Source: Panopea generosa (taxonomy: Eukaryota > Mollusca > Bivalvia > Adapedonta > Hiatellidae). Taken from it: 64,000 nucleotides of DNA. Made by a program: the position numbers and the translations under genes. Position 1 is the first letter of the stretch, and the number at the start of each line of letters is the position of its first letter. Positions 1 to 64,000 of this stretch are shown piece after piece. The notes beneath the pieces are model-generated. The model did not search any database. It was not told the DNA's origin and saw nothing but the letters and a program-made list of their open reading frames with translations. Location: positions 54,316,464 to 54,380,463 of the forward strand of contig CM055895.1 of NCBI GenBank assembly GCA_029582155.1, given 5' to 3'.

Positions 1-106
1 AGTTAATATAAACATAATTCATCCATTGCTTATACGTGGTGAATTAATGCTTTCAATATTACAGGTGTCCAAAGGTGTCTATATGAAGTAAAGGGTTAAA
101 TTATTT
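1..106 (+). mobile_element. piggyBac-like MITE, right half (cut by window edge)
   Basis: Ends GAAGTAAAGGG|TTAA, matching the ends of the complete copies near 2 kb and 63.7 kb. The rest lies left of the window. Confidence 0.7.
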
Positions 107-959
107 TTACTAGTATATAAAATGATTTAGTTTTGAGTAAAACACTGTTCCAAGGTTAATGTCTGTCTTAACATAAGGCCAAGATTTTCTTGTATACGGA
201 ACCCGATATAATGCTAAATATATCAAGCAGTACATATTTGCACCGTTTTGAATAGTTTCTATTAAAACCAACTGCAAGAAGCCTGCTTGAAATGTTTAGT
301 CTCAAAGTTTTTTTGAAACCTCGGAAGAGTTCATTTGCATTGGGCGAGTTTATTTCGATCAATATCGTATCTGGCTATGGGGTTTGGGAACGCCTATGTT
401 GCATGTACCTTTGTGCTAAGACTGAAACCGTCTTCAAACATATGCTGTTTCAAAATAGCTGGTCTTATCACTTAGACTAGTTCGTTCAACACCTTAGAAG
501 TTTTATAATTGATCATTTATTTATATAATTTCTAAATATTATACTATTTTTTTCTTTTCTTCGTGAGCTCGAAAGCCTGATAGAAATATATAAATAGTTT
601 AAACAAAATTGTTCAACCTAGTTTCAGACTAGGCCGTTTTAAAGCTTAATCAAATTGAAGACACAGTCGCCTTACAGAAGATTCGATTTTAAGTTAAGTA
701 TATGTACTTACTTAACAGCTTGACAGAACTTCTTTTAATGGCTGTACCACCATAGGGGTTTCGACAAGTGTGAAAATAACTGCACATTTATTGAACGGTT
801 GCATCTGTACAGAATATAATCAAGCTTGTAATGCTTGATGTAGATTCATGAGTTTTCCATACCATAAAAAATCAAAGAATTAATATCAACAATACATACT
901 CTGGTTTTATAACATAACTACCGTTGCAGGAATGTTATAAGCCCATGGCATAATTGTGT
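107..959. other. No gene recognised
   Basis: AT-rich; short open frames on both strands have no recognisable protein features. Confidence 0.6.
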
Positions 960-1165
960 TAATAATCTAGTGTAATATTACTATTGATTTATCCCTCGTC
1001 GTTTTCCTTATAACTCAGCTCTTGAACTACTTTCCGACTTCCCCGAACTCATAAATGATGTAGATTTGTTATTGTCAAATGACATTATTTTCAGATGATA
1101 CGCCATACGATGACTGACGAAAGTTAATATTCCCAATCTGATCTCGTTCCTTATAGAGGTGATGT
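960..1165 (+). repeat. Dispersed repeat, copy 1 (pair with 9690-9915)
   Basis: TCATAAATGATGTAGATTTG..., GATGATACGCCATACGATGA and CGTTCCTTATAGAGGTGAT match diverged sequence near 9.8 kb in the same orientation. No coding content. Confidence 0.65.
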
Positions 1166-1972
1166 TACTCATGTATTATCCAGTATAAAATATGAATGAA
1201 AGATGAAACACATATGTATAGTGTAGCATGTCTATAAAACGTAGGAACAGTCTGTGACATAATACATAAACTAATGCGTAATTTCGGTAACGAAGTGATA
1301 AACAATGTATTAGATATTACATTTCAATATGAACAAACTGTTTCTGGTTTCCCCGTGTGATACATTGTTTACGGTATACTTCAACTAATTGATTAATAGG
1401 CCGTTAGTCGATCGTCATTCAAAAGTAATATACCGGTAAATGGGTTTTACATTTATAAAGAATTCAGTATTTTTAGTAAACTATTTTAAAGTTACGTCTG
1501 ATTGACTGTAAGTGTGTATTCCATTATCTAAAGATTTGATACTGTTTGATTGTGCAATGATCACACGAATACAAAGGTCATTGGCTTTAAAACTGTTTCT
1601 ATTTTCTATCTGTTAATGCTATGTGTCAGGACATAAATGTTGATTAGTTCGAGCAATAAATCATAGAATCATTGTCCAGAAACAATGCGAGCAAACGATA
1701 CATAAATGACATTGTACCACGCATCTTCTTACTAATGGATGTGCTATCATAAAATCGTTAATTACCTATTTCCTGTCGACTGCAATAGTGTGTGGCATAA
1801 TAGAGATACACTCTTTATACAGACAAAGCAGCTATTATTCAGATTGATATGTTAGTCTACAGAGTGTTTGTACTATATGGAAGTTGGTATGTAAGCATGT
1901 CCTACATCGTGCGGTTGTTTGTGTTGTGTTAACCCATATTACATTCAGTCATCAGTTATTCTTTTAACATCC
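1166..1972. other. No gene recognised
   Basis: AT-rich unique-looking sequence between a dispersed repeat and a MITE; nothing further seen. Confidence 0.6.
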
Positions 1973-2293
1973 TTAACCCTTTACTTCATATAGACGCCTT
2001 TGGACACCTCTAATATTGAAAGCATTAATTCACAACATATCAGCAATGGGTGAATTATGTTTAAATTAACTGACAGAGTGAAAAACAGTGCAGAAAGTGT
2101 TCAGATTGCTCGTTACGACCAATCTGAACTCTTCCTGCACTGTTTTCAATGACCTTTTGTGATTGATGCAGGAAAACGCGTATCTATGGAAAACAGTGCA
2201 GGAAGTGTTCAATCTGAACTCTTTCTGCACTGTTTTAAAAGGCCTTCTGTGATTGGTGCAGGAAAACACGTATCTATTGAGTAAAGGGTTGAA
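1973..2293. mobile_element. piggyBac-like MITE (TTAA-flanked) with internal palindrome
   Basis: Termini TTAA-CCCTTTACTTCATATAGA and its complement at the right (GAGTAAAGGG-TTGA). TTAA targets with CCCTTT ends are the piggyBac pattern. Inside, 2082-2148 is a near-perfect hairpin (AACAGTGCAGAAAGTGTTCA with its complement), and a second pair of arms lies at 2189-2236, so the core has been duplicated. Non-coding. Confidence 0.82.
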
Positions 2294-2960
2294 CGGTTGA
2301 AGACGCTTTATTTAGATTAAACTTATATATTTGAAGTTGCTAATCTTACGCTAGAATACTTGCTGGATAGAACCAGTTCTAAGCATACCAGGAAACAATA
2401 ATTCAAAAGAACAACAACCTAACAAAATCAAAGCTCAGAACATAATGCTTTTATTTTCAATGCTTTGCTTTACTTGTTATAAAGTAGAATCAATACACAT
2501 AACGACTAGCACACGTTAAGAGAACTAAATAAATCAAAATGAAGAAAGACCTTTGACTGAAAACAGATAGTGTAGTGATGTCTTAAATTCAAACCGACAT
2601 CCCCAGAGATCTTACTTGCTACTCATCATTAGCCATACTGGCGAAAAAGGATATTGTACAGTTGCAATAAAAATCCAGATCATAAAATCTTGTCCCAAAA
2701 TACATTTTTATTTTCCTGAGCTAGTGTCATGTTGGACTTGATGAAGACTGATACAATGATAAATGGTGGTTAAATGTCAATATATGATATAAGCAGAGTT
2801 TTATCTGAAAAACAAGTTTATTTTTATGACATCTGTTTTGGAACATATTGGAAGTATTACAAAATACGTATGTTAAGTTGATTATGTGGCTCGATCAGTG
2901 TTTCTCGTAAATGGAATACCGCTTAAGTCGGTGCTACGAACGTGTTGTTTTTTGCTTTTG
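2294..2960. other. No gene recognised
   Basis: Nothing supported between the MITE and SINE-A. Confidence 0.6.
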
Positions 2961-3220
2961 ATTGATTGATTGATTGATTGAATATTAAGCGTCAGTTAAC
3001 CTAACCACTGTCTCCTGTGATCGTGAAAGGTTAACCAGTACTCCGGCACACCCAATCTCTGCAAGTAACTTTCCAACATGAATCAGCGGTTAGAGATGAA
3101 TGATAATGAGACAACTGTCGTGTACCAATCATCACGGTGACTGTTGCTGGGCGGGGATTCGAACTCACGAACCCTGGATTGATAGTCAGCCACGTAACCG
3201 ACTGAGCTAACCGGCCCGGC
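2961..3220 (-). mobile_element. SINE-A copy (minus strand)
   Basis: Reverse complement of the same family: GATT-repeat tail at 2961-2980, body, then the tRNA-like head ending with the complement of GCCGGGCCGGTTAGCTCAGT at 3220. More diverged than the copies at 20 and 40 kb. Confidence 0.88.
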
Positions 3221-3792
3221 TGATAGTTTATAACTTGGATGTTGCATGTTTCATTAACACTTCTGTATAAACCGAGTCTCTTTTTTCACGTTCTTATCAG
3301 ATATAACTGATTTAATTGCCACGTCATTCAAATTCAACTGAATGAATTGACCAATCAGTACGCTCGTACGTCAATGCTATGTGCGGTCACAAGAGAGGAG
3401 AGCTAGGGCCTTCTACAGTCTACAATATTTTGAACAAGAATTATTCATTGCTGACGAAATGAACACATTATGCTTATTAAACATTGATTATAAACATGTA
3501 TTTACTGAACAGTATTTTTAATTACCTGCTTCGCTTTCGGAAATATACGTAAGATTTCCGATTAAATCGTATATACTCGGCCAATTCCGTCATCTTTCTG
3601 TATTAAAACGATCTGCAGATATGTGCAAAAAATCAAATCCACTTCATTATAAACAAATATATCCCCCCCCCCCTCCCACCCAATTTTTTTATATATTATT
3701 TTGATGATATGAGAAGCCGTTTATAGAGCACTGTAGGAAAACATAAGTGTTTAGTGCTGTTAGAGATATTAACAAATAAATGTTCTTGTCAC
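3221..3792. other. No gene recognised
   Basis: Contains a C homopolymer-rich run at 3662-3679; otherwise nothing seen. Confidence 0.6.
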
Positions 3793-3850
3793 TGGATTCG
3801 AACCCGGATCGCCGGAGTCATAATCCGTAAATATGGCCTCTACGCTAGCA
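3793..3850 (-). repeat. tRNA-like SINE head or tRNA relic
   Basis: Minus strand has GCTAGCGTAGAGGCC followed by ATCCGGGTTCGAATCC, an A box/B box pair. No cloverleaf acceptor pairing is evident and no SINE body was recognised. Followed on the plus strand by an AT dinucleotide run at 3920-3942. Confidence 0.4.
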
Positions 3851-4126
3851 GGAATATAACAAGATCGGCGTATAAATCTAAGTTTAACGGAATTTCCCTA
3901 CGTTTACGCAATGCAACCACGATATATATATATATATATATTTCATAATAAAGATCAAATGTAAAGATATATTAGAATAGAAATGGAAGTTGCAGAAAAC
4001 TTGGATATTGTAAAAAGTAAGAGGTTAAATACATGTAATGAGGGAATTATGGTCGACATTGGGATTGGAGGATTTATTGACGCTCATGACAGTTAAAATT
4101 ATATAAATTATTTTAATTATGTGATA

Positions 4127-4450
4127 TTAGAAACGATGTGTATTTTTGATGTAATTATGTACTGCACTGAATATGATATTATTTGTATCGATAGGAAAAG
4201 TTTCTCCGAAGAAAAAATTGATGGGCAGTTATTCGAAGATGGCGTGGTAAATATATTTCTAGTATTGTCTGTGAGACGCGATATGAGATGCAATGAAGAA
4301 AAAAATGTACTGCGTCTTCAATTTCGCCACACATAGAAAGAGGGGATTCAATCAAGTTTTTTGAAAACAATTCATTGCTAGGTTCGAAGACGTGTATGTA
4401 AAATGTGAAGTGTTCTTGTTCCAAAAAGAAAATACTTTGGAATTGAAGGT
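4127..4450 (-). pseudogene. LINE 3'-end fragment (C-terminal CCHC-like region)
   Basis: Minus frame carries NLIESPLSMCGEIEDAVHFF followed by LHC, the C-terminal zinc-knuckle-like block after reverse transcriptase in Nimb/Tx1-type non-LTR elements. After a frameshift near 4180 it resumes as FSAVHNYIKNTHRF and TAA at 4127, the usual C-terminus. 5' part absent. Confidence 0.75.
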
Positions 4451-5523
4451 ATATTAAGATGACATTTAAGTGCGAACTTAAAAGATGAGATAGATTCAGA
4501 GTTACAGATTCCCTCTGCATGAGTATTTAATTCATGCATGGATAAGAGTTGTAGGTATAGCTTGCATGTGCATGTATAGTTGTATATTTTGTGAGTTGCG
4601 TAATGCGTATCGTGATGTTCTATCTACCGTCGGTGGGATGAGACAAGACAAACCTCTGGACATAAGGTTTTTGTCATTTTATTAAATTGAACATGTTTGT
4701 GTTTCCATCGTTTTGGGTTAGGCTTTCCCACCCAATTCCATGATAGAGCTGTTCATTGGAAAAAGTTTGTTATGCACCGCTTACTATCAAAGCCGCTTCA
4801 TTTTAAATTTTATCGAGTTCATGCTTTTCATACTGACTACAACTGACAAATAAAATTTCATCCTATCCAAGGATTGGTCTGATATAAAAAATGTTTATAG
4901 GTTTAAGTGACACTCTGTCTAGTTTCTAGTCAAATATCAGCGAAAATAGTGAGTTAAATACATGTTTATGACGATGACCATCGGTCTTTTGCAGCATATA
5001 TGGTCCAGATAACCACAATAATATGCTAAATATTATACAATTAAAGCAGCTTTTTATGGCATTAAAAGGGTAAAAAAACTTGTTACCGGAAATAAACCTT
5101 TAAACTATAGAAAAACACAAAACAGTTGCTGTTGCTATTGCTGTTGTTGTTGTTGTTTTCTGATTTTCAAATCATACTTCTTACTGTTTAAAATTGTATG
5201 AATCATTAAGTTATCGGGTGTCTTAGAATTACCAATGGCAGAAATAACAGCAATTTAACGGTAATGACACTGCACAGCAACATGCACGATGTCTGCATCT
5301 TGTTTGCTCTATTCCATTTTCCGTAATAAAGTGAATATTAGCTAGACTGGGGATGAGAATATATAATTTCGAAAGTAAGGGTTTGCGTCTTCTTCATTTT
5401 ATTGTTATGAAGATTGGCATCGGTATTGTAAAGGTAAATAAGTCAAATGCAGATTGTTATGGACCCAAATGAGCTTCCTCCATTAGAAAGAATGTATTTA
5501 TTGTTATAATAGGTACTTTAAAA
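4451..5523. other. No gene recognised
   Basis: May include more decayed LINE upstream sequence near 4450-4520; a short GTT run at 5138-5157. No exon seen. Confidence 0.55.
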
Positions 5524-5715
5524 TATACATAACTTATATTAAATGGATATATATTTTTTATTAAATTGAATAGATTTGAATATTGATTTTTATATGAAAT
5601 TGAATATTAACTTTTATATTAAATTAAATATTGATTAAATAATTTGAATATAATTGACTATTGATTTCTATATTAAATTGAATATGCATTTTTATATTAA
5701 ATTGAATATTATTTG
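5524..5715 (+). repeat. AT-rich degenerate repeat
   Basis: TATTAAATTGAATATTGATT-like units repeat five or so times with variable spacing (about 35-40 bp). Confidence 0.7.
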
Positions 5716-5904
5716 TTTTATAGATTCCTTATAAATCAAATAATTTCTTAAACCGACTGCAGTTTTTGGGTAACTTTAAGTTGATAAAAAGCCTCCTTTA
5801 GCAGCTGATAATGATATGCATACGGAAACTTTAAATCAAATATAATTGAATGGAAATAAATGTCATTTCTTTTTTAGTCCTGCTTTGGTAAAAAAAAAGG
5901 CCGT

Positions 5905-7894
5905 GTGGCCAACTCAGTTTTGACTACCACAACACCAATAAAGACTGTTGCATCCAAACATAGAATTCATGGTTTCAACATCTCGTGGAAACAGACAAGA
6001 CCGTGGTTGTATTCCGAAAAAGGAGAGAATGAAGAAGGCGTTCTAACAGAAGTCGTGTATTGTAGTTTATGTCAGAAACATAATGTGAAATCAAGAAATG
6101 GGAGTGAAATTTGGACTAAACAAGGTTGTAGATCACTTAGACTTGACAAGGTCACCCTATCTGAAACATCAGAGATCCACCGGAGAGCATTGAAGCTCTG
6201 GACATGTGAACAGCAAAGAATTGAGACAACATTCGCAGATTCTATATCAGAGAAAGAATTCAAAGCAGTAGAATGTGTCCTGAAATCTCTACACTTTTTG
6301 ATCATGCACAACATTCCTCACACTACAGTATTCAAAGACTTCATCCAGTTTCCTGTTGAAGATTGACAGAGTCCTGCTCTACAGTATCTAAGTCTAGGTG
6401 GAAATGCCAACTATAACAGTCACAGAACTATTGATGAGTTTATTACAATTATGGTCGAAGACATAGAGGAGACAATGATGACCAAGGTAAATGCAGTCCA
6501 GCTTTTTCAATCATGACAAATGAAGCCACAGATGTTAGTAATAGAAAACACCTCGCTTACGTGGTTAAGTACGTTGACCAGTAAGATGGATCCATCAACA
6601 TAGACTTTGTAAAAGACGTTGAAATCGACAACGGAAGAGTTGAGACCATCTTCAATGAGACAACGAAGGTGATAGAGACCAACTTGACCCTAGACAGATT
6701 TGCTGCCTATGGAAGTGATTGTTGCAGTGTCATGATTGGTAAGAAATATGGTGTTTCAACACGACTGAAGGAAGTAAAACCAGATCTATTGACGATTCAC
6801 TGTCAGAACCACAGATTAGCTCTAGCAGCAAAAGACAGTTTTGAAAACATTCCAGTATTCAAACAAACAGATGAAACATTAAACGGCCTTTTCAAGTACT
6901 TCAAAGGTTCAGCTGTCAGAACAAAGTCATTGATGATGAAAAAGCAGAAACTTCTGGAAGACAGTGAAGTAAGAAAAATAAAGAAGGTTGCCCATACCAG
7001 ATGGCTGTCCCACCTTGATGCAGTGACTTCACTAAGAGATTGCTACTCTGCCATCTTAATGGATCAAGAGAATGCCATTGAAACTGGAAATGACGAAGTG
7101 AGAATTGGCTCTGGTCCCTCTGCCTATGGACTCGTCAAGAAGTTGACGTCATACAAGATGATACATCTAACTCATTTTCTGTATGATGCGCTGAAACATG
7201 TAAAAAAACCTCGCCCTAACATTCGAGAGAAATGACATTGACTTTTCAATTGTACAGCCTAGACTTCAGAGTACATTGAATGCCCTCCAAAAGCTGAGAG
7301 ATAGTCCTGGCCTTAGCACCAGATCAGAACATTACTCAAGCCCAGAAATCTGTAGCTTCCCTCAAGACATTAGAAGATGAATTCTTGGACAATTTGATAG
7401 CCAACATAACTAAACGAATAGAGAACACTGATATAATCAATTCCACGGGAGCATTGAAGATAGATGAAGACTTCAGTTCCTTCACAGGCAATGATGAAGT
7501 TGAGACATTGAGTGAACACTACTCCATGGACACTGACACTGTCCTAGAAGAATGGGACAACTTCAAAAACATGGTTTCTGAAATAGATGTATCGATAACA
7601 AATGGATCATCAGCTCTACTGAGAGTCATTCTTAGACTAAAGAAGACAGCAAGTGACTTCTGTCCACATATAGAGAAACTTTGTTCTGTCGCACCTGTCC
7701 TTCCTGTCAGTACAGCAGAAGTAGAACGTGTGTTCTCTGATGTAAACAGAACAGTGACAGAGTCGAGAAACAGACTTAAAGTTGAAAGCACCCACATGTT
7801 GCTGATGCTGCACAGAAATTCAAATTACCTGAGTATTTCTGGGGCTGTAAGAAGATGGGCCAACAAGAAACAAAGACGAATTATGAGTAAATAA
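5905..7894 (+). pseudogene. hAT-superfamily transposase (ZNF862/KIAA1586-like), broken
   Basis: Intronless relic of a DNA-cutting transposase. In order: a TTF/BED-like zinc-finger start with YCSLCQKH (about 6058-6083); after breaks, a catalytic core with MTNEATDVSN, GSDCCSVMIG, the conserved HCQNHRLALAA and TRWLSHLDAV; then the hAT C-terminal dimerisation region with PVSTAEVERVFSDVNRTVTE and RNRLK (about 7700-7780). Lesions: in-frame stop at 6364, a frameshift near 6490-6510, a stop near 6582, and frameshifts near 7222 and 7310. No ATG opens the N-terminal part. Similar host-domesticated genes exist, but the stops make this a dead transposon copy. Confidence 0.88.
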
Positions 7895-8545
7895 AGGTCA
7901 ATAGTTAGAATAAAATCACTGTCAAAAAGTGTTTAAAAAAGTTGAAATAGGAAAGTGTAGTAACAATTTACTGTTCTGTTATTTTCAGATGTACCTGAAA
8001 TATAAATAAAAACAATTTAAGAACTGTGCAATGTTCTAAACATAGTAACATTTGAAAAAAAGTTGACTTGATTGAAATATATATGATTTATTTTCAAAAT
8101 CATTAAATCATTAAATCATTTTGATTACAAGAGTATGTCATAAATTACATTAATTTACATATAATTTGTATCTATTTCTTTTACCTTATTTTTATACTCT
8201 TGTTTCTTTTATACTCCCCCATAATGTGTAACAGACCATAAGGTAAATTGCAACTTTAATTTTTTTATGTAAATGTTATACATGGACTATCAAATTACTT
8301 AAAAAAATATATTATCAATAATGCATGATATACTTGTACTTTTGATTCTGAATGACTATACATTTACAAAAGGTTAAAACACAGTACTGCTCAACAAACA
8401 CTTTTCTAGGAAATAGCAACTGGTACTTTTTATTTGTTAATATAATATTCATCTTATAAGGGTACTTGAACTATCAAATACTATTGAATTAAGTACTTTA
8501 TAATTGATTAATAATAAGGCTTCTACAATAGTATCATGTATTATT

Positions 8546-8638
8546 AATAAGGCTACTACAATATCATCAATGAAAATATCCTTCTTTAGTTCCTTGATAT
8601 CATGTTTTATTAATATATGATATTGTAGTAGCCTTATT
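8546..8638. repeat. Perfect 22-bp inverted repeat in the hAT 3' region
   Basis: Arms 8546-8567 (AATAAGGCTACTACAATATC...) and 8617-8638 are exact reverse complements with a 49-base loop. A diverged third copy of the arm lies just upstream (about 8514-8540). It may be a subterminal transposase-binding feature or a small insertion. Confidence 0.7.
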
Positions 8639-8817
8639 TAAGAGGATTCATACATTAACCAAAACATACATGTATCATACTTGTTATAAGTGCTGAAAAT
8701 GGTACTCAACACAACACGCAATTAAGTAATGACTTTTTTTTCTATTATTTTGTACGCGTTAAAAAATGCCCTTTTTCAATTGGTACTCTGCCCTTTTTCA
8801 TTCCTTGGGGAAACACT

Positions 8818-9689
8818 ATACTTAGCGTTTGTTTACATAGATATATTTAAATTTCTACTTCAATTACTCTCAATGAACTATACAGATTAACTGCATTTCG
8901 TTTCCCAATGAAAAACATTTGCAGCTGGGCCGAGCTTAAAATAACCAATGGGCATTTAGTTATTGGCATAATCTTGTTTGTTTCTGGTGCGATGTCACGT
9001 TTTCATTAGTTTTAAGTAACGTTTGCCATAAAATGCGTACACTCATTAAGCGTGATGATGTTTTGCGGTTTAATGCGTTTTATTATATTTAATATAGAAA
9101 TGTTCAGCATTAAAAGCACAATGTGTAGTTTTCATCGAGTGATGAAAATCATTAGTCCAGTTAAACTCTGCCGAGAAGCTATTTGGACTTCACGAATATT
9201 AAACCAGCCTTATGTTTTACATTACCCGATCAAAACTCAAAATGGTTCTTGTATTCCTTCATTGAAATTTTTATTACAAATGAAGGGAATACATTAATCT
9301 ATTACGATTGTAATAAACTGAAAATATAACGAAACATCGGTCAAATTTCAGAGCTAGATCAACATGGTCAAACTATTTTAAGATACTTTTACAGCTTTAG
9401 AATATATGTAAAAGTTTTTCATTAATGATTTAGTCAGAAATAGTGATCGTTTTGATAAAATCATTAATACAATACATTTACATGCACATTGTTAACTTGA
9501 AAATATCGCTAACAATAGTTTCACGATATGGCTCTGACAGTCACCCGGTCTTTGTTTATCTTTTCAGCATACAATGCTATGTGTTAGTTGCATTGTGATG
9601 TATTATCAATATCGTAACAATACATGTCACGAAAAGTAAGTATTGGTATCCGGTTTATTATACGAAGTAATTCATGGTACACGAGAGGG
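8818..9689. other. No gene recognised
   Basis: AT-rich. An 81-codon plus-strand frame near 9052-9297 shows no motif or splice context and is not called. Confidence 0.55.
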
Positions 9690-9915
9690 ATAAACTCATT
9701 ACATATTTTTTATATTAACGTAGTGTAATGTAACTTCCGTTTTATTGCTCGGCTTTTTCTGTATAACTAGATTCTTGTACGTAATTGCCTAATTGCTTTA
9801 ACTTATAAATGACATCGATTTGTATTGGTAACATGACGTTGTTCTGAGATGTTACGTCATATGATGACACACTATAACTAATATGCCCGATTCTTTCTCG
9901 TTTCTTATAGAGGCG
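9690..9915 (+). repeat. Dispersed repeat, copy 2 (pair with 960-1165)
   Basis: TTATAAATGACATCGATTTG..., GATGTTACGTCATATGATGA and CGTTTCTTATAGAGGCGAT match the 1-kb copy. Confidence 0.65.
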
Positions 9916-10038
9916 ATTTGAAAAATAATAGTAAATGCAACAGTTTCCAGGTTAATTATGTGATAATAAGAATCTTACAATCCCTGCATATTATAGTTTG
10001 CCAACTTGTTTAAAAAATTCATTAATAAACGAGCACGC

Positions 10039-10044
10039 ATGCAA

Positions 10045-10112
<68 letters not shown>
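10039..10112 (+). repeat. CT microsatellite
   Basis: CT dinucleotides with two TTT interruptions. Confidence 0.95.
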
Positions 10113-10116
<4 letters not shown>

Positions 10117-10246
10117 ATAATATCGGTGATTTTGAACGTGCGACTAAATTAAAATATTGTGAAACTATATTTAAATATTTTAGCACGAATATTTCGTGCC
10201 TTTTTATTTCATATGCAATTGGTTCCTTATTGCACTGATGGGACGA

Positions 10247-10380
10247 TTTAACCTATGGGAAATAAAATCAATGCGTGTTTGATAAGGTATTATTCTGAGA
10301 GCTTATTTAACCTATAAGAAATAAAATCCATTCGTGATTGATAAAGTAATATTCAGAGAGCTTTATTTAATCTATGACAA
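10247..10380 (+). repeat. 59-bp short tandem repeat, 2.2 units
   Basis: TTTAACCTAT(G/A)(G/A)GAAATAAAATC and the following TGATAA-GTAATATTC-GAGAGCT recur at 10247, 10306 and 10365. Confidence 0.75.
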
Positions 10381-10496
10381 ATATGCATTAGAGAGAACTA
10401 GAAATGTCTTATATTTGTGAATTGGTGACAGATAGAAGATATATCAAAAATTGAGAAGAAACAGACACGCACACTGAACGTTGACAAAGCTCTAAC

Positions 10497-10715
10497 TAAT
10501 ATTTCGTACTATTGCTATATTTAGTATTCCCAACGTCAATACCACAAAGTTAAAGCACATTATAAATTACCGCCTTATCGCAATTAATGCCTTGGTAATG
10601 CTGCCATGGGAACATGGAATACAAATATAAATTATAATAGCTACATTGCGAAAACCTAAAATAGTATGTGAATATTTATAACATAATTGCCCATTAACTA
10701 ATTTAATACCTAAAT
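10497..10715 (+). repeat. Dispersed repeat, copy 1 (pair with 14432-14670)
   Basis: AATATTTCGTACTATTGCTA and TCGCAATTAATGCCTTGGTA recur near 14.4 kb in the same order, followed by a shared CCCATTAACTA. Confidence 0.8.
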
Positions 10716-12134
10716 AAACTTATAAGAATGTAATATTTAGCATACATTTTGAAAAAAAAGAGTTTTACTTAGAATAAGAGATTACATTTGTGAATTGATG
10801 ACATTATTTTAAAAGGAGAGAATTTATATAGGTAATTACATCGCGATGTGCATTGGAAAATCTAATATTCACGAATTGTATTAAAGCTATCCAATGACGC
10901 AATACCAAATTAACCAGTGTCATTTATTACAACAGACAACGAAATCGTGTTTAGTTTTAAACAGTTCTCATTACCAAAACCAGGCATTTTATAGCAGTTA
11001 ATTTGCTTTCCTAAACAATTCCATAATATATACGTCTTAATAAAAGTGTAAAAGAAAGGAAATGTCACTTTTTATCTCATGGTCTCGCATTGTGTACCTA
11101 AAAGCATAAACCCCACTATATGATTTATTTATTTCCGGAACTAGTCACATATTCCCATCTCAGCATTTGATATTCAGACTGAGTAAATTGTACCATCGTC
11201 TATCACTGTTTGAAAAATCAAAATTTCAATAAAGTGTCTTACTAGCGCTAAACCAATACAGACAAGACAGAGATCTGCATGAAGCAATAACGAGAAGACG
11301 AATTTATTGATGATGATGTTTTATAGTTGATGGATGATTTTTTCTCAATTCAAGATGGTTCAAGACTATTGCTTATTAGCGTGTCTCTCTGGTTAGAGTT
11401 ATAAGAACTCTCTTTATATATATTCAATAACATCTGTGCACTATATATTACAAAATGAAATAGCTTAAAAGTTTATAGCGTGTCAGACATTATTAAGGAA
11501 TATCTCTTTTTTTCAATTAGGTATATTTCAGCGATCTGTTAAAAATGCAAGAACTACTTTACAGAAGCCATGCAACTGAAACATTTGCAGTTGTGCACTT
11601 ACAACGTTTGTGTGCAAATTTTAAAAGTTCTGCTTTGTCACTATTTAAATGTACCAAGCCTGCGTGATCTTATCATTGGGACATAAAGACCTAACAAGAG
11701 AATGACGTACTTGTGACAATTTAATTCTAAAATATTAGAACGTCTGCAAGATAATGACTTGCTTGTAACTATTCAATTCAAAAATATTTGAACTACTTAA
11801 CAAGTGAAAGACGTACTTCCAACTATTCAATTCGGCATCACTAGAAAAAATGCAAGAGGTTGTTCTAATTGTTATTTTGTTATTCTTCAAATAAAAAATA
11901 TTAGAAAGGCTGCAAGCGTGTTTACTATTTAAGTATCCAACTATTTCTGAAATATGCCCTAAAATTGAGAGATAAGAACGATGTCTGTTAAACTTTAATG
12001 TATACGTTAAAGTCGAATAGACATGCAGGCATCAAGCGCAAAGTGTGAATACGTGATTTGTTCTAATGAGAATTTTATATATTTGTGTGCATGAAAGTAC
12101 ATTCACTGAGATGAGATGAACTTATTTCCTAATA
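10716..12134. other. No gene recognised apart from a short tandem repeat
   Basis: AT-rich sequence up to the Tc1 left end; only the 11.7-kb degenerate repeat stands out. Confidence 0.55.
11686..11840 (+). repeat. Degenerate tandem repeat, about 3 units
   Basis: AATGACGTACTTGTGACAAT-TTAATTC-AAAATATTAGAAC-like blocks recur about every 55 bp. Confidence 0.6.
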
Positions 12135-13716
12135 TATACTGAGCCAAAAAAGTAAGTACTCACTTTTATTTTTTGAATTATTTCCTCAATAGTAATAATT
12201 TGTCAACATAAGCTATAAATAATGTACATGTATCCGTTGGAGTACCTGTCAAAGTTGGTTTTACCGTCAAGCTCTCAGCCGAGAGGCCCGATTAACTTGT
12301 TTTGCACGTGCGCTCCATGCAGCGACGGTCGAAATCCGGTGGTGGTATCTGACTGTACTTACTGACCAGAAATTAGGCACAATACAAAAAGATCACATAA
12401 AATCAAGTCACATTGCAATGCCAAGACTAAATAACGACCAAAGAAATCAGGCGATCGGGATGCTGAATGCTGGCTCTGCAGTAGCCGAAGTATCCCGGCT
12501 GTTCGGCTGCACGAGGAAGACAATTGAGCGTTTGCGAAGACATTTCCAGATCAGGGGAAGCGTTTGGGACCATCCCCGAAGCGGTCGGCCACGTGTGACG
12601 ACTGCGGCTGATGATCAGTACATCACGTTTCAACACTTACGTAACCGACGTCTGTCGGCATCAGCAACAGGGCGGCGACGGCATGGAATCGGTGCACAGA
12701 CAGTTCGGAACCTACTGCGACAAAATTATGACCCGATTTGTCCGTACAGACCGTACTTTGGCCAAATTTTATGCAGACGTAATCGGGCTGCGAGACTCGA
12801 CTGGTGCCGACGTCGCCGGCGTTTCCGACGTGCACATTGGAGATCAGTATTGTTTTCGGACGAGTCTCGTTCAATTTGAGTCTTGCCGACGGACGTGAGA
12901 GAATTTACCGTCGTCGGAGGGAGCGTTACGCTGATACGTGCGTCATTGAGAGAGACCGCTTTTGGGGAGCTTCAGTATTAGTCTGGGGTGGAATTATGGA
13001 TGTACACAAGACCCGTCTAATCGTTATTGAAGGAAATATCAATGCCCAGATCTACGTCAATAATGTTCTTGAACCTGAAGTTATTCCTTTTATTCAGCAC
13101 CACGGACCGAGCGTCACACTTATGCATGATAACGCCCGTCCCCATACAGCTGCACTTACACGACGTTTTTTTGGCGGATAATAACGTCAATGTTTTAGAC
13201 TGGCCGGCGAATAGTCCTGACTTCAATCCCACTGAACACATATGAGATGAGTTAGGACGCCGTGTTAGAACAAATTATACAATCAACACAGTGCAGGACC
13301 TTTCAGCAACCCTACAGGCTGAACGGGACAATTAACCGGCGCCGTACGTACAGCGTTACGTCGACAGCATGCGACGGCTTATCATGACGTGCATTGGGCA
13401 ACACGGCGGACACATGAGATATTAAATCTTTTACTGCAACCCACATCACATTTTCACTGCAGAAAAAATCCAATAAGATTGAGTTTTAAACTTTCCCGAT
13501 TACAAGTGCAGATTTATCAAAACCGTTGTTACTTCGGAAATCGACCCCTACGTCATATCGGTCCATTTATTTCGATGAAACACATATTGCAGCTGCTTCA
13601 AACTTTACAGGACTTCAAGAATAAATTGTAATTAAAAAATTAAATCCGAATGTATACTCCTTTTCTTTAAAATGATAGATATATAGAATGGACACTTTCT
13701 TTTTTGGCTCCGTATA
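12135..13716 (+). mobile_element. Tc1-family DNA transposon with both terminal inverted repeats
   Basis: About 1.58 kb between TA dinucleotides. Left end TATACTGAGCCAAAAAAG at 12135 and the complement of the right end (CTTTTTTGGCTCCGTATA finishing at 13716) match over roughly 25 bases with few differences. It encloses one broken DD34E transposase. Length and TA flanks fit the Tc1 family. Confidence 0.88.
12418..13425 (+). pseudogene. Tc1 transposase, DD34E, frameshifted
   Basis: Starts at a genuine ATG (12418) with MPRLNNDQRNQAIGMLNAGS, a helix-turn-helix (FGCTRKTIERL) and the GRPR-like linker. The RNase H-like core keeps FSDES (first D), MHDNARPH (second D) and, after a one-base shift near 13168, NSPDFNPTEH with E spaced 34 residues from the second D. 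Breaks: a frameshift near 12870, the one near 13168, TGA replacing Trp at 13243-13245 in the EHIW motif, and a TAA near 13333. Ends at TAA 13423. Not functional as it stands. Confidence 0.88.
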
Positions 13717-14431
13717 TATCGCGTTTTAATGCTGGGCAAATATGATACTGTTTCTATTAAATTGATAGATATGTGGCAGTGTTCTTGAACTGATACGTCT
13801 CGGAGCCATTATATATTTTATTAATACTGATGTGCTTCTTTGATAAGGATAACATGCCTATAGCACGTCGTGACAGGTCGACCTTTGGATCATAACCCCG
13901 TTTATTATATACTAGTTATTGTACTTTATAGAACAATGCATTTGTTCAGATACAAGTTTATGTTTTCACGTGAATATTCATTTCGTGTTTATTTTATTAT
14001 TAGATTACGAAAAAGAAGTATCCAGAGACATTATATAAATATTACATGAAAAGGAATACATGTATAATGCTCAAGACAAAAAAACGACAAAGATTAACAG
14101 CGATATTTGGTTAAATTATTGTGTGTATACGTATACTAATTTCCTCTATCTCTCTTGGAAATGTTATCTCTCAGGAACTGCAAACAAACCCGCGCCAATC
14201 AACTTTATTATCGGCGTGTCCGGAAATTTATTTGTGTGTATCAAACATATCTTTCACAACATGTGATGCGGTAAACAAATAGAAACTTGTAATACAATTT
14301 AAACCTGTTGGATACAATACAATGAAGATTGTCAAGGCGTTCACATTTAAAACTTTCATTTAAGCTTGCAAAATATTTTAATTGTCTCCATGAAAGCATA
14401 TGCATACCTCTTGAAAATTAACAAGCTAAGA
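13717..14431. other. No gene recognised
   Basis: Flank of the Tc1 element; nothing supported. Confidence 0.55.
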
Positions 14432-14670
14432 GTAATATTTCGTACTATTGCTATATTTAGTATCCCCTACGCCAATATCACACGGTAAAAGCACAGTATA
14501 AAGCATCACCTAATCGCAATTAATGCCTTGGTAAGGCTGCTCATGGGAAGATGGCATTGGAAGATGCATAATAATAAATTTGGCAGTAATATTTTACTTA
14601 AAAATAGTATATGAATGCTTATAAGATTACTGCCCATTAACTAGTAAACATGTAATACATAAGTAATCTT
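14432..14670 (+). repeat. Dispersed repeat, copy 2 (pair with 10497-10715)
   Basis: Same blocks as the 10.5-kb copy: AATATTTCGTACTATTGCTA, ATCGCAATTAATGCCTTGGT, GCCCATTAACTAG. No coding content. Confidence 0.8.
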
Positions 14671-16966
14671 AGCCAAACTTTGCGTCCGATATGCAAACAA
14701 CTAAAAAGTGATAGATATCAGCACAATATTTCATTTTGTTTTTGATAAGTATAAACAGAATTTAACAGAGTAGTTTTTCAAAATTTAGTTTTTAACAAAT
14801 AGAGGCCACCAGATAATTTCTTTAAAGTTTGTACTAATAGAACTGAACTGAAATAAATCAAATCTGCATTTAAAGTCACACAAAATCTAAGCAAACGCAA
14901 TATAACACTGTATCATTCATTATTCAAATTGATGTATTTTCTTTTATTTCTAAAATACAAACAAATATAATACGTGATATGCCAAAAAATGTTTGTCATA
15001 GTCACAACATCCGTAAAGCGGCATGGCCAGTTAAATTATCATTTAAATGTAAGAATTGTGACACACTGTGTCATACACGAGACTAAATACAATTGTGTAT
15101 CGTCGAAAGCTAACTAATGTCGTCTATATTTGAATTAAACCTTACCGTCGTAAAACCTCAGTGGTTTAGACTATTCGATCTTGATTATACTCGTAAAGGT
15201 TTGGAAATTTTCGGATATCATCGATTAAAATGCAATTTACTGTACCGGTAAATGCGAATAATATCGGAAGCGTAACGTAATTTTACATCAGCGAAGCAAC
15301 TACTTTACATTTTAAGAATTATTGTTCAGGATATATATACCTAAAACAAAAAATCACGTACAAGACAGGCATTGCCATCGTATACGGTTGTCATAAATCC
15401 ATGGAAGGTGATGGAAGTTCACGAACCTGTTTGCCATTCATAAAACAGTGTATTTATAAAGAAATATCTTCAGTTCCTGGTTTTGCCAGTTTAAATAAGC
15501 TATCCTTTCTGAGAAATTAGTTGCACATCAGACATGCTTGTAATTGGCTTGCGTCCTCTGTAATTACATTCAGAGTTATATCTATTAATCAACTAAATTG
15601 AAAGAGTTTAATAAAGCGATCAATGAGCGTCTAGTATACTTTAATGCTTCAGTAATAGGTTCACTATAAGTTAAGCAATTTTGTTTCTAAAATTGCCGTC
15701 AATTTCAAACCAGTTTCTAAATTCCTGCCCGGTAAATTGGTAATTTTGTAAAATAATTGGAGGCAAAGATATAGTAGATGATGTTTTCTATCTCAAGCGA
15801 AGAAAACATGTGGATTTTATTTAATTGCCATCACATATGCAGCGAATACGAGCGTTCTGTTCTTTTCCAGTAATTTTGGGTCCTTCTGTTTCTGCCTACA
15901 GGCGCTAATAATTATCTTGTTACACGCAAAGATATATTTAAAAAAAGTTCACAAAACAATTTGCTTCTCTCTCGAAATACAATTTAAGATCGTTTGTGTT
16001 TAAGAATGAATACAACGGGTTGTGAAAATGGTTATTATATACGAGTTTCGTTTAAACATATTTTATTTATATTTATATATACAGAAACGGGGTTGGGCCA
16101 CAAGTTCTTCCAACATTAGATTCGGCCCTCCCCCTACATATACGAATAAGCGTTGACTGTTTAATATCCTGCATGACAGGATTTCGGTATGGTAACACAA
16201 GTATCGCCTTCAAGGTATGTTTATAATTTCACAATATTCAAAATGCGTTGTTAGTACAATTGCACTAAACTACTTATATATGCATGTTTAGACAATTAAA
16301 GACAACTTGAAATGAAAATTAGAAAAAAAGTTTTTGTTATTTAATGTCCATCATAGAAAATGCTGTAAAAAACGGTTCATTATGATAAAGTTATCAACGA
16401 AAGTGACGAAATAGAATAGATTAAACACAGCCTTGCTATAGAAGATCTACTTATCTGTTATTGTTTAATATTATTTAGAATTGTTAACTTTTTTAAAATC
16501 TTAAGACTCAGCCAGCATTCCGATATTAAATAAGAAATAGAAACAATTCCCGTCGAATTTATGTTATCATAACGAATTACTTTTATCATTAACAATATAT
16601 CTTTCCATCTACATGTTTTACCTGCCTACCTTACACCTTTATATTATCTCCACTTTAATTAAAACAGGAAACGTTTACCATTCAGTTCATCTCTGATTGA
16701 ACTGGGTTATTCAGACTACCTAGCGTACGTGCATCGCAAAATACTTTCAGTATATATATAGCTGTTACACAATAAATTCACATTGTAATTTTGCGTCTGG
16801 TTTTGCAAAGCATCACAATAAATGGAGAAAAAATCGTTATCAAATCAAACAAATTCGACTACAGAAGCAGACGTCTTCTAATGTACTTAAAATATTTCAA
16901 ATACACACTAATTTGAAATGTATTGTGTAGTGAAAATATTCTTAGAATACAACGATTTAATATCAT
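14671..16966. other. No gene recognised
   Basis: About 2.3 kb of AT-rich sequence with only the small 16.1-kb dispersed repeat. Confidence 0.55.
16084..16146 (+). repeat. Dispersed repeat (pair with 48926-48985)
   Basis: ACGGGGTTGGGCCACAAGTT...CGGCCCTCCCC matches ACGGGTTGAGCCACAATTAT...CGGCCCTCCCC near 48.9 kb. Type unknown. Confidence 0.6.
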
Positions 16967-17674
16967 ACTTAATCGCTAGTCCGTGGTAAAATCACGTATA
17001 CTTGATCGATACCAGAATATCAATGACTTAATCGCTAGTCCACGGTAAAATCACGTATACTGGACCGATACTAGAATATCAATGACTTAATCGCTAGTCC
17101 ACGGTAAAATCACGTATACTGGACCGATACTAGAATATCAATGACTTAATCGCTAGTCCACGGTAAAATCACGTATACTGGACCGATACTAGAATATCAA
17201 TGACTTAATAGCTAGTCCACGGTAAAATCACGTATACTGGACCGATACTAGAATATCAATGACTTAATCGCTAGTCCACGGTAAAATCACGTATACTGGA
17301 CCGAGTCTAGAATATCAATGACTTAATCGCTAGCCCACGGTAAAATCACGTATACTGGACTGATACTAGAATATCAATGACTTAATCGCTAGTCCACGGT
17401 AAAATCACGTATACTGGACCGATACTAGATTATCAATGACTTAATCGCTAGCCCACCGTAAAATCACGTATACTGGACCGATACTAGAATATCAATGACT
17501 TAATCGCTAGTCCACGGTAAAATCACGTATACTGGACCGAGTCTAGAATATCAATGACTTAATCGCTAGCTCACGGTAAAATCACGTATACTGGACCGAT
17601 ACTAGATTATCAATGACTTAATCGCTAATCTACCGTAAAATTACGTATAATGGACCGATACTATAATATCAACG
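16967..17674 (+). repeat. 59-bp minisatellite, 12 units
   Basis: Twelve head-to-tail units with steady 59-bp spacing, beginning ACTTAATCGCTAGTCCACGG and containing AAAATCACGTATACTGGACC. First and last units are most diverged. Non-coding. Confidence 0.93.
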
Positions 17675-18755
17675 ACCAAAATGGAAAATGCTGACCTGTT
17701 TGATCAAGATTTCCTGATACAAGAGATGAACTACAAGGACGGAACAGCATTAATTTCATTTAATAATAACCATCATTTACTGAAAAAATATCAGTCATGT
17801 CACTTTAGGCAATTTTGCTGTCGTAGTCAGGATGGCGATATTTAGCGAAATCCCGTTTTTTGTTCTCCCAGGACTCGACTGAAAAGGAGTATTTATTGAT
17901 TTACGTAAAGTTACAATTTTCTTGGTATTATTAAAAGAAATTATGTTTCTTAAAGATTAACATAAATTATTTTAAATCCTCATATTTCACGAATTGTTGA
18001 TGCTATTTTTTTTACTTGCAGCAATCTAATTTTACAGGCGATGTACATTTTAAAATCGACAAAGACTTTGGTAATATCACACAAATGTTTCTGACATGTT
18101 AATCGTTTTAATTACAACGTTGAAAATTTCATTACCAGATCTAGTTCCTGAAAGGCAATAATTGGGATTACTAAAAAAACAAAACTTTAGTTACATTTTA
18201 CAGATAAAGGAAATCGTGACAAAATATCTCCAAAATAGTGAACATTTAACGACAGTAGTGTTTTTATTTAAACTTTAAAAATTCCTAACCAAATGGCAGT
18301 TTTTTTTCCAGATTTGCCTTAAATTAATTTTTTTTACAGATATCAAGTATAAAAAAAAATAAACTAACGGTGCGAAGCTTCCCCTCAGAATTTTCAACAG
18401 GGTTACGTTCCAACAGGCATCAAGCCGGTTGTACAGTGAGAAAACGCTGTTTCACGATCATTTACCTCTGGGGTCGCTAAAGTCAAGTAAAAGAGGTCGG
18501 TTTGAATGTCTCCAGTGAGAACACCGGTCAGTTACTTCACGAAGGATTCCGATACTGCGCAGACCATGTAAAGTAAATTCTGCATCTACCAGCAAGCGTA
18601 CTACTAGAGTTATAATGTACTGCGTATATAGCAACCTCTCACAATCGTCAAATAAAATAAACTACATTATCGAACGATGACCTAGCATCCAACAGACGTA
18701 TCGACATTAACAACATAAACATAATTAATGTACTAAGCATGATTGGTCATATATA
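17675..18755. other. No gene recognised
   Basis: Between the 59-bp array and a MITE; nothing seen. Confidence 0.55.
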
Positions 18756-19022
18756 CTGAACGGAACAGCTTACCCGTCACATTTGTGTTTCCAATATCTT
18801 CGTCAAAATATTGAGTAGCATGACTAAAATTTGTATACGCCATCAACAGACATTTAATATGTATTAATTTTACATAGGCCGACTGTGAAATTCTATACAA
18901 CTACTCGTGAGCGTCTCTTTGGCATGACATGCACATTTTGTACGTTCGGCACGAACCATCGATATTTTTTGAGAAAATACATAAAATGCCAGGTCGCGGG
19001 TTAGCTGTTCGGTTTAGTATGC
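18756..19022. mobile_element. MITE, ACTGAACGGAACAGCT family
   Basis: Inverted ends TATACTGAACGGAACAGCTT...ACCCG and the complement of GCGGGTTAGCTGTTCGGTTT...AGTA at about 18990-19016, next to TA. About 265 bp. Shares interior sequence with the copy at 33.8 kb. Confidence 0.72.
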
Positions 19023-19584
19023 ATACATACAAAAGAAATGTAAAAAAGGTTACTGCTTTAAAACGGCCAGTAGCAAACATAACCACTCGTGAGCTTACAC
19101 CTGGTTTACAGGATATTTTAGATTGGAAGATAATTGACAAAAAGTTCTATGTTTAATACAAAATAGATAACTAATGTCCTTATCACTACAGCAATTATTA
19201 TTTTTGTAATCACATAGTTATGCCTGTGCAATGTAGACCGCTTCTAATAAAAGCATCAATGAAATATCAAAATGGATATCATTCTTTCTGGATGTATTCT
19301 GTCAAGTTTATCGTAGTAGGTATCACCAGATGTGCCGGCTATGTTCATGATTATAAAATATAGAACATAAACAATCCGTTATTAAAGCCGACAGCGAACA
19401 ATTTTGAATATGACGCAAGCTTGTAATTGACATTAATTGCTTCATTCTAATGGACTCGCGAACTTTAGCGGTAATAACTGCACGTGATATCGTTCCATTA
19501 CCTTATCTTCCTTGCTCAATGTAATTTGTATTCTATATTTAACGAAGCCATTACATTAAAATGCGTTTAACGCCAACAATCACT

Positions 19585-20680
19585 TTAATTTCTGAATATA
19601 CGGTAAATTTTAGGCAAGTGCACACTGGTTAATAACATACTAATGGTTATATTTAGTTGAGGTATTGATCGATTATACAATTTTGAAAAAAAAAAAATGT
19701 GTTTAAACTCTCCCTTAGCTTGAATATACTTTTCTAATCGATGTAGCCATTCTGTAAATGCGTCCTTGAAGGCCTGTTTAGGGATATCGTTCAGACACCG
19801 GAAAAGCGCTGATCGTACTTGTGCACGCGTCTTAAAACGGCGTCCTCTCATGCACGTCTTAATATGTGGAAGCGACCAAAAGTCACAGGGAGCATGGTCA
19901 GGGCTGTAGAGAAGATGTGGTAAAGTTTGAATATGGTTATGTGTCAAATAGTATTTTGCCAGAGTAGACGTGTGTGCAGTTTCGATATCGTGGATCAAAT
20001 ATATACGCCGGGCCCGATTAGCTCAGTCGGTTACGCGTCTGACTATCAATCCAGGGGTCGTGAGTTCGAATCCCCCGCCTGGCAACATTCTCCGTGATGA
20101 TTGATATACGACATTGTGTCTCATTATCATTCGTCTCTCACCACTGATTCAAGTGGGAAAGTTATCAGTTACTTGCGGAGATGGGGTGTGCTCGAGTACT
20201 GGTTAATCCCAGGAAACAGTGGTTAGGTTAACTGATCGTCTGTTAGCCCTCGATGGCATAAGAATGACGCTAAATATTCAATAAATCAATCAATCAATCA
20301 AATATATACCCTGGGCTGGGCATACCGTTCTGTTCGGACGCGCTGAAGCATAGAACTGTTTACCAACAGAAAATACATGGTCACGGTAAGGTGTTACGTT
20401 ACACTACATGTAGTGTGGTCTGTTACCGGCACACGAGCCACTATCCCTTCCCAATAAAATATAGCTTACATGATCTTTTTCACAGCCCTATTTCGTTGCG
20501 CTATTTGAGATCTCTTGTCATTTTTACCGATCCAAACTTTGTTATTTTCTTATAGTCCGGCTCAAAGAAATATAGCCATGTCTCATCACAAGTAACGATC
20601 TCATTTACACTGTTAATATGAGAATGTCTTTATCTGGAGCGAAGCTGACTTGGAATTTATACGCGTTGTCTTATCTGGTC
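19585..20680 (-). mobile_element. mariner (DD34D) transposon remnant, split by a SINE
   Basis: On the minus strand, TCDETWLYFFEPDYKK (first catalytic D, about 20600-20545) and AIFYWEGIVARVPV (about 20475-20430) lie upstream of the SINE. IHDIETAHTS (second D) and YSPDHAPCDFW (third D, 34 residues later, so DD34D) lie beyond it, followed by the usual C-terminal LEKYIQAKGEF. Stops and frameshifts occur in the upstream half. The N-terminal DNA-binding part and the terminal repeats were not recognised. Confidence 0.83.
20007..20298 (+). mobile_element. SINE-A copy inserted in the mariner, with target-site duplication
   Basis: tRNA-like head GGGCCCGATTAGCTCAGTCG with A box and B box (GAGTTCGAATCCC), a body containing CAGTTACTTGC, and a TCAA-repeat tail. 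The 13-bp direct repeat ATCAAATATATAC flanks it (19994-20006 and 20297-20309; the first bases overlap the tail). The two mariner halves resume on either side, so the SINE is the younger insertion. Confidence 0.92.
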
Positions 20681-21127
20681 TTCACTCACTCTGTATATAC
20701 AAAATCCAAATCAATTTTTTAATTATACCGCAGGAAACATAATAGCGCCCTGATTTTGCAGTACATTCTTCATTCTTACTCCTCCGTAATATTCGGTCAT
20801 AATTTCAATCGCTATACTTTACCATGTTAATTCAGATGCAGTCACTAAATCTGTGCAATTTTTGCACTGATCGATAGAAGGAGCTTGGTGCTTTATATTG
20901 GTGCACATTACATGTGTATTGATTTTTATTATACAATCTAAAAAATAACTGATTAATACTTTCCAAACGGCCCTTGTACTTAAGTTATTCAATATAAATT
21001 AAACATTTTTAAGACAATCTGTTGAACACAGCTTTTCCATTCCCTTTCAATTTGAAATGAAATATAGTTCTACAGGGAACTGCGTGAAGTTAGCTGTTTA
21101 GATAGGTAATAGTTAAGTTCCGCTTGT

Positions 21128-21262
21128 GCGAAAGTTTGCCAGTTACTTGCGTAAGGATGGTGATTCTACTAGATTCATTCTGAGGTCTTCCACCAATAAA
21201 ACTTGATATGCCATATATAACCCGAAATGCGTTGAAAATGGCGTTAAACATTTTTAAAAAAT
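21128..21262 (+). mobile_element. SINE-B copy, 5'-truncated
   Basis: Starts within the body (AAAGTTTGCCAGTTACTTGC) and runs through CACCAATAAAACTTGATATG to a short A-rich end. The tRNA-like head is missing. Confidence 0.78.
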
Positions 21263-21885
21263 CAGTAATAGTAGATCGGCATTAAATTCTAGACCCAGAT
21301 CATAGATCGATATTCAACAGAAATCAAGGTCCCCGATTGAATGTTGAACCAGGCTGGTAAAATACAACCTAAAAGTATCCAAAGATAAAAAAATTTAACA
21401 AGGTTATGACCCATTTTCGTATAAAATTATACTGCAATAATGACACACCAATATTCCAATACCATTTCCAGTGATATGAACTTTCCGAAAACGTTAATTC
21501 AGTGTCTTACTATAACATGTGCTATAATATAGCCTTAAACGGAGTTATCGCACTTGTACCCCCAACAGAATATGGAGACAGTTGTGATAATGCATTGATG
21601 TTTATAACTAGTAGCTAATGAGACGTAAGTGTGCTGTTAAAATTTAACCAGTTCTAGGTACCAAGCGGTGGCATATTTTACGTAAAATCAAGTTATATCA
21701 CTTGCCACATAATGATAATGAATAAATATGTGAAGCTCCATTGATGTATGCCTAGCAAATATTAAGATTGGAGCATGCTTTAAAAACTTGAATGAAGGCA
21801 AAATTCTAAATATAAACGGGGCCATGATTCTGCTTAGTATATAGTGAGATATGAGTTTGTTGAAACACTTGAAAGCAGCTTAAGA

Positions 21886-22326
21886 AGTAAGTGTATCGTA
21901 TAAATACAGTAATACGTTATAGAGCAATCCATACATACAGAAGATTTGACAACAGTGGTCACAGTGAATAACTAGTAAATATATTGTATATATACAGTAA
22001 AACGCTATAGAGCAATCCATACATACAGAAGAATTGACAACAGTGGTCACAGTGAATAACTAGTAAGTATATCGTATATATACAGTAAATCGCTATAGAG
22101 CAATCCATACATACAGAAGAATTGACACCAGGGGTCACAGTGAATAACTAGTAAGTATATCGTATATATATACAGTAATACGCTATAGAGCAATCCATAC
22201 ATACAGAAAAATTGACACCAGGAGTCACAGTGAATAACTAGTAAGTATTTCGTATATATACAGTAAATCGCTATAGAGCAATCCATACACACAGAAGAAA
22301 TGACACCAGCAGTCACAGTGAATAGT
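21886..22326 (+). repeat. 88-bp tandem repeat, 5 units (array 1)
   Basis: AGAGCAATCCATACATACAG recurs at 21921, 22009, 22097, 22187 and 22275 (88-90 bp spacing). The minus strand is open across it but this follows from the repeat. Confidence 0.92.
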
Positions 22327-22356
22327 GAAGCTGCTGTTTTCTTTTCTAAAACGCGT

Positions 22357-24208
22357 CCAATCTTCCAATGGACCATTAACTAGATACTATCGATAATGAC
22401 AAGAGCATCTCATGATCTGTTTGGCGGGTGTTTAATGTCATCGCATGCGTTTCCAATGGAACATTAACTAGATACTATCGATAATGACAAGAGCATCTCA
22501 TGATTGTTTAGCGGGTGTTAAATGTCATCGCATGCGTTTCCAATGGACCATTAACTAGATACTATCGATAATGACAAGAGCATCTCATGATCTGTTTGGC
22601 GGGTGTTTAATGTCATTGCATGCGTTTCCAATGGACCATTAACTAGATACTATCGATAATGACAAGAACATCTCATGATCTGTTTGGCGGTTGTTCAATG
22701 TCATGGCATGCGTTTCCAATGGACCATTAACTAGATACTATAGATAATGACAAAAGCATCTCGTGATCTGTTTGGCGGGTGTTTAATGTCATTGCATGCG
22801 TTTCCAATGGACCATTAACTAGATAATATCGATAATGACAAGAGCATCTCATGATCTGTTTGGCGGGTGTTTAATGTTATCGCATGCGTTTCCAATGGAC
22901 CATTAACTAGATACTATCGATAATGACAAGATCATCTCATGATCTGTTTGGCGGGTGTTAAATGTCATCGCATGCGTTTCCAATTGACCATTAACTAGAT
23001 ACTATCGATAATGACAAGAGCATCTCATGATCTGTTTGGCGGGTGTTAAATGTCATCGCATGCGTTTCCAATGGAACATTAACTAGATATTATCGATAAT
23101 GACAAGAACATCTCATGATCTGTTTGGCGGGTGTTAAATGTCATCGCATGCGATCCCAATGGACCATTAACTAGATACTATCGATAATGACAAGAGCATC
23201 TCATGATCTGTTTGGCGGGTGTTAAATGACATCCCGTATGTTTCCAATGGACCATTAACTAAATACGATCGATAATGACAAGAGTATCTCATGATCTGTT
23301 TGGCGGGTGTTAAATGTCATCGCATGCGTTTCCAATGGACCATTAACTAGATACTATCGATAATGACAAGAGCATCTCATGATCTGTTTGGCGGGTGTTA
23401 AATGTCATCGCATGCGTTTCCAATGGACCATTAACTAGATACTATCGATAATGACAAGAACATCTCACGTGCTGTTTGGCGGGTGTTTAATGCCATCGCA
23501 TGCGTTTCCAATGGACCATTAACTAGATAATATCGATAATGACAAGAACATCTCATGATCTGTTTGGCGGGTGTTAAATGTCATGGCATGCGTTTCCAAT
23601 GGACCATTTACTAGATACTATCGATAATGACAAGGTATCTCACGTGCTGTTTGGCCGGTATAAAATGACATCCCGTACGGTTCAATGGACCATTAAATAG
23701 AAAACTATCGATAATGACAAGAGCATCTCACATGCTGCTGTTTGGCCGGTGTAAAATGTCATTCCGTACGTTAAAATGGACAATTAACTAGATTCTATCG
23801 ATAATGACAAGAACATCTCTGTTGCTGTTTGGCGGGTGTAAAATGTCATCCCGTACGTTAAAATGGACAATTAACTAGATTCTATCGATAATGACAAGAA
23901 CATCTCACGTGCTGTTTGGCGGGTGTAAAATGTCATCGCTTTCGTTAAAATGGACAATTAACTAAATTCTATCGATAATGACAAGAACATCTCACGTGCT
24001 GTTTGGCGGGTGTTAAATGTCATCCCGTACGTTAAAATGGACAATTAACTAGATTCTATCGATAATGACAAGAACATCTCAAGTGCTGTTTGGCGGGTGT
24101 AAAATGTCATACCGTACGTTAAAATGGACATTAACTAGATACTATCGATAAAGACAAGAGCATTTCACGTGCTGTTTGGTGGTTGTATAAAGTCACCTCG
24201 TACGTTTG
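22357..24208 (+). repeat. 88-bp satellite, about 21 units in two variants (array 2)
   Basis: Units contain ATTAACTAGATACTATCGAT then AATGACAAGAGCATCTC and CTGTTTGGCGGGTGT. Up to about 23640 units carry CATGATCTG and GCATGCGTTTCCAATGG; after that they carry CACGTGCTG and CCGTACGTTAAAATGG. Homogeneous within each block. Confidence 0.93.
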
Positions 24209-25807
24209 CACAATGTTGTTATCATGTTTTATTCATCGCAATTATAAAAACACTCATATTTGTAGTTCACAAATAAAATACCAGTTACTCAAATGCGAAG
24301 GGCATGATAGGGGTTGTCTATTCAATTTCTCTTTCCCTCTAAATTCTATAAAATCGAGTCTGCTGTTTTATATTCAGGGATCTTTGCAGTGGATGCTATT
24401 GGCACATTAATGTTATTCCGTCATATCCATATGTGTACAACATAGTACATTAAAATACTATTAAAATGTAAATCCACTTAAAGGTTACACAATTGAGTTT
24501 TTACTGTTAACAAATAAGTCTTAAGTATTGTAAGTTAATAAAAGAAGCAAACAGAACTAATTATGGAATAACAAATCGTATAAAGAATATGTCATATAAT
24601 GATAAATGAAAATGGTTTTATTTCAAATTATATATCAGATTTGAGTTTATGTATGAATATTATTTTATTCAACGATATATGACGAAGTGGCATCTCCATA
24701 CAACATGTCATTTTATTACGAACTATGTAATGGGTATTTACTTTATATGAGTTGTATGCCTTTGAACTAACTTATACAGATATTTGTCTTTGCAAGTGCT
24801 GCGTGTAGGATATCATTACGCTAGTTTATGCAGTCGTTTATTTCGGTTATGGCAGAATAAATCATAAATCGCTTTCCATACCCAAAGCAGATATGCACAA
24901 ATAAAACCAAATTAACTGTCTTTACCTCAAGAGGATTATTATAACAAAATATTTAATGAAAATTTCATAGAAAAACGGTTGATTTATAAGAAGTTGCCTT
25001 GTCTAATTTAGTGGAAAAAGTAAACTGACGGGTATTCAGGATTACATACAAAGGAATTTATTGTTGTTTTATTATCTCAAATATTGTGTGAATGATAATA
25101 ACTTAATAATATTCAAATATCCTTATTCTGAGAGATTAAGTATTGCTTCTTAGAAAAAAAATGAATTGAACTAAACAACAGCGGTGTTTTTACTTTTATT
25201 TTAAATGACGTTATTTCAAATGAAAATACAATTACATTTTCTAAGATAATCTACTCTATATAAAACATTGCTTTCGGCAGCATATGTACATGTATGTATG
25301 TATGTATGTATGTAAGGTTTCGTATTATATGTTGTTGTGTGTTTGTGTGTTTTTTTGCTATTAGATAATGGATACTTTTAACATGAATTTTAACTTAAAA
25401 CAATAGTTAATTCATCGTTTGAATAGCTTATTTTACTTTAACATATATACAAAGTAGATATTTAAACAACAATTGCTAGTTTAAAAAGATCATTCACCGA
25501 AGTGTCTGCCCTGAAAACAACAACCAATGTTATGGTACAATATGTAAATTTAATTTCTTTGGTACTTATGGTAAGGCTGCATCTTTCAGATTTCAACTAA
25601 CATCATCTCTAAGTGCTGTGGAGACAAAATTGTATGCGCCAGGGTAATATTTAACGCACACGTTGTGAAAAGACTCCACTTATACACTCAGACAGTGAAA
25701 TTATTATTGATAACATTTGATATATTTGCAATGTTTAATGGGAATCAATTCAAGTAAATTACTCATTTTTCTGATATTTCTATAAAATAATATTAATATC
25801 ATTTTAG
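24209..25807. other. No gene recognised
   Basis: AT-rich; only the TGTA microsatellite is notable. Confidence 0.55.
25287..25314 (+). repeat. TGTA microsatellite
   Basis: Seven TGTA/ATGT units, followed by a short TGTTTG-rich stretch. Confidence 0.9.
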
Positions 25808-25996
25808 GGTCCTCCGTGGTCGAGTGATCTAAGGTGCCGTTTTAAAATCATTATTGCCGGAGGTTCGAGTCCCACTCGGTTAAAAAGATATGTGGGGAAG
25901 TTTGCCAGTTACTTGCGAAAGGACTGTGGTCCCACTCAGATTCAATCATTATGATGCCTCACTCCACCAATAAAACTGCAATGGGCATGTATGTTA
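25808..25996 (+). mobile_element. SINE-B copy
   Basis: tRNA-like head TCCGTGGTCGAGTGATCTAA with B box GGTTCGAGTCCC, then the core GCCAGTTACTTGC and the 3' part ACCAATAAAACTGCA. Unlike SINE-A it lacks a TCAA tail. Confidence 0.85.
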
Positions 25997-26193
25997 TCAC
26001 GGATAGATTTATATATTGCACTTAACGAGTTGTACTGTGGTTTTATGGCCAGTATTTTAATGCTAAATTGTATATAAGAAAGTGCAATTTGATCAAGACT
26101 CGAAATCTGTAAATAAAATATATATCAACGTGTGTGAAACTCTACTGGATTTAACAAGTTTTTGAAGACTTGTCACGGAGTACTTAAATTAAT

Positions 26194-26705
26194 GTAGGTT
26201 CGTTTTGACCCCAGTCTATTACATAGCTTACGTTTACATTACAAAGTCTATGCTATTTGTAGGTTTGTTTTGACCCCAGTCTACCAGATAACTTATATTT
26301 ACATAACAACTTCTATGCTATTTGTAGGTGTGGTTTGATCCCAGCCTGGCACATAGTTTATATTTACATAACAACTTCTATGCTATTTGTAGATTCGTTT
26401 TGATCCCAGCCTGGCACATAGCTTATATAAACATAACTAAGTCTATGCCATTTGTAGGTTTATTTTGACCCAAGCCTGGCACATACCTTATATTAACATA
26501 ACTAAGTGTATGCTATTTGTAAGTTTGTTTTGACCCCAGCCTAGCACATAGCTTATATTTACATAACTGAGTCTATGCTATTTGTAGGTTTGTTTTGACT
26601 CTAGCCTGGCATATTGCTTTTTTACATAACTAAGTCTATGCTATGTGTAGGTTTGTTTTGACACCAGTCTGACACATAGCTTATATTTACATAACTAAGT
26701 CTATA
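26194..26705 (+). repeat. 65-bp minisatellite, about 8 units
   Basis: GTAGGTTTGTTTTGACCCCA recurs every 65 bp from 26194 (26259, 26324, 26389, 26454, 26519, 26584), with a 63-bp step at the end. Each unit includes ACATAACTAAGTCTATGC. Confidence 0.92.
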
Positions 26706-26994
26706 ATATTCTTACTTGATTGGTTTTCGAAATCATACATAGTCTTATGTTATATAACAGTTGAATCGGGCTTGTATTGGAAGCGTTTATCCAAATGTTG
26801 ATGTATATTAACTATGTCTATGCTGCTTTAGTGGCTGTGACCTTTGAATGTTTTGTCTTCTGTTGGTTATATATGTTCTTATTCTTAAATAAAAGCAAAT
26901 ACAAACATCAAACAAGACAAAGATTTTTGACGATTCAAGAGTTGATAATTTTGTTTTAGCTATCAAAACTGACCGATCTCCTAACACGCGACGT

Positions 26995-27375
26995 AGATTT
27001 TTAAAACACAGTCATACGACCAAATACACAGTTATACGACCAAATACACAGTCACACGACCCAAAACACAGTAATCACGACCAAAATCAGTCATACAACC
27101 AATTACAGCCAAACGACCACAAACACAGCAATACGACCAACTAGATTACAAAGTTACACGACCAAACACACAGTCATATGACCGAAAACGCAGTCATACG
27201 ACCACAAACACAGCCATACGACCAAATACACAGGCATACGACCAATTACATAGTCATACAATCAAAAACACAGTCATTCAATCAAAAACAGTCATACGAC
27301 CAAAAAAATAAGTCATACGATCAAAAACACAGTCATATGACCAAAAACACAGTCATACAACCAAATACACAGTAC
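26995..27375 (+). repeat. 20-bp minisatellite (CACAGTCATACGACCAAATA)
   Basis: About 19 degenerate units of CACAGTCATACGACCAAA(A/T). An open frame over part of it is low-complexity. Confidence 0.88.
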
Positions 27376-27449
27376 CAATATGCTGAATGCAGCATATTAT
27401 TAGTTTGTTTACTTTATTTTTGCTCGATTGTAAAGAAAGCTTAGTGTCA

Positions 27450-27595
27450 AATGATTCACTCTCAATCATGTTTCCTGGGCATAAGTAATACTAAGTGTTG
27501 TTGTAAGGGAACCATCGGGCCGAGCGTGGTACTTAACCCGCAATCTCTGACGCGAGTGGCCAACAATCTATCCACTGCTCTGCTTCCCAGCATAT
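27450..27595 (-). mobile_element. SINE-C: third tRNA-headed SINE type, diverged
   Basis: Minus strand: A box AGAGCAGTGGATAGATTGTT, degraded B box GGGTTAAGTACCAC, then GCTCGGCCCGATGG and a body like the common ACTTAGTATTACTTATGCCC motif. Read as a SINE head rather than a working tRNA because the B box is altered and the body continues. Confidence 0.6.
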
Positions 27596-27597
27596 CA

Positions 27598-27790
27598 ATA
27601 TTGTTATTATAATTATTAGTGAAAGTGTTTTTAGTATCATTATTATAATTATTTATTATAATTAGTATCATTATTATAATTATTTATTATAATTAGTATC
27701 ATTATTATAATTATTTATTACTATTAGTTGCATTATTAGTATTATTGTTAATGTTATTATTATCATTATTATGAGTAGTAGTGTTAAAGT
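27598..27790 (+). repeat. AT-rich 31-bp and ATT repeats
   Basis: ATTATTATAATTATTTATTA...GTATC repeats about three times, then degenerate ATT/GTT triplets. Confidence 0.75.
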
Positions 27791-29099
27791 AAATCCACCT
27801 TCCTTGCTCTCCTGTCGTCATATCATGAAACCCAACAGCGTAAATAATGGATTTTCAGACAAGCCTCGTACGAATGAGGTTGTATTTAAATATGTATGAT
27901 AAAAACTCAAATACGCACTGTTCAGCATTACAGCAAGACATCCGCTGCAAAGCTTTTTCTAAAAATGATATACATTTAACTGGCGAACATAAAAAATAAT
28001 ATAGATAAGCAGTCTGTATCGAAGGGAAACCCTGCTTTAAAACATCTAAGTAAAACAGACGGACCGTTTACAGGTCAAAAGATCCCTGATACATCTTCTT
28101 CTTAGATATGCCTAATTCCGGGCTAGAAACGAATTTCCAAAAGAAAAAAGAACACGAATATGCCATACAGAGATGTATTCAATAACTTCACATGTAATAC
28201 ACTGTTGGATTTAAATATAAAAAAATATTGGATACATTAGATAAATCCTTTTGCAAATAAGTTAAATTTACAATAATTATAATACTAACCGTTATATCAT
28301 CGTTCAAACCAAAGATTTCAAAGTTATATATAGCTAAATGTGGTTCTATGTGTGTTTGCTGTAAATCTCCTCTTCATGTTACACGTTTACTTAAGTAATT
28401 TTGATACCAATTTCTCTTTTATTATTAAGAAAGACATAAAACGTTTCAGGGTATATTGCACTTATATTATATCGTAACGGGTTTATTATCTGATTGAAAA
28501 ATATAATGGAAATATTTAACGAAAACTAGATAGAACCAGAAAGGTCACGTTATTTTAGACTTTTCGAAAGAGGTATTGAAACGCCCCCTAGTGGTATTCT
28601 GTTTTCGTACAACACTGAATGAGCCCGGTTACTCCAAAAGGACCATACAGACTACGGGACCCCTTCTTACAAAGATGTTTACACGACCGCCACGTATTTA
28701 AAACGCCCATAAATACTGAAATGATGTCTGTAATATGGCGACGACATCTTAGATGCATGTTGTATTACATTCTAAATAGGACTGAGCCATTTCCATTATA
28801 TATCTGATTGTAAGGAACACCCGCTTAAAGAAATGTTTACAAAATGAAATGAAGCATTGCAAATATTTTCAGATGTCGATAACACAACCGCTTTTGTCCT
28901 GAAAGTATTAAACGTGACTTGCCACTGTTTTGATAAACAAGATAAAACAATGAATTCATGATTTAGAAATCCTTCAAGATATGTCGTAGTCGCAGCATTG
29001 GTCGCTTATATGTATAGTCTTATAGAAATATGTTTCACAACAAACACTCAAACCTGGTTGTTTCTATTTCTACTTAAGTTCTTACTCACAAGCTACGTT

Positions 29100-29205
29100 T
29101 TGACATGTTCAAGGTCTTGCTCATTACCACCTTCTCATTGGTCAATTTTTTAATTACTAACTTTACATTAATCACGCCCGTATCTTACCCCAAAGACGAC
29201 CTGTA
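29100..29205 (-). repeat. Dispersed repeat (pair with 47355-47445)
   Basis: Complement contains GGGCGTGATTAATG, AGTTAGTAATT, TTGACCAATGAGAA and GGTAATGAG, in the same order as at 47.36 kb. Confidence 0.5.
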
Positions 29206-30383
29206 ATCTCTAAATGACAATAATTTTAAGGCTACATTTGCATATCGTATAATCAAAAATACAATAATATACCAAAAAAGCACGAACAATTATTCGCTTA
29301 ACAAACTGGAAGACATCATAACATTGCTAAGAACATCAAATAAGATAGAGGATGAGTGTCAGGTTTTATTATATTTATCTTCGTGGGGGTATATTTTTCA
29401 CAAAAATCCTTTTATTACTCTAATATGAACGAATGCTTATGTTTTAAAAAAATGGATGTTGTTGCAATTAGTTGCGTGTTATATTTATAACGCATTGAGG
29501 AAGGCACGCATCGTAAGGAATTGATGATGATGCACAATAACTGAAGATTAAATATTTGATTATGTATGTCATATTCAAGATGCAATGTATTACTTATAGC
29601 AATCTTCTTATAACGATTTCTTGTTGACATCTTAATTCAAATCGTTTTAAATCGTGTATAATTCATAATTAACTTGTTTGCATTATGTGTTGTAGATTGG
29701 AAGCCTTTTATCACAATAAACTTTGTATCTTGTCAAAAATAACAATAGACCAGTACAGATATTTGCAGTAAAACAAAATAAAATACTTTATGTTTATCCC
29801 ACAGTTTCATTTATTGAACCACCGATCACTGTATTTATGTCATACATTATAACTATGGCTACTACTAGTCTTTGATATTTATTTATTGCACTATTTGATT
29901 CAGCAGACACGATTATTAGAACTATTTACAGTATATATGTGTATTACCATGATAGTTATTTTTTAAATTAAAACAGTTAATTACTAACGAATATTTTGTA
30001 TCTTTACTGCAAATCTGTATAATTGAACCATCAAAACATTGGTTTTATTATCAGGGCTGACAATAAAGTATGAGTTAACAAGTGAATGTATCAATGGCAG
30101 GGCTGTGCTATATCTGTAGAAGATAAGTCGTTCATCTATTTACCGCTGTGTTATATATGTATAATTATTCACATCAGAGAACATCAAAGGTACCAGAAGG
30201 TCATAAAAAAAAAAAAACTGGTTTGGATATAGAATTTATGATTCCGTAATAGCAGCAACAAAAATAATATCCCCATTTACTTACTTTGTAATTAAGTTAA
30301 AGGTAATCATGGTCATTATGTTTTCGTGTATGTGTTCATTATACATGTAGATACGTATTTATGTGTCATGATAAACATTTAAA

Positions 30384-30600
30384 TATTTAATAAACGTGTT
30401 CATCCTTTTTTTCTTCTTGAAGAACTTAGGATTGAAAAGTTACTGTATTATTTTGACATTTACACTTAAAGCATAATTATATATATTTGATATACGTATT
30501 CATCCTTTTCTTCTTCTTGAAGAACTAAGGATTGAAAAGTATTTCTTGTATTATTTTGACATTTACATTTAAAGCATTATTACATATATCTAATATACGT
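30384..30600 (+). repeat. Two-copy tandem duplication, about 107 bp
   Basis: GTTCATCCTTTTTTTCTTCT...GAAGAACTTAGGATTGAAAAG is repeated as TATTCATCC...GAAGAACTAAGGATTGAAAAG, each followed by TATTATTTTGACATTTACA. Confidence 0.85.
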
Positions 30601-31535
30601 ATATCAAATGGTAATGCAGAGTGACCGTACTAAAGATGTACTTATGAACGAGTTTATATTGTTCTATTATTCTGTTCTGTAATTCTGACTGATTGTGGAG
30701 CCGTTAATAGAAATCAAAGCACTAATGTATTGAAGGTGGGATTGCTATTAGACGTCATGCGTTTGTCGTGTTGTGTAAAGCGTCGCTTTCAACTCAACAT
30801 TCTTTTCGGTTATATCGCTATGGTGTTTGCTTAAGACAGTTTTCTAAGCGCTGAGCTGTCACACTTGAGTATCATGTCACATGGTACGATACCTCATCCA
30901 ATCACATTATACTGACATTGACTTCAAATATCGAATTATTGCAGGATACCATTAAAGTAGTTTGTTTTGTCGAATTATTATGCTCATCGACTCATAATTG
31001 AATGATGTCTAACTAATGTCAACTTTATGTTTCAATAACATATACATAAAGGGAGGTAATGTCCGGTGGGTTCTTCCTCTGTAGTTTAAATCAGCTAGAC
31101 AGTGTTTTTAAAAATATTACTGGAAAACAATTAAAATGATAGATTGGTAGTAATTATTGACAATGATACAGGTGTTAGGATAACATCTTATTAGGAATTA
31201 TCGAATATGATCTATTAAGTTTAATAACAAGTATTAACACTGTGTAAATCTAAAACCACAATAAAGATAATATTTCAATCAAAGTTTCAATCGAATGCAC
31301 TGGCCTGTGTAAAGTACATCAGGAAGTTTTTCGATACCAAGTTAGCATAATCTATATAATTTATGATGTACAATTGTTTCATCAATATGTTCTCTCTCCT
31401 CATATAATTTGATTTCTTCTCCAAGTAATTTCGCTTCCTTCCGGCATCAATTTTTTAAACATTGGCTTAACCTTTTTAATCTCTGTTTCGCAAAACTAGC
31501 TATCTAATGTCGCTTTTGGATAGAAATCATCATTT

Positions 31536-31593
31536 GTAGTTGTTGTTGTTGTTATTGGTGTTGTTGTTGTTATTGTTGTTGTTGTTGTTGATA

Positions 31594-31631
<38 letters not shown>

Positions 31632-31665
31632 AAGGATGATGATGATGATAATGATGTTGTAGTGG
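31536..31665 (+). repeat. Compound GTT/GAT microsatellite
   Basis: Interrupted GTT triplets (31536-31590) followed by GAT triplets (31591-31655). Confidence 0.93.
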
Positions 31666-32525
31666 TGACGGTGTTTGTGATTCTAACAAACCATCACCAT
31701 AAAGTTTATGTTCCATTGGTGACTTAGTTTCTTTTCGAGTAAAAGGCGATAATTTTACCCCATTGTAAAGATTGGTGTGCTTGTTAAACTATCAGATTCC
31801 CATGAAAGAGTGATTAGGTAAACTGTTCGTCTTTTAGTCCTCAATTACATAAATATGACGTTAAATAAATCATAGCAACGTTTCTTCAATCTTGCTCTCA
31901 TTGCAAATACTTGGTTTATCCAGAGACATTTACACGTTAAGTTATGTTTTTTAACTCGCAATTTTAATGATTGTAAAGGGTTTCAATAATAAGTTTTTTG
32001 ATCCTCGTTTTACAACAATACAACGTCATTAATTACTAAAACGACGTCAAAGACAGATTTAAGTATTTTGTTAAAAAATTTTGCTTATGTGATATTTATG
32101 GAAATATTTACTTCCATTTGCTACCAGACAAACAATCATCGTTCTTCTATATGTGTAAGAATTTTGGTAGCTTTCAAGTTAAGCAATGGCAAGTTATTAA
32201 GACGTGAAAGTATTACCTTTCTTTTCAGACACCCCGTATACAATTTGGTAAATCCATCATAAAAGCAGAGCTTGCATTTCATGCAAATGCCGCAAATTAT
32301 TTAGTACCCTTCAATTAAAAGTTTTGTTTAAATTCGGAACAATATCTATTTAATGGCCATAAAGCGATAACAGGACAATTACACATTCTGGCTGGATCGT
32401 ACAGTATACATTTGTAGAATTAGAAATACACACAGCATGGCGTAAGATGAAAACGTGTTTGCGTTATTGCACTATGTAGCACACTAAGCTTTATGGTTAG
32501 CTGTAGCATAGTTCGTTATGGATGT

Positions 32526-33132
32526 TATGCGAGGGACGGTCATTATCTAGGTGGACTTTTGTTAAAATATTGCATAATATACAAGTCATATCGAAAAACT
32601 TGATGAGCACGAGTATCTTAGACCTTAGCAGATGATATGCAACAGTAACTTTTAAAATCGGACAATGCGTTGTACCAAAATCGGTCATTTATAAATTGCA
32701 TGTATACATGGCAATATGGACTCAACATAAAAAATTATGAAGAGCAGCGTGTCGGAACAAGATTTCTTTTTGAAGAAGAGCAAAACCCGGTTTTTATTTT
32801 GAATTGACTTCAAAATAGGTTAAGGGATTCATGTAGCGCGTTTTATTCTTTGGTAGCTCGTTTTCGTGATGGCAGAAACAACGTTAACAATAGACGTGGC
32901 AGGGGGTGTCCAGCTTGCATAGTGACCCCACAAATGGTAAAAAATGTCGATTGAGTACCTTCGACATAGGCCTATATGTTGGTTCTCTGCGGGAATCATG
33001 AAACACCCACACCGCTGGAACAAGTGTATCATGGAAGTAGGAGAATACTTTGAGAAGGAGTAAAATCGAAGTTTATAAAATAATGAGCCACAAATCATCA
33101 CTGAGAGTTGTCCACCTAGATAATCCCTCGTA
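32526..33132 (+). mobile_element. Internally deleted mariner-like element
   Basis: Terminal inverted repeats of mariner type: left ATGCGAGGGACGGTCATTAT...CTAGGTGGA at 32527-32556 and right TCCACCTAGATAATCCCTCGTA at 33111-33132, flanked by TA. Inside, plus-strand remnants of the helix-turn-helix linker (ARFRDGRNNVNNRRGRG, about 32856-32906) sit next to the C-terminus (HRWNKCIMEVGEYFEKE, ending near 33060). The catalytic core between them is missing. Confidence 0.75.
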
Positions 33133-33844
33133 CATAAGTATATCCGTTTTAAATTAAACAAAATATTGGGAAAAGATCCTTCACTAACACTATAACTTAT
33201 ACATGATTGCTTAGATTAAAAGATTCTAGTAAACAGTATTTTATCGTCTGCTACTGTTCAATGTATAGACCAACACTATACACGATATAGCGCCATGTCT
33301 TTCATTTATAAATGTACACAATCTAAGATTTAATTACGTAGTAATTTCATGTACATTCAACAGATATTATTTACATTCAAAATATGCTATTTACACATTT
33401 AAGGCAAACAAATGAATACCAATTTATTCGGGGAGCTAAATTAATTTGTTTATTTGTCATTATATACTTTTCTTTGCACTATATTTTTGGTTTGTTGGTA
33501 CACTGAGTTATGAGGTATATACACGTTTGACGGAACTTCAGATTTCACAAGTCAGCTCTGACGCTAACGCAACCTATCAAAAATGGTATCCTTGTATAAT
33601 CTCATTTTTAGAAATAGATTTTTATTTTTAAAGAGTAATATCATACTTTGCATAGTATATTTAGATACTAATATCTTTAATAAACAATGTTTGGATTTAT
33701 GGTCATATTAAAAGAAAATGTTGGAATTATATTCGTAATTTGATTTAGAAAACTGCCCATGGCTAAATTATATTGATATCGACAAAAACTACAGATTTTA
33801 ATGGTAAAATTTTAATTGATGAATTTTTGGGACATATGAATTAT

Positions 33845-34078
33845 ATATACTGTACGGAACAATTAACCCGCAAACTGACATTTTATCTACCTGTTAATTA
33901 AAAAAAAATTTCAAAAAAAAAAATCAAAGCAATTGTCTTGAAAATTGAACTTGAGTAAGAAATATTTTTAATTTATGTAAATTCAATACATAAGTGTCTG
34001 TTAATATCGTATAAAAAATAAATAATGCTACTGTGTTGGAAATACAAAAATGGCGGGTTAGCTGTTCCGTTCAGTATA
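33845..34078. mobile_element. MITE, ACTGAACGGAACAGCT family, second copy
   Basis: Left end TACTGTACGGAACAATTAAC...CCGC, right end GGCGGGTTAGCTGTTCCGTT...CAGTA. Its right half is repeated at about 34688-34785 because a tandem duplication starts inside it. Confidence 0.72.
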
Positions 34079-35395
34079 CATATACACTTAGCCTAATTTC
34101 TAATTGGTCATTCACATCTTGATAGCATTTTTCAAACATAGAGAGAGTACATATAGCACTTCATTACAATAACATTATAGAGTCATTTAAAGAGCATCGC
34201 CCTCAGTTCGAAACGTCATACTATTTTACATTGACTTTAATAGGATAAATATGAAATCATGCGATCAAGCTCTGCCAATCTCTTATAACGTAATGCGGAA
34301 ACGCATGAAACAATGAAAGGATGTGTCACTGCGATTCATTAAATATTCTATTATTCATTGATTAGATATATTTCTTCACAAATTATCTAAAAAATAACTT
34401 TCTATGGAAAATGGTATTTTTTATTTATTGTGACTTTTTATTTCTGGGTTTGAAACTTTAAACCTATACAATTTATGTTTGCATGTATGATTTTCTAACA
34501 ATTTTCATGATACCTCCCTCATTAAATTCAGTTTTCAAAACAACTTTATATTTTTGTCACAATTTTCAGGAAAATATTGCAAGGAATTGAGGTGACCAAT
34601 TAAAATATTCGTTACGGTGTATACCGATGAATTGTTCGTATCGAATGGAAAAGTTTTATACTATGAGGATTCGTTTTATTTAAATTAAATACATAAGTGT
34701 CTGTTAATATCATATAAAAATTAAACAATGCGACTGTATTGGAAATACAAAAGTGGCGGGTTTGCTGTTCCGTTCAGCATATATATACACTTAGCCTAAT
34801 TTCTAATTGGTCACCCACATCTTGATAGCATTTTTCAAACATTGAGAGAGTACATATAGCACTTCATTACAATAACATAATAAATGAGTCATTTGAAGAG
34901 CATCCACCTCAGTTCGAAACGTCATACTTTTTTACATTGAATTTAATAGGATAAATTTGAAATCATGTGATAAGCTATTGCAATATCTTTTGTTACGTAA
35001 TGCTGAAACGCATGAATCAATGAAAGGATGTGTCACTACGATTCATTAAATAGTCAATTATTCATTGATTAGATATATTTCTTCACAAATTATCTAAAAG
35101 TAACTTTCTATGGAAAATGGTATTTTTTATTTATTGTGACTTTTTATTTCTGGGTTTCAAACTTTAAACCTATACAATTCATGTTTGCATGTATGATTTT
35201 CTAATATTTTTCATGATACTTCCTTCATTAAATGCAGTTTTCAAAACGACTTTACATTTTTGTCACAATTTTCAGGAAAATATTGCAAGGAATTGAGGCG
35301 ACCAATTAAAATATTCGTTACGGTGTATATCGATGAATTGTTCATATCGAATGGAAAAGTTTTATACTATGAGGATTCGTTTTATTTAAATTAAA
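33985..35395 (+). repeat. Two-copy tandem duplication, unit about 703 bp
   Basis: Unit 1 (33985-34687) and unit 2 (34688-35395) both start AATACATAAGTGTCTGTTAA and end GGATTCGTTTTATTTAAATT. They differ by scattered substitutions and small indels. The unit holds half of a MITE and otherwise unrecognised non-coding sequence. Confidence 0.88.
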
Positions 35396-36068
35396 TCAAA
35401 TTAAAGTTAAATCAATTTAATATTTTACACATTTATGGTGATTTATGATACTCTACGATTATTACCGTAGTGTTTACTCGATATTCATAACCAATATTAA
35501 TCATGTCGCATTGCCCAAGAATAAACCAATCGAATAATAAATGTGTCTTTCTTTTGTGTTGTTTTCACTTTGAAATTTAAATATATAACACTATATTAAA
35601 AGATTGCCTCTTTGCAAACATCATTTCCAATTTATTCCAGCATACCGAATAGTTGTTTAGAATAACAATTCAAATAGGTTTATGTTATATTTTAACGTTT
35701 TTGTTTCAAGTTGCAGTTTAGAATAGTGCTTTTCTATGAATACATTTGTTTGGAAAGCATATAAAAGAAAATTCTAAAATAACAGTTATTTGCCGATCGG
35801 CAATGTTTCGAGCATAGATATTCAACTAAATTACAAATTATTTGTCTGCATTTCTTACGGTGTCTTGTTGGGGGAAATCGCTGCCCATTTATCACGATGC
35901 CTGGATTGATATTCAGACGCGCTACCGACCGAGCTAATCGGATTCGACTTATTTGAATGTCGAAATATCGTTGTAAATCAAAAACAGATTTGACTGAGTG
36001 ATGTTTTAATCGGAGAGACCATTTATTAATGTTATAATTGTTAAAATAGAATAAATTGTAGTACATAC
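35396..36068 (-). other. Start of GPCR intron, containing a SINE-A head fragment
   Basis: Non-coding sequence after the GPCR donor. At 35878-35946 it holds a minus-strand tRNA-like SINE-A head fragment (CCGATTAGCTCGGTCGGTAG in its own sense). The rest is AT-rich with nothing recognised. Confidence 0.6.
35878..35946 (-). repeat. SINE-A head fragment
   Basis: Minus-strand match to the tRNA-like part of SINE-A (AGCTCGGTCGGTAGCGCGTC and the following TCAATCCAGG). No body or tail follows. It lies in the intron just after the GPCR exon. Confidence 0.65.
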
Positions 36069-36450
36069 CTTGTGAGAACGTGTTGAATTTACAGAAGAAA
36101 CTCCCAAGCACCCAATTATTATTGTTTAGATTATTCACCAGATGCACCCAAGTACAAAACACCGTTACCAAAATGTCCGCCACCGCCAAATTCACAATGT
36201 AAAAATTAGTCGTTGTCCGCATGCGTTTATGGCGCAATACCACCACAACAATCAACGAATTTCCCACCAAGGAAAAGAATATTATCATTGCGTACAAATA
36301 CGATTTAAGAATGATTTCGTAAAGTGGTATCTTGTTTATGTCCCCGGGGTATTCCAACTGTAAATAATCCACCGTGCCGTTTCCAAACACTTCGTAATTC
36401 TCGGGTGCATAGTCGTAATTACTGTGATTCTCTTCCGAGTAGTCGTTCAT
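36069..36450 (-). CDS. Class A (rhodopsin-like) neuropeptide-type GPCR, first coding exon only
   Basis: Seven-transmembrane receptor at the cell surface, partial: 127 codons plus one base, ending CAAG|GTATGT (phase 1 intron). ATG at 36450 has an in-frame TAA upstream. Seen: an acidic N-tail with N-glycosylation sites N8-H-S and N24-G-T, TM1 around residues 50-72 with GN (N1.50 at 64), the loop KRMRTTTN, TM2 with NLAVAD (D2.50 at 92), then a W-x-x-G-x-F-x-C motif with the conserved TM3 cysteine at 120. MRT-x-TN-x-x-IVNLAVAD is typical of peptide receptors (orexin/allatotropin-, QRFP- or GPR83-like); the ligand cannot be told. Later exons (TM3 DRY onward) were not recognised downstream and may lie beyond the window. 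Past the donor the frame meets a stop and a SINE head, consistent with intron. Confidence 0.85.
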
Positions 36451-37756
36451 GTTGAAAAATGTGTCGATGAAATTTGAGAACTTCCTGTTTGGTTACTTAT
36501 ACAAACTTGTAAAATTCTTGTTATTTTATTCCTGCAATGATTTTGTGTCCGTCTGTGCACCCCAAATATGTGTTGATAAGTACAATTAAATGTTGAATTA
36601 TATATGAAACTGATTCAATTAACTCCTCGAATATTTATTTATAATGTGTTAATTGACAAGAATGTTCGAAGATTTAAATGTAACACAGTATTAAACTCTA
36701 TAATAATGTTCAATGAATATCCGGCCGCTAAAACAAACACTTTTGACACAGACGGTTATTTCGTTTTTTTTATATAATCGTTCAATTCGCACATTTTAAG
36801 TATATATGCAATAAGGATAATGTTCAATTAGCAAAATTAATATATATATGATCGTTTATACTTATCTGTTCATATACCAAGTGTTCTCTAATAAACAATC
36901 TTGAACGTTTCCAGCATTGATAGCACGTCGTCACCGTAACACGAATCTTACCCTCTACTGTGTATCTAACGGTAACGTACACATCGCATTATAAATATAC
37001 TACCCCAGTATCGTTCATCAAAAATCAACAGTTGCTTCTTGTCTTTTCTTTTAAATAAACCCTATTAAAAATTGTTAATTGCTATATATATAATAGACAG
37101 AACGAATATCTTAAAGTAAATGTGCATTAAAAATTTAAAAAAATCAATCCAATTCAAAAGTTAAATTACATTCCTTCACATTACACTTGCTTAAAAATGT
37201 TAAAAATATTTGGTTCTTTAATGCACATTTATATCTGTATATAAACAAGATCAAGTAATTACTACGGATTAAAATATAAATTTGCACAAATTCGTTCTGC
37301 ACCACTGACTTTGACAATAAAATACACGTGTGTATAATCCCTGATATTAACACTCGCAGACGACAGATGCGTCCAGATATATAGTTCTGAGTCTAAAAAA
37401 TAGCTGAACTTCTGCTGTTGCGGATATTAACCGCGCAAACACCGATATCGGGTTCGGTAGCTGCTGCTACAGTGACTTATACAAGGAATTGTGAACGTCA
37501 AGCATATAACATCCACTATGGGGACATTCTGATTAAATACATTATGACACATGGATTTGACAGGATAGTATTGCTTCAGATAGTTTTTCTTTTTGTTTAT
37601 TGTGCTTTCTGAATAATAATCACATTCTGTCACTGACAATTACACTCCCTTGAATGTAAACCATGTATTCTACGAAAAAAAAGGAGTTCCGTGTCAAGAA
37701 CAGTTATGTTTTTTTTTTGTTATTAGCATATTTAATTTACATACGCATCAAACACG
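36451..37756. other. Upstream flank of the GPCR exon
   Basis: Should contain the 5' UTR or promoter of the receptor; no clear TATA box or upstream exon was identified. Confidence 0.5.
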
Positions 37757-37953
37757 AATGGCTCGAACCCGACGGGACTTGACAAAATAGTTCGAGCTAA
37801 CGGTTGTTCGAGCCAAGTATTGTTCAACATCATATTATACATGTACATGTATATACATTGAAATAGCAATAAAGCCGGGACCAGGTAAGTGGTTCGAGCT
37901 ATATGTGGTGTTCGAGTCATCTGTGTTCACGCCAACGAAGTTCTACTGTATAT
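37757..37953. repeat. DNA-transposon end with repeated GTTCGAGC motifs
   Basis: Segment with four GTTCGAG(C/T) motifs, ending CGAAGTTCTACTGTA at 37939-37953. That reads as an inverted terminus TACAGTAGAACTTCG, resembling pogo-like ends. The opposite end was not identified. Confidence 0.4.
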
Positions 37954-38225
37954 TCAACTGTTTTAATGGGTTTTGAATAATATTAAAATGTGATCATGTT
38001 TGATAGGGATGTAAGCCCACCATTGATTGTTCCTCTTATTTTATTGCGAATGAAATAGTTTAAAGGTTTGTCATTCAAAGCTAAAGCCAAAGATTCTATT
38101 GTTCGTTGATATATGCATTTCAAATATATCATGAGAAAAGCAGTGGTCGTGTTTAATCCAAAATATGTTTTGTTCGGTGTGCACACGTTGACGAAAAAAA
38201 AAGCAGACTCCAAAAATAGTATATT

Positions 38226-38480
38226 AATACCCTGGAATACGTTTCACAAAAAAACTTACGACAAAAATCGTCGTAAACGTAAACCAACAATTATTCATAA
38301 TAGTTTTAATTTTCATCCAAAGGAAGCCAAGTTGGCTCAAATCATGCAGAAAGTTACATATTTTCTGCAAAATTCAATCAATTTAAATGTCGAACAAAAT
38401 TTAAATACACAACGAAAAATTGTCAAATTGACTTACGTCGATTTTTATCGTAAGTTATTTTGTGAAATGCAGCCCTGGTA
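38226..38480. mobile_element. MITE with 50-bp terminal inverted repeats
   Basis: Left arm 38226-38275 (TTTCACAAAAAAACTTACGA...CAAAAATCGTCGTAA) and right arm 38432-38480 are inverted copies with a few differences; interior about 155 bp, non-coding. A plus-strand open frame across it is incidental. Confidence 0.75.
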
Positions 38481-39020
38481 TCTAAGCATCTGACTTTCTT
38501 TCTAAATTCGCCATTCAAATATGACAATGGTTCCAGAATGTTTAATATACATCAATAATGCCATTGAAATACCCAAATGAGTATTAAAATAAGGAAAATG
38601 CATGTTTAAATAAGATGAAACAAGAATTATTTATCACCGCCATTATGGGACTACACCCCGGAAGCACATCCTGTTTCCAATGTATGTGTGATGCCCGGAT
38701 ATAAATATAACTAAGACAATAATGAGTACTATTATAATCTTATATTCTATGTTCCTTTAGTATGTTCTCCATCACATGCACATCACTATAAAATATACGT
38801 TTATATTTATGAAAAAAATGGTATTCCTGTAACAAGAGTTTCGCAGAGCTTTCTTCACTGAATTGACAGGAAGATTTTCCTCACTGGGGATCAAACTTAC
38901 AACTTAGAATCTTGGGGCTTATGTTGTACCTCTCCAATCTAACACTTGTTTTTTTAAACTCGATATGTTTCAGTATGTTTTTATTTTAATTGGGTTATAA
39001 TTTACTTTTTTTTTTAAACA

Positions 39021-39207
39021 CATTTCATGTTATAAATGGTATATCCAGTTCTATTGGTTGAGGAAGACTTTAGAATGAATCTGAGTTATATAACCTCTAA
39101 GTGACACATGGTGTTACATAAAGTAATTGGGCGCGAACTTGGCTTGAACCCACGGCTTCAGCAATACGATTAAACGACAGCGCCTTAGACCGCTTGGCAC
39201 AGAGGAC
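39021..39207 (-). mobile_element. SINE-B copy, diverged
   Basis: Minus strand: the 3' part (complement of GGTATATCCAGTTCTATTGG) comes first, then the head with complement of GAACCCACGG and the A-box region near 39185-39207. Core partly lost. Confidence 0.7.
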
Positions 39208-39970
39208 ACTTTCAAAATGAAAACAGAATTACCTTATACGACCAATATAAACGATGAACTGATACTTGCAATGTCCACTTGGACATTATTTTAATTTCTC
39301 TCTTAGAAAGCAGATGTCAAATTCAAGAAAACAACAAATGTGACATTATTTATTCGAAAATAAACAGTATTACTAAGGCAAAATGTCGAAAACGTCCTAG
39401 ATATGCATTATGAATGAAAACTGGTTTATTCCTTGGTCTTTAACTATGTTCTTAAATATAATGTCTAAATGACCGTGCTGACGTTCCAATCATCTACTCT
39501 TTTTAATAAGTATGGTAAATATCATTAAAAAACAGTGTGTATTTCTTATAAGCATTCCTTTGTAAGCAATATTTATATATAAGCAGCTGTCACGTGTCTA
39601 TATGATCATAATTTGGCAACGAAGTTAATTCGGAGGGATCAGACAGTAGTAGCTAAATGAGTTATCTGCCGATATAATAATCAAATCACTGTCACACAAG
39701 ATTGATTTTATTCCACAAAACTGATCGTTTCACATGAAATGAAATTTTGTAAAATAGAGCATGAATAATTGCACGTGACCATGATCTATTTAGTTTATGT
39801 TCTTTTGTGTATATACTGTTTTTGATTACTGACCATTTGCAGTTTTGCGTGACAAGGTAATGATTAACTAAAATAAAGTATAACTAACTACTTGTATATG
39901 TTGTTATGCATTTTCCAATAGTATAGTAAAGCACACATGCAAATATTACCAATATACTTCTGTCTCAACA

Positions 39971-40262
39971 AGCCGGGCCCGATTAGCTCAGTCGGTTACG
40001 CGTCTGACTATCAATCCAGGAGTCGTGAGTTCGAATCCCCCGCCTGGCAACAGTCTCCGTGTTGATTGATATACGACATTGTGTCTCATAATCATTCGTC
40101 TCTCACCACTGATTCAAGTGGGAAAGTTATCAGTTACTTGCGGAGATGGGGTGTGCTCGATTACTGGTAAATCCCAGGAAACAGTGGTTAGATTAACTGA
40201 TCGTCTATTAGCCCTCGATGGCATAAAAATGACGCTAAATATTCAATCAATCAATCAATCAA
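39971..40262 (+). mobile_element. SINE-A copy
   Basis: Nearly identical to the 20007 copy through the tRNA-like head, body and (TCAA)n tail. Flanked by an imperfect direct repeat TCTGTCTCAACA / TCTGTCTGAACA (about 39959 and 40263), a likely target-site duplication. The close similarity to the other copy suggests fairly recent activity. Confidence 0.9.
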
Positions 40263-40639
40263 TCTGTCTGAACATTACGTTTTATACGTGCTTCATATTT
40301 TAAGGTATAATTTCATTTGTTTCAAATTTAGAATTGTCAAAACATTGAAATGGATAAATATATTATTAGATCATAATTACAAACATCAGGCCAATCAGAT
40401 CCTCGAATTCAATACGCCATTATCGCATAGACATGACCTACTATTGTCTAAACATTGATTGAGTTAAACATGCAATAATACTAATTTGTATGTTTCGCAG
40501 CACAGATATGCAATCATCTCTACACGATATAGATGTACGTAAAACACAAATAATAAAATAACGCCCAAAACACACGTGTTAATTACAATGAATAATAGAT
40601 CAATATCAATAAAATAAGAAATGAAATCTATTAAAGCTG

Positions 40640-41490
40640 AATAATAATATACATACGCTATATGAACGTCGTGGTGTTGTAAAGGCTATTATTGAGAAGG
40701 CAATCAAAGACGTGTTTTCTCCAGCATACCCCAGGTATGGCGAATTATATTTACCCATTTCAATGTTTAAACGAACCAGGTACAGTGAACCGACATAAGT
40801 AAAAGGTTCAGTACCACTATCACGAAATAAATTTCTACCTTTAAACAATAAAATGACGAATAACGACTTTGTGTGGACATCTGCAATATTAGGAGTATTA
40901 TAGTTATGGCCTACCTTCTATGTTGTACTGGGCCTTGGTGAACAACCACCAATGTCCTGAAAACTATAAGAGCACGTAGAACAATACGTCCTCTGCGAGT
41001 GACCCAGCTATTTTGCTCAGTTGTACACAACCCCAGGTATGACATCACAACGCGCACATTCCCAACACTTTGCGAGACTCCTTCAGGTAAGACTTATCAT
41101 TTGTAGGATATCTCATAGTTGAACACTTTGGAGTTGGAGGAACTTCAGCCCGTCTTTATGGAAACCTATCGGGGCCTTTTGGTCATCTGTTCTTAGTCAT
41201 CTGTCATGAAAACTATCAGATGACTAGTTAAACTTACCTTGGTACAACTGTTTGGCATTTGCTGTAGTGGCTGTCAAAATTTATCTCATTAGTGTCCCCA
41301 TCAGCCGCCATCCCGATGAAAGTTGGAGTTGAATGCCTTCTATCCTGAAACTTGACATAAGGTCCGTAAGTGTCAAGGAGAATGCGGCTTTCCTCCACTG
41401 CTTGCAAACCATCATTCTGTTCTTGAGTGAGCATATCCGCCAGTCTCAAGGCGGGTTTTTGAAAATCCTCCACCGATTCACCACTCCACT
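40640..41490 (-). other. Unidentified protein-like segment with splice-like ends; possible exons
   Basis: An open minus-strand frame at about 41488-41238 encodes some 80 residues with coding-like composition (ADMLTQEQNDGLQAVEES, then DTYGPYVKFQDRRHSTPTFI) and stops at a consensus donor CCAAG|GTAAGT (exon edge 41238). The acceptor is unclear (AG at 41492-41493 or 41489-41490). Further open minus-strand stretches follow at about 41097-40925 and 40890-40670, the latter after a TTGCAG acceptor, but the phases do not join simply. The plus strand is also partly open here, with CCCCAG|GTATG and TTCAG|GTAAGA donors. I do not recognise a family. It may be exons of an unknown gene or a decayed element. 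Confidence 0.3.
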
Positions 41491-42697
41491 GCTGCCATTA
41501 AAACCAGATTTCTAGACAATTCTGTGTCAATTTAAAATTGATGGGTCGAACCGCATCGTGGGCGAATATTATTATATGTTATTACTCTGGAAATTGAGGT
41601 ATCTCAAAACCATTGAATTTAATAAAATAAAATTAGGTCAATGTGTACGTTTTATGTATACAATTGCAGATCTTAAACAGCCAAGACACATGCTGCAGAT
41701 TTTTTTTTCACTGTGTTTTTTTATATCATTGTTACAAATGAGCCCTACTGGAAATGTCATAGTGGTGTGAGAGCTGAAGCACGGTGACGAAAACCTACTA
41801 TCGTCATCACCATCATGTCATCGCATTGTCGTTCCAGTGCGTGTCCGTTAACGAAGCGCTACCAAGATTGTCAAAAAGAAACATTTCATCACTTCGAATT
41901 AAATCTAATCACATTTCGTAAATTAGTTATATATGATAATTAGATGCTGCAATTAATTTTAAACTTAATTTTATTCTTAGTGTTTTTCGTACCCTACTGC
42001 CTTCAATAAGTGTTTCATTTTTGTATCGGCAGGATGTCCATGATGTGTGTAACTGCAGTTTTAATTCCATTCTGTCATACCGTTACACTAACGATCTATC
42101 CACTTCCATAACCGAGTATCACATAGTTTATATTTCACTGACGGTGTTAAGCTTTCTTGTAGAGCTATTCCGCTGAAAATGTTTTTGTTTTCTTATTGTA
42201 ATACATAAAGGTGAGTGAGAAGTTAAATTTACCAATGAAGAATACTAGTTTTTACATGGACAAGCTTGCCAAAGTTTGGGAGTCGCATTTCAAAGCGAAT
42301 GTTCTATAAATTGTAACAACCTTCAGAAACCATAAAGATATCCATAAAATTCTACCGCCGAAAAACGTAGTTCAACAGTTGAGTTCCGAATCACCGACTA
42401 TCCTTATTCAGATAAATACTGACACACTTTTGTGTCATTTCTACTTTACAATTATTTCCCCAGGTGACAGTACTTTACGTACTTTCATTATAACGTCGTA
42501 TGGTACAGGAAGTAAGATTTTGTAATGTCAGTTGACCTTTTAACGATGACGGTCCTAATGCCATTACCGGTGCTCATTTGTGACTAACAATGTAACCTTT
42601 CCGAAAGTGATCTCGACATTGTAATTAATACTTGAACGTCTGCAATCTGCGTCTATTTCTTAACTCCTCATATAATCAGGTTTCCTTTCTAAAACAG
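41491..42697. other. No gene recognised
   Basis: An acceptor/donor-like pair around 42154-42210 (TTGTAG...AAAG|GTGAGT) encloses stops in all frames. Confidence 0.5.
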
Positions 42698-42861
42698 TGG
42701 CAACTGATTTAGGAGGCCGTGTATTGAGGAAACCCACGCTCTTCGTCATGGCGAAATCGGATAATAGACCAGACAAGCCTACTCGTAGTTCAACACATGA
42801 ACATTCACATTCAACTCTATTTGTCAAAGAGCGAGTCGTCATACAAAACATTTTCATGTAG
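42698..42861 (+). CDS. Possible terminal exon of an unidentified gene
   Basis: After the acceptor-like CCTTTCTAAAACAG, a frame (entered in phase 1) runs 53 codons to TAG at 42859. It includes FVMAKSDNRPDKPTRSSTHE and ends ERVVIQNIFM. Composition is protein-like, but the minus strand is also open over the same stretch and no upstream exon was found. Function unknown. Confidence 0.25.
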
Positions 42862-43351
42862 TTTGATAATTTTACACGATCTTGAATTACGTTTTTCTTT
42901 TAATTTTAATTTGCATTTTATACAAACAAGATCCGTTTACACGCTTATCATAGTAACTCAGGTTTGCGTTGATGTATATGATACTATTATTTTATCTGTG
43001 CTACTTGTTGTATAAGGAGTTGTTTTGTATCTAAGTTCTTACGTTATGTGCATCAATGTCACTAGCATTACGCATGCACAGTCATGCACAATGGTAAGTG
43101 ACGATTACTTATATGTTTGCATGGTGTTAGTCGTGCATTTCACTAACATCTTCGTGGTGGCAAGATTACTCCCTATCTGGCATTTGACCCAGATTAATCC
43201 AACGGAAGGGCTTCTTCTGTCACTTGACAATTTACACGTGGATTCGCCAGTTTATATGTAATAACCACCTTTAAACATGATCCGGAGAATATAGTTTATT
43301 TTATACCAAAAGGGTTGCATCATTCGATTTGTGTGGAATTTCATAGAAAAG

Positions 43352-43352
43352 C

Positions 43353-43411
<59 letters not shown>
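43352..43411 (+). repeat. CAA microsatellite
   Basis: About 20 uninterrupted CAA triplets; gives a false polyglutamine frame. Confidence 0.95.
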
Positions 43412-43412
<1 letters not shown>

Positions 43413-43638
43413 CTATTTATATTGGCAATTTTACCTAAAGGCGTTGAGGGTTCAAAACATTAACTACGCGTGTTTTTTTTTAAATAAATGCATTTTTGCA
43501 ATTATGTTTTTATATTAAATGTAAATTATCCAGAAAAAAAACTTGAATTATTGGTACATTTTAAGTCTGTAATTTCAAAATCATTTTAACCGAGCTTTAC
43601 TCTAAAGTGCATTTGTAGTCTGGATGTTTAAACAGTTT

Positions 43639-46600
43639 GTAAAGTCGAAATACAAGCATCATGGAGCATATATTGTACAGTGACTTTACTTTCAACATAG
43701 TGTAAAGTCGGAATACAAGCACCATGGAGCATATATTGTATAGTGACGTTACTTTAAGCATAGTTTAAAGTCGAAATACAAGCGCCATGGAGCATATATT
43801 ATACAGTGACTTTACTTTCAACATAGTGTAAAGTCGAAATACACGCACTATGGAGCATATAATGTACAGTGACTTAACATTGAACATAGTGTAAAGTCGG
43901 AATACAAGCACCACGGAGCATATATTGAACAGTGACGTTACTTTCAACATAGTGTAAAGTCAAAATACAGGCACCATGGAACATATATTATAAAGTGACT
44001 TTACATTCAACATAGTGTAAAGTCGGTATACAAACACCACGGAGCATATATTGAACAGTGACGTTACTTTCAACATAGTGTAAAGTCGAAATACAGGCAC
44101 CATGGAGCATATATTATAAAGTGACTTTACATTCAACATAGTGTAAAGTCGGAATACAAGCACCACGGAGCATATATTGAACAGTGACGTTACTTTCAAC
44201 ATAGTGTTATGTCGAAATACAGGCACCATGGAGCATATATTATAAAGTGACTTTACTTTCAACATAGTGTAAAGTCGGAATACAAGCACCACGGAGCATA
44301 TATTGAACAGTGACGTTACTTTCAACATAGTGTAAAGTCGAAATACAAGCACCATGGAGCATATATTATAAAGTGACTTTACTTTCAACATAGTGTAAAG
44401 TCGGAATACAAGCACCACGGAGCATATATTGAACAGTGACGTTACTTTCAACATAGTGTAAAGTCGAAATACAAGCACCATGGAGCATATATTATACAGT
44501 GACTTTACTTTCAACATAGTGTAAAGTCGAAATACAAGCATCATGGCGCATATATTTTACAGTGACGTTACTTTCAACATAGTGTAAAGTCGAAATACAA
44601 GCACCATGGAGCATATATTGTACAGTGACTTTACTTTCAACATAGTGTCAAGTCGAAATACAAGCATCATGGCGCATATATTTTACAGTGACGTTACTTT
44701 CAACATAGTGTAAAGTCGAAATACAAGCATCATGGAGCATATATTTTACAGTGACGTTACTTTCAACATAGTGTAAAGTCGAAATACAAGCACAATGGAG
44801 CATATATTGTACAGTGACTTTACTTTCAACATAGTGTAAAGTCGAAATACAAGCATCATGGCGCATATATTTTACAGTGACGTTACTTTCAACATAGTGT
44901 AAAGTCGAAATACAAGCACCACGGAGCATATATTATACAGTGACTTTACTTTCAACATAGTGTAAAGTCGAAATACAAGCATCATGGCGCATATATTTTA
45001 CAGTGACGTTACTTTCAACATAGTGTAAAGTCGAAATACAAGCACAATGGAGCATATATTGTACAGTGACTTTACTTTCAACATAGTGTAAAGTCGAAAT
45101 ACAAGCACCACGGAGCATATATTGTACAGTGACGTTACTTTCAACATAGTGTAAAGTCGAAATACAAGCACCATGGATCATATATTGTACAGTGACTTTA
45201 CTTTCAACATAGTGTAAAGTCGAAATACAGGCACCATGGAGCATATATTGTACAGTGACGTTACTTTCATCATAGTGTAAAGTCGAAATACAGGCACCAT
45301 AGAGCATATATTGTACAGTGACTTTACTTTCAACATAGTGTAAAGTCGAAATACATGCACCATGGAGCATATATTGTACAGTGACTTTACTTTCAACTTA
45401 GTGTAAAGTCGAAATACACGCACTATGGAGCATATATTGTACAGTGACTTTACTTTCAACATAGTGTAAAGTCGAAATACAAGCACCATGGAGCATATAT
45501 TGTACAGTGATGTTACTGTCAACATAGTGTAAAGTCGAAATACACGCACCATGGAGCATAGTTTATACAGTGATGTTACTTTCAACATAGTGTAAAGTCG
45601 AAATACACACACCATGGAGCATATATTGTACAGTAATGTTACTGTCAACATAGTGTAAAGTCGAAATACACGCACCATGGAGCATATATTGTACAGTGAC
45701 TTTACTTCCAACATAGTGTAAAGCCGGAATACAAGCACCACGGAGCATATATTGTACAGTGACATTACTTTCAACATAGTGTAAAGTCGAAATACAAGCA
45801 CCATGGAGCATATATTATACAGTGACGTTACTTTCAACATAGTGTAAAGTCGAAAAACAAGCATCATGGAGCATATATTTTTCAGTGACGTTACTTTCAA
45901 CATAGTGTAAAGTCAAAATACAAGCACAATGGAGCATCTATTGTACAGCGACTTTACTTTCAACATAGTGTAAAGTCGAAATACAAACACCACGGAACAT
46001 AGTTTGAACAGTGACGTTACTTTCAACATAGTGTAAAGTCGAAATACAAGCACAATGGAGCATATATTGTACAGTGACTTTACTTTCAGCATAGTGTTAA
46101 GTCGAAATACAAGCACCATGGAGCATATATTGTACAGTGACGTTACTTTCATCATAGTGTAAAGTCGAAATACAAGCACCATGGAGCATATATTATACAG
46201 TGACTTTACTTTCAACATAGTGTAAAGTCGAAAAACACGCACTATGGAGCATATATTGTACAGTGACTTTACTTCCAACATAGTGTAAAGTCAAAATACA
46301 AACACCATGGAGCATATATTATACAGTGATGTTACTTTCAACATAGTGTAAAGTCAAAATACAAGCACCATGGAGCATATGGAGCATATATTGTACAGTG
46401 ACTTTACTTTCAACATAGTGTAAAGTCGGAATACAAGCACCATGGAGCATATATTGTACAGTGACGTTACTTTCAACATAGTGTAAAGTCGGATTACAGG
46501 CACCATGGAACATATAATATACAGTGACGTTACTTTCAACATAGTGTAAAACCGAAATACAAGCACCATGGAGCATATATTGTACAGTGACGTTACTTTC

Positions 46601-46728
46601 AACATAGTGTAAAGTCGGATTACAAGCACCATGGAGCATATATTATACAGTGACGTTACTTTCAACATAGTGTCAAGTCGAAATACAAGCACTATGGAGC
46701 ATATATTGTACAGTGACGTTACTTTCTG
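43639..46728 (+). repeat. 63-bp satellite, about 49 units
   Basis: Unit starts GTAAAGTCGAAATACAAGCA, then CCATGGAGCATATATTGTAC and AGTGACTTTACTTTCAACAT. Spacing is 63 bp with one small internal duplication near 46380. Each unit can form a hairpin GACTTTAC-12 nt-GTAAAGTC. Because 63 is divisible by three, long minus-strand frames with a 21-residue repeat appear; these are not taken as genes. Confidence 0.95.
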
Positions 46729-47087
46729 CATATTGCTTGGATCCAATCTTATGAAAGTGATAACATTAGGGATGAAACAATCTCCTTTCCCTCGACCTTA
46801 TAACTTTGAATGATTAAAATCTAATATGCAAAGCGAAATCTTGATAGTCAATGCTCTCCCCAGAGTCATTTTAATAAGAACTTATTCACTGTTCGATCAG
46901 TATGCATTACATCGGTCTAGGCGAGTCGTCGTAATCTATAGATTGAGTATCTGCAACCAAATTGAGCATTCTGTCAGGTGCCATTTAATGTAGCACAACA
47001 GTTTACCAAAATCTCATCTCATGGGACTACGGCTCCAATGTTCAAATAAAAATGGCGCACGTTCTTGTACAGTACAACGCTTTTAGT

Positions 47088-47755
47088 TTCAACTTATTTA
47101 TTTTACTTCGATTGTGAAACAATGTATTACAACTTGAACAAATCACGCTCGGAGTTTTCCTGTGTAGTGTTATATTATTAAGTGTTTTGGGGGAATGTTT
47201 ATAATATATTTGTTTTAAATGTGTAAAATGCAATTGTGTGAACGCTGCATTAACACCAAAGGTCACAGAATGTCAATGATATGTCCGGCAGATGGAGATA
47301 GTGGGTATAGCCTCAGGCTTATCGTGATGTAGAAATGACATATCGGTTTTGTGATAAAATATGGGCGTGTTTAAGATGGACTTAGTAATTGAAATAGAAA
47401 CTGACCAATAGCCAAGTAGTAATGAGTTGACCAATCAGGAAAAAGGGCTCTGGGCCTTTTTGGTAATGTGGAAAACAAAATGAAATAGTTTTTTAGAGAC
47501 AGGCCTTGCATGGGGTAACATGCTAGTTTAAGAGAGACCGCGCTTAGGTTAGATGTTAGCTTGTGATTAAGAAATAATATTGAGTTAGAAACAATTGACT
47601 TTGAATGAAACCACCCTGTTTGAGTGTCTGTTATGCCACATTAGAACAAGTACTATGTGCGTAAAACATATTTTTCTCAAGGGTACTTCAACCCAAAACC
47701 CACTGATCCTCAGTTCGACGTTCTATCACCGGACAACGTGCTCCACATTAGGTTT
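47088..47755 (-). repeat. Scattered SINE-D-like pieces and a dispersed repeat
   Basis: 47088-47120 matches the SINE-D tail (TTTACTTCGATTGTGAAACA) and 47693-47755 matches its tRNA-like head (TTCGACGTTCTATCACCGGA...). Between them, 47355-47445 matches the complement of 29100-29205 (GGGCGTGTTTAAG, TTAGTAATT, GACCAAT). Probably one SINE split by a later insertion. Confidence 0.45.
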
Positions 47756-48925
47756 TTACAGTGTATGTCCTTGTACAGCACTTGTTTTAATGGTTTTTTT
47801 TTCCATATTTGTTTCATTATTTAATTTGTCCGAACAAATAAATATATTTATCTTTTTTTTTCTATTTACCTTGTTACGGAAGGAAATGCTTGACTCTTAA
47901 GACACAATATGGGTCGACATCAATACAACAGGCCTGGTTTGATAAAAAAAACAACAGCACTATTGCGCCCGATACATTATTTGCAATTTATCTACACCAA
48001 TATGATAATAATTGAGCCATTAACTGGGCTTAGACAAATAAAAAGGAAAACACAAAATTACTTAATTTATATCAGCATGATAACATTCATGCCAGGAATA
48101 ATAGAAAAAAATATCTGGAATTAATTGAGATATCATTCAAAGTCACATCAAATTTAAATTGACCGGAAATTTAAAAGGTGAATACAAAATAAATTGGTCA
48201 AAACAGATTTTCAATCAAATATTTATTTCTTAAGATAATAAAGTAAATAAAAATTATACAATTATTTCGCATTTTTCAGTAATTGCAAACTTATTGCATA
48301 TTTACTAAAATTGCTTTTTTAATATATACTTTCTTAATTTATATTCATACAAATATATTCATTTATCAAGGTTTAATAAAAATGAATTTATCATTTTTTA
48401 GCATCAGGTAAAGTGTCCAGATTTATTTATATCCTTATTGCTACAATGGACACCAAGCAACATTCCGTGTATAAACACTTGTCAGTTTATTTGTATCATT
48501 GTAACTATATTGGTCCTTTGTTCGTTTACAAGTTTAAATTCGTTTTTCTGGTACACACGAGAAAACGAGTCAAACGTCCATACTACAAATTCCTTAAAAT
48601 TGTGTTACATCGATAAGAATCAATAGTTAGAAATCGATCACGTCATATTACCACTTTTCGTGTATTTGCACCTCGTACATCGATCGGTCAAAATATTGTT
48701 TTTGTATGGAATTGAAATAAGAGTTTCAGTCTGATAAAATATATTTGTTATTTCATTTTGTGAAAGACGAATGGAAAAATGTAAGATCACTTTTAACATA
48801 ACATCAAACTTTTTTTCCATTTTATCAATCGAATCCAAAATAGTTAAATTCAAATTTGGCAATTTTAATACACAAATAGTTTAAACATATTTTAATGCTA
48901 TTGCATTGTATAAAACAAGTAAACG

Positions 48926-48985
48926 GGTTGAGCCACAATTATTTCAACAATTGTAACGGCCCTCCCCTTCCACAAATATAGAATT
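48926..48985 (+). repeat. Dispersed repeat (pair with 16084-16146)
   Basis: See the 16-kb copy; shared GAGCCACAA and ACGGCCCTCCCCTTCCACA-type blocks. Confidence 0.6.
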
Positions 48986-49093
48986 TTAGTATTATGCACA
49001 ATTTCAATTAACACTATATAAAATAATAACACTACATGTAACATATGTGTATTAGTAAGTACACTTAGTTCAGGTCTCACTACAAAGTTGAAT

Positions 49094-49099
49094 TTTATT
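49094..49099 (-). terminator. Candidate polyadenylation signal for FABP
   Basis: First AATAAA hexamer on the minus strand downstream of the FABP stop codon, about 0.82 kb beyond it. No closer AATAAA or ATTAAA was seen. The 3' UTR length is an inference; a non-canonical signal could lie nearer. Confidence 0.35.
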
Positions 49100-49915
49100 C
49101 TTTGTTCTATTTAAACTAAGATCTAGGACTTCCGTGGTAAAAGCTTTTTTAAACGTACTTTTCATAGCAGGAATGTATCAGCTCACAACTGTTAGGTTCA
49201 CCAGCTTGTTTTTTAAACTTGACATGAATTTTTAAAAAAAGAAGTCTTCAAATGCTCATAAATGCATGCATCTTTTTCTATACTGTAAAAGTCTCTTTTC
49301 AACACAAGTGACGTCTTATTGCATTATATGCTATGCCAATTTTTGTTCAACTCATCTGCAGCAAGAAATAAAAGTCTATATGAACCATTTTGAAAACATT
49401 TCAAATCAAATAACAAAGGACTTTTAAGTGTAAGAATCCTGCCACAGTGACAAAAAGGTGCACAACTGTGTAGTCAGACCTTAAGTAAATAACAATAGCA
49501 ATTATTTCGACTGGAGCAATTATCACGTGGACAAATTAACGCTGAAAGGCAGTCAACACATCACACAAAACATCACGTGACATAAAGAACACCAAAGTAT
49601 TTTCAATCTTGATTGTCTGATTTGTTCGTGGGTTTGATATAACACAGATAGTGTACAGGATTGTTTAAATATAAACAATTTGATATCGGCTTTTACGCCC
49701 CTCTGACAATTAGTCGATTTTCACCACAAACTTGGCGTCTATTACATTAATACTGGAAAAACCGTTCCAAACTATAACTTCTTCGGCTTTAAATGACTAG
49801 CACAATAAATAGAATTGCAAAATAATAATAACATGTAACAGAAATTTAGATTTAAACAACGACATCAGCAAATATAAAACATCAATACTGGCAATGAATA
49901 GTCCAAGCATATAAG

Positions 49916-49969
49916 TCACGCTACACGCTTCATGGTCCTTCTGCATGTTACACCATTCGTGGTCATTGT
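49916..49969 (-). CDS. FABP exon 4 (terminal coding exon)
   Basis: Strong acceptor CCCTTTCAG precedes 17 codons and TGA at 49918-49916. The residues TMTTNGVTCRRTMKRVA match the last beta-strand of FABPs, normally ending C-T-R-x-Y. The arginine that contacts the ligand carboxylate is kept, but the following tyrosine position is methionine. Confidence 0.92.
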   Translation of the reverse strand, partial: TMTTNGVTCRRTMKRVA

Positions 49970-52900
49970 CTGAAAGGGAGGAATAAACATGTATCTTTAT
50001 GATAAAACGAGTTTGATGATATCATTTATATAAAAACATGAGAAGATAATGGGTACGGATAGTTTACGCTTTTCGCTTCTATTAGTACAATTGTTATAAA
50101 TAAAAAAAAAATTACAATAAGATGAAATAAGAAACGCTTTTCCATCAAACTAAATATTCAAATGACACTGCAACAATATCCAACATAGAACAATGCATTT
50201 GGCATTACTACAGGCGCTCCAAATATCCAGAAAGAGCGCGTATAAATAATAAAAACTCTTCATCAAATTCACATGGTATTACATAACCTCTGATCTGATT
50301 CTAATGTAACTTATGTATACATTTTCCAGGTTTTGTCGTCGTAAATTCAGTAAACACAACATAACATTGATATGTCCCTGACGCATACAGGTGATAAAGA
50401 GACATATGATAAAGCTGCATATAGTAATGATACCATTGCATTGCAAGACATCTATAAGCATGCCCCTTTAATGAGACAGTCCCGACATAAGCAAACATCT
50501 TGCCTGTCTCAGACTACCGTAAATATACTATATATACACCACTGTAACATTATCCCTTCAAATAATAACTCTACCTTCTCCCTTGGGCATCTCAGTACGA
50601 CTGTTATCTGTAGTGAATATACCTCGCCTTAGCCTTGCGTTGTCGTTTTGATTTGTGTATTACAAGATAACATTCTATCGTGATTTCCTCTTTAGGAATA
50701 TAGATAATTTTGATCAACTACACAGAAGTGAAAGAAACTGTAAGTTGATCAAAATGATATATATTCCTAAAGAGGAAAAATGTCCCAGTCCCCAAAATGG
50801 GGTTGCCATGATAAGATGATATATTAGGGTCCCCTGTGGCCGAGTGGTCCACTTATGTCTACTGACCACTTACATCTTATCCCTTATGTCATGGGCTTGA
50901 GCCAAGCTCGATTTTAAAAATTTTGCCAGTTACTTGCAGAAGGACAGTGGTTCTACGAACTTTCATTTTCAGGTCTTCCTTCAGCAATAAAACTGGATAT
51001 GTCATATATAACATGTCATGTGTTCAAAATGGTTTTAATCCCGATTTCAGAAAAAGATGCCTTTTCTCCTAGTAAACCATTATACATTCATGTTGTTCTG
51101 AATCGTTTCATCACAGAAGTATGACGGTAGTCAGTGTTGATCCGCCCAACGTTAAGGTTAACTGTTGGTCAAAAGTAAAAATCGATTGAAATTAATTACA
51201 TATTTTTAGATTCGTAAGAAAGAGTTAAGTTTGAAACCTGATAAAAACTGCTCAAAGTTTGCTAAGCACCAAAAATACCCAAGTGCATGTTTTACGTTAC
51301 GTATATTGTTGTGAAAATTGTTTGTACTTTGTGGGATGTTGTTCCATTCTTGGACCAGCATGGCACCAAGCTCCTGGACACTTCTTGGCTGGACTTGACG
51401 GGCTGAAATTCCAAGTTGCAACTCATTCCACACATGCTCGATGGGATTGAGGTCAGGGAATCGGGCTGGCCAGTCCAGACGCGCAATCCCCTTCCTCTGA
51501 ATGTACTCCCGGACAGCATGGGCAGCATGAGGACGGGCATTATCGTCCATAAGAATGAACCCATCATCCACTGCACCAGCATGCAATCTTACCTGGGTAT
51601 CCAGAATCTCATCTCTATACCGCTGGGCATTCAGTGTACCCCGGTCAAGAACAATGAGGTATGTACGTCCATCCCAGCTGTTCCTGCCCCAGACTATCAC
51701 GGAGCCGTCATGCTCAGCAATGTTGGCTGCGTAGAATCTCTCCCCTGGCCATTTTCCATACCCTAGCACGCATATCCAATACCTGGACTCATTTGTAATA
51801 AGGACAGGTGGCCAGTCCTCTCTGGTCAATGTCGTGTGAAATATTTGGTGCTTAGCAAACTTTGAGTAGTATATAAATATGGCACTCTTCACGTATAGAA
51901 ACTTTCATTGAAATCGGATGACATTTTCTGCACTTAAACTATCTAAATGTAAGTGGTGCGTTTTCAAAGTCACTGAGTGTATATACAATGTACTTGTGTA
52001 TTACTGATAACCGAAGTTCAAGTTTTATGCAAATGCACGTGTTTGACATACCGTACGGGACTGAATACATTTAGTTTATAATAGGACGGTTCTAAGACAG
52101 GTGCTGTATGTGTATAAACCTCTTCAAAAATGACAACTTAATTATAGGTCTTTGGCTTTCCCGTCCCACGTGGCTAAACGTGAAATTACGTTTCATTGAA
52201 ATTCCAAGAGCGACAGAAATTACTGTGCAAAATCCTGCTAAATTATTAAACAAAAGAAAATATCAACATGTATGAATTTGGATCTACTGATTAACAGATA
52301 TAAATCTAGATTGTTTTTTACTGTTTTTAATTTGGTAGATGGTTTCGTTATTGTCATCTACTGTTGCTCTCACCTGAATCATGTTGTCGCCTTCACGTTT
52401 ACGTTCAATGATCTGCAGCAACCCAGTGTCAGTACGTCTACATTCTAAAAGCATAGCCCCATTCTCCCACCGTGCTACCGCCTGTTACATCAACAAAACA
52501 AAAAGAACTTAACTATTAATCTAGATAAAATGCATTTGCTTTTTGACACGGCACGTGCAGTCTCGTATACAGTATATAGTAATCTAATTATGGTTAACGT
52601 TGTCGTGCATATAATGATGTAATTAAATTAATACAAGCCATATATTCGAGAACATGGTCTGAAAATAATCTTATAACGAGATCTTGATCTGGTAATGTCA
52701 GGGTGACACTGTGCATGACAATTGAACATACATTTAATTAGACACTCAGCCATGTCCTTAATATACGAAGTTGTGATATGTAAGTACAGTTCTGTACGTA
52801 TTATAAGGTCGAAAATCTGAAATCATAATCAATTTTAATATGTCTGAAAATTTTGAAAGACTATTATGTCAATGCATGGGAAGTACGTCACGTGCACCTG

Positions 52901-55900
52901 CTTAATACAGTGCTGGAACGTTATTAAGTGATTTTTCGTTTCGATTTTGGATACATGTGCAGATTTTTATAGATCCCACCGACCTTCTGGGTATTGGAGG
53001 AATCTATTTCACCGATATGTAGCTCAGTGTGACCTATAAAAGTCCAGATTAATTCAAAACAGTTGAACGTCATGTCCGGTAACGTTTACATTTAGAATGA
53101 AGCTCAACTGTTTTAAGGTAATCTGGAATTGTATAGGTCACAATGATCTATATATCGGTGAAATAGAAATCCTCTAGTACCCAGAAGGTTGTTTGGATCT
53201 ATATAATCTGCACATGTACCAAAAATCAAAACGAAAAATCACTTAACCAACGTCTAATGAAAATCCTAACTATAACGGAGAAAACACGTATAATACTATT
53301 GCTCGCCTGGCACCATGTGTTATAATAGCTAAAATATCACGAAGCACCTAAATCAATGTCGCAATGGAGCAAAAAGTATGGATGAATGACAATCGGAGTA
53401 GGTACATAGCATATTGGTGAACTTAAATCCATGTCAGAACAAAACTAATTAATATCTCTAATACCCAGAAGGTCGATGCGAAAAATCTGCATATGTACCC
53501 AAAATCGGAACGAAAAATCATGTAATCAACCTTTGAATCAACGTTGCAACAAATTTAATGCATAACGGATCAAAATAGAATTATTTGATTTAATTTAAAC
53601 TTATTTATTTAACTTCGATTGTGAAACAAGTTCTTACTTTTACAAATCATGCTTAAACTCGTCCTTGGTAGATTTAGTACTAAGCATATTCGAAAAAAAA
53701 ATGTTTTGCTCTAGGACACCACACATGGCCGTGACGGAGGATCGAACCCACGACCCTCTGATTCTTGGTTCGATGCTCTACCAGTGGACCATGCGCTCCA
53801 CAATTCTTTGGTTTATATAATGAAATCTGTACTGTGATCGATCACATGATCGAATATTCGTAAAGATTATAAAATTTCACGATAGTGCCATCTCAAAATG
53901 CATACTCGTACAAATAATAAAATTGAATGAAGTTGGAATCTTCAGATCTTTAAGAAAATCGCATCGTTGGATACCCGCGCGTAATCCATTCCGATACTCT
54001 GCATTTATCACCCGCGGGATATTACACTAGCCTTGCGTTGTTTCTACCATTGAATTCAATATGCAACCATGTGATTGGTTCCTTCACGATTGTTATTCAA
54101 TCGCAACGATAGTTTCACGCAAACGCCGTTTTGATAGGACGTTGTTAAAGTCAGCTGTATTTTGTTCTGTTCTGTTCAAATAGCTAGCGTAAGTCATTTC
54201 CCACGGGTGTTGGATGGAGAGTATCGAAATTGACACCCATGGGTATCCAACGATGGAAAAAGCGACACTTATTAAAAGTCGAAATAGATCGTTTCCAACA
54301 CTGTTTTGTTGATCTAGAAACATTTTAACAATGAGTTGTTCTTACCTTACTGCATTTACCAGCTTTTATTTCAAACTCCTCGCCAAGCTTGAATTCAATC
54401 TTGAAGTGCTGTGTGCCCCTTTCCAATTTCAGATGAATAATGTCCTCCTCCACCCATATCGTTTGGTTGTTTGTGGTGGTATAAGATTTCCGTTCACATT
54501 TTTCAATTCCTGTCTAGAGATCTAGAACACTCAATGATTGCACATAATAGAAAACTATCTACACGTTTTATATCATATCATACCACAGTAAACTATCTAC
54601 ACTTTTATATCATATCATATTATAATAAAATGTCTACACGTTTATATCATACTATATCATAGTAGACTTTCTACCTATTTTATAGCATACCATAGCATAG
54701 TAAACTTTCTACACTTTTTATATCATATCATTTCATAGTAAACTATAAACACTTTTATATCATATCATATTATAGTAAAATATCAACACTTTTATATCAT
54801 ATATATTATATCATAGTAGACTATTTACACTTTTTATAGCATACCATAGCATAGTAAATTTTCTACACTTTTTATATCATAGCATTTCTTAGCAAATCAT
54901 AGCATAGCATATCTTAGCAAATCGTAGCATATCATAGCATAGCATAGCATTGCAAATTATCTACACTTTTTATATCATATCTACACATTGTATATCATAT
55001 CTCATCATATCACATCATATCACATCGTATCGTATCGTTTCGTATCGTATCGTATCGTATCGTATAGAATTGTATCGTATCGTATAGAAATGTATCGTAT
55101 CGAATCGTATCGTATAGTATAGTATCGTGTCTCATCGTGTCATATCATATTATATAATATCATATCATAGCGTTAAATGTATTGAGAGTTTGGTTAAAAC
55201 GCAGGGTAGGGTGTGTTTATCGGTCGTATTGGTCAGTATTATAACATAATATTGCGCCTTGCGTTGCAAATTTGAACAAAAGGCATAAAATGAAATAAAA
55301 TGTGTTATAACAGCTGTCTGCTGTATTCTTAGCGTTATTGGATACCGATGTTCGAGGCTTTATATTGGTTGTCAATAGGTTGTGGAATATGATTAATATA
55401 TGAAATATGAGAATATCTACAAAGAACAAAGGAAGACGCTCTTAAATGTGCTCCGAAAACAAAATAATGTACATTTGATTATTTATGTATCGTTTTTCCG
55501 CGATTTTAATGTGGTTTATCGCCATTTTCAACACCTTTCAGGCTCTATATATATATAACATATCCAGTTTTATTGGTGCAGAAGACCTCAGAATGAATCT
55601 GAATAGAATAACCGTCCTTTCAGTAAGCAACTGATAAACTTTCTGAAATTAATTTGTTTGACCTTATGTCGAGCGGGACTCAAACCTACAACCTCAGCAG
55701 TGAGAGGTAAGTGATCTTGAGACTCACATTTTGCATCGTACAGATGACCACACATCTGTTACAGTGTTACTATGACCGGTGCAAGAAGTGGAGGGTACAT
55801 GTTCAGCAAACCGCGTAAAAGCAGAAGAAAATTAATAATAAGGCATTTAGGAATAGTATATCCAAAATAAATAGATTTAAAGAATTTCGATTAAAGTCTT

Positions 55901-58139
55901 AAAAAACTATGTTATAACTGCGTGCCGCCTATCCTTGATTATGGGTCATCACTTTGGAGTCATAAAATTAACATATATAACACCATTTAAACAACAATAT
56001 CGCCTGTATGTAGCTTGTATTAGCATAAAAAGTGATTTGATTGCATTTATTGAAAACAAAACAAAACTGGTATACAGGCTGAATTGTTTCGGGTGATTAA
56101 AGTATGTATGGAAAGGTGAACTCATGTGTTAAAAGTTTTAATAGGCAATCAGAGGTAATCTTTTTATCATAGAAGACTTGTAATTATATTTGCAAAATAA
56201 TTCTTTTTTGAACTGATGATCGATGATATAGTACTAGTATTGTTGCCATGGTAATTTTAAGCCATATCACCAGAAGAAGAGTAATAAAATAGCTTACATA
56301 TTGTATATATGCACATACTGTAGTTTTTGTGGTTTTGAGGTAAATAGTTCTAAAAAAAAATTAATTGTTATTTTTAATTTTCGAAAACGCGGACGTCGAC
56401 TGAACAACAAAAAATGTTGAAATTGTAAAGGACTTTAATTACATTTACCTTTACATTGAATAATGGACATCTGGTAAGACTGTAACAAAATTGTGTGTCA
56501 GTTATTTGATCCTTTGTTGAAACAGTAGTGTGTCATTCATCGGTTGCATTTCACACAAAAAACCTTATACGGTATTTTTTCTGAAAATACAATCTTGAAT
56601 TCAAGTCGATGACCATGACTATGACATTATAGGATTTCGCTAAGTTTGGGGGTATTGAACGTCTTCAAGTTTTGTACACGTCTTTTGTTCATGTACAGCC
56701 GGTGTATACGGTGAACGCTTTAAATTACGCGATATACTAGAAGCATAAACTTATTAATACTAGCGACTAGGATTAGTATGCTTCTCTTGATAAAAACCAA
56801 CTTTTCCATGCATGTTCAAAAATGTGTGGTAAATTGTTTTATCCCAGAATGTCATGGCAGCGGTAACAGGCGATTAGCGGGGCATACTCCGATACTCTGC
56901 TGAGTAATATTTGAAACCAAAGCCTAAATATTAAAAAGACTAAAAAGTCGAGAGAAGCAATAGAAATGTAACAGGAGGGAGTTACAAATAGGAACATATA
57001 AGTTTCGGATTTAACTGTTCCGTGCGTATAGTAACATAGTTCACTGTGTCTTTTATGTAAAATATCGACCTAATATAGATGTGCAGTCTGGGTCGACATT
57101 TCCCGATGTAGATAAATATATTTAAGGAATGCGTTCTATCCCAATGAAGCATAACATTTGAAAAGTCACCAGAAGTCACCATTTCTACTTTTATTTCTAA
57201 GTAACGTGTAAAGTTCTCACGCTACGCCCCTGGGTAACAACAGTTATGTTTTAAGAATGTAAAAAGTAGTTTTGCATATGAGCAATATTTAGATGTTCTT
57301 CTAAACGGTTAAAGATTGTAAGTTACCAGAATAAGAGTATCTGCACATACTCTCAGAATTAAAACTGGCCGTTATTACATACAGGAAACCATGTTCAAAG
57401 AAACGAGAGATATCATTTTGTTGTATCTCAACTGAGGTGGAAGATAATAATCACTAACCACTTCATTTGCATCTTTCCTGCAACAGTGATTTAAGGAAGA
57501 GTATATAAAAATAAAAGACCTTCCATTTACAAGCTTTTTGAAATTTTTTTAATCAAATGAAAAATGTATTGTAGTCGTAGTTAAACGTTCTCTGAAATTA
57601 AGAAACAATATTTTAAATGTTTAATGTATTTACATTTTTATCGTAAACTAGCTCAGCTAAAGCTAATAAGTATATACAGTTGATAATGAAAGAAAGAATC
57701 ATCGTTTTAGATTAAAAAAATAAATGTGGTTTACCGCCATTTTCAACAAATTACAAGTTATATATGGCATATCCAGTTATATTGGTGGAGGAAGATCTCA
57801 GTTATATTGGTGGAGGAAGATCTCAGTTATATTGGTGGAGGAAGATCTCAGTTATATTGGTGGAGGAAGATCTCAGAACGAATCTGAGTAGAACCGCCGT
57901 CTTTCCTCAAGTCTGGCAAATTTTGTCATATAACGTTTTTGGAGCGGGCGGGACTAGAACGTATGGTAAGAGGTAAGTGATACTAAGACGGTCACGGAGG
58001 AGCCCTGTTTTAACCAATTGATAACTCTGGTCATCCTCTTGTCTTCAGGAACATGAGATTAGAAATATTTCTTGTATTGAATATACTCCTGTTAATATAA
58101 CACCATTAATGTTATCAATTTTTTTAAAAAAATTTTTAA

Positions 58140-58208
<69 letters not shown>

Positions 58209-59542
58209 GCCTGTCTGTCTGTTCATATTTATTCATTCATTAAGTCTCATCATTGTTAACACAATAATAATACAAACTTAATATTATCATTACAGCAAAT
58301 CAATCATGTCATTCTATGTATAGAACAACAAGAGACTAATTAACTAACATATTTTACGAACTATTTCTTTGCATGTAACAAAATAAAAATCTACCATTTA
58401 ACAAACTTTAAATGATTTATCACAAATTAGATTTTGCATTTAATTGTTACAAGTTTGCACATCCGTCGTACAGACGCCCGCACGTGCATTTAAGTGTTAC
58501 ATGATAGCACGTCCTTCGCTCAGACACCCGCCCGTGCATTTAATTTTTAAATGATTGCTCATCCTTTGTACAGACGCCCGCACGTGCGTTTAAGTGTTAC
58601 ATGATAGCACATCCTTCGCGCAGACGCCCGCACGTGCGTTGAACTGTTACATGATTACACATCATTCGTATAGACGTCTGCACGTGCATTTAATTGTTAC
58701 ATGATTGCACATCCTTCGTACAGACGCCCGCTATTACATTTAATTGTAACATTATTGCATATATTTCGTACATACGCCCGCAAGTTTATTTAACTGTTAC
58801 ATGCTTGCACATCTACCGTACAGACGCCCGCACGTGCAATTTATTGTTACATGATTGCACAGCCTTCGTACAGACGCCCACACGTATACTTAACTGTAAC
58901 ATGTTTGCACATCATCCGTACAGACCCTCGCACGTGTATTTAATTTAACACGATTGCATATCTTTCGTACAGACGCCCGCACGTACATTTAGTTGTTATA
59001 TGAATGCAAATCCTTCGTAGAGACGCCCGCACGTGTATTAAATTGTTATAGTATTGCACATCTTTCGTACAGACGCCCGCACGTGCATTAAATTGTTACA
59101 TGATAGCACATCCTTCGTACAAACGCCCGCACGTGTATTTAATTGTTACAATATTGTAAATCCTTCGTACAGACACCCGCACGTGCATTTACTTGTAACA
59201 TGATTACACACCTTTCATACAAGCGCACGCACGTGCATTTAACTAATACATGATTGCACATCCTTCTTACAAACGTCCGCATTTGTATTTAACTAATACG
59301 TGATTGCACATCCTTCGTTCAGACGCCCAGATGTGTATTTAATTGTTACAAGATTTCACATCCTTCGTACAGACGCCCGCATGTGTATTTAATTGTTACA
59401 AACTTGCACATCTTTCGTACAGACGCCCGGATGTGTATTTAATTGTTACAAACTTACCCAACTCAATAAGATAATTGTCCACGTTGTCGCTGCTCTCCAA
59501 TCCCCATGATCCTGCTAGCTCCCGTGCCACCTCCCCAGCCAT
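49916..59542 (-). CDS. Fatty-acid-binding protein (FABP/intracellular lipid-binding family), complete four-exon gene
   Basis: Small cytosolic beta-barrel carrier expected to bind fatty acids or other hydrophobic ligands. Exons 59542-59458 (85 nt), 54509-54346 (164), 52481-52374 (108) and 49969-49916 (54) sum to 411 nt: 136 residues plus TGA, a normal family length. All introns are GT..AG, in phases 1, 0, 0, the classic four-exon FABP layout. Seen: N-terminal family signature ELAGSWGLESSDNVDNYLIE (residues 8-27), the conserved FKLGEEFE in exon 2, a W/G-rich start to exon 3, and the C-terminal GVTCRRTMKRVA that replaces the usual VTCTRVY. The ATG at 59542 is preceded directly by an in-frame TAA, which fixes the start. 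The signature has V where F/Y is usual, and the ligand-binding R-x-Y reads R-x-M. Introns of 4.9, 1.9 and 2.4 kb are filled with repeats. No stop or frameshift is seen, so the gene looks functional. The exact paralogue cannot be told. Confidence 0.94.
50685..50777. repeat. 35-bp stem / 23-nt loop hairpin in FABP intron 3
   Basis: Arms 50685-50719 (TTCCTCTTTAGGAATATAGA...) and 50743-50777 pair with about two mismatches. The size is similar to a pre-miRNA or small foldback repeat. Whether it is transcribed as anything but intron is unknown. Confidence 0.75.
50827..51035 (+). mobile_element. SINE-B copy in FABP intron 3
   Basis: Head CCTGTGGCCGAGTGGTCC, core GCCAGTTACTTGCAGAAGGA, 3' part AATAAAACTGGATATGTC. 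Oriented opposite to the FABP gene. Confidence 0.83.
51242..51873 (-). mobile_element. Internally deleted Tc1 element in FABP intron 3
   Basis: Matching terminal inverted repeats (left CTCAAAGTTTGCTAAGCACC at 51251, right its complement ending about 51868) next to TA. The minus-strand coding part begins almost directly after the right repeat with LTREDWPPVLITNESRYW and continues through MDDNARPHAAH and FPDLNPIEHVW (E 34 residues after D). The N-terminal DNA-binding half is gone and the first catalytic Asp is Asn. The frame from the right repeat through the core is uninterrupted. Confidence 0.87.
52374..52481 (-). CDS. FABP exon 3
   Basis: Acceptor GTAACAG precedes a 36-codon exon that ends CAG|GTGAGA; phase 0 on both sides. 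It begins AVARWENG, matching the family's start of exon 3 (usually a T-W-[ED]-[GN]-G type motif), and carries IIERKRE, whose first R is a plausible equivalent of the fatty-acid-contacting Arg106. The family usually has 34 codons here, so this exon is two codons longer. Confidence 0.92.
52916..53262. mobile_element. Long foldback (hairpin) element in FABP intron 2
   Basis: Two arms of roughly 140-150 bp (52916-53065 and 53110-53262) are imperfect reverse complements, with matched blocks such as GTGATTTTTCGTTT / complement, ACCTTCTGGGTA / complement and CAAAACAGTTGA / complement, around a short loop. A further single-arm copy is at 53456-53545. Confidence 0.8.
53456..53545. repeat. Single arm of the foldback family
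   Basis: ATACCCAGAAGGTCGATG..., ATCTGCATATGTACCCAAAA and GAACGAAAAATCATGTAATC match the right arm of the 52.9-kb foldback element. Confidence 0.65.
53592..53806 (-). mobile_element. SINE-D in FABP intron 2
   Basis: tRNA-like head on the minus strand near 53804-53725 (A box TGGTAGAGC, B box GGTTCGATCC) and a tail at 53592-53630 whose plus strand reads TTATTTAACTTCGATTGTGA. Related pieces at 47.1 and 47.7 kb show it is repetitive. Confidence 0.65.
54346..54509 (-). CDS. FABP exon 2
   Basis: Acceptor ACAG lies just above 54509 and the donor is AAG|GTAAGA at 54345. The two leading bases complete a Gly codon with exon 1, and the exon ends in phase 0. An overlapping donor 5 bp earlier (GTAAGG) would break the phase. 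It encodes the middle strands, with an IWVEEDIIHLKLE stretch and the hallmark FKLGEEFE. Spacing from the exon 1 glycine to GEEF is within one residue of typical FABPs. Confidence 0.93.
54560..55165 (+). repeat. AT-rich degenerate array with CGTAT pentamers (FABP intron 1)
   Basis: 54560-54880 has roughly 50-60-bp units with CTACAC-TTTTATATCATATC and CATAGTAAACT. 54890-55165 grades into ATAGC, ATCAC and then CGTAT pentamers. Confidence 0.8.
55510..55745 (-). mobile_element. SINE-B copy in FABP intron 1
   Basis: Same family in FABP orientation: complement of ACATATCCAGTTTTATTGGT near 55559, then the core region and a tRNA-like head with the B box (complement of GCGGGACTCAAACC) near 55673-55690. 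Confidence 0.78.
57724..58007 (-). mobile_element. SINE-B copy with an internal 25-bp expansion
   Basis: Has the SINE-B 3' part, core and head (complement of GTCACGGAGGAGCCCTG at the far end). A 25-bp segment starting AGTTATATTGGTGGAGGAAG is tandemly repeated four times (57775-57874) inside it, where other copies have one. Confidence 0.82.
57775..57874 (+). repeat. 25-bp x 4 tandem repeat within SINE-B
   Basis: Four identical copies of a 25-bp unit (AGTTATATTGGTGGAGGAAG plus ATCTC). Confidence 0.93.
58141..58222 (+). repeat. GTCT tetranucleotide microsatellite
   Basis: About 20 copies of GTCT with one C variant, in FABP intron 1. Confidence 0.95.
58443..59457 (+). repeat. 50-bp minisatellite, 20 units, abutting the FABP exon 1 donor
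   Basis: Units of exactly 50 bp with ACATCCTTCGTACAGACGCC then CGCACGTGCATTTAATTGTT. About half of the units keep CACGTG, often as palindromic GCACGTGC. The last unit runs into the FABP 5' splice site (GTTACAAACTTACCC). Confidence 0.93.
59458..59542 (-). CDS. FABP exon 1 (start codon to first intron)
   Basis: Encodes the first 28 codons plus one base. ATG is at 59542-59540 with G at +4 and an in-frame TAA immediately upstream. The exon ends TTG-G before the donor GTAAGT at 59457-59452, giving a phase 1 intron as in other FABP genes. The residues include the G-x-W and D-N-x-D-N-Y core of the family signature that forms beta-strand A and the helix-turn-helix lid start. Confidence 0.93.
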
Positions 59543-59590
59543 TTAATCCAGTTAACGTTATTATATTAGTATGTGTAGTGTTCCGCATGC

Positions 59591-59605
59591 GCTATTTAAA
59601 AAATC
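59591..59605 (-). promoter_or_regulatory. Possible TATA-like A/T element upstream of FABP
   Basis: Minus-strand GATTTTTTAAATAGC lies about 50-63 bases before the FABP ATG, a plausible distance for a core promoter with a short 5' UTR. The window is AT-rich, so such strings arise by chance. A further upstream untranslated exon is not excluded. Confidence 0.2.
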
Positions 59606-59862
59606 TGAATAGCTCAAGTTAAATGGCTTTGCTGAACTACAATTATTAATTCCATTCCGCAAGACACTTGTAAGTAATTCATGCTGTATCACTGTTGCAT
59701 AGCATCTGTGTGATAACCCCCAATTCATTGCTGTGCATTTATAATATATTCTAACTGCGGTAGCAATCTAGAACACTGATCCGGATACTATCTAGGAGAT
59801 GGGGTTATAATATAGTAACAGGTAGATAGGGTTGTCCGACTTAATAACACGAGGGCGATATA

Positions 59863-59975
59863 TAGAACAGAACAGAACATATCTTTTATTTGACTTATAC
59901 ATAGTACATCGTCATAACTATACATTTGTTAACAAATATATTTAGATCATGTCACGTGGAAACACAGAAACACAG

Positions 59976-60008
<33 letters not shown>

Positions 60009-60982
60009 ATATATATACATATACTTTCATATAGCAGTGTTCGAGTGCTGAAATTAAATTAGGATGACAACATTCAATTATGTGTCAAAGACAATCTAAT
60101 AGATAAAGCACATTTTATATATTTTGCTAGGTTAAAAAGAGTATTTCTATTATCTGACTGTAATAATTCTATGAATAGAAACATACTAGGTCTCTGAAAA
60201 AAAAATTAGTTGCCTATATATTGGTGTCTTAAATCTAAATAGCAGGGACATATCAAAATAAACTGAAATTCATCTTCTAAATCCTGCGAATTACAATATA
60301 GACAGAAGCGTTCATTTCCAGGAGTTCTATTTCTCGCATAACGTCCTGTTTGTATTCTTAATGAATGTGACAATAATCGAATTTTACAAATATATGTTCT
60401 CAAATCACATTGAAACATATCTAAATATTGTTCGTAGGCAAAAGAAGTTTTAACATTATTATATAATTTTAGCACACCACTATTTGATTTATTTGAAAAC
60501 CAATTTTGTAGGAAACTGTCAATAACTCTTTGTTTAAATAAATGAATAAAATTATTAATGACAATCATTGAGGGATCTTCCCAAATATATCCAAAGCCAT
60601 AGTCAGATAACATTTGTTTAACATTAGACAACCAATTCTTTTTACCTTTTATACAATCATCATAAGCAAGTTTGTATACTTCCTGTAAAATAATATTATC
60701 TGTATTTATCAATTTGTACCAGAATTTTATTATTCTAATATAGCGTGATATGTACAAAGGGTATCTACCCAACTCGCAATAAATAGCCGATGAGCATGTA
60801 CTAGTTCTAACATTGAGTATTTGTTTACAAAATTTTATATGCACTCTTTCAATTTCTTTTGATTTGGTGTAGCCCCATATTTCAGATACATAACTTGAAA
60901 TATATAAAGCCACGCACGGTTTTAAATAGAATAAATCAGTACACCAGTGACGTTGCAAATATGACCTATAACTATTCAACAC
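59863..60982 (-). mobile_element. Non-LTR retrotransposon (LINE) 3' end
   Basis: 5'-truncated element. The frame 60982-60206 gives the region after the reverse-transcriptase palm: SSYVSEIWGYTKSKEIERVH, then CELGRYPLYISRYIRIIKFW, and a C-terminal zinc-knuckle-like CLYCNSQDLEDEFQFILIC in which the usual H is Q. It shifts frame in an A/T run near 60200 and continues RPSMFLFIELLQSDNRNTLF to TGA at 60074. The 3' UTR contains a CA microsatellite (59980-60006) and ends AATAAAAGATATG followed by TTCTG repeats at about 59863. Fits the Nimb/Tx1-like clade of animal LINEs; clade not certain. Confidence 0.85.
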
Positions 60983-61485
60983 ACTTGAAATCAGTCGTTC
61001 TTTTTTTTAACAGCGAAAATATGCAACGTTTACCCAACAAACGCGCAAACTAACTGCATTTTAAGCTGTTTGTCAAACTACAAAGAGTGTAATGTTCAAT
61101 AAGATACAATGACATAGCGTAAACATGTTTATGGTCGAATACTGCGTGATAACAACTGCACTAGACTAAACCCTCATCAAAGGGCAATTGTCGCATAAAC
61201 TAACTGATAAAACTAGGGGTCGTTGATCAAGTACGGACTCTCGCGGAAAGATCGATTTGTATTTAAATATCTGAATAAGCATAATCTGTACACGTTTTGG
61301 AAATATTGGAGTGCCAAAGTTCACATATTGTTCAATAAAGATAAGTATTTATTGAATAATTAGAAATATTAGAGAACCGTATATCGTTTATTACAAAATC
61401 AAGAAAGGTAAAAATTGGAAATATAAGAGAGAAAAACTTTCTCCATTATTTCTCAAATTCGAAAATCATACAGATCTACAGAAAT

Positions 61486-61733
61486 CTTCCGTGGCCGAGT
61501 GGTCCAAGGTGCCATCTCAAGATCACTTACCTCTCAAGCTAAGGTCGTAAATTCGAGTCCCGCTCGCACCAAACACTTTGTGTGAGAAAGTTTTCCAGTT
61601 ACTTCTGGAAGTATGTTGGCTCTACTCAGATTCTTTCTGAGTTCTTTTTCTACCAATAAAACTGGATATGCCAAATAGAACATGGAATGTGTTAAAAATG
61701 GCGTACGCGTTAAACACCATTAAAAAAACAAGG
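61486..61733 (+). mobile_element. SINE-B copy
   Basis: Head TTCCGTGGCCGAGTGGTCCA, B box AATTCGAGTCCCG, core TTCCAGTTACTTCTGGAAG, 3' part ACCAATAAAACTGGATATGC and a short A-rich end. Confidence 0.85.
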
Positions 61734-61959
61734 CCATATAGAAGTAGTTATGTCCTTGGTTTAAATATGTTCCGAAAAACTGCTCAAGTGGAAACGTGAT
61801 AACATAAAAAAACTGCACATCTGTACAATGTAATTTAACATTAGGCCACAAAACAGCATACCATTGTGATGTAGCAGTTAAGTTTATTTGATAGACTATG
61901 TACTGAGAAGTACGAGAAATATAACATGCCTTATTTAAGGTTAAAAGTTAAAAAAAACT

Positions 61960-62455
61960 TACCAGTCAGATGAGGTGGGAAGGTATGTGATGAGGTAGTT
62001 GGGACCTGTCTGTTCCATCTAGGTGGTTAATGGGTTCACACTTTAACAACACATATTGTTAAAACTTATAGACCAGATAGAGTTGGGAAGGTATGTGATG
62101 AGGTAGCTGGGACCTGTCTGTTCCATCTAGGTGGTTAATGGGTTCACACTTTAACAACACATATTGTTAAAACGTATAGACCAGATAGAGTTGGAAAGGT
62201 ATGTGATGAGGTAGCTGGGATCGCCTGTTCCACCTAACTTAAATGGGTTCACACTTTAAAAACACATATTTATAAAACTTGCAGACCAGATGGAGGTGGG
62301 GAGGTATGTGATGAGGTAATTGGAACCCACCTGATCCATCTAGGTGGTCAGTGGGTACACACTTTAACAACACATAATTATAAAACTTACAGACCAGATG
62401 GAGGTGGGGAGGTATGTAAAAGTGTAGCTGGTAACTTGTTCCATCTGTGTTGTTA
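61960..62455 (+). repeat. 108-bp tandem repeat, about 4.7 units
   Basis: AGGTATGTGATGAGGTAG recurs at 61981, 62089, 62197 and 62302, with a weaker copy at 62410. Units include GGTTCACACTTTAACAACAC. Splice-like motifs recur in each unit (see findings). Confidence 0.9.
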
Positions 62456-63609
62456 GTGTGAATACAATATAAAGTGTGATATTATTACAGTACAAAACTT
62501 ATTCTTGGTCCACTTAACATGTTAGTATTTGAAAGATAATATTACCACTAAACTTAAAAATCAGACGGAGATGTGTAGGGATGTGGGCAGTGTTAGTTTG
62601 TACATTCTTGAATGTAACATTATTATACAACTTTCAAAATTAATCGTAGTGGGTAAGGGTTACTGGGATATCTTAAAATGGTCAATATTTAATTGACTAA
62701 ATGCTTCGGTACTCAAGGTACTAAAATTGTTAAACTCTGACAAGGCTTAAAAGGTTAAATACCCAAAAACTTAAATGTCTGCATGCTATTTTATCAGTGT
62801 ATAGTGCACTGGTATATGTTTCAAGCTGGTATAAAAAAGACTGAACTATCAAGATGCTAATTATAAAATATTTATTTTCTTCCTTATCTGCATTCATCAT
62901 ATGTATATATCATACATATACATCTCATATATAACACTATAAAATAGATATAAAGACAAAATATACAATATAAAAGTGTAAAACATATTTATATAAAATA
63001 TAATAAATAAGAACAATGACAACGAACCATGACCTTGGTACACTCTCCTTGAAAACTTTGACTACTTTTCTTACTGTTAATGCCAGTATTAACAGCCTAT
63101 GGTGCCATCAACGAAAAATTTTAGCACTTCTGCTTTGACTGCCAATTAGATCTTTCTGTGTTCTTTTATAAATGTTTTATCAACAATGAATGCATGGTCC
63201 AGTTATTAATGAGAATAAATGTATAACAAGACCATTTCTGTAAACATTAAGTTAGGTCTTAGCTAGACATGCGAAAGAACAAACATAATGCACAATAATT
63301 AAAATTTGCCTCTCATTTACATAATTGTGAGTGACTTTTGAAATAATGAATGACATTGGATCGTGGGATATAAGGGAGGCAAATGGAATAGCATTTCTGC
63401 CAGCATTATGAAATATAGAAGATGGCTCTGCATTCTAAATTTACCAATACATTAACAGTTCTGTGTTTCTGAGCACTTTGGGGTGGTATGTCAGTGAGAA
63501 ATATACATTGGACTATTGTGAGTTATTTTCAGTGAATAACCCAATGAAGGTTATTTACTGATATAAGAAATATCATCAGAATATATGTTAAATCACATTA
63601 CATGTATTA
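62456..63609. other. No gene recognised
   Basis: AT-rich sequence after the 108-bp array; a further degraded array unit may be near 62555-62600. Confidence 0.55.
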
Positions 63610-63825
63610 TCCCTTTACTCCATAGATACGCATTTTCCCACACCTATCACAGAAGGCCTTTGAAAACCGTGCAGGAAGAGTTCAGATTGCTTGTAACGAG
63701 CAATCTGAACACTTCCTGCACTGTTTTCCACTCTGTCAGTTAATATAAACATAATTCACCCAATAATTAAAAAGCTTTCTATATCAGAGGTGTCCAAATG
63801 CGTCTGTATGAAGTAAAGGGTTAAC
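63610..63825. mobile_element. piggyBac-like MITE, second full copy
   Basis: Termini CCCTTTACTCCATAGATACG on the left and GAAGTAAAGGG-TTAA on the right. Contains the same central hairpin (63662-63730: GTGCAGGAAGAGTTCAGATT and its complement). Only one central palindrome, unlike the copy at 2 kb. Confidence 0.82.
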
Positions 63826-64000
63826 ATATTCCTTTTCTTTGTCTATTTTAAGTAGACTAAACTAGTGAACATTCAGAACATTCACCTCAAATGAATCCCA
63901 GATATCCATTTGTTACATAAAAAATACTTTTCCCTTCCATTTTCCTATTTTAAGTAACAGTGACTGTGAATATAAGAACATTCAACAGTTCCTGACGTCC

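Follow-up and report, generated by a model that had tools for sequence, protein, structure and literature searches.

The window, a stretch of 64,000 nucleotides of the Panopea generosa genome, very probably carries on its minus strand an intact gene for a small cytosolic lipid chaperone of the fatty acid-binding protein family (FABP; iLBP), which is single-copy as far as searched and whose transcription, fold and ligand binding are predicted. The gene structure, the open frame, the membership in the family by sequence and the sister genes of the same layout are direct results of computation. The protein is a divergent but ordinary member of the iLBP family and is otherwise unremarkable.

A preliminary description, made from the letters of the window, had proposed four minus-strand exons with GT/AG borders and phases 1-0-0, a product of 136 residues and a start fixed by a stop codon just upstream, and these proposals hold. 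The scripted join of 59542-59458, 54509-54346, 52481-52374 and 49969-49916 (minus strand) gives a protein of 136 residues (MAGEVARELAGSW...RRTMKRVA*) without internal stop, and all three junctions were recovered in the same phases by the splice-weighted search described below. The coding part of exon 1 (59458..59542; 85 bp, 28 codons plus one base) runs from the start codon to a phase-1 donor and is covered by the FABP profile from residue 9 on. It is followed by intron 1 (54510..59457, 4948 bp, phase 1), exon 2 (54346..54509, 164 bp), intron 2 (52482..54345, 1864 bp, phase 0), exon 3 (52374..52481, 108 bp), intron 3 (49970..52373, 2404 bp, phase 0) and exon 4 (49916..49969; 54 bp, 17 codons plus the stop TGA), each intron having GT/AG ends. 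In the 21 nt that precede the ATG there are four TAA codons in frame, so that the frame cannot extend upstream within exon 1. When sites on both strands were ranked by a splice-site score with general site frequencies, which may not be those of this genome, the donors took the 36th, 16th and 6th places among 7752 GT sites and the acceptors the 308th, 213th and 10th among 6065 AG sites. The TATA-like TTTAAATA at 59593..59600 (minus strand), 58 bp before the ATG, is a possible core promoter, and further TATA-like words are present farther upstream. The first AATAAA or ATTAAA downstream of the stop codon is 817 bp away. Judged from the DNA, the gene is predicted to be transcribed and spliced as modelled.

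The preliminary description had picked its pieces by their looks, and therefore the tests against chance were run independently of that choice. A profile of six FABPs, none of them from the window, was scored against every stop-to-stop segment of 15 or more residues on either strand, 3009 in total, and the four exons took ranks 1 to 4; the joined protein scores 66.9 bits against this profile, built without it. The whole window was also searched for a spliced match to the profile, without supplying the exons, by a custom program that allows GT/AG introns in all phases and uses its own gap and intron costs and general splice-site frequencies. With GT/AG ends as the only demand on a splice site, this search reached 63.5 bits on the minus strand, as against 20.1 on the plus strand. 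Among its controls, the highest score of the 60 column-permuted profiles was 31.3 bits and that of 40 dinucleotide-shuffled windows 27.6, and the single reversed profile gave 25.1. Junctions 59458/54509 and 52374/49969 came out exactly, but the middle one was placed at 54330/52474 in phase 1, where the splice scores are weak (-4.35 and -1.84 bits, as against 10.35 and 6.58 for 54346/52481). When splice sites were weighted, the search recovered all three junctions exactly, the middle one at 54346/52481 in phase 0, with a minus-strand score of 74.0 bits as against 20.1 for the plus strand; its controls, of two kinds only, reached at most 27.0 bits over 60 permuted profiles and 22.5 bits for one reversed profile. 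Both searches begin at residue 9 (59518), and thus the ATG and the first eight codons are placed solely by the open frame and the upstream stops. Unrelated open segments might have been picked merely for resembling pieces of a FABP, and the weak matches of the single pieces in the PDB (E 0.015-0.05) would suit such a coincidence. The profile ranking and both spliced searches refute it, leaving it a negligible probability: all 101 controls of the first search (60 permuted, 40 shuffled, 1 reversed) and likewise the 61 splice-weighted controls fall below half of the real score, the exons are the top four segments, and the sister genes have the same exon layout.

Searched with phmmer against the PDB, the joined protein matched FABPs over residues 9-134, with adipocyte FABP the best at 1.8e-14; this match, the profile score and the sister-gene layout bear out the family that had been named for it. 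The preliminary description had added that each piece matches its expected block of the family. In piecewise searches with exon 1, exon 2 and exons 3 and 4 together (exon 4 being too short alone), the best PDB chains are indeed FABPs or retinoid-binding proteins in the right block, but the matches are weak (0.015, 0.05 and 0.02, respectively) and some do not fit: unrelated chains make up 3 of the 53 matches of exon 1, 2 of the 28 matches of exon 2 fall on another block, and 1 of the 44 matches of exons 3 and 4 is an unrelated designed protein. A match to lipocalin/FABP profiles, which had been suggested as a check and whose absence was to refute the gene, was obtained with our own FABP profile but not with the curated models, and thus this refuting outcome came about by half. 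Pfam gave no family for the joined protein even at E 10, including PF00061 and PF14651, and the NCBIfam scan gave no match; as positive control, the adipocyte lipid-binding protein PDB 1g74 matches PF00061 at 3e-28. A Pfam match is the outcome of a detection model and not a defining trait of the iLBP family, and we do not hold the missing match against membership because one of the six sister-gene models also fails and oyster CgiLBP1 genes were reported to be without the Pfam lipocalin domain (PMC5399370). Pfam places lipocalins and FABPs together under PF00061, and the failure of the window protein there would leave some room for a secreted lipocalin instead of an intracellular FABP. Such an identity is extremely improbable: the best PDB matches belong to the FABP family, the N-terminus MAGEVARELAGSW, read directly by eye, is without a hydrophobic signal stretch, and phases 1-0-0 agree with the FABP exon lengths given in PMC7193176.

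With 136 residues in a single domain, the FABP of the window fits the iLBP size of about 130 residues. Its four exons, with three introns at the family positions in phases 1-0-0, make up the commonest iLBP layout, from which some members depart by having fewer exons or more. Mammalian genes generally have four exons, and among invertebrates this number is the most frequent (52 of the 111 structures in Table 2); four exons with three introns are found in 7 of 8 FABP structures of the limpet Lottia (PMC3796463). In the oyster, 14 iLBP genes with the canonical layout of four exons and three introns and two pseudogenes are described, the proteins being 131-143 residues long (PMC5399370). The window gene shares the four-exon layout with the oyster CgiLBPs and the Lottia FABPs, as compared by published description; its length lies within the oyster range and its lack of a Pfam lipocalin match is like that of CgiLBP1 (PMC5399370 and PMC3796463). 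In vertebrates, exon 2 has 173 bp with few exceptions, and exon 3 has 102 bp in most genes and 108 bp in FABP2 (PMC7193176); the window exons 2 and 3 leave the same remainders on division by three, namely 2 and 0.

Among the known proteins, FABP4 and then myelin P2 (iLBP subfamily IV) are the best PDB matches over nearly the whole protein, and they share with it both carboxylate arginines and a similar first-helix stretch, SDNVDNYLIELG. On the other hand, the identity is only 33% to FABP4 and 29% to P2, their Tyr128 is Met in the window protein, exon 2 with 164 bp is three codons shorter than the 173 bp given in PMC7193176, and the window protein is short of one residue after Arg35-Lys36 and of two near residue 75. 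Intestinal FABP2 (subfamily III) resembles it in the exon 3 of 108 bp (PMC7193176) and in the longer hairpin (RRTDTG in the window protein, KRVDNG in FABP2), and the two are loosely grouped in the tree, unstarred; but FABP2 has Phe at 128, and the identity to the rat sequence, as entered by hand, is 24%. The identity to squid ReP1-NCXSQ is 30%.

The genome (1.47 Gb, 39 contigs) was searched for sister genes. With the window FABP as query, the matches at E 0.001 were confined to exons 1, 2 and 3 of the gene itself (5 candidates scored), and by this test it is single-copy. Squid ReP1-NCXSQ as query gave, up to E 10, 11 matches to exons at 9 loci, the best with 64% identity, and the window gene was not among the 11. 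This 64% is the identity of one sister gene over exon 2, and ReP1-NCXSQ is also the best PDB match of that gene (3.4e-43). The size of the genome and its spliced genes point to an animal chromosome, and the closeness to the squid protein suggests a mollusc or a near relative. The Pfam lipocalin model, which covers true lipocalins too, gave 9 matches in the genome, 8 of them above the cut-off and mostly at further loci, and did not match the window gene. Six of the 9 loci were modelled in 30-kb stretches, by models without controls of their own, and five of these have four exons in phases 1-0-0, with an exon 2 of 173, 173, 167, 188 and 167 bp. The sixth, at C7:74525130-74526320, was modelled with three exons and its C-terminus is not settled. 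The other three loci, modelled within 3 kb, are incomplete (exons 1 and 2 in L011; exons 2 and 3 and a doubtful end in L012; exon 2 in L014). Five of the six sister models match PF00061 and/or PF14651 and one matches no Pfam family. Two sister genes on different contigs, G000:C11:60001084-60005884 and G000:C2:37863014-37868073, pair in the tree (99/99) and are perhaps later duplicates; L011 (C2:36.89 Mb) resembles this pair in exons 1 and 2. Apart from them, three matches to the lipocalin family stand close together at G000:C7:47891258-47906347 (about 15 kb). Each spans profile positions 79 to 143-145 within a single open frame, and they may be a small gene cluster in which the last intron is missing.

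With regard to the ligand site, Arg110 and Arg130 of the window protein are the counterparts of vertebrate Arg106 and Arg126, and they occur in 11 and 10, respectively, of 11 aligned sequences, an alignment that left out the C7 sister with the unsettled C-terminus. Myelin P2 holds the carboxylate of its ligand with Arg106, Arg126 and Tyr128 (PMC2858655). The third contact (Tyr128, or Phe in FABP2) is Met132 in the window protein, where the 10 other sequences of the alignment and, by eye, three distant database proteins have Tyr or Phe; this contact varies within the iLBP family and is not counted as defining. The protein would fold as a ten-stranded barrel with a two-helix lid, where a fatty acid would be held by salt bridges to Arg110 and Arg130 and ferried between membranes or to enzymes. 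If the protein is a fatty acid carrier, its head group would most likely rest against Arg110, as it does against the corresponding residue in intestinal FABP2, because the position of Tyr128 of myelin P2 is taken by Met132. The paper on the oyster family (PMC5399370) describes a ligand that lies in a linear pose, its head group on the strand 8 arginine, as in FABP2.

The divergence of the window FABP is evident from database searches and from the tree. Used alone against a protein collection including nr and UniRef, a search that misses distant relatives, it gave 11 candidates, none at E 0.001. A three-sequence profile found 3 proteins with 25-27% identity, and the 11-sequence profile found 835 proteins at E 0.001, the best 120 of which are headed by an insect and a shrimp protein, followed among the named ones mostly by vertebrate intestinal FABPs. 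Identities to the window FABP among the matches listed (120 of 835) are 22-36%, the 36% extending over half its length, and no close relative was found among the matches listed in either profile search. In the tree of 13 sequences, the window FABP has a branch of 1.49 changes per column, as against a median of 0.37, and is at most 33% identical to the 12 others. The supported groups all exclude it, and we claim no orthology because its branch is long and it falls in no supported group. A recently silenced FABP duplicate, with exons still read through but expression or constraint lost, would account for the long branch and for Met at a conserved aromatic site, and it would suit a gene known from DNA alone. 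We regard it as very unlikely, since at no more than 33% identity a sequence long free of constraint would be expected to show a broken frame or damaged splice sites, whereas here the frame is unbroken and the six borders are all present with good scores; only a late silencing would fit. A fast-evolved, lineage-restricted iLBP branch, with the aromatic member of the carboxylate triad lost (Tyr/Phe to Met) and a ligand other than a classical long-chain fatty acid, is conceivable though rather doubtful, and we prefer the divergent but ordinary iLBP gene.

The FABP gene had been called the only complete host gene in the 64 kb. No feature examined contradicts this, but the window also contains a first exon, with good borders, of a second host gene. 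At 36450-36069 (minus strand) lies the first coding exon of a peptide-type rhodopsin GPCR, with its ATG at 36450 and a strong phase-1 donor, AAG/GTATGT, after 36069; it matches Pfam 7tm_1 at 2.3e-17, and its best PDB matches are the substance-P, CCK, kisspeptin and NPY receptors. When the minus strand below 36.6 kb was searched by motif, no convincing further GPCR exons came up. Repeats occupy parts of the FABP introns. Intron 1 contains a 50-bp minisatellite at 58435-59450 and, stopping 37 bp short of exon 2, a 38-bp array at 54547-54896. Intron 3 contains a DDE transposon remnant (51242..51875, minus strand) with 35-nt inverted ends (51242-51276 and 51841-51875, 89% complementary), which is probably Tc1/mariner-like and whose frame matches positions 52-137 only of the 146 of Pfam DDE_3. 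In intron 2, a tRNA-like stretch at 53700-53830 (minus strand), seen by eye, bears GGTTCGATCC, which we take to be B-box-like, and is perhaps a SINE; ARAGORN gave no tRNA hit in the window, including this stretch, and the Rfam scan of the window gave none either. Elsewhere, a hAT-like element at 5878-7894 (plus strand) has three open pieces, the first with a C17orf113-type zinc finger, the middle one without Pfam match and the third with the hAT dimerisation region, and a 63-bp minisatellite at 43638-46726 (about 49 copies), whose unit length is divisible by 3, is accompanied by long open frames of repetitive sequence.

Finally, a gene of this kind, whose divergent FABP product escapes Pfam and whose 9.6 kb include introns with minisatellites and a transposon remnant, can be lost by automatic annotation pipelines, and its description has value mainly in this respect. 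The altered binding site, if confirmed, would make a modest case for a ligand shift. The gene adds one more member to the animal iLBP family, whose large size and diversity in molluscs were known before.
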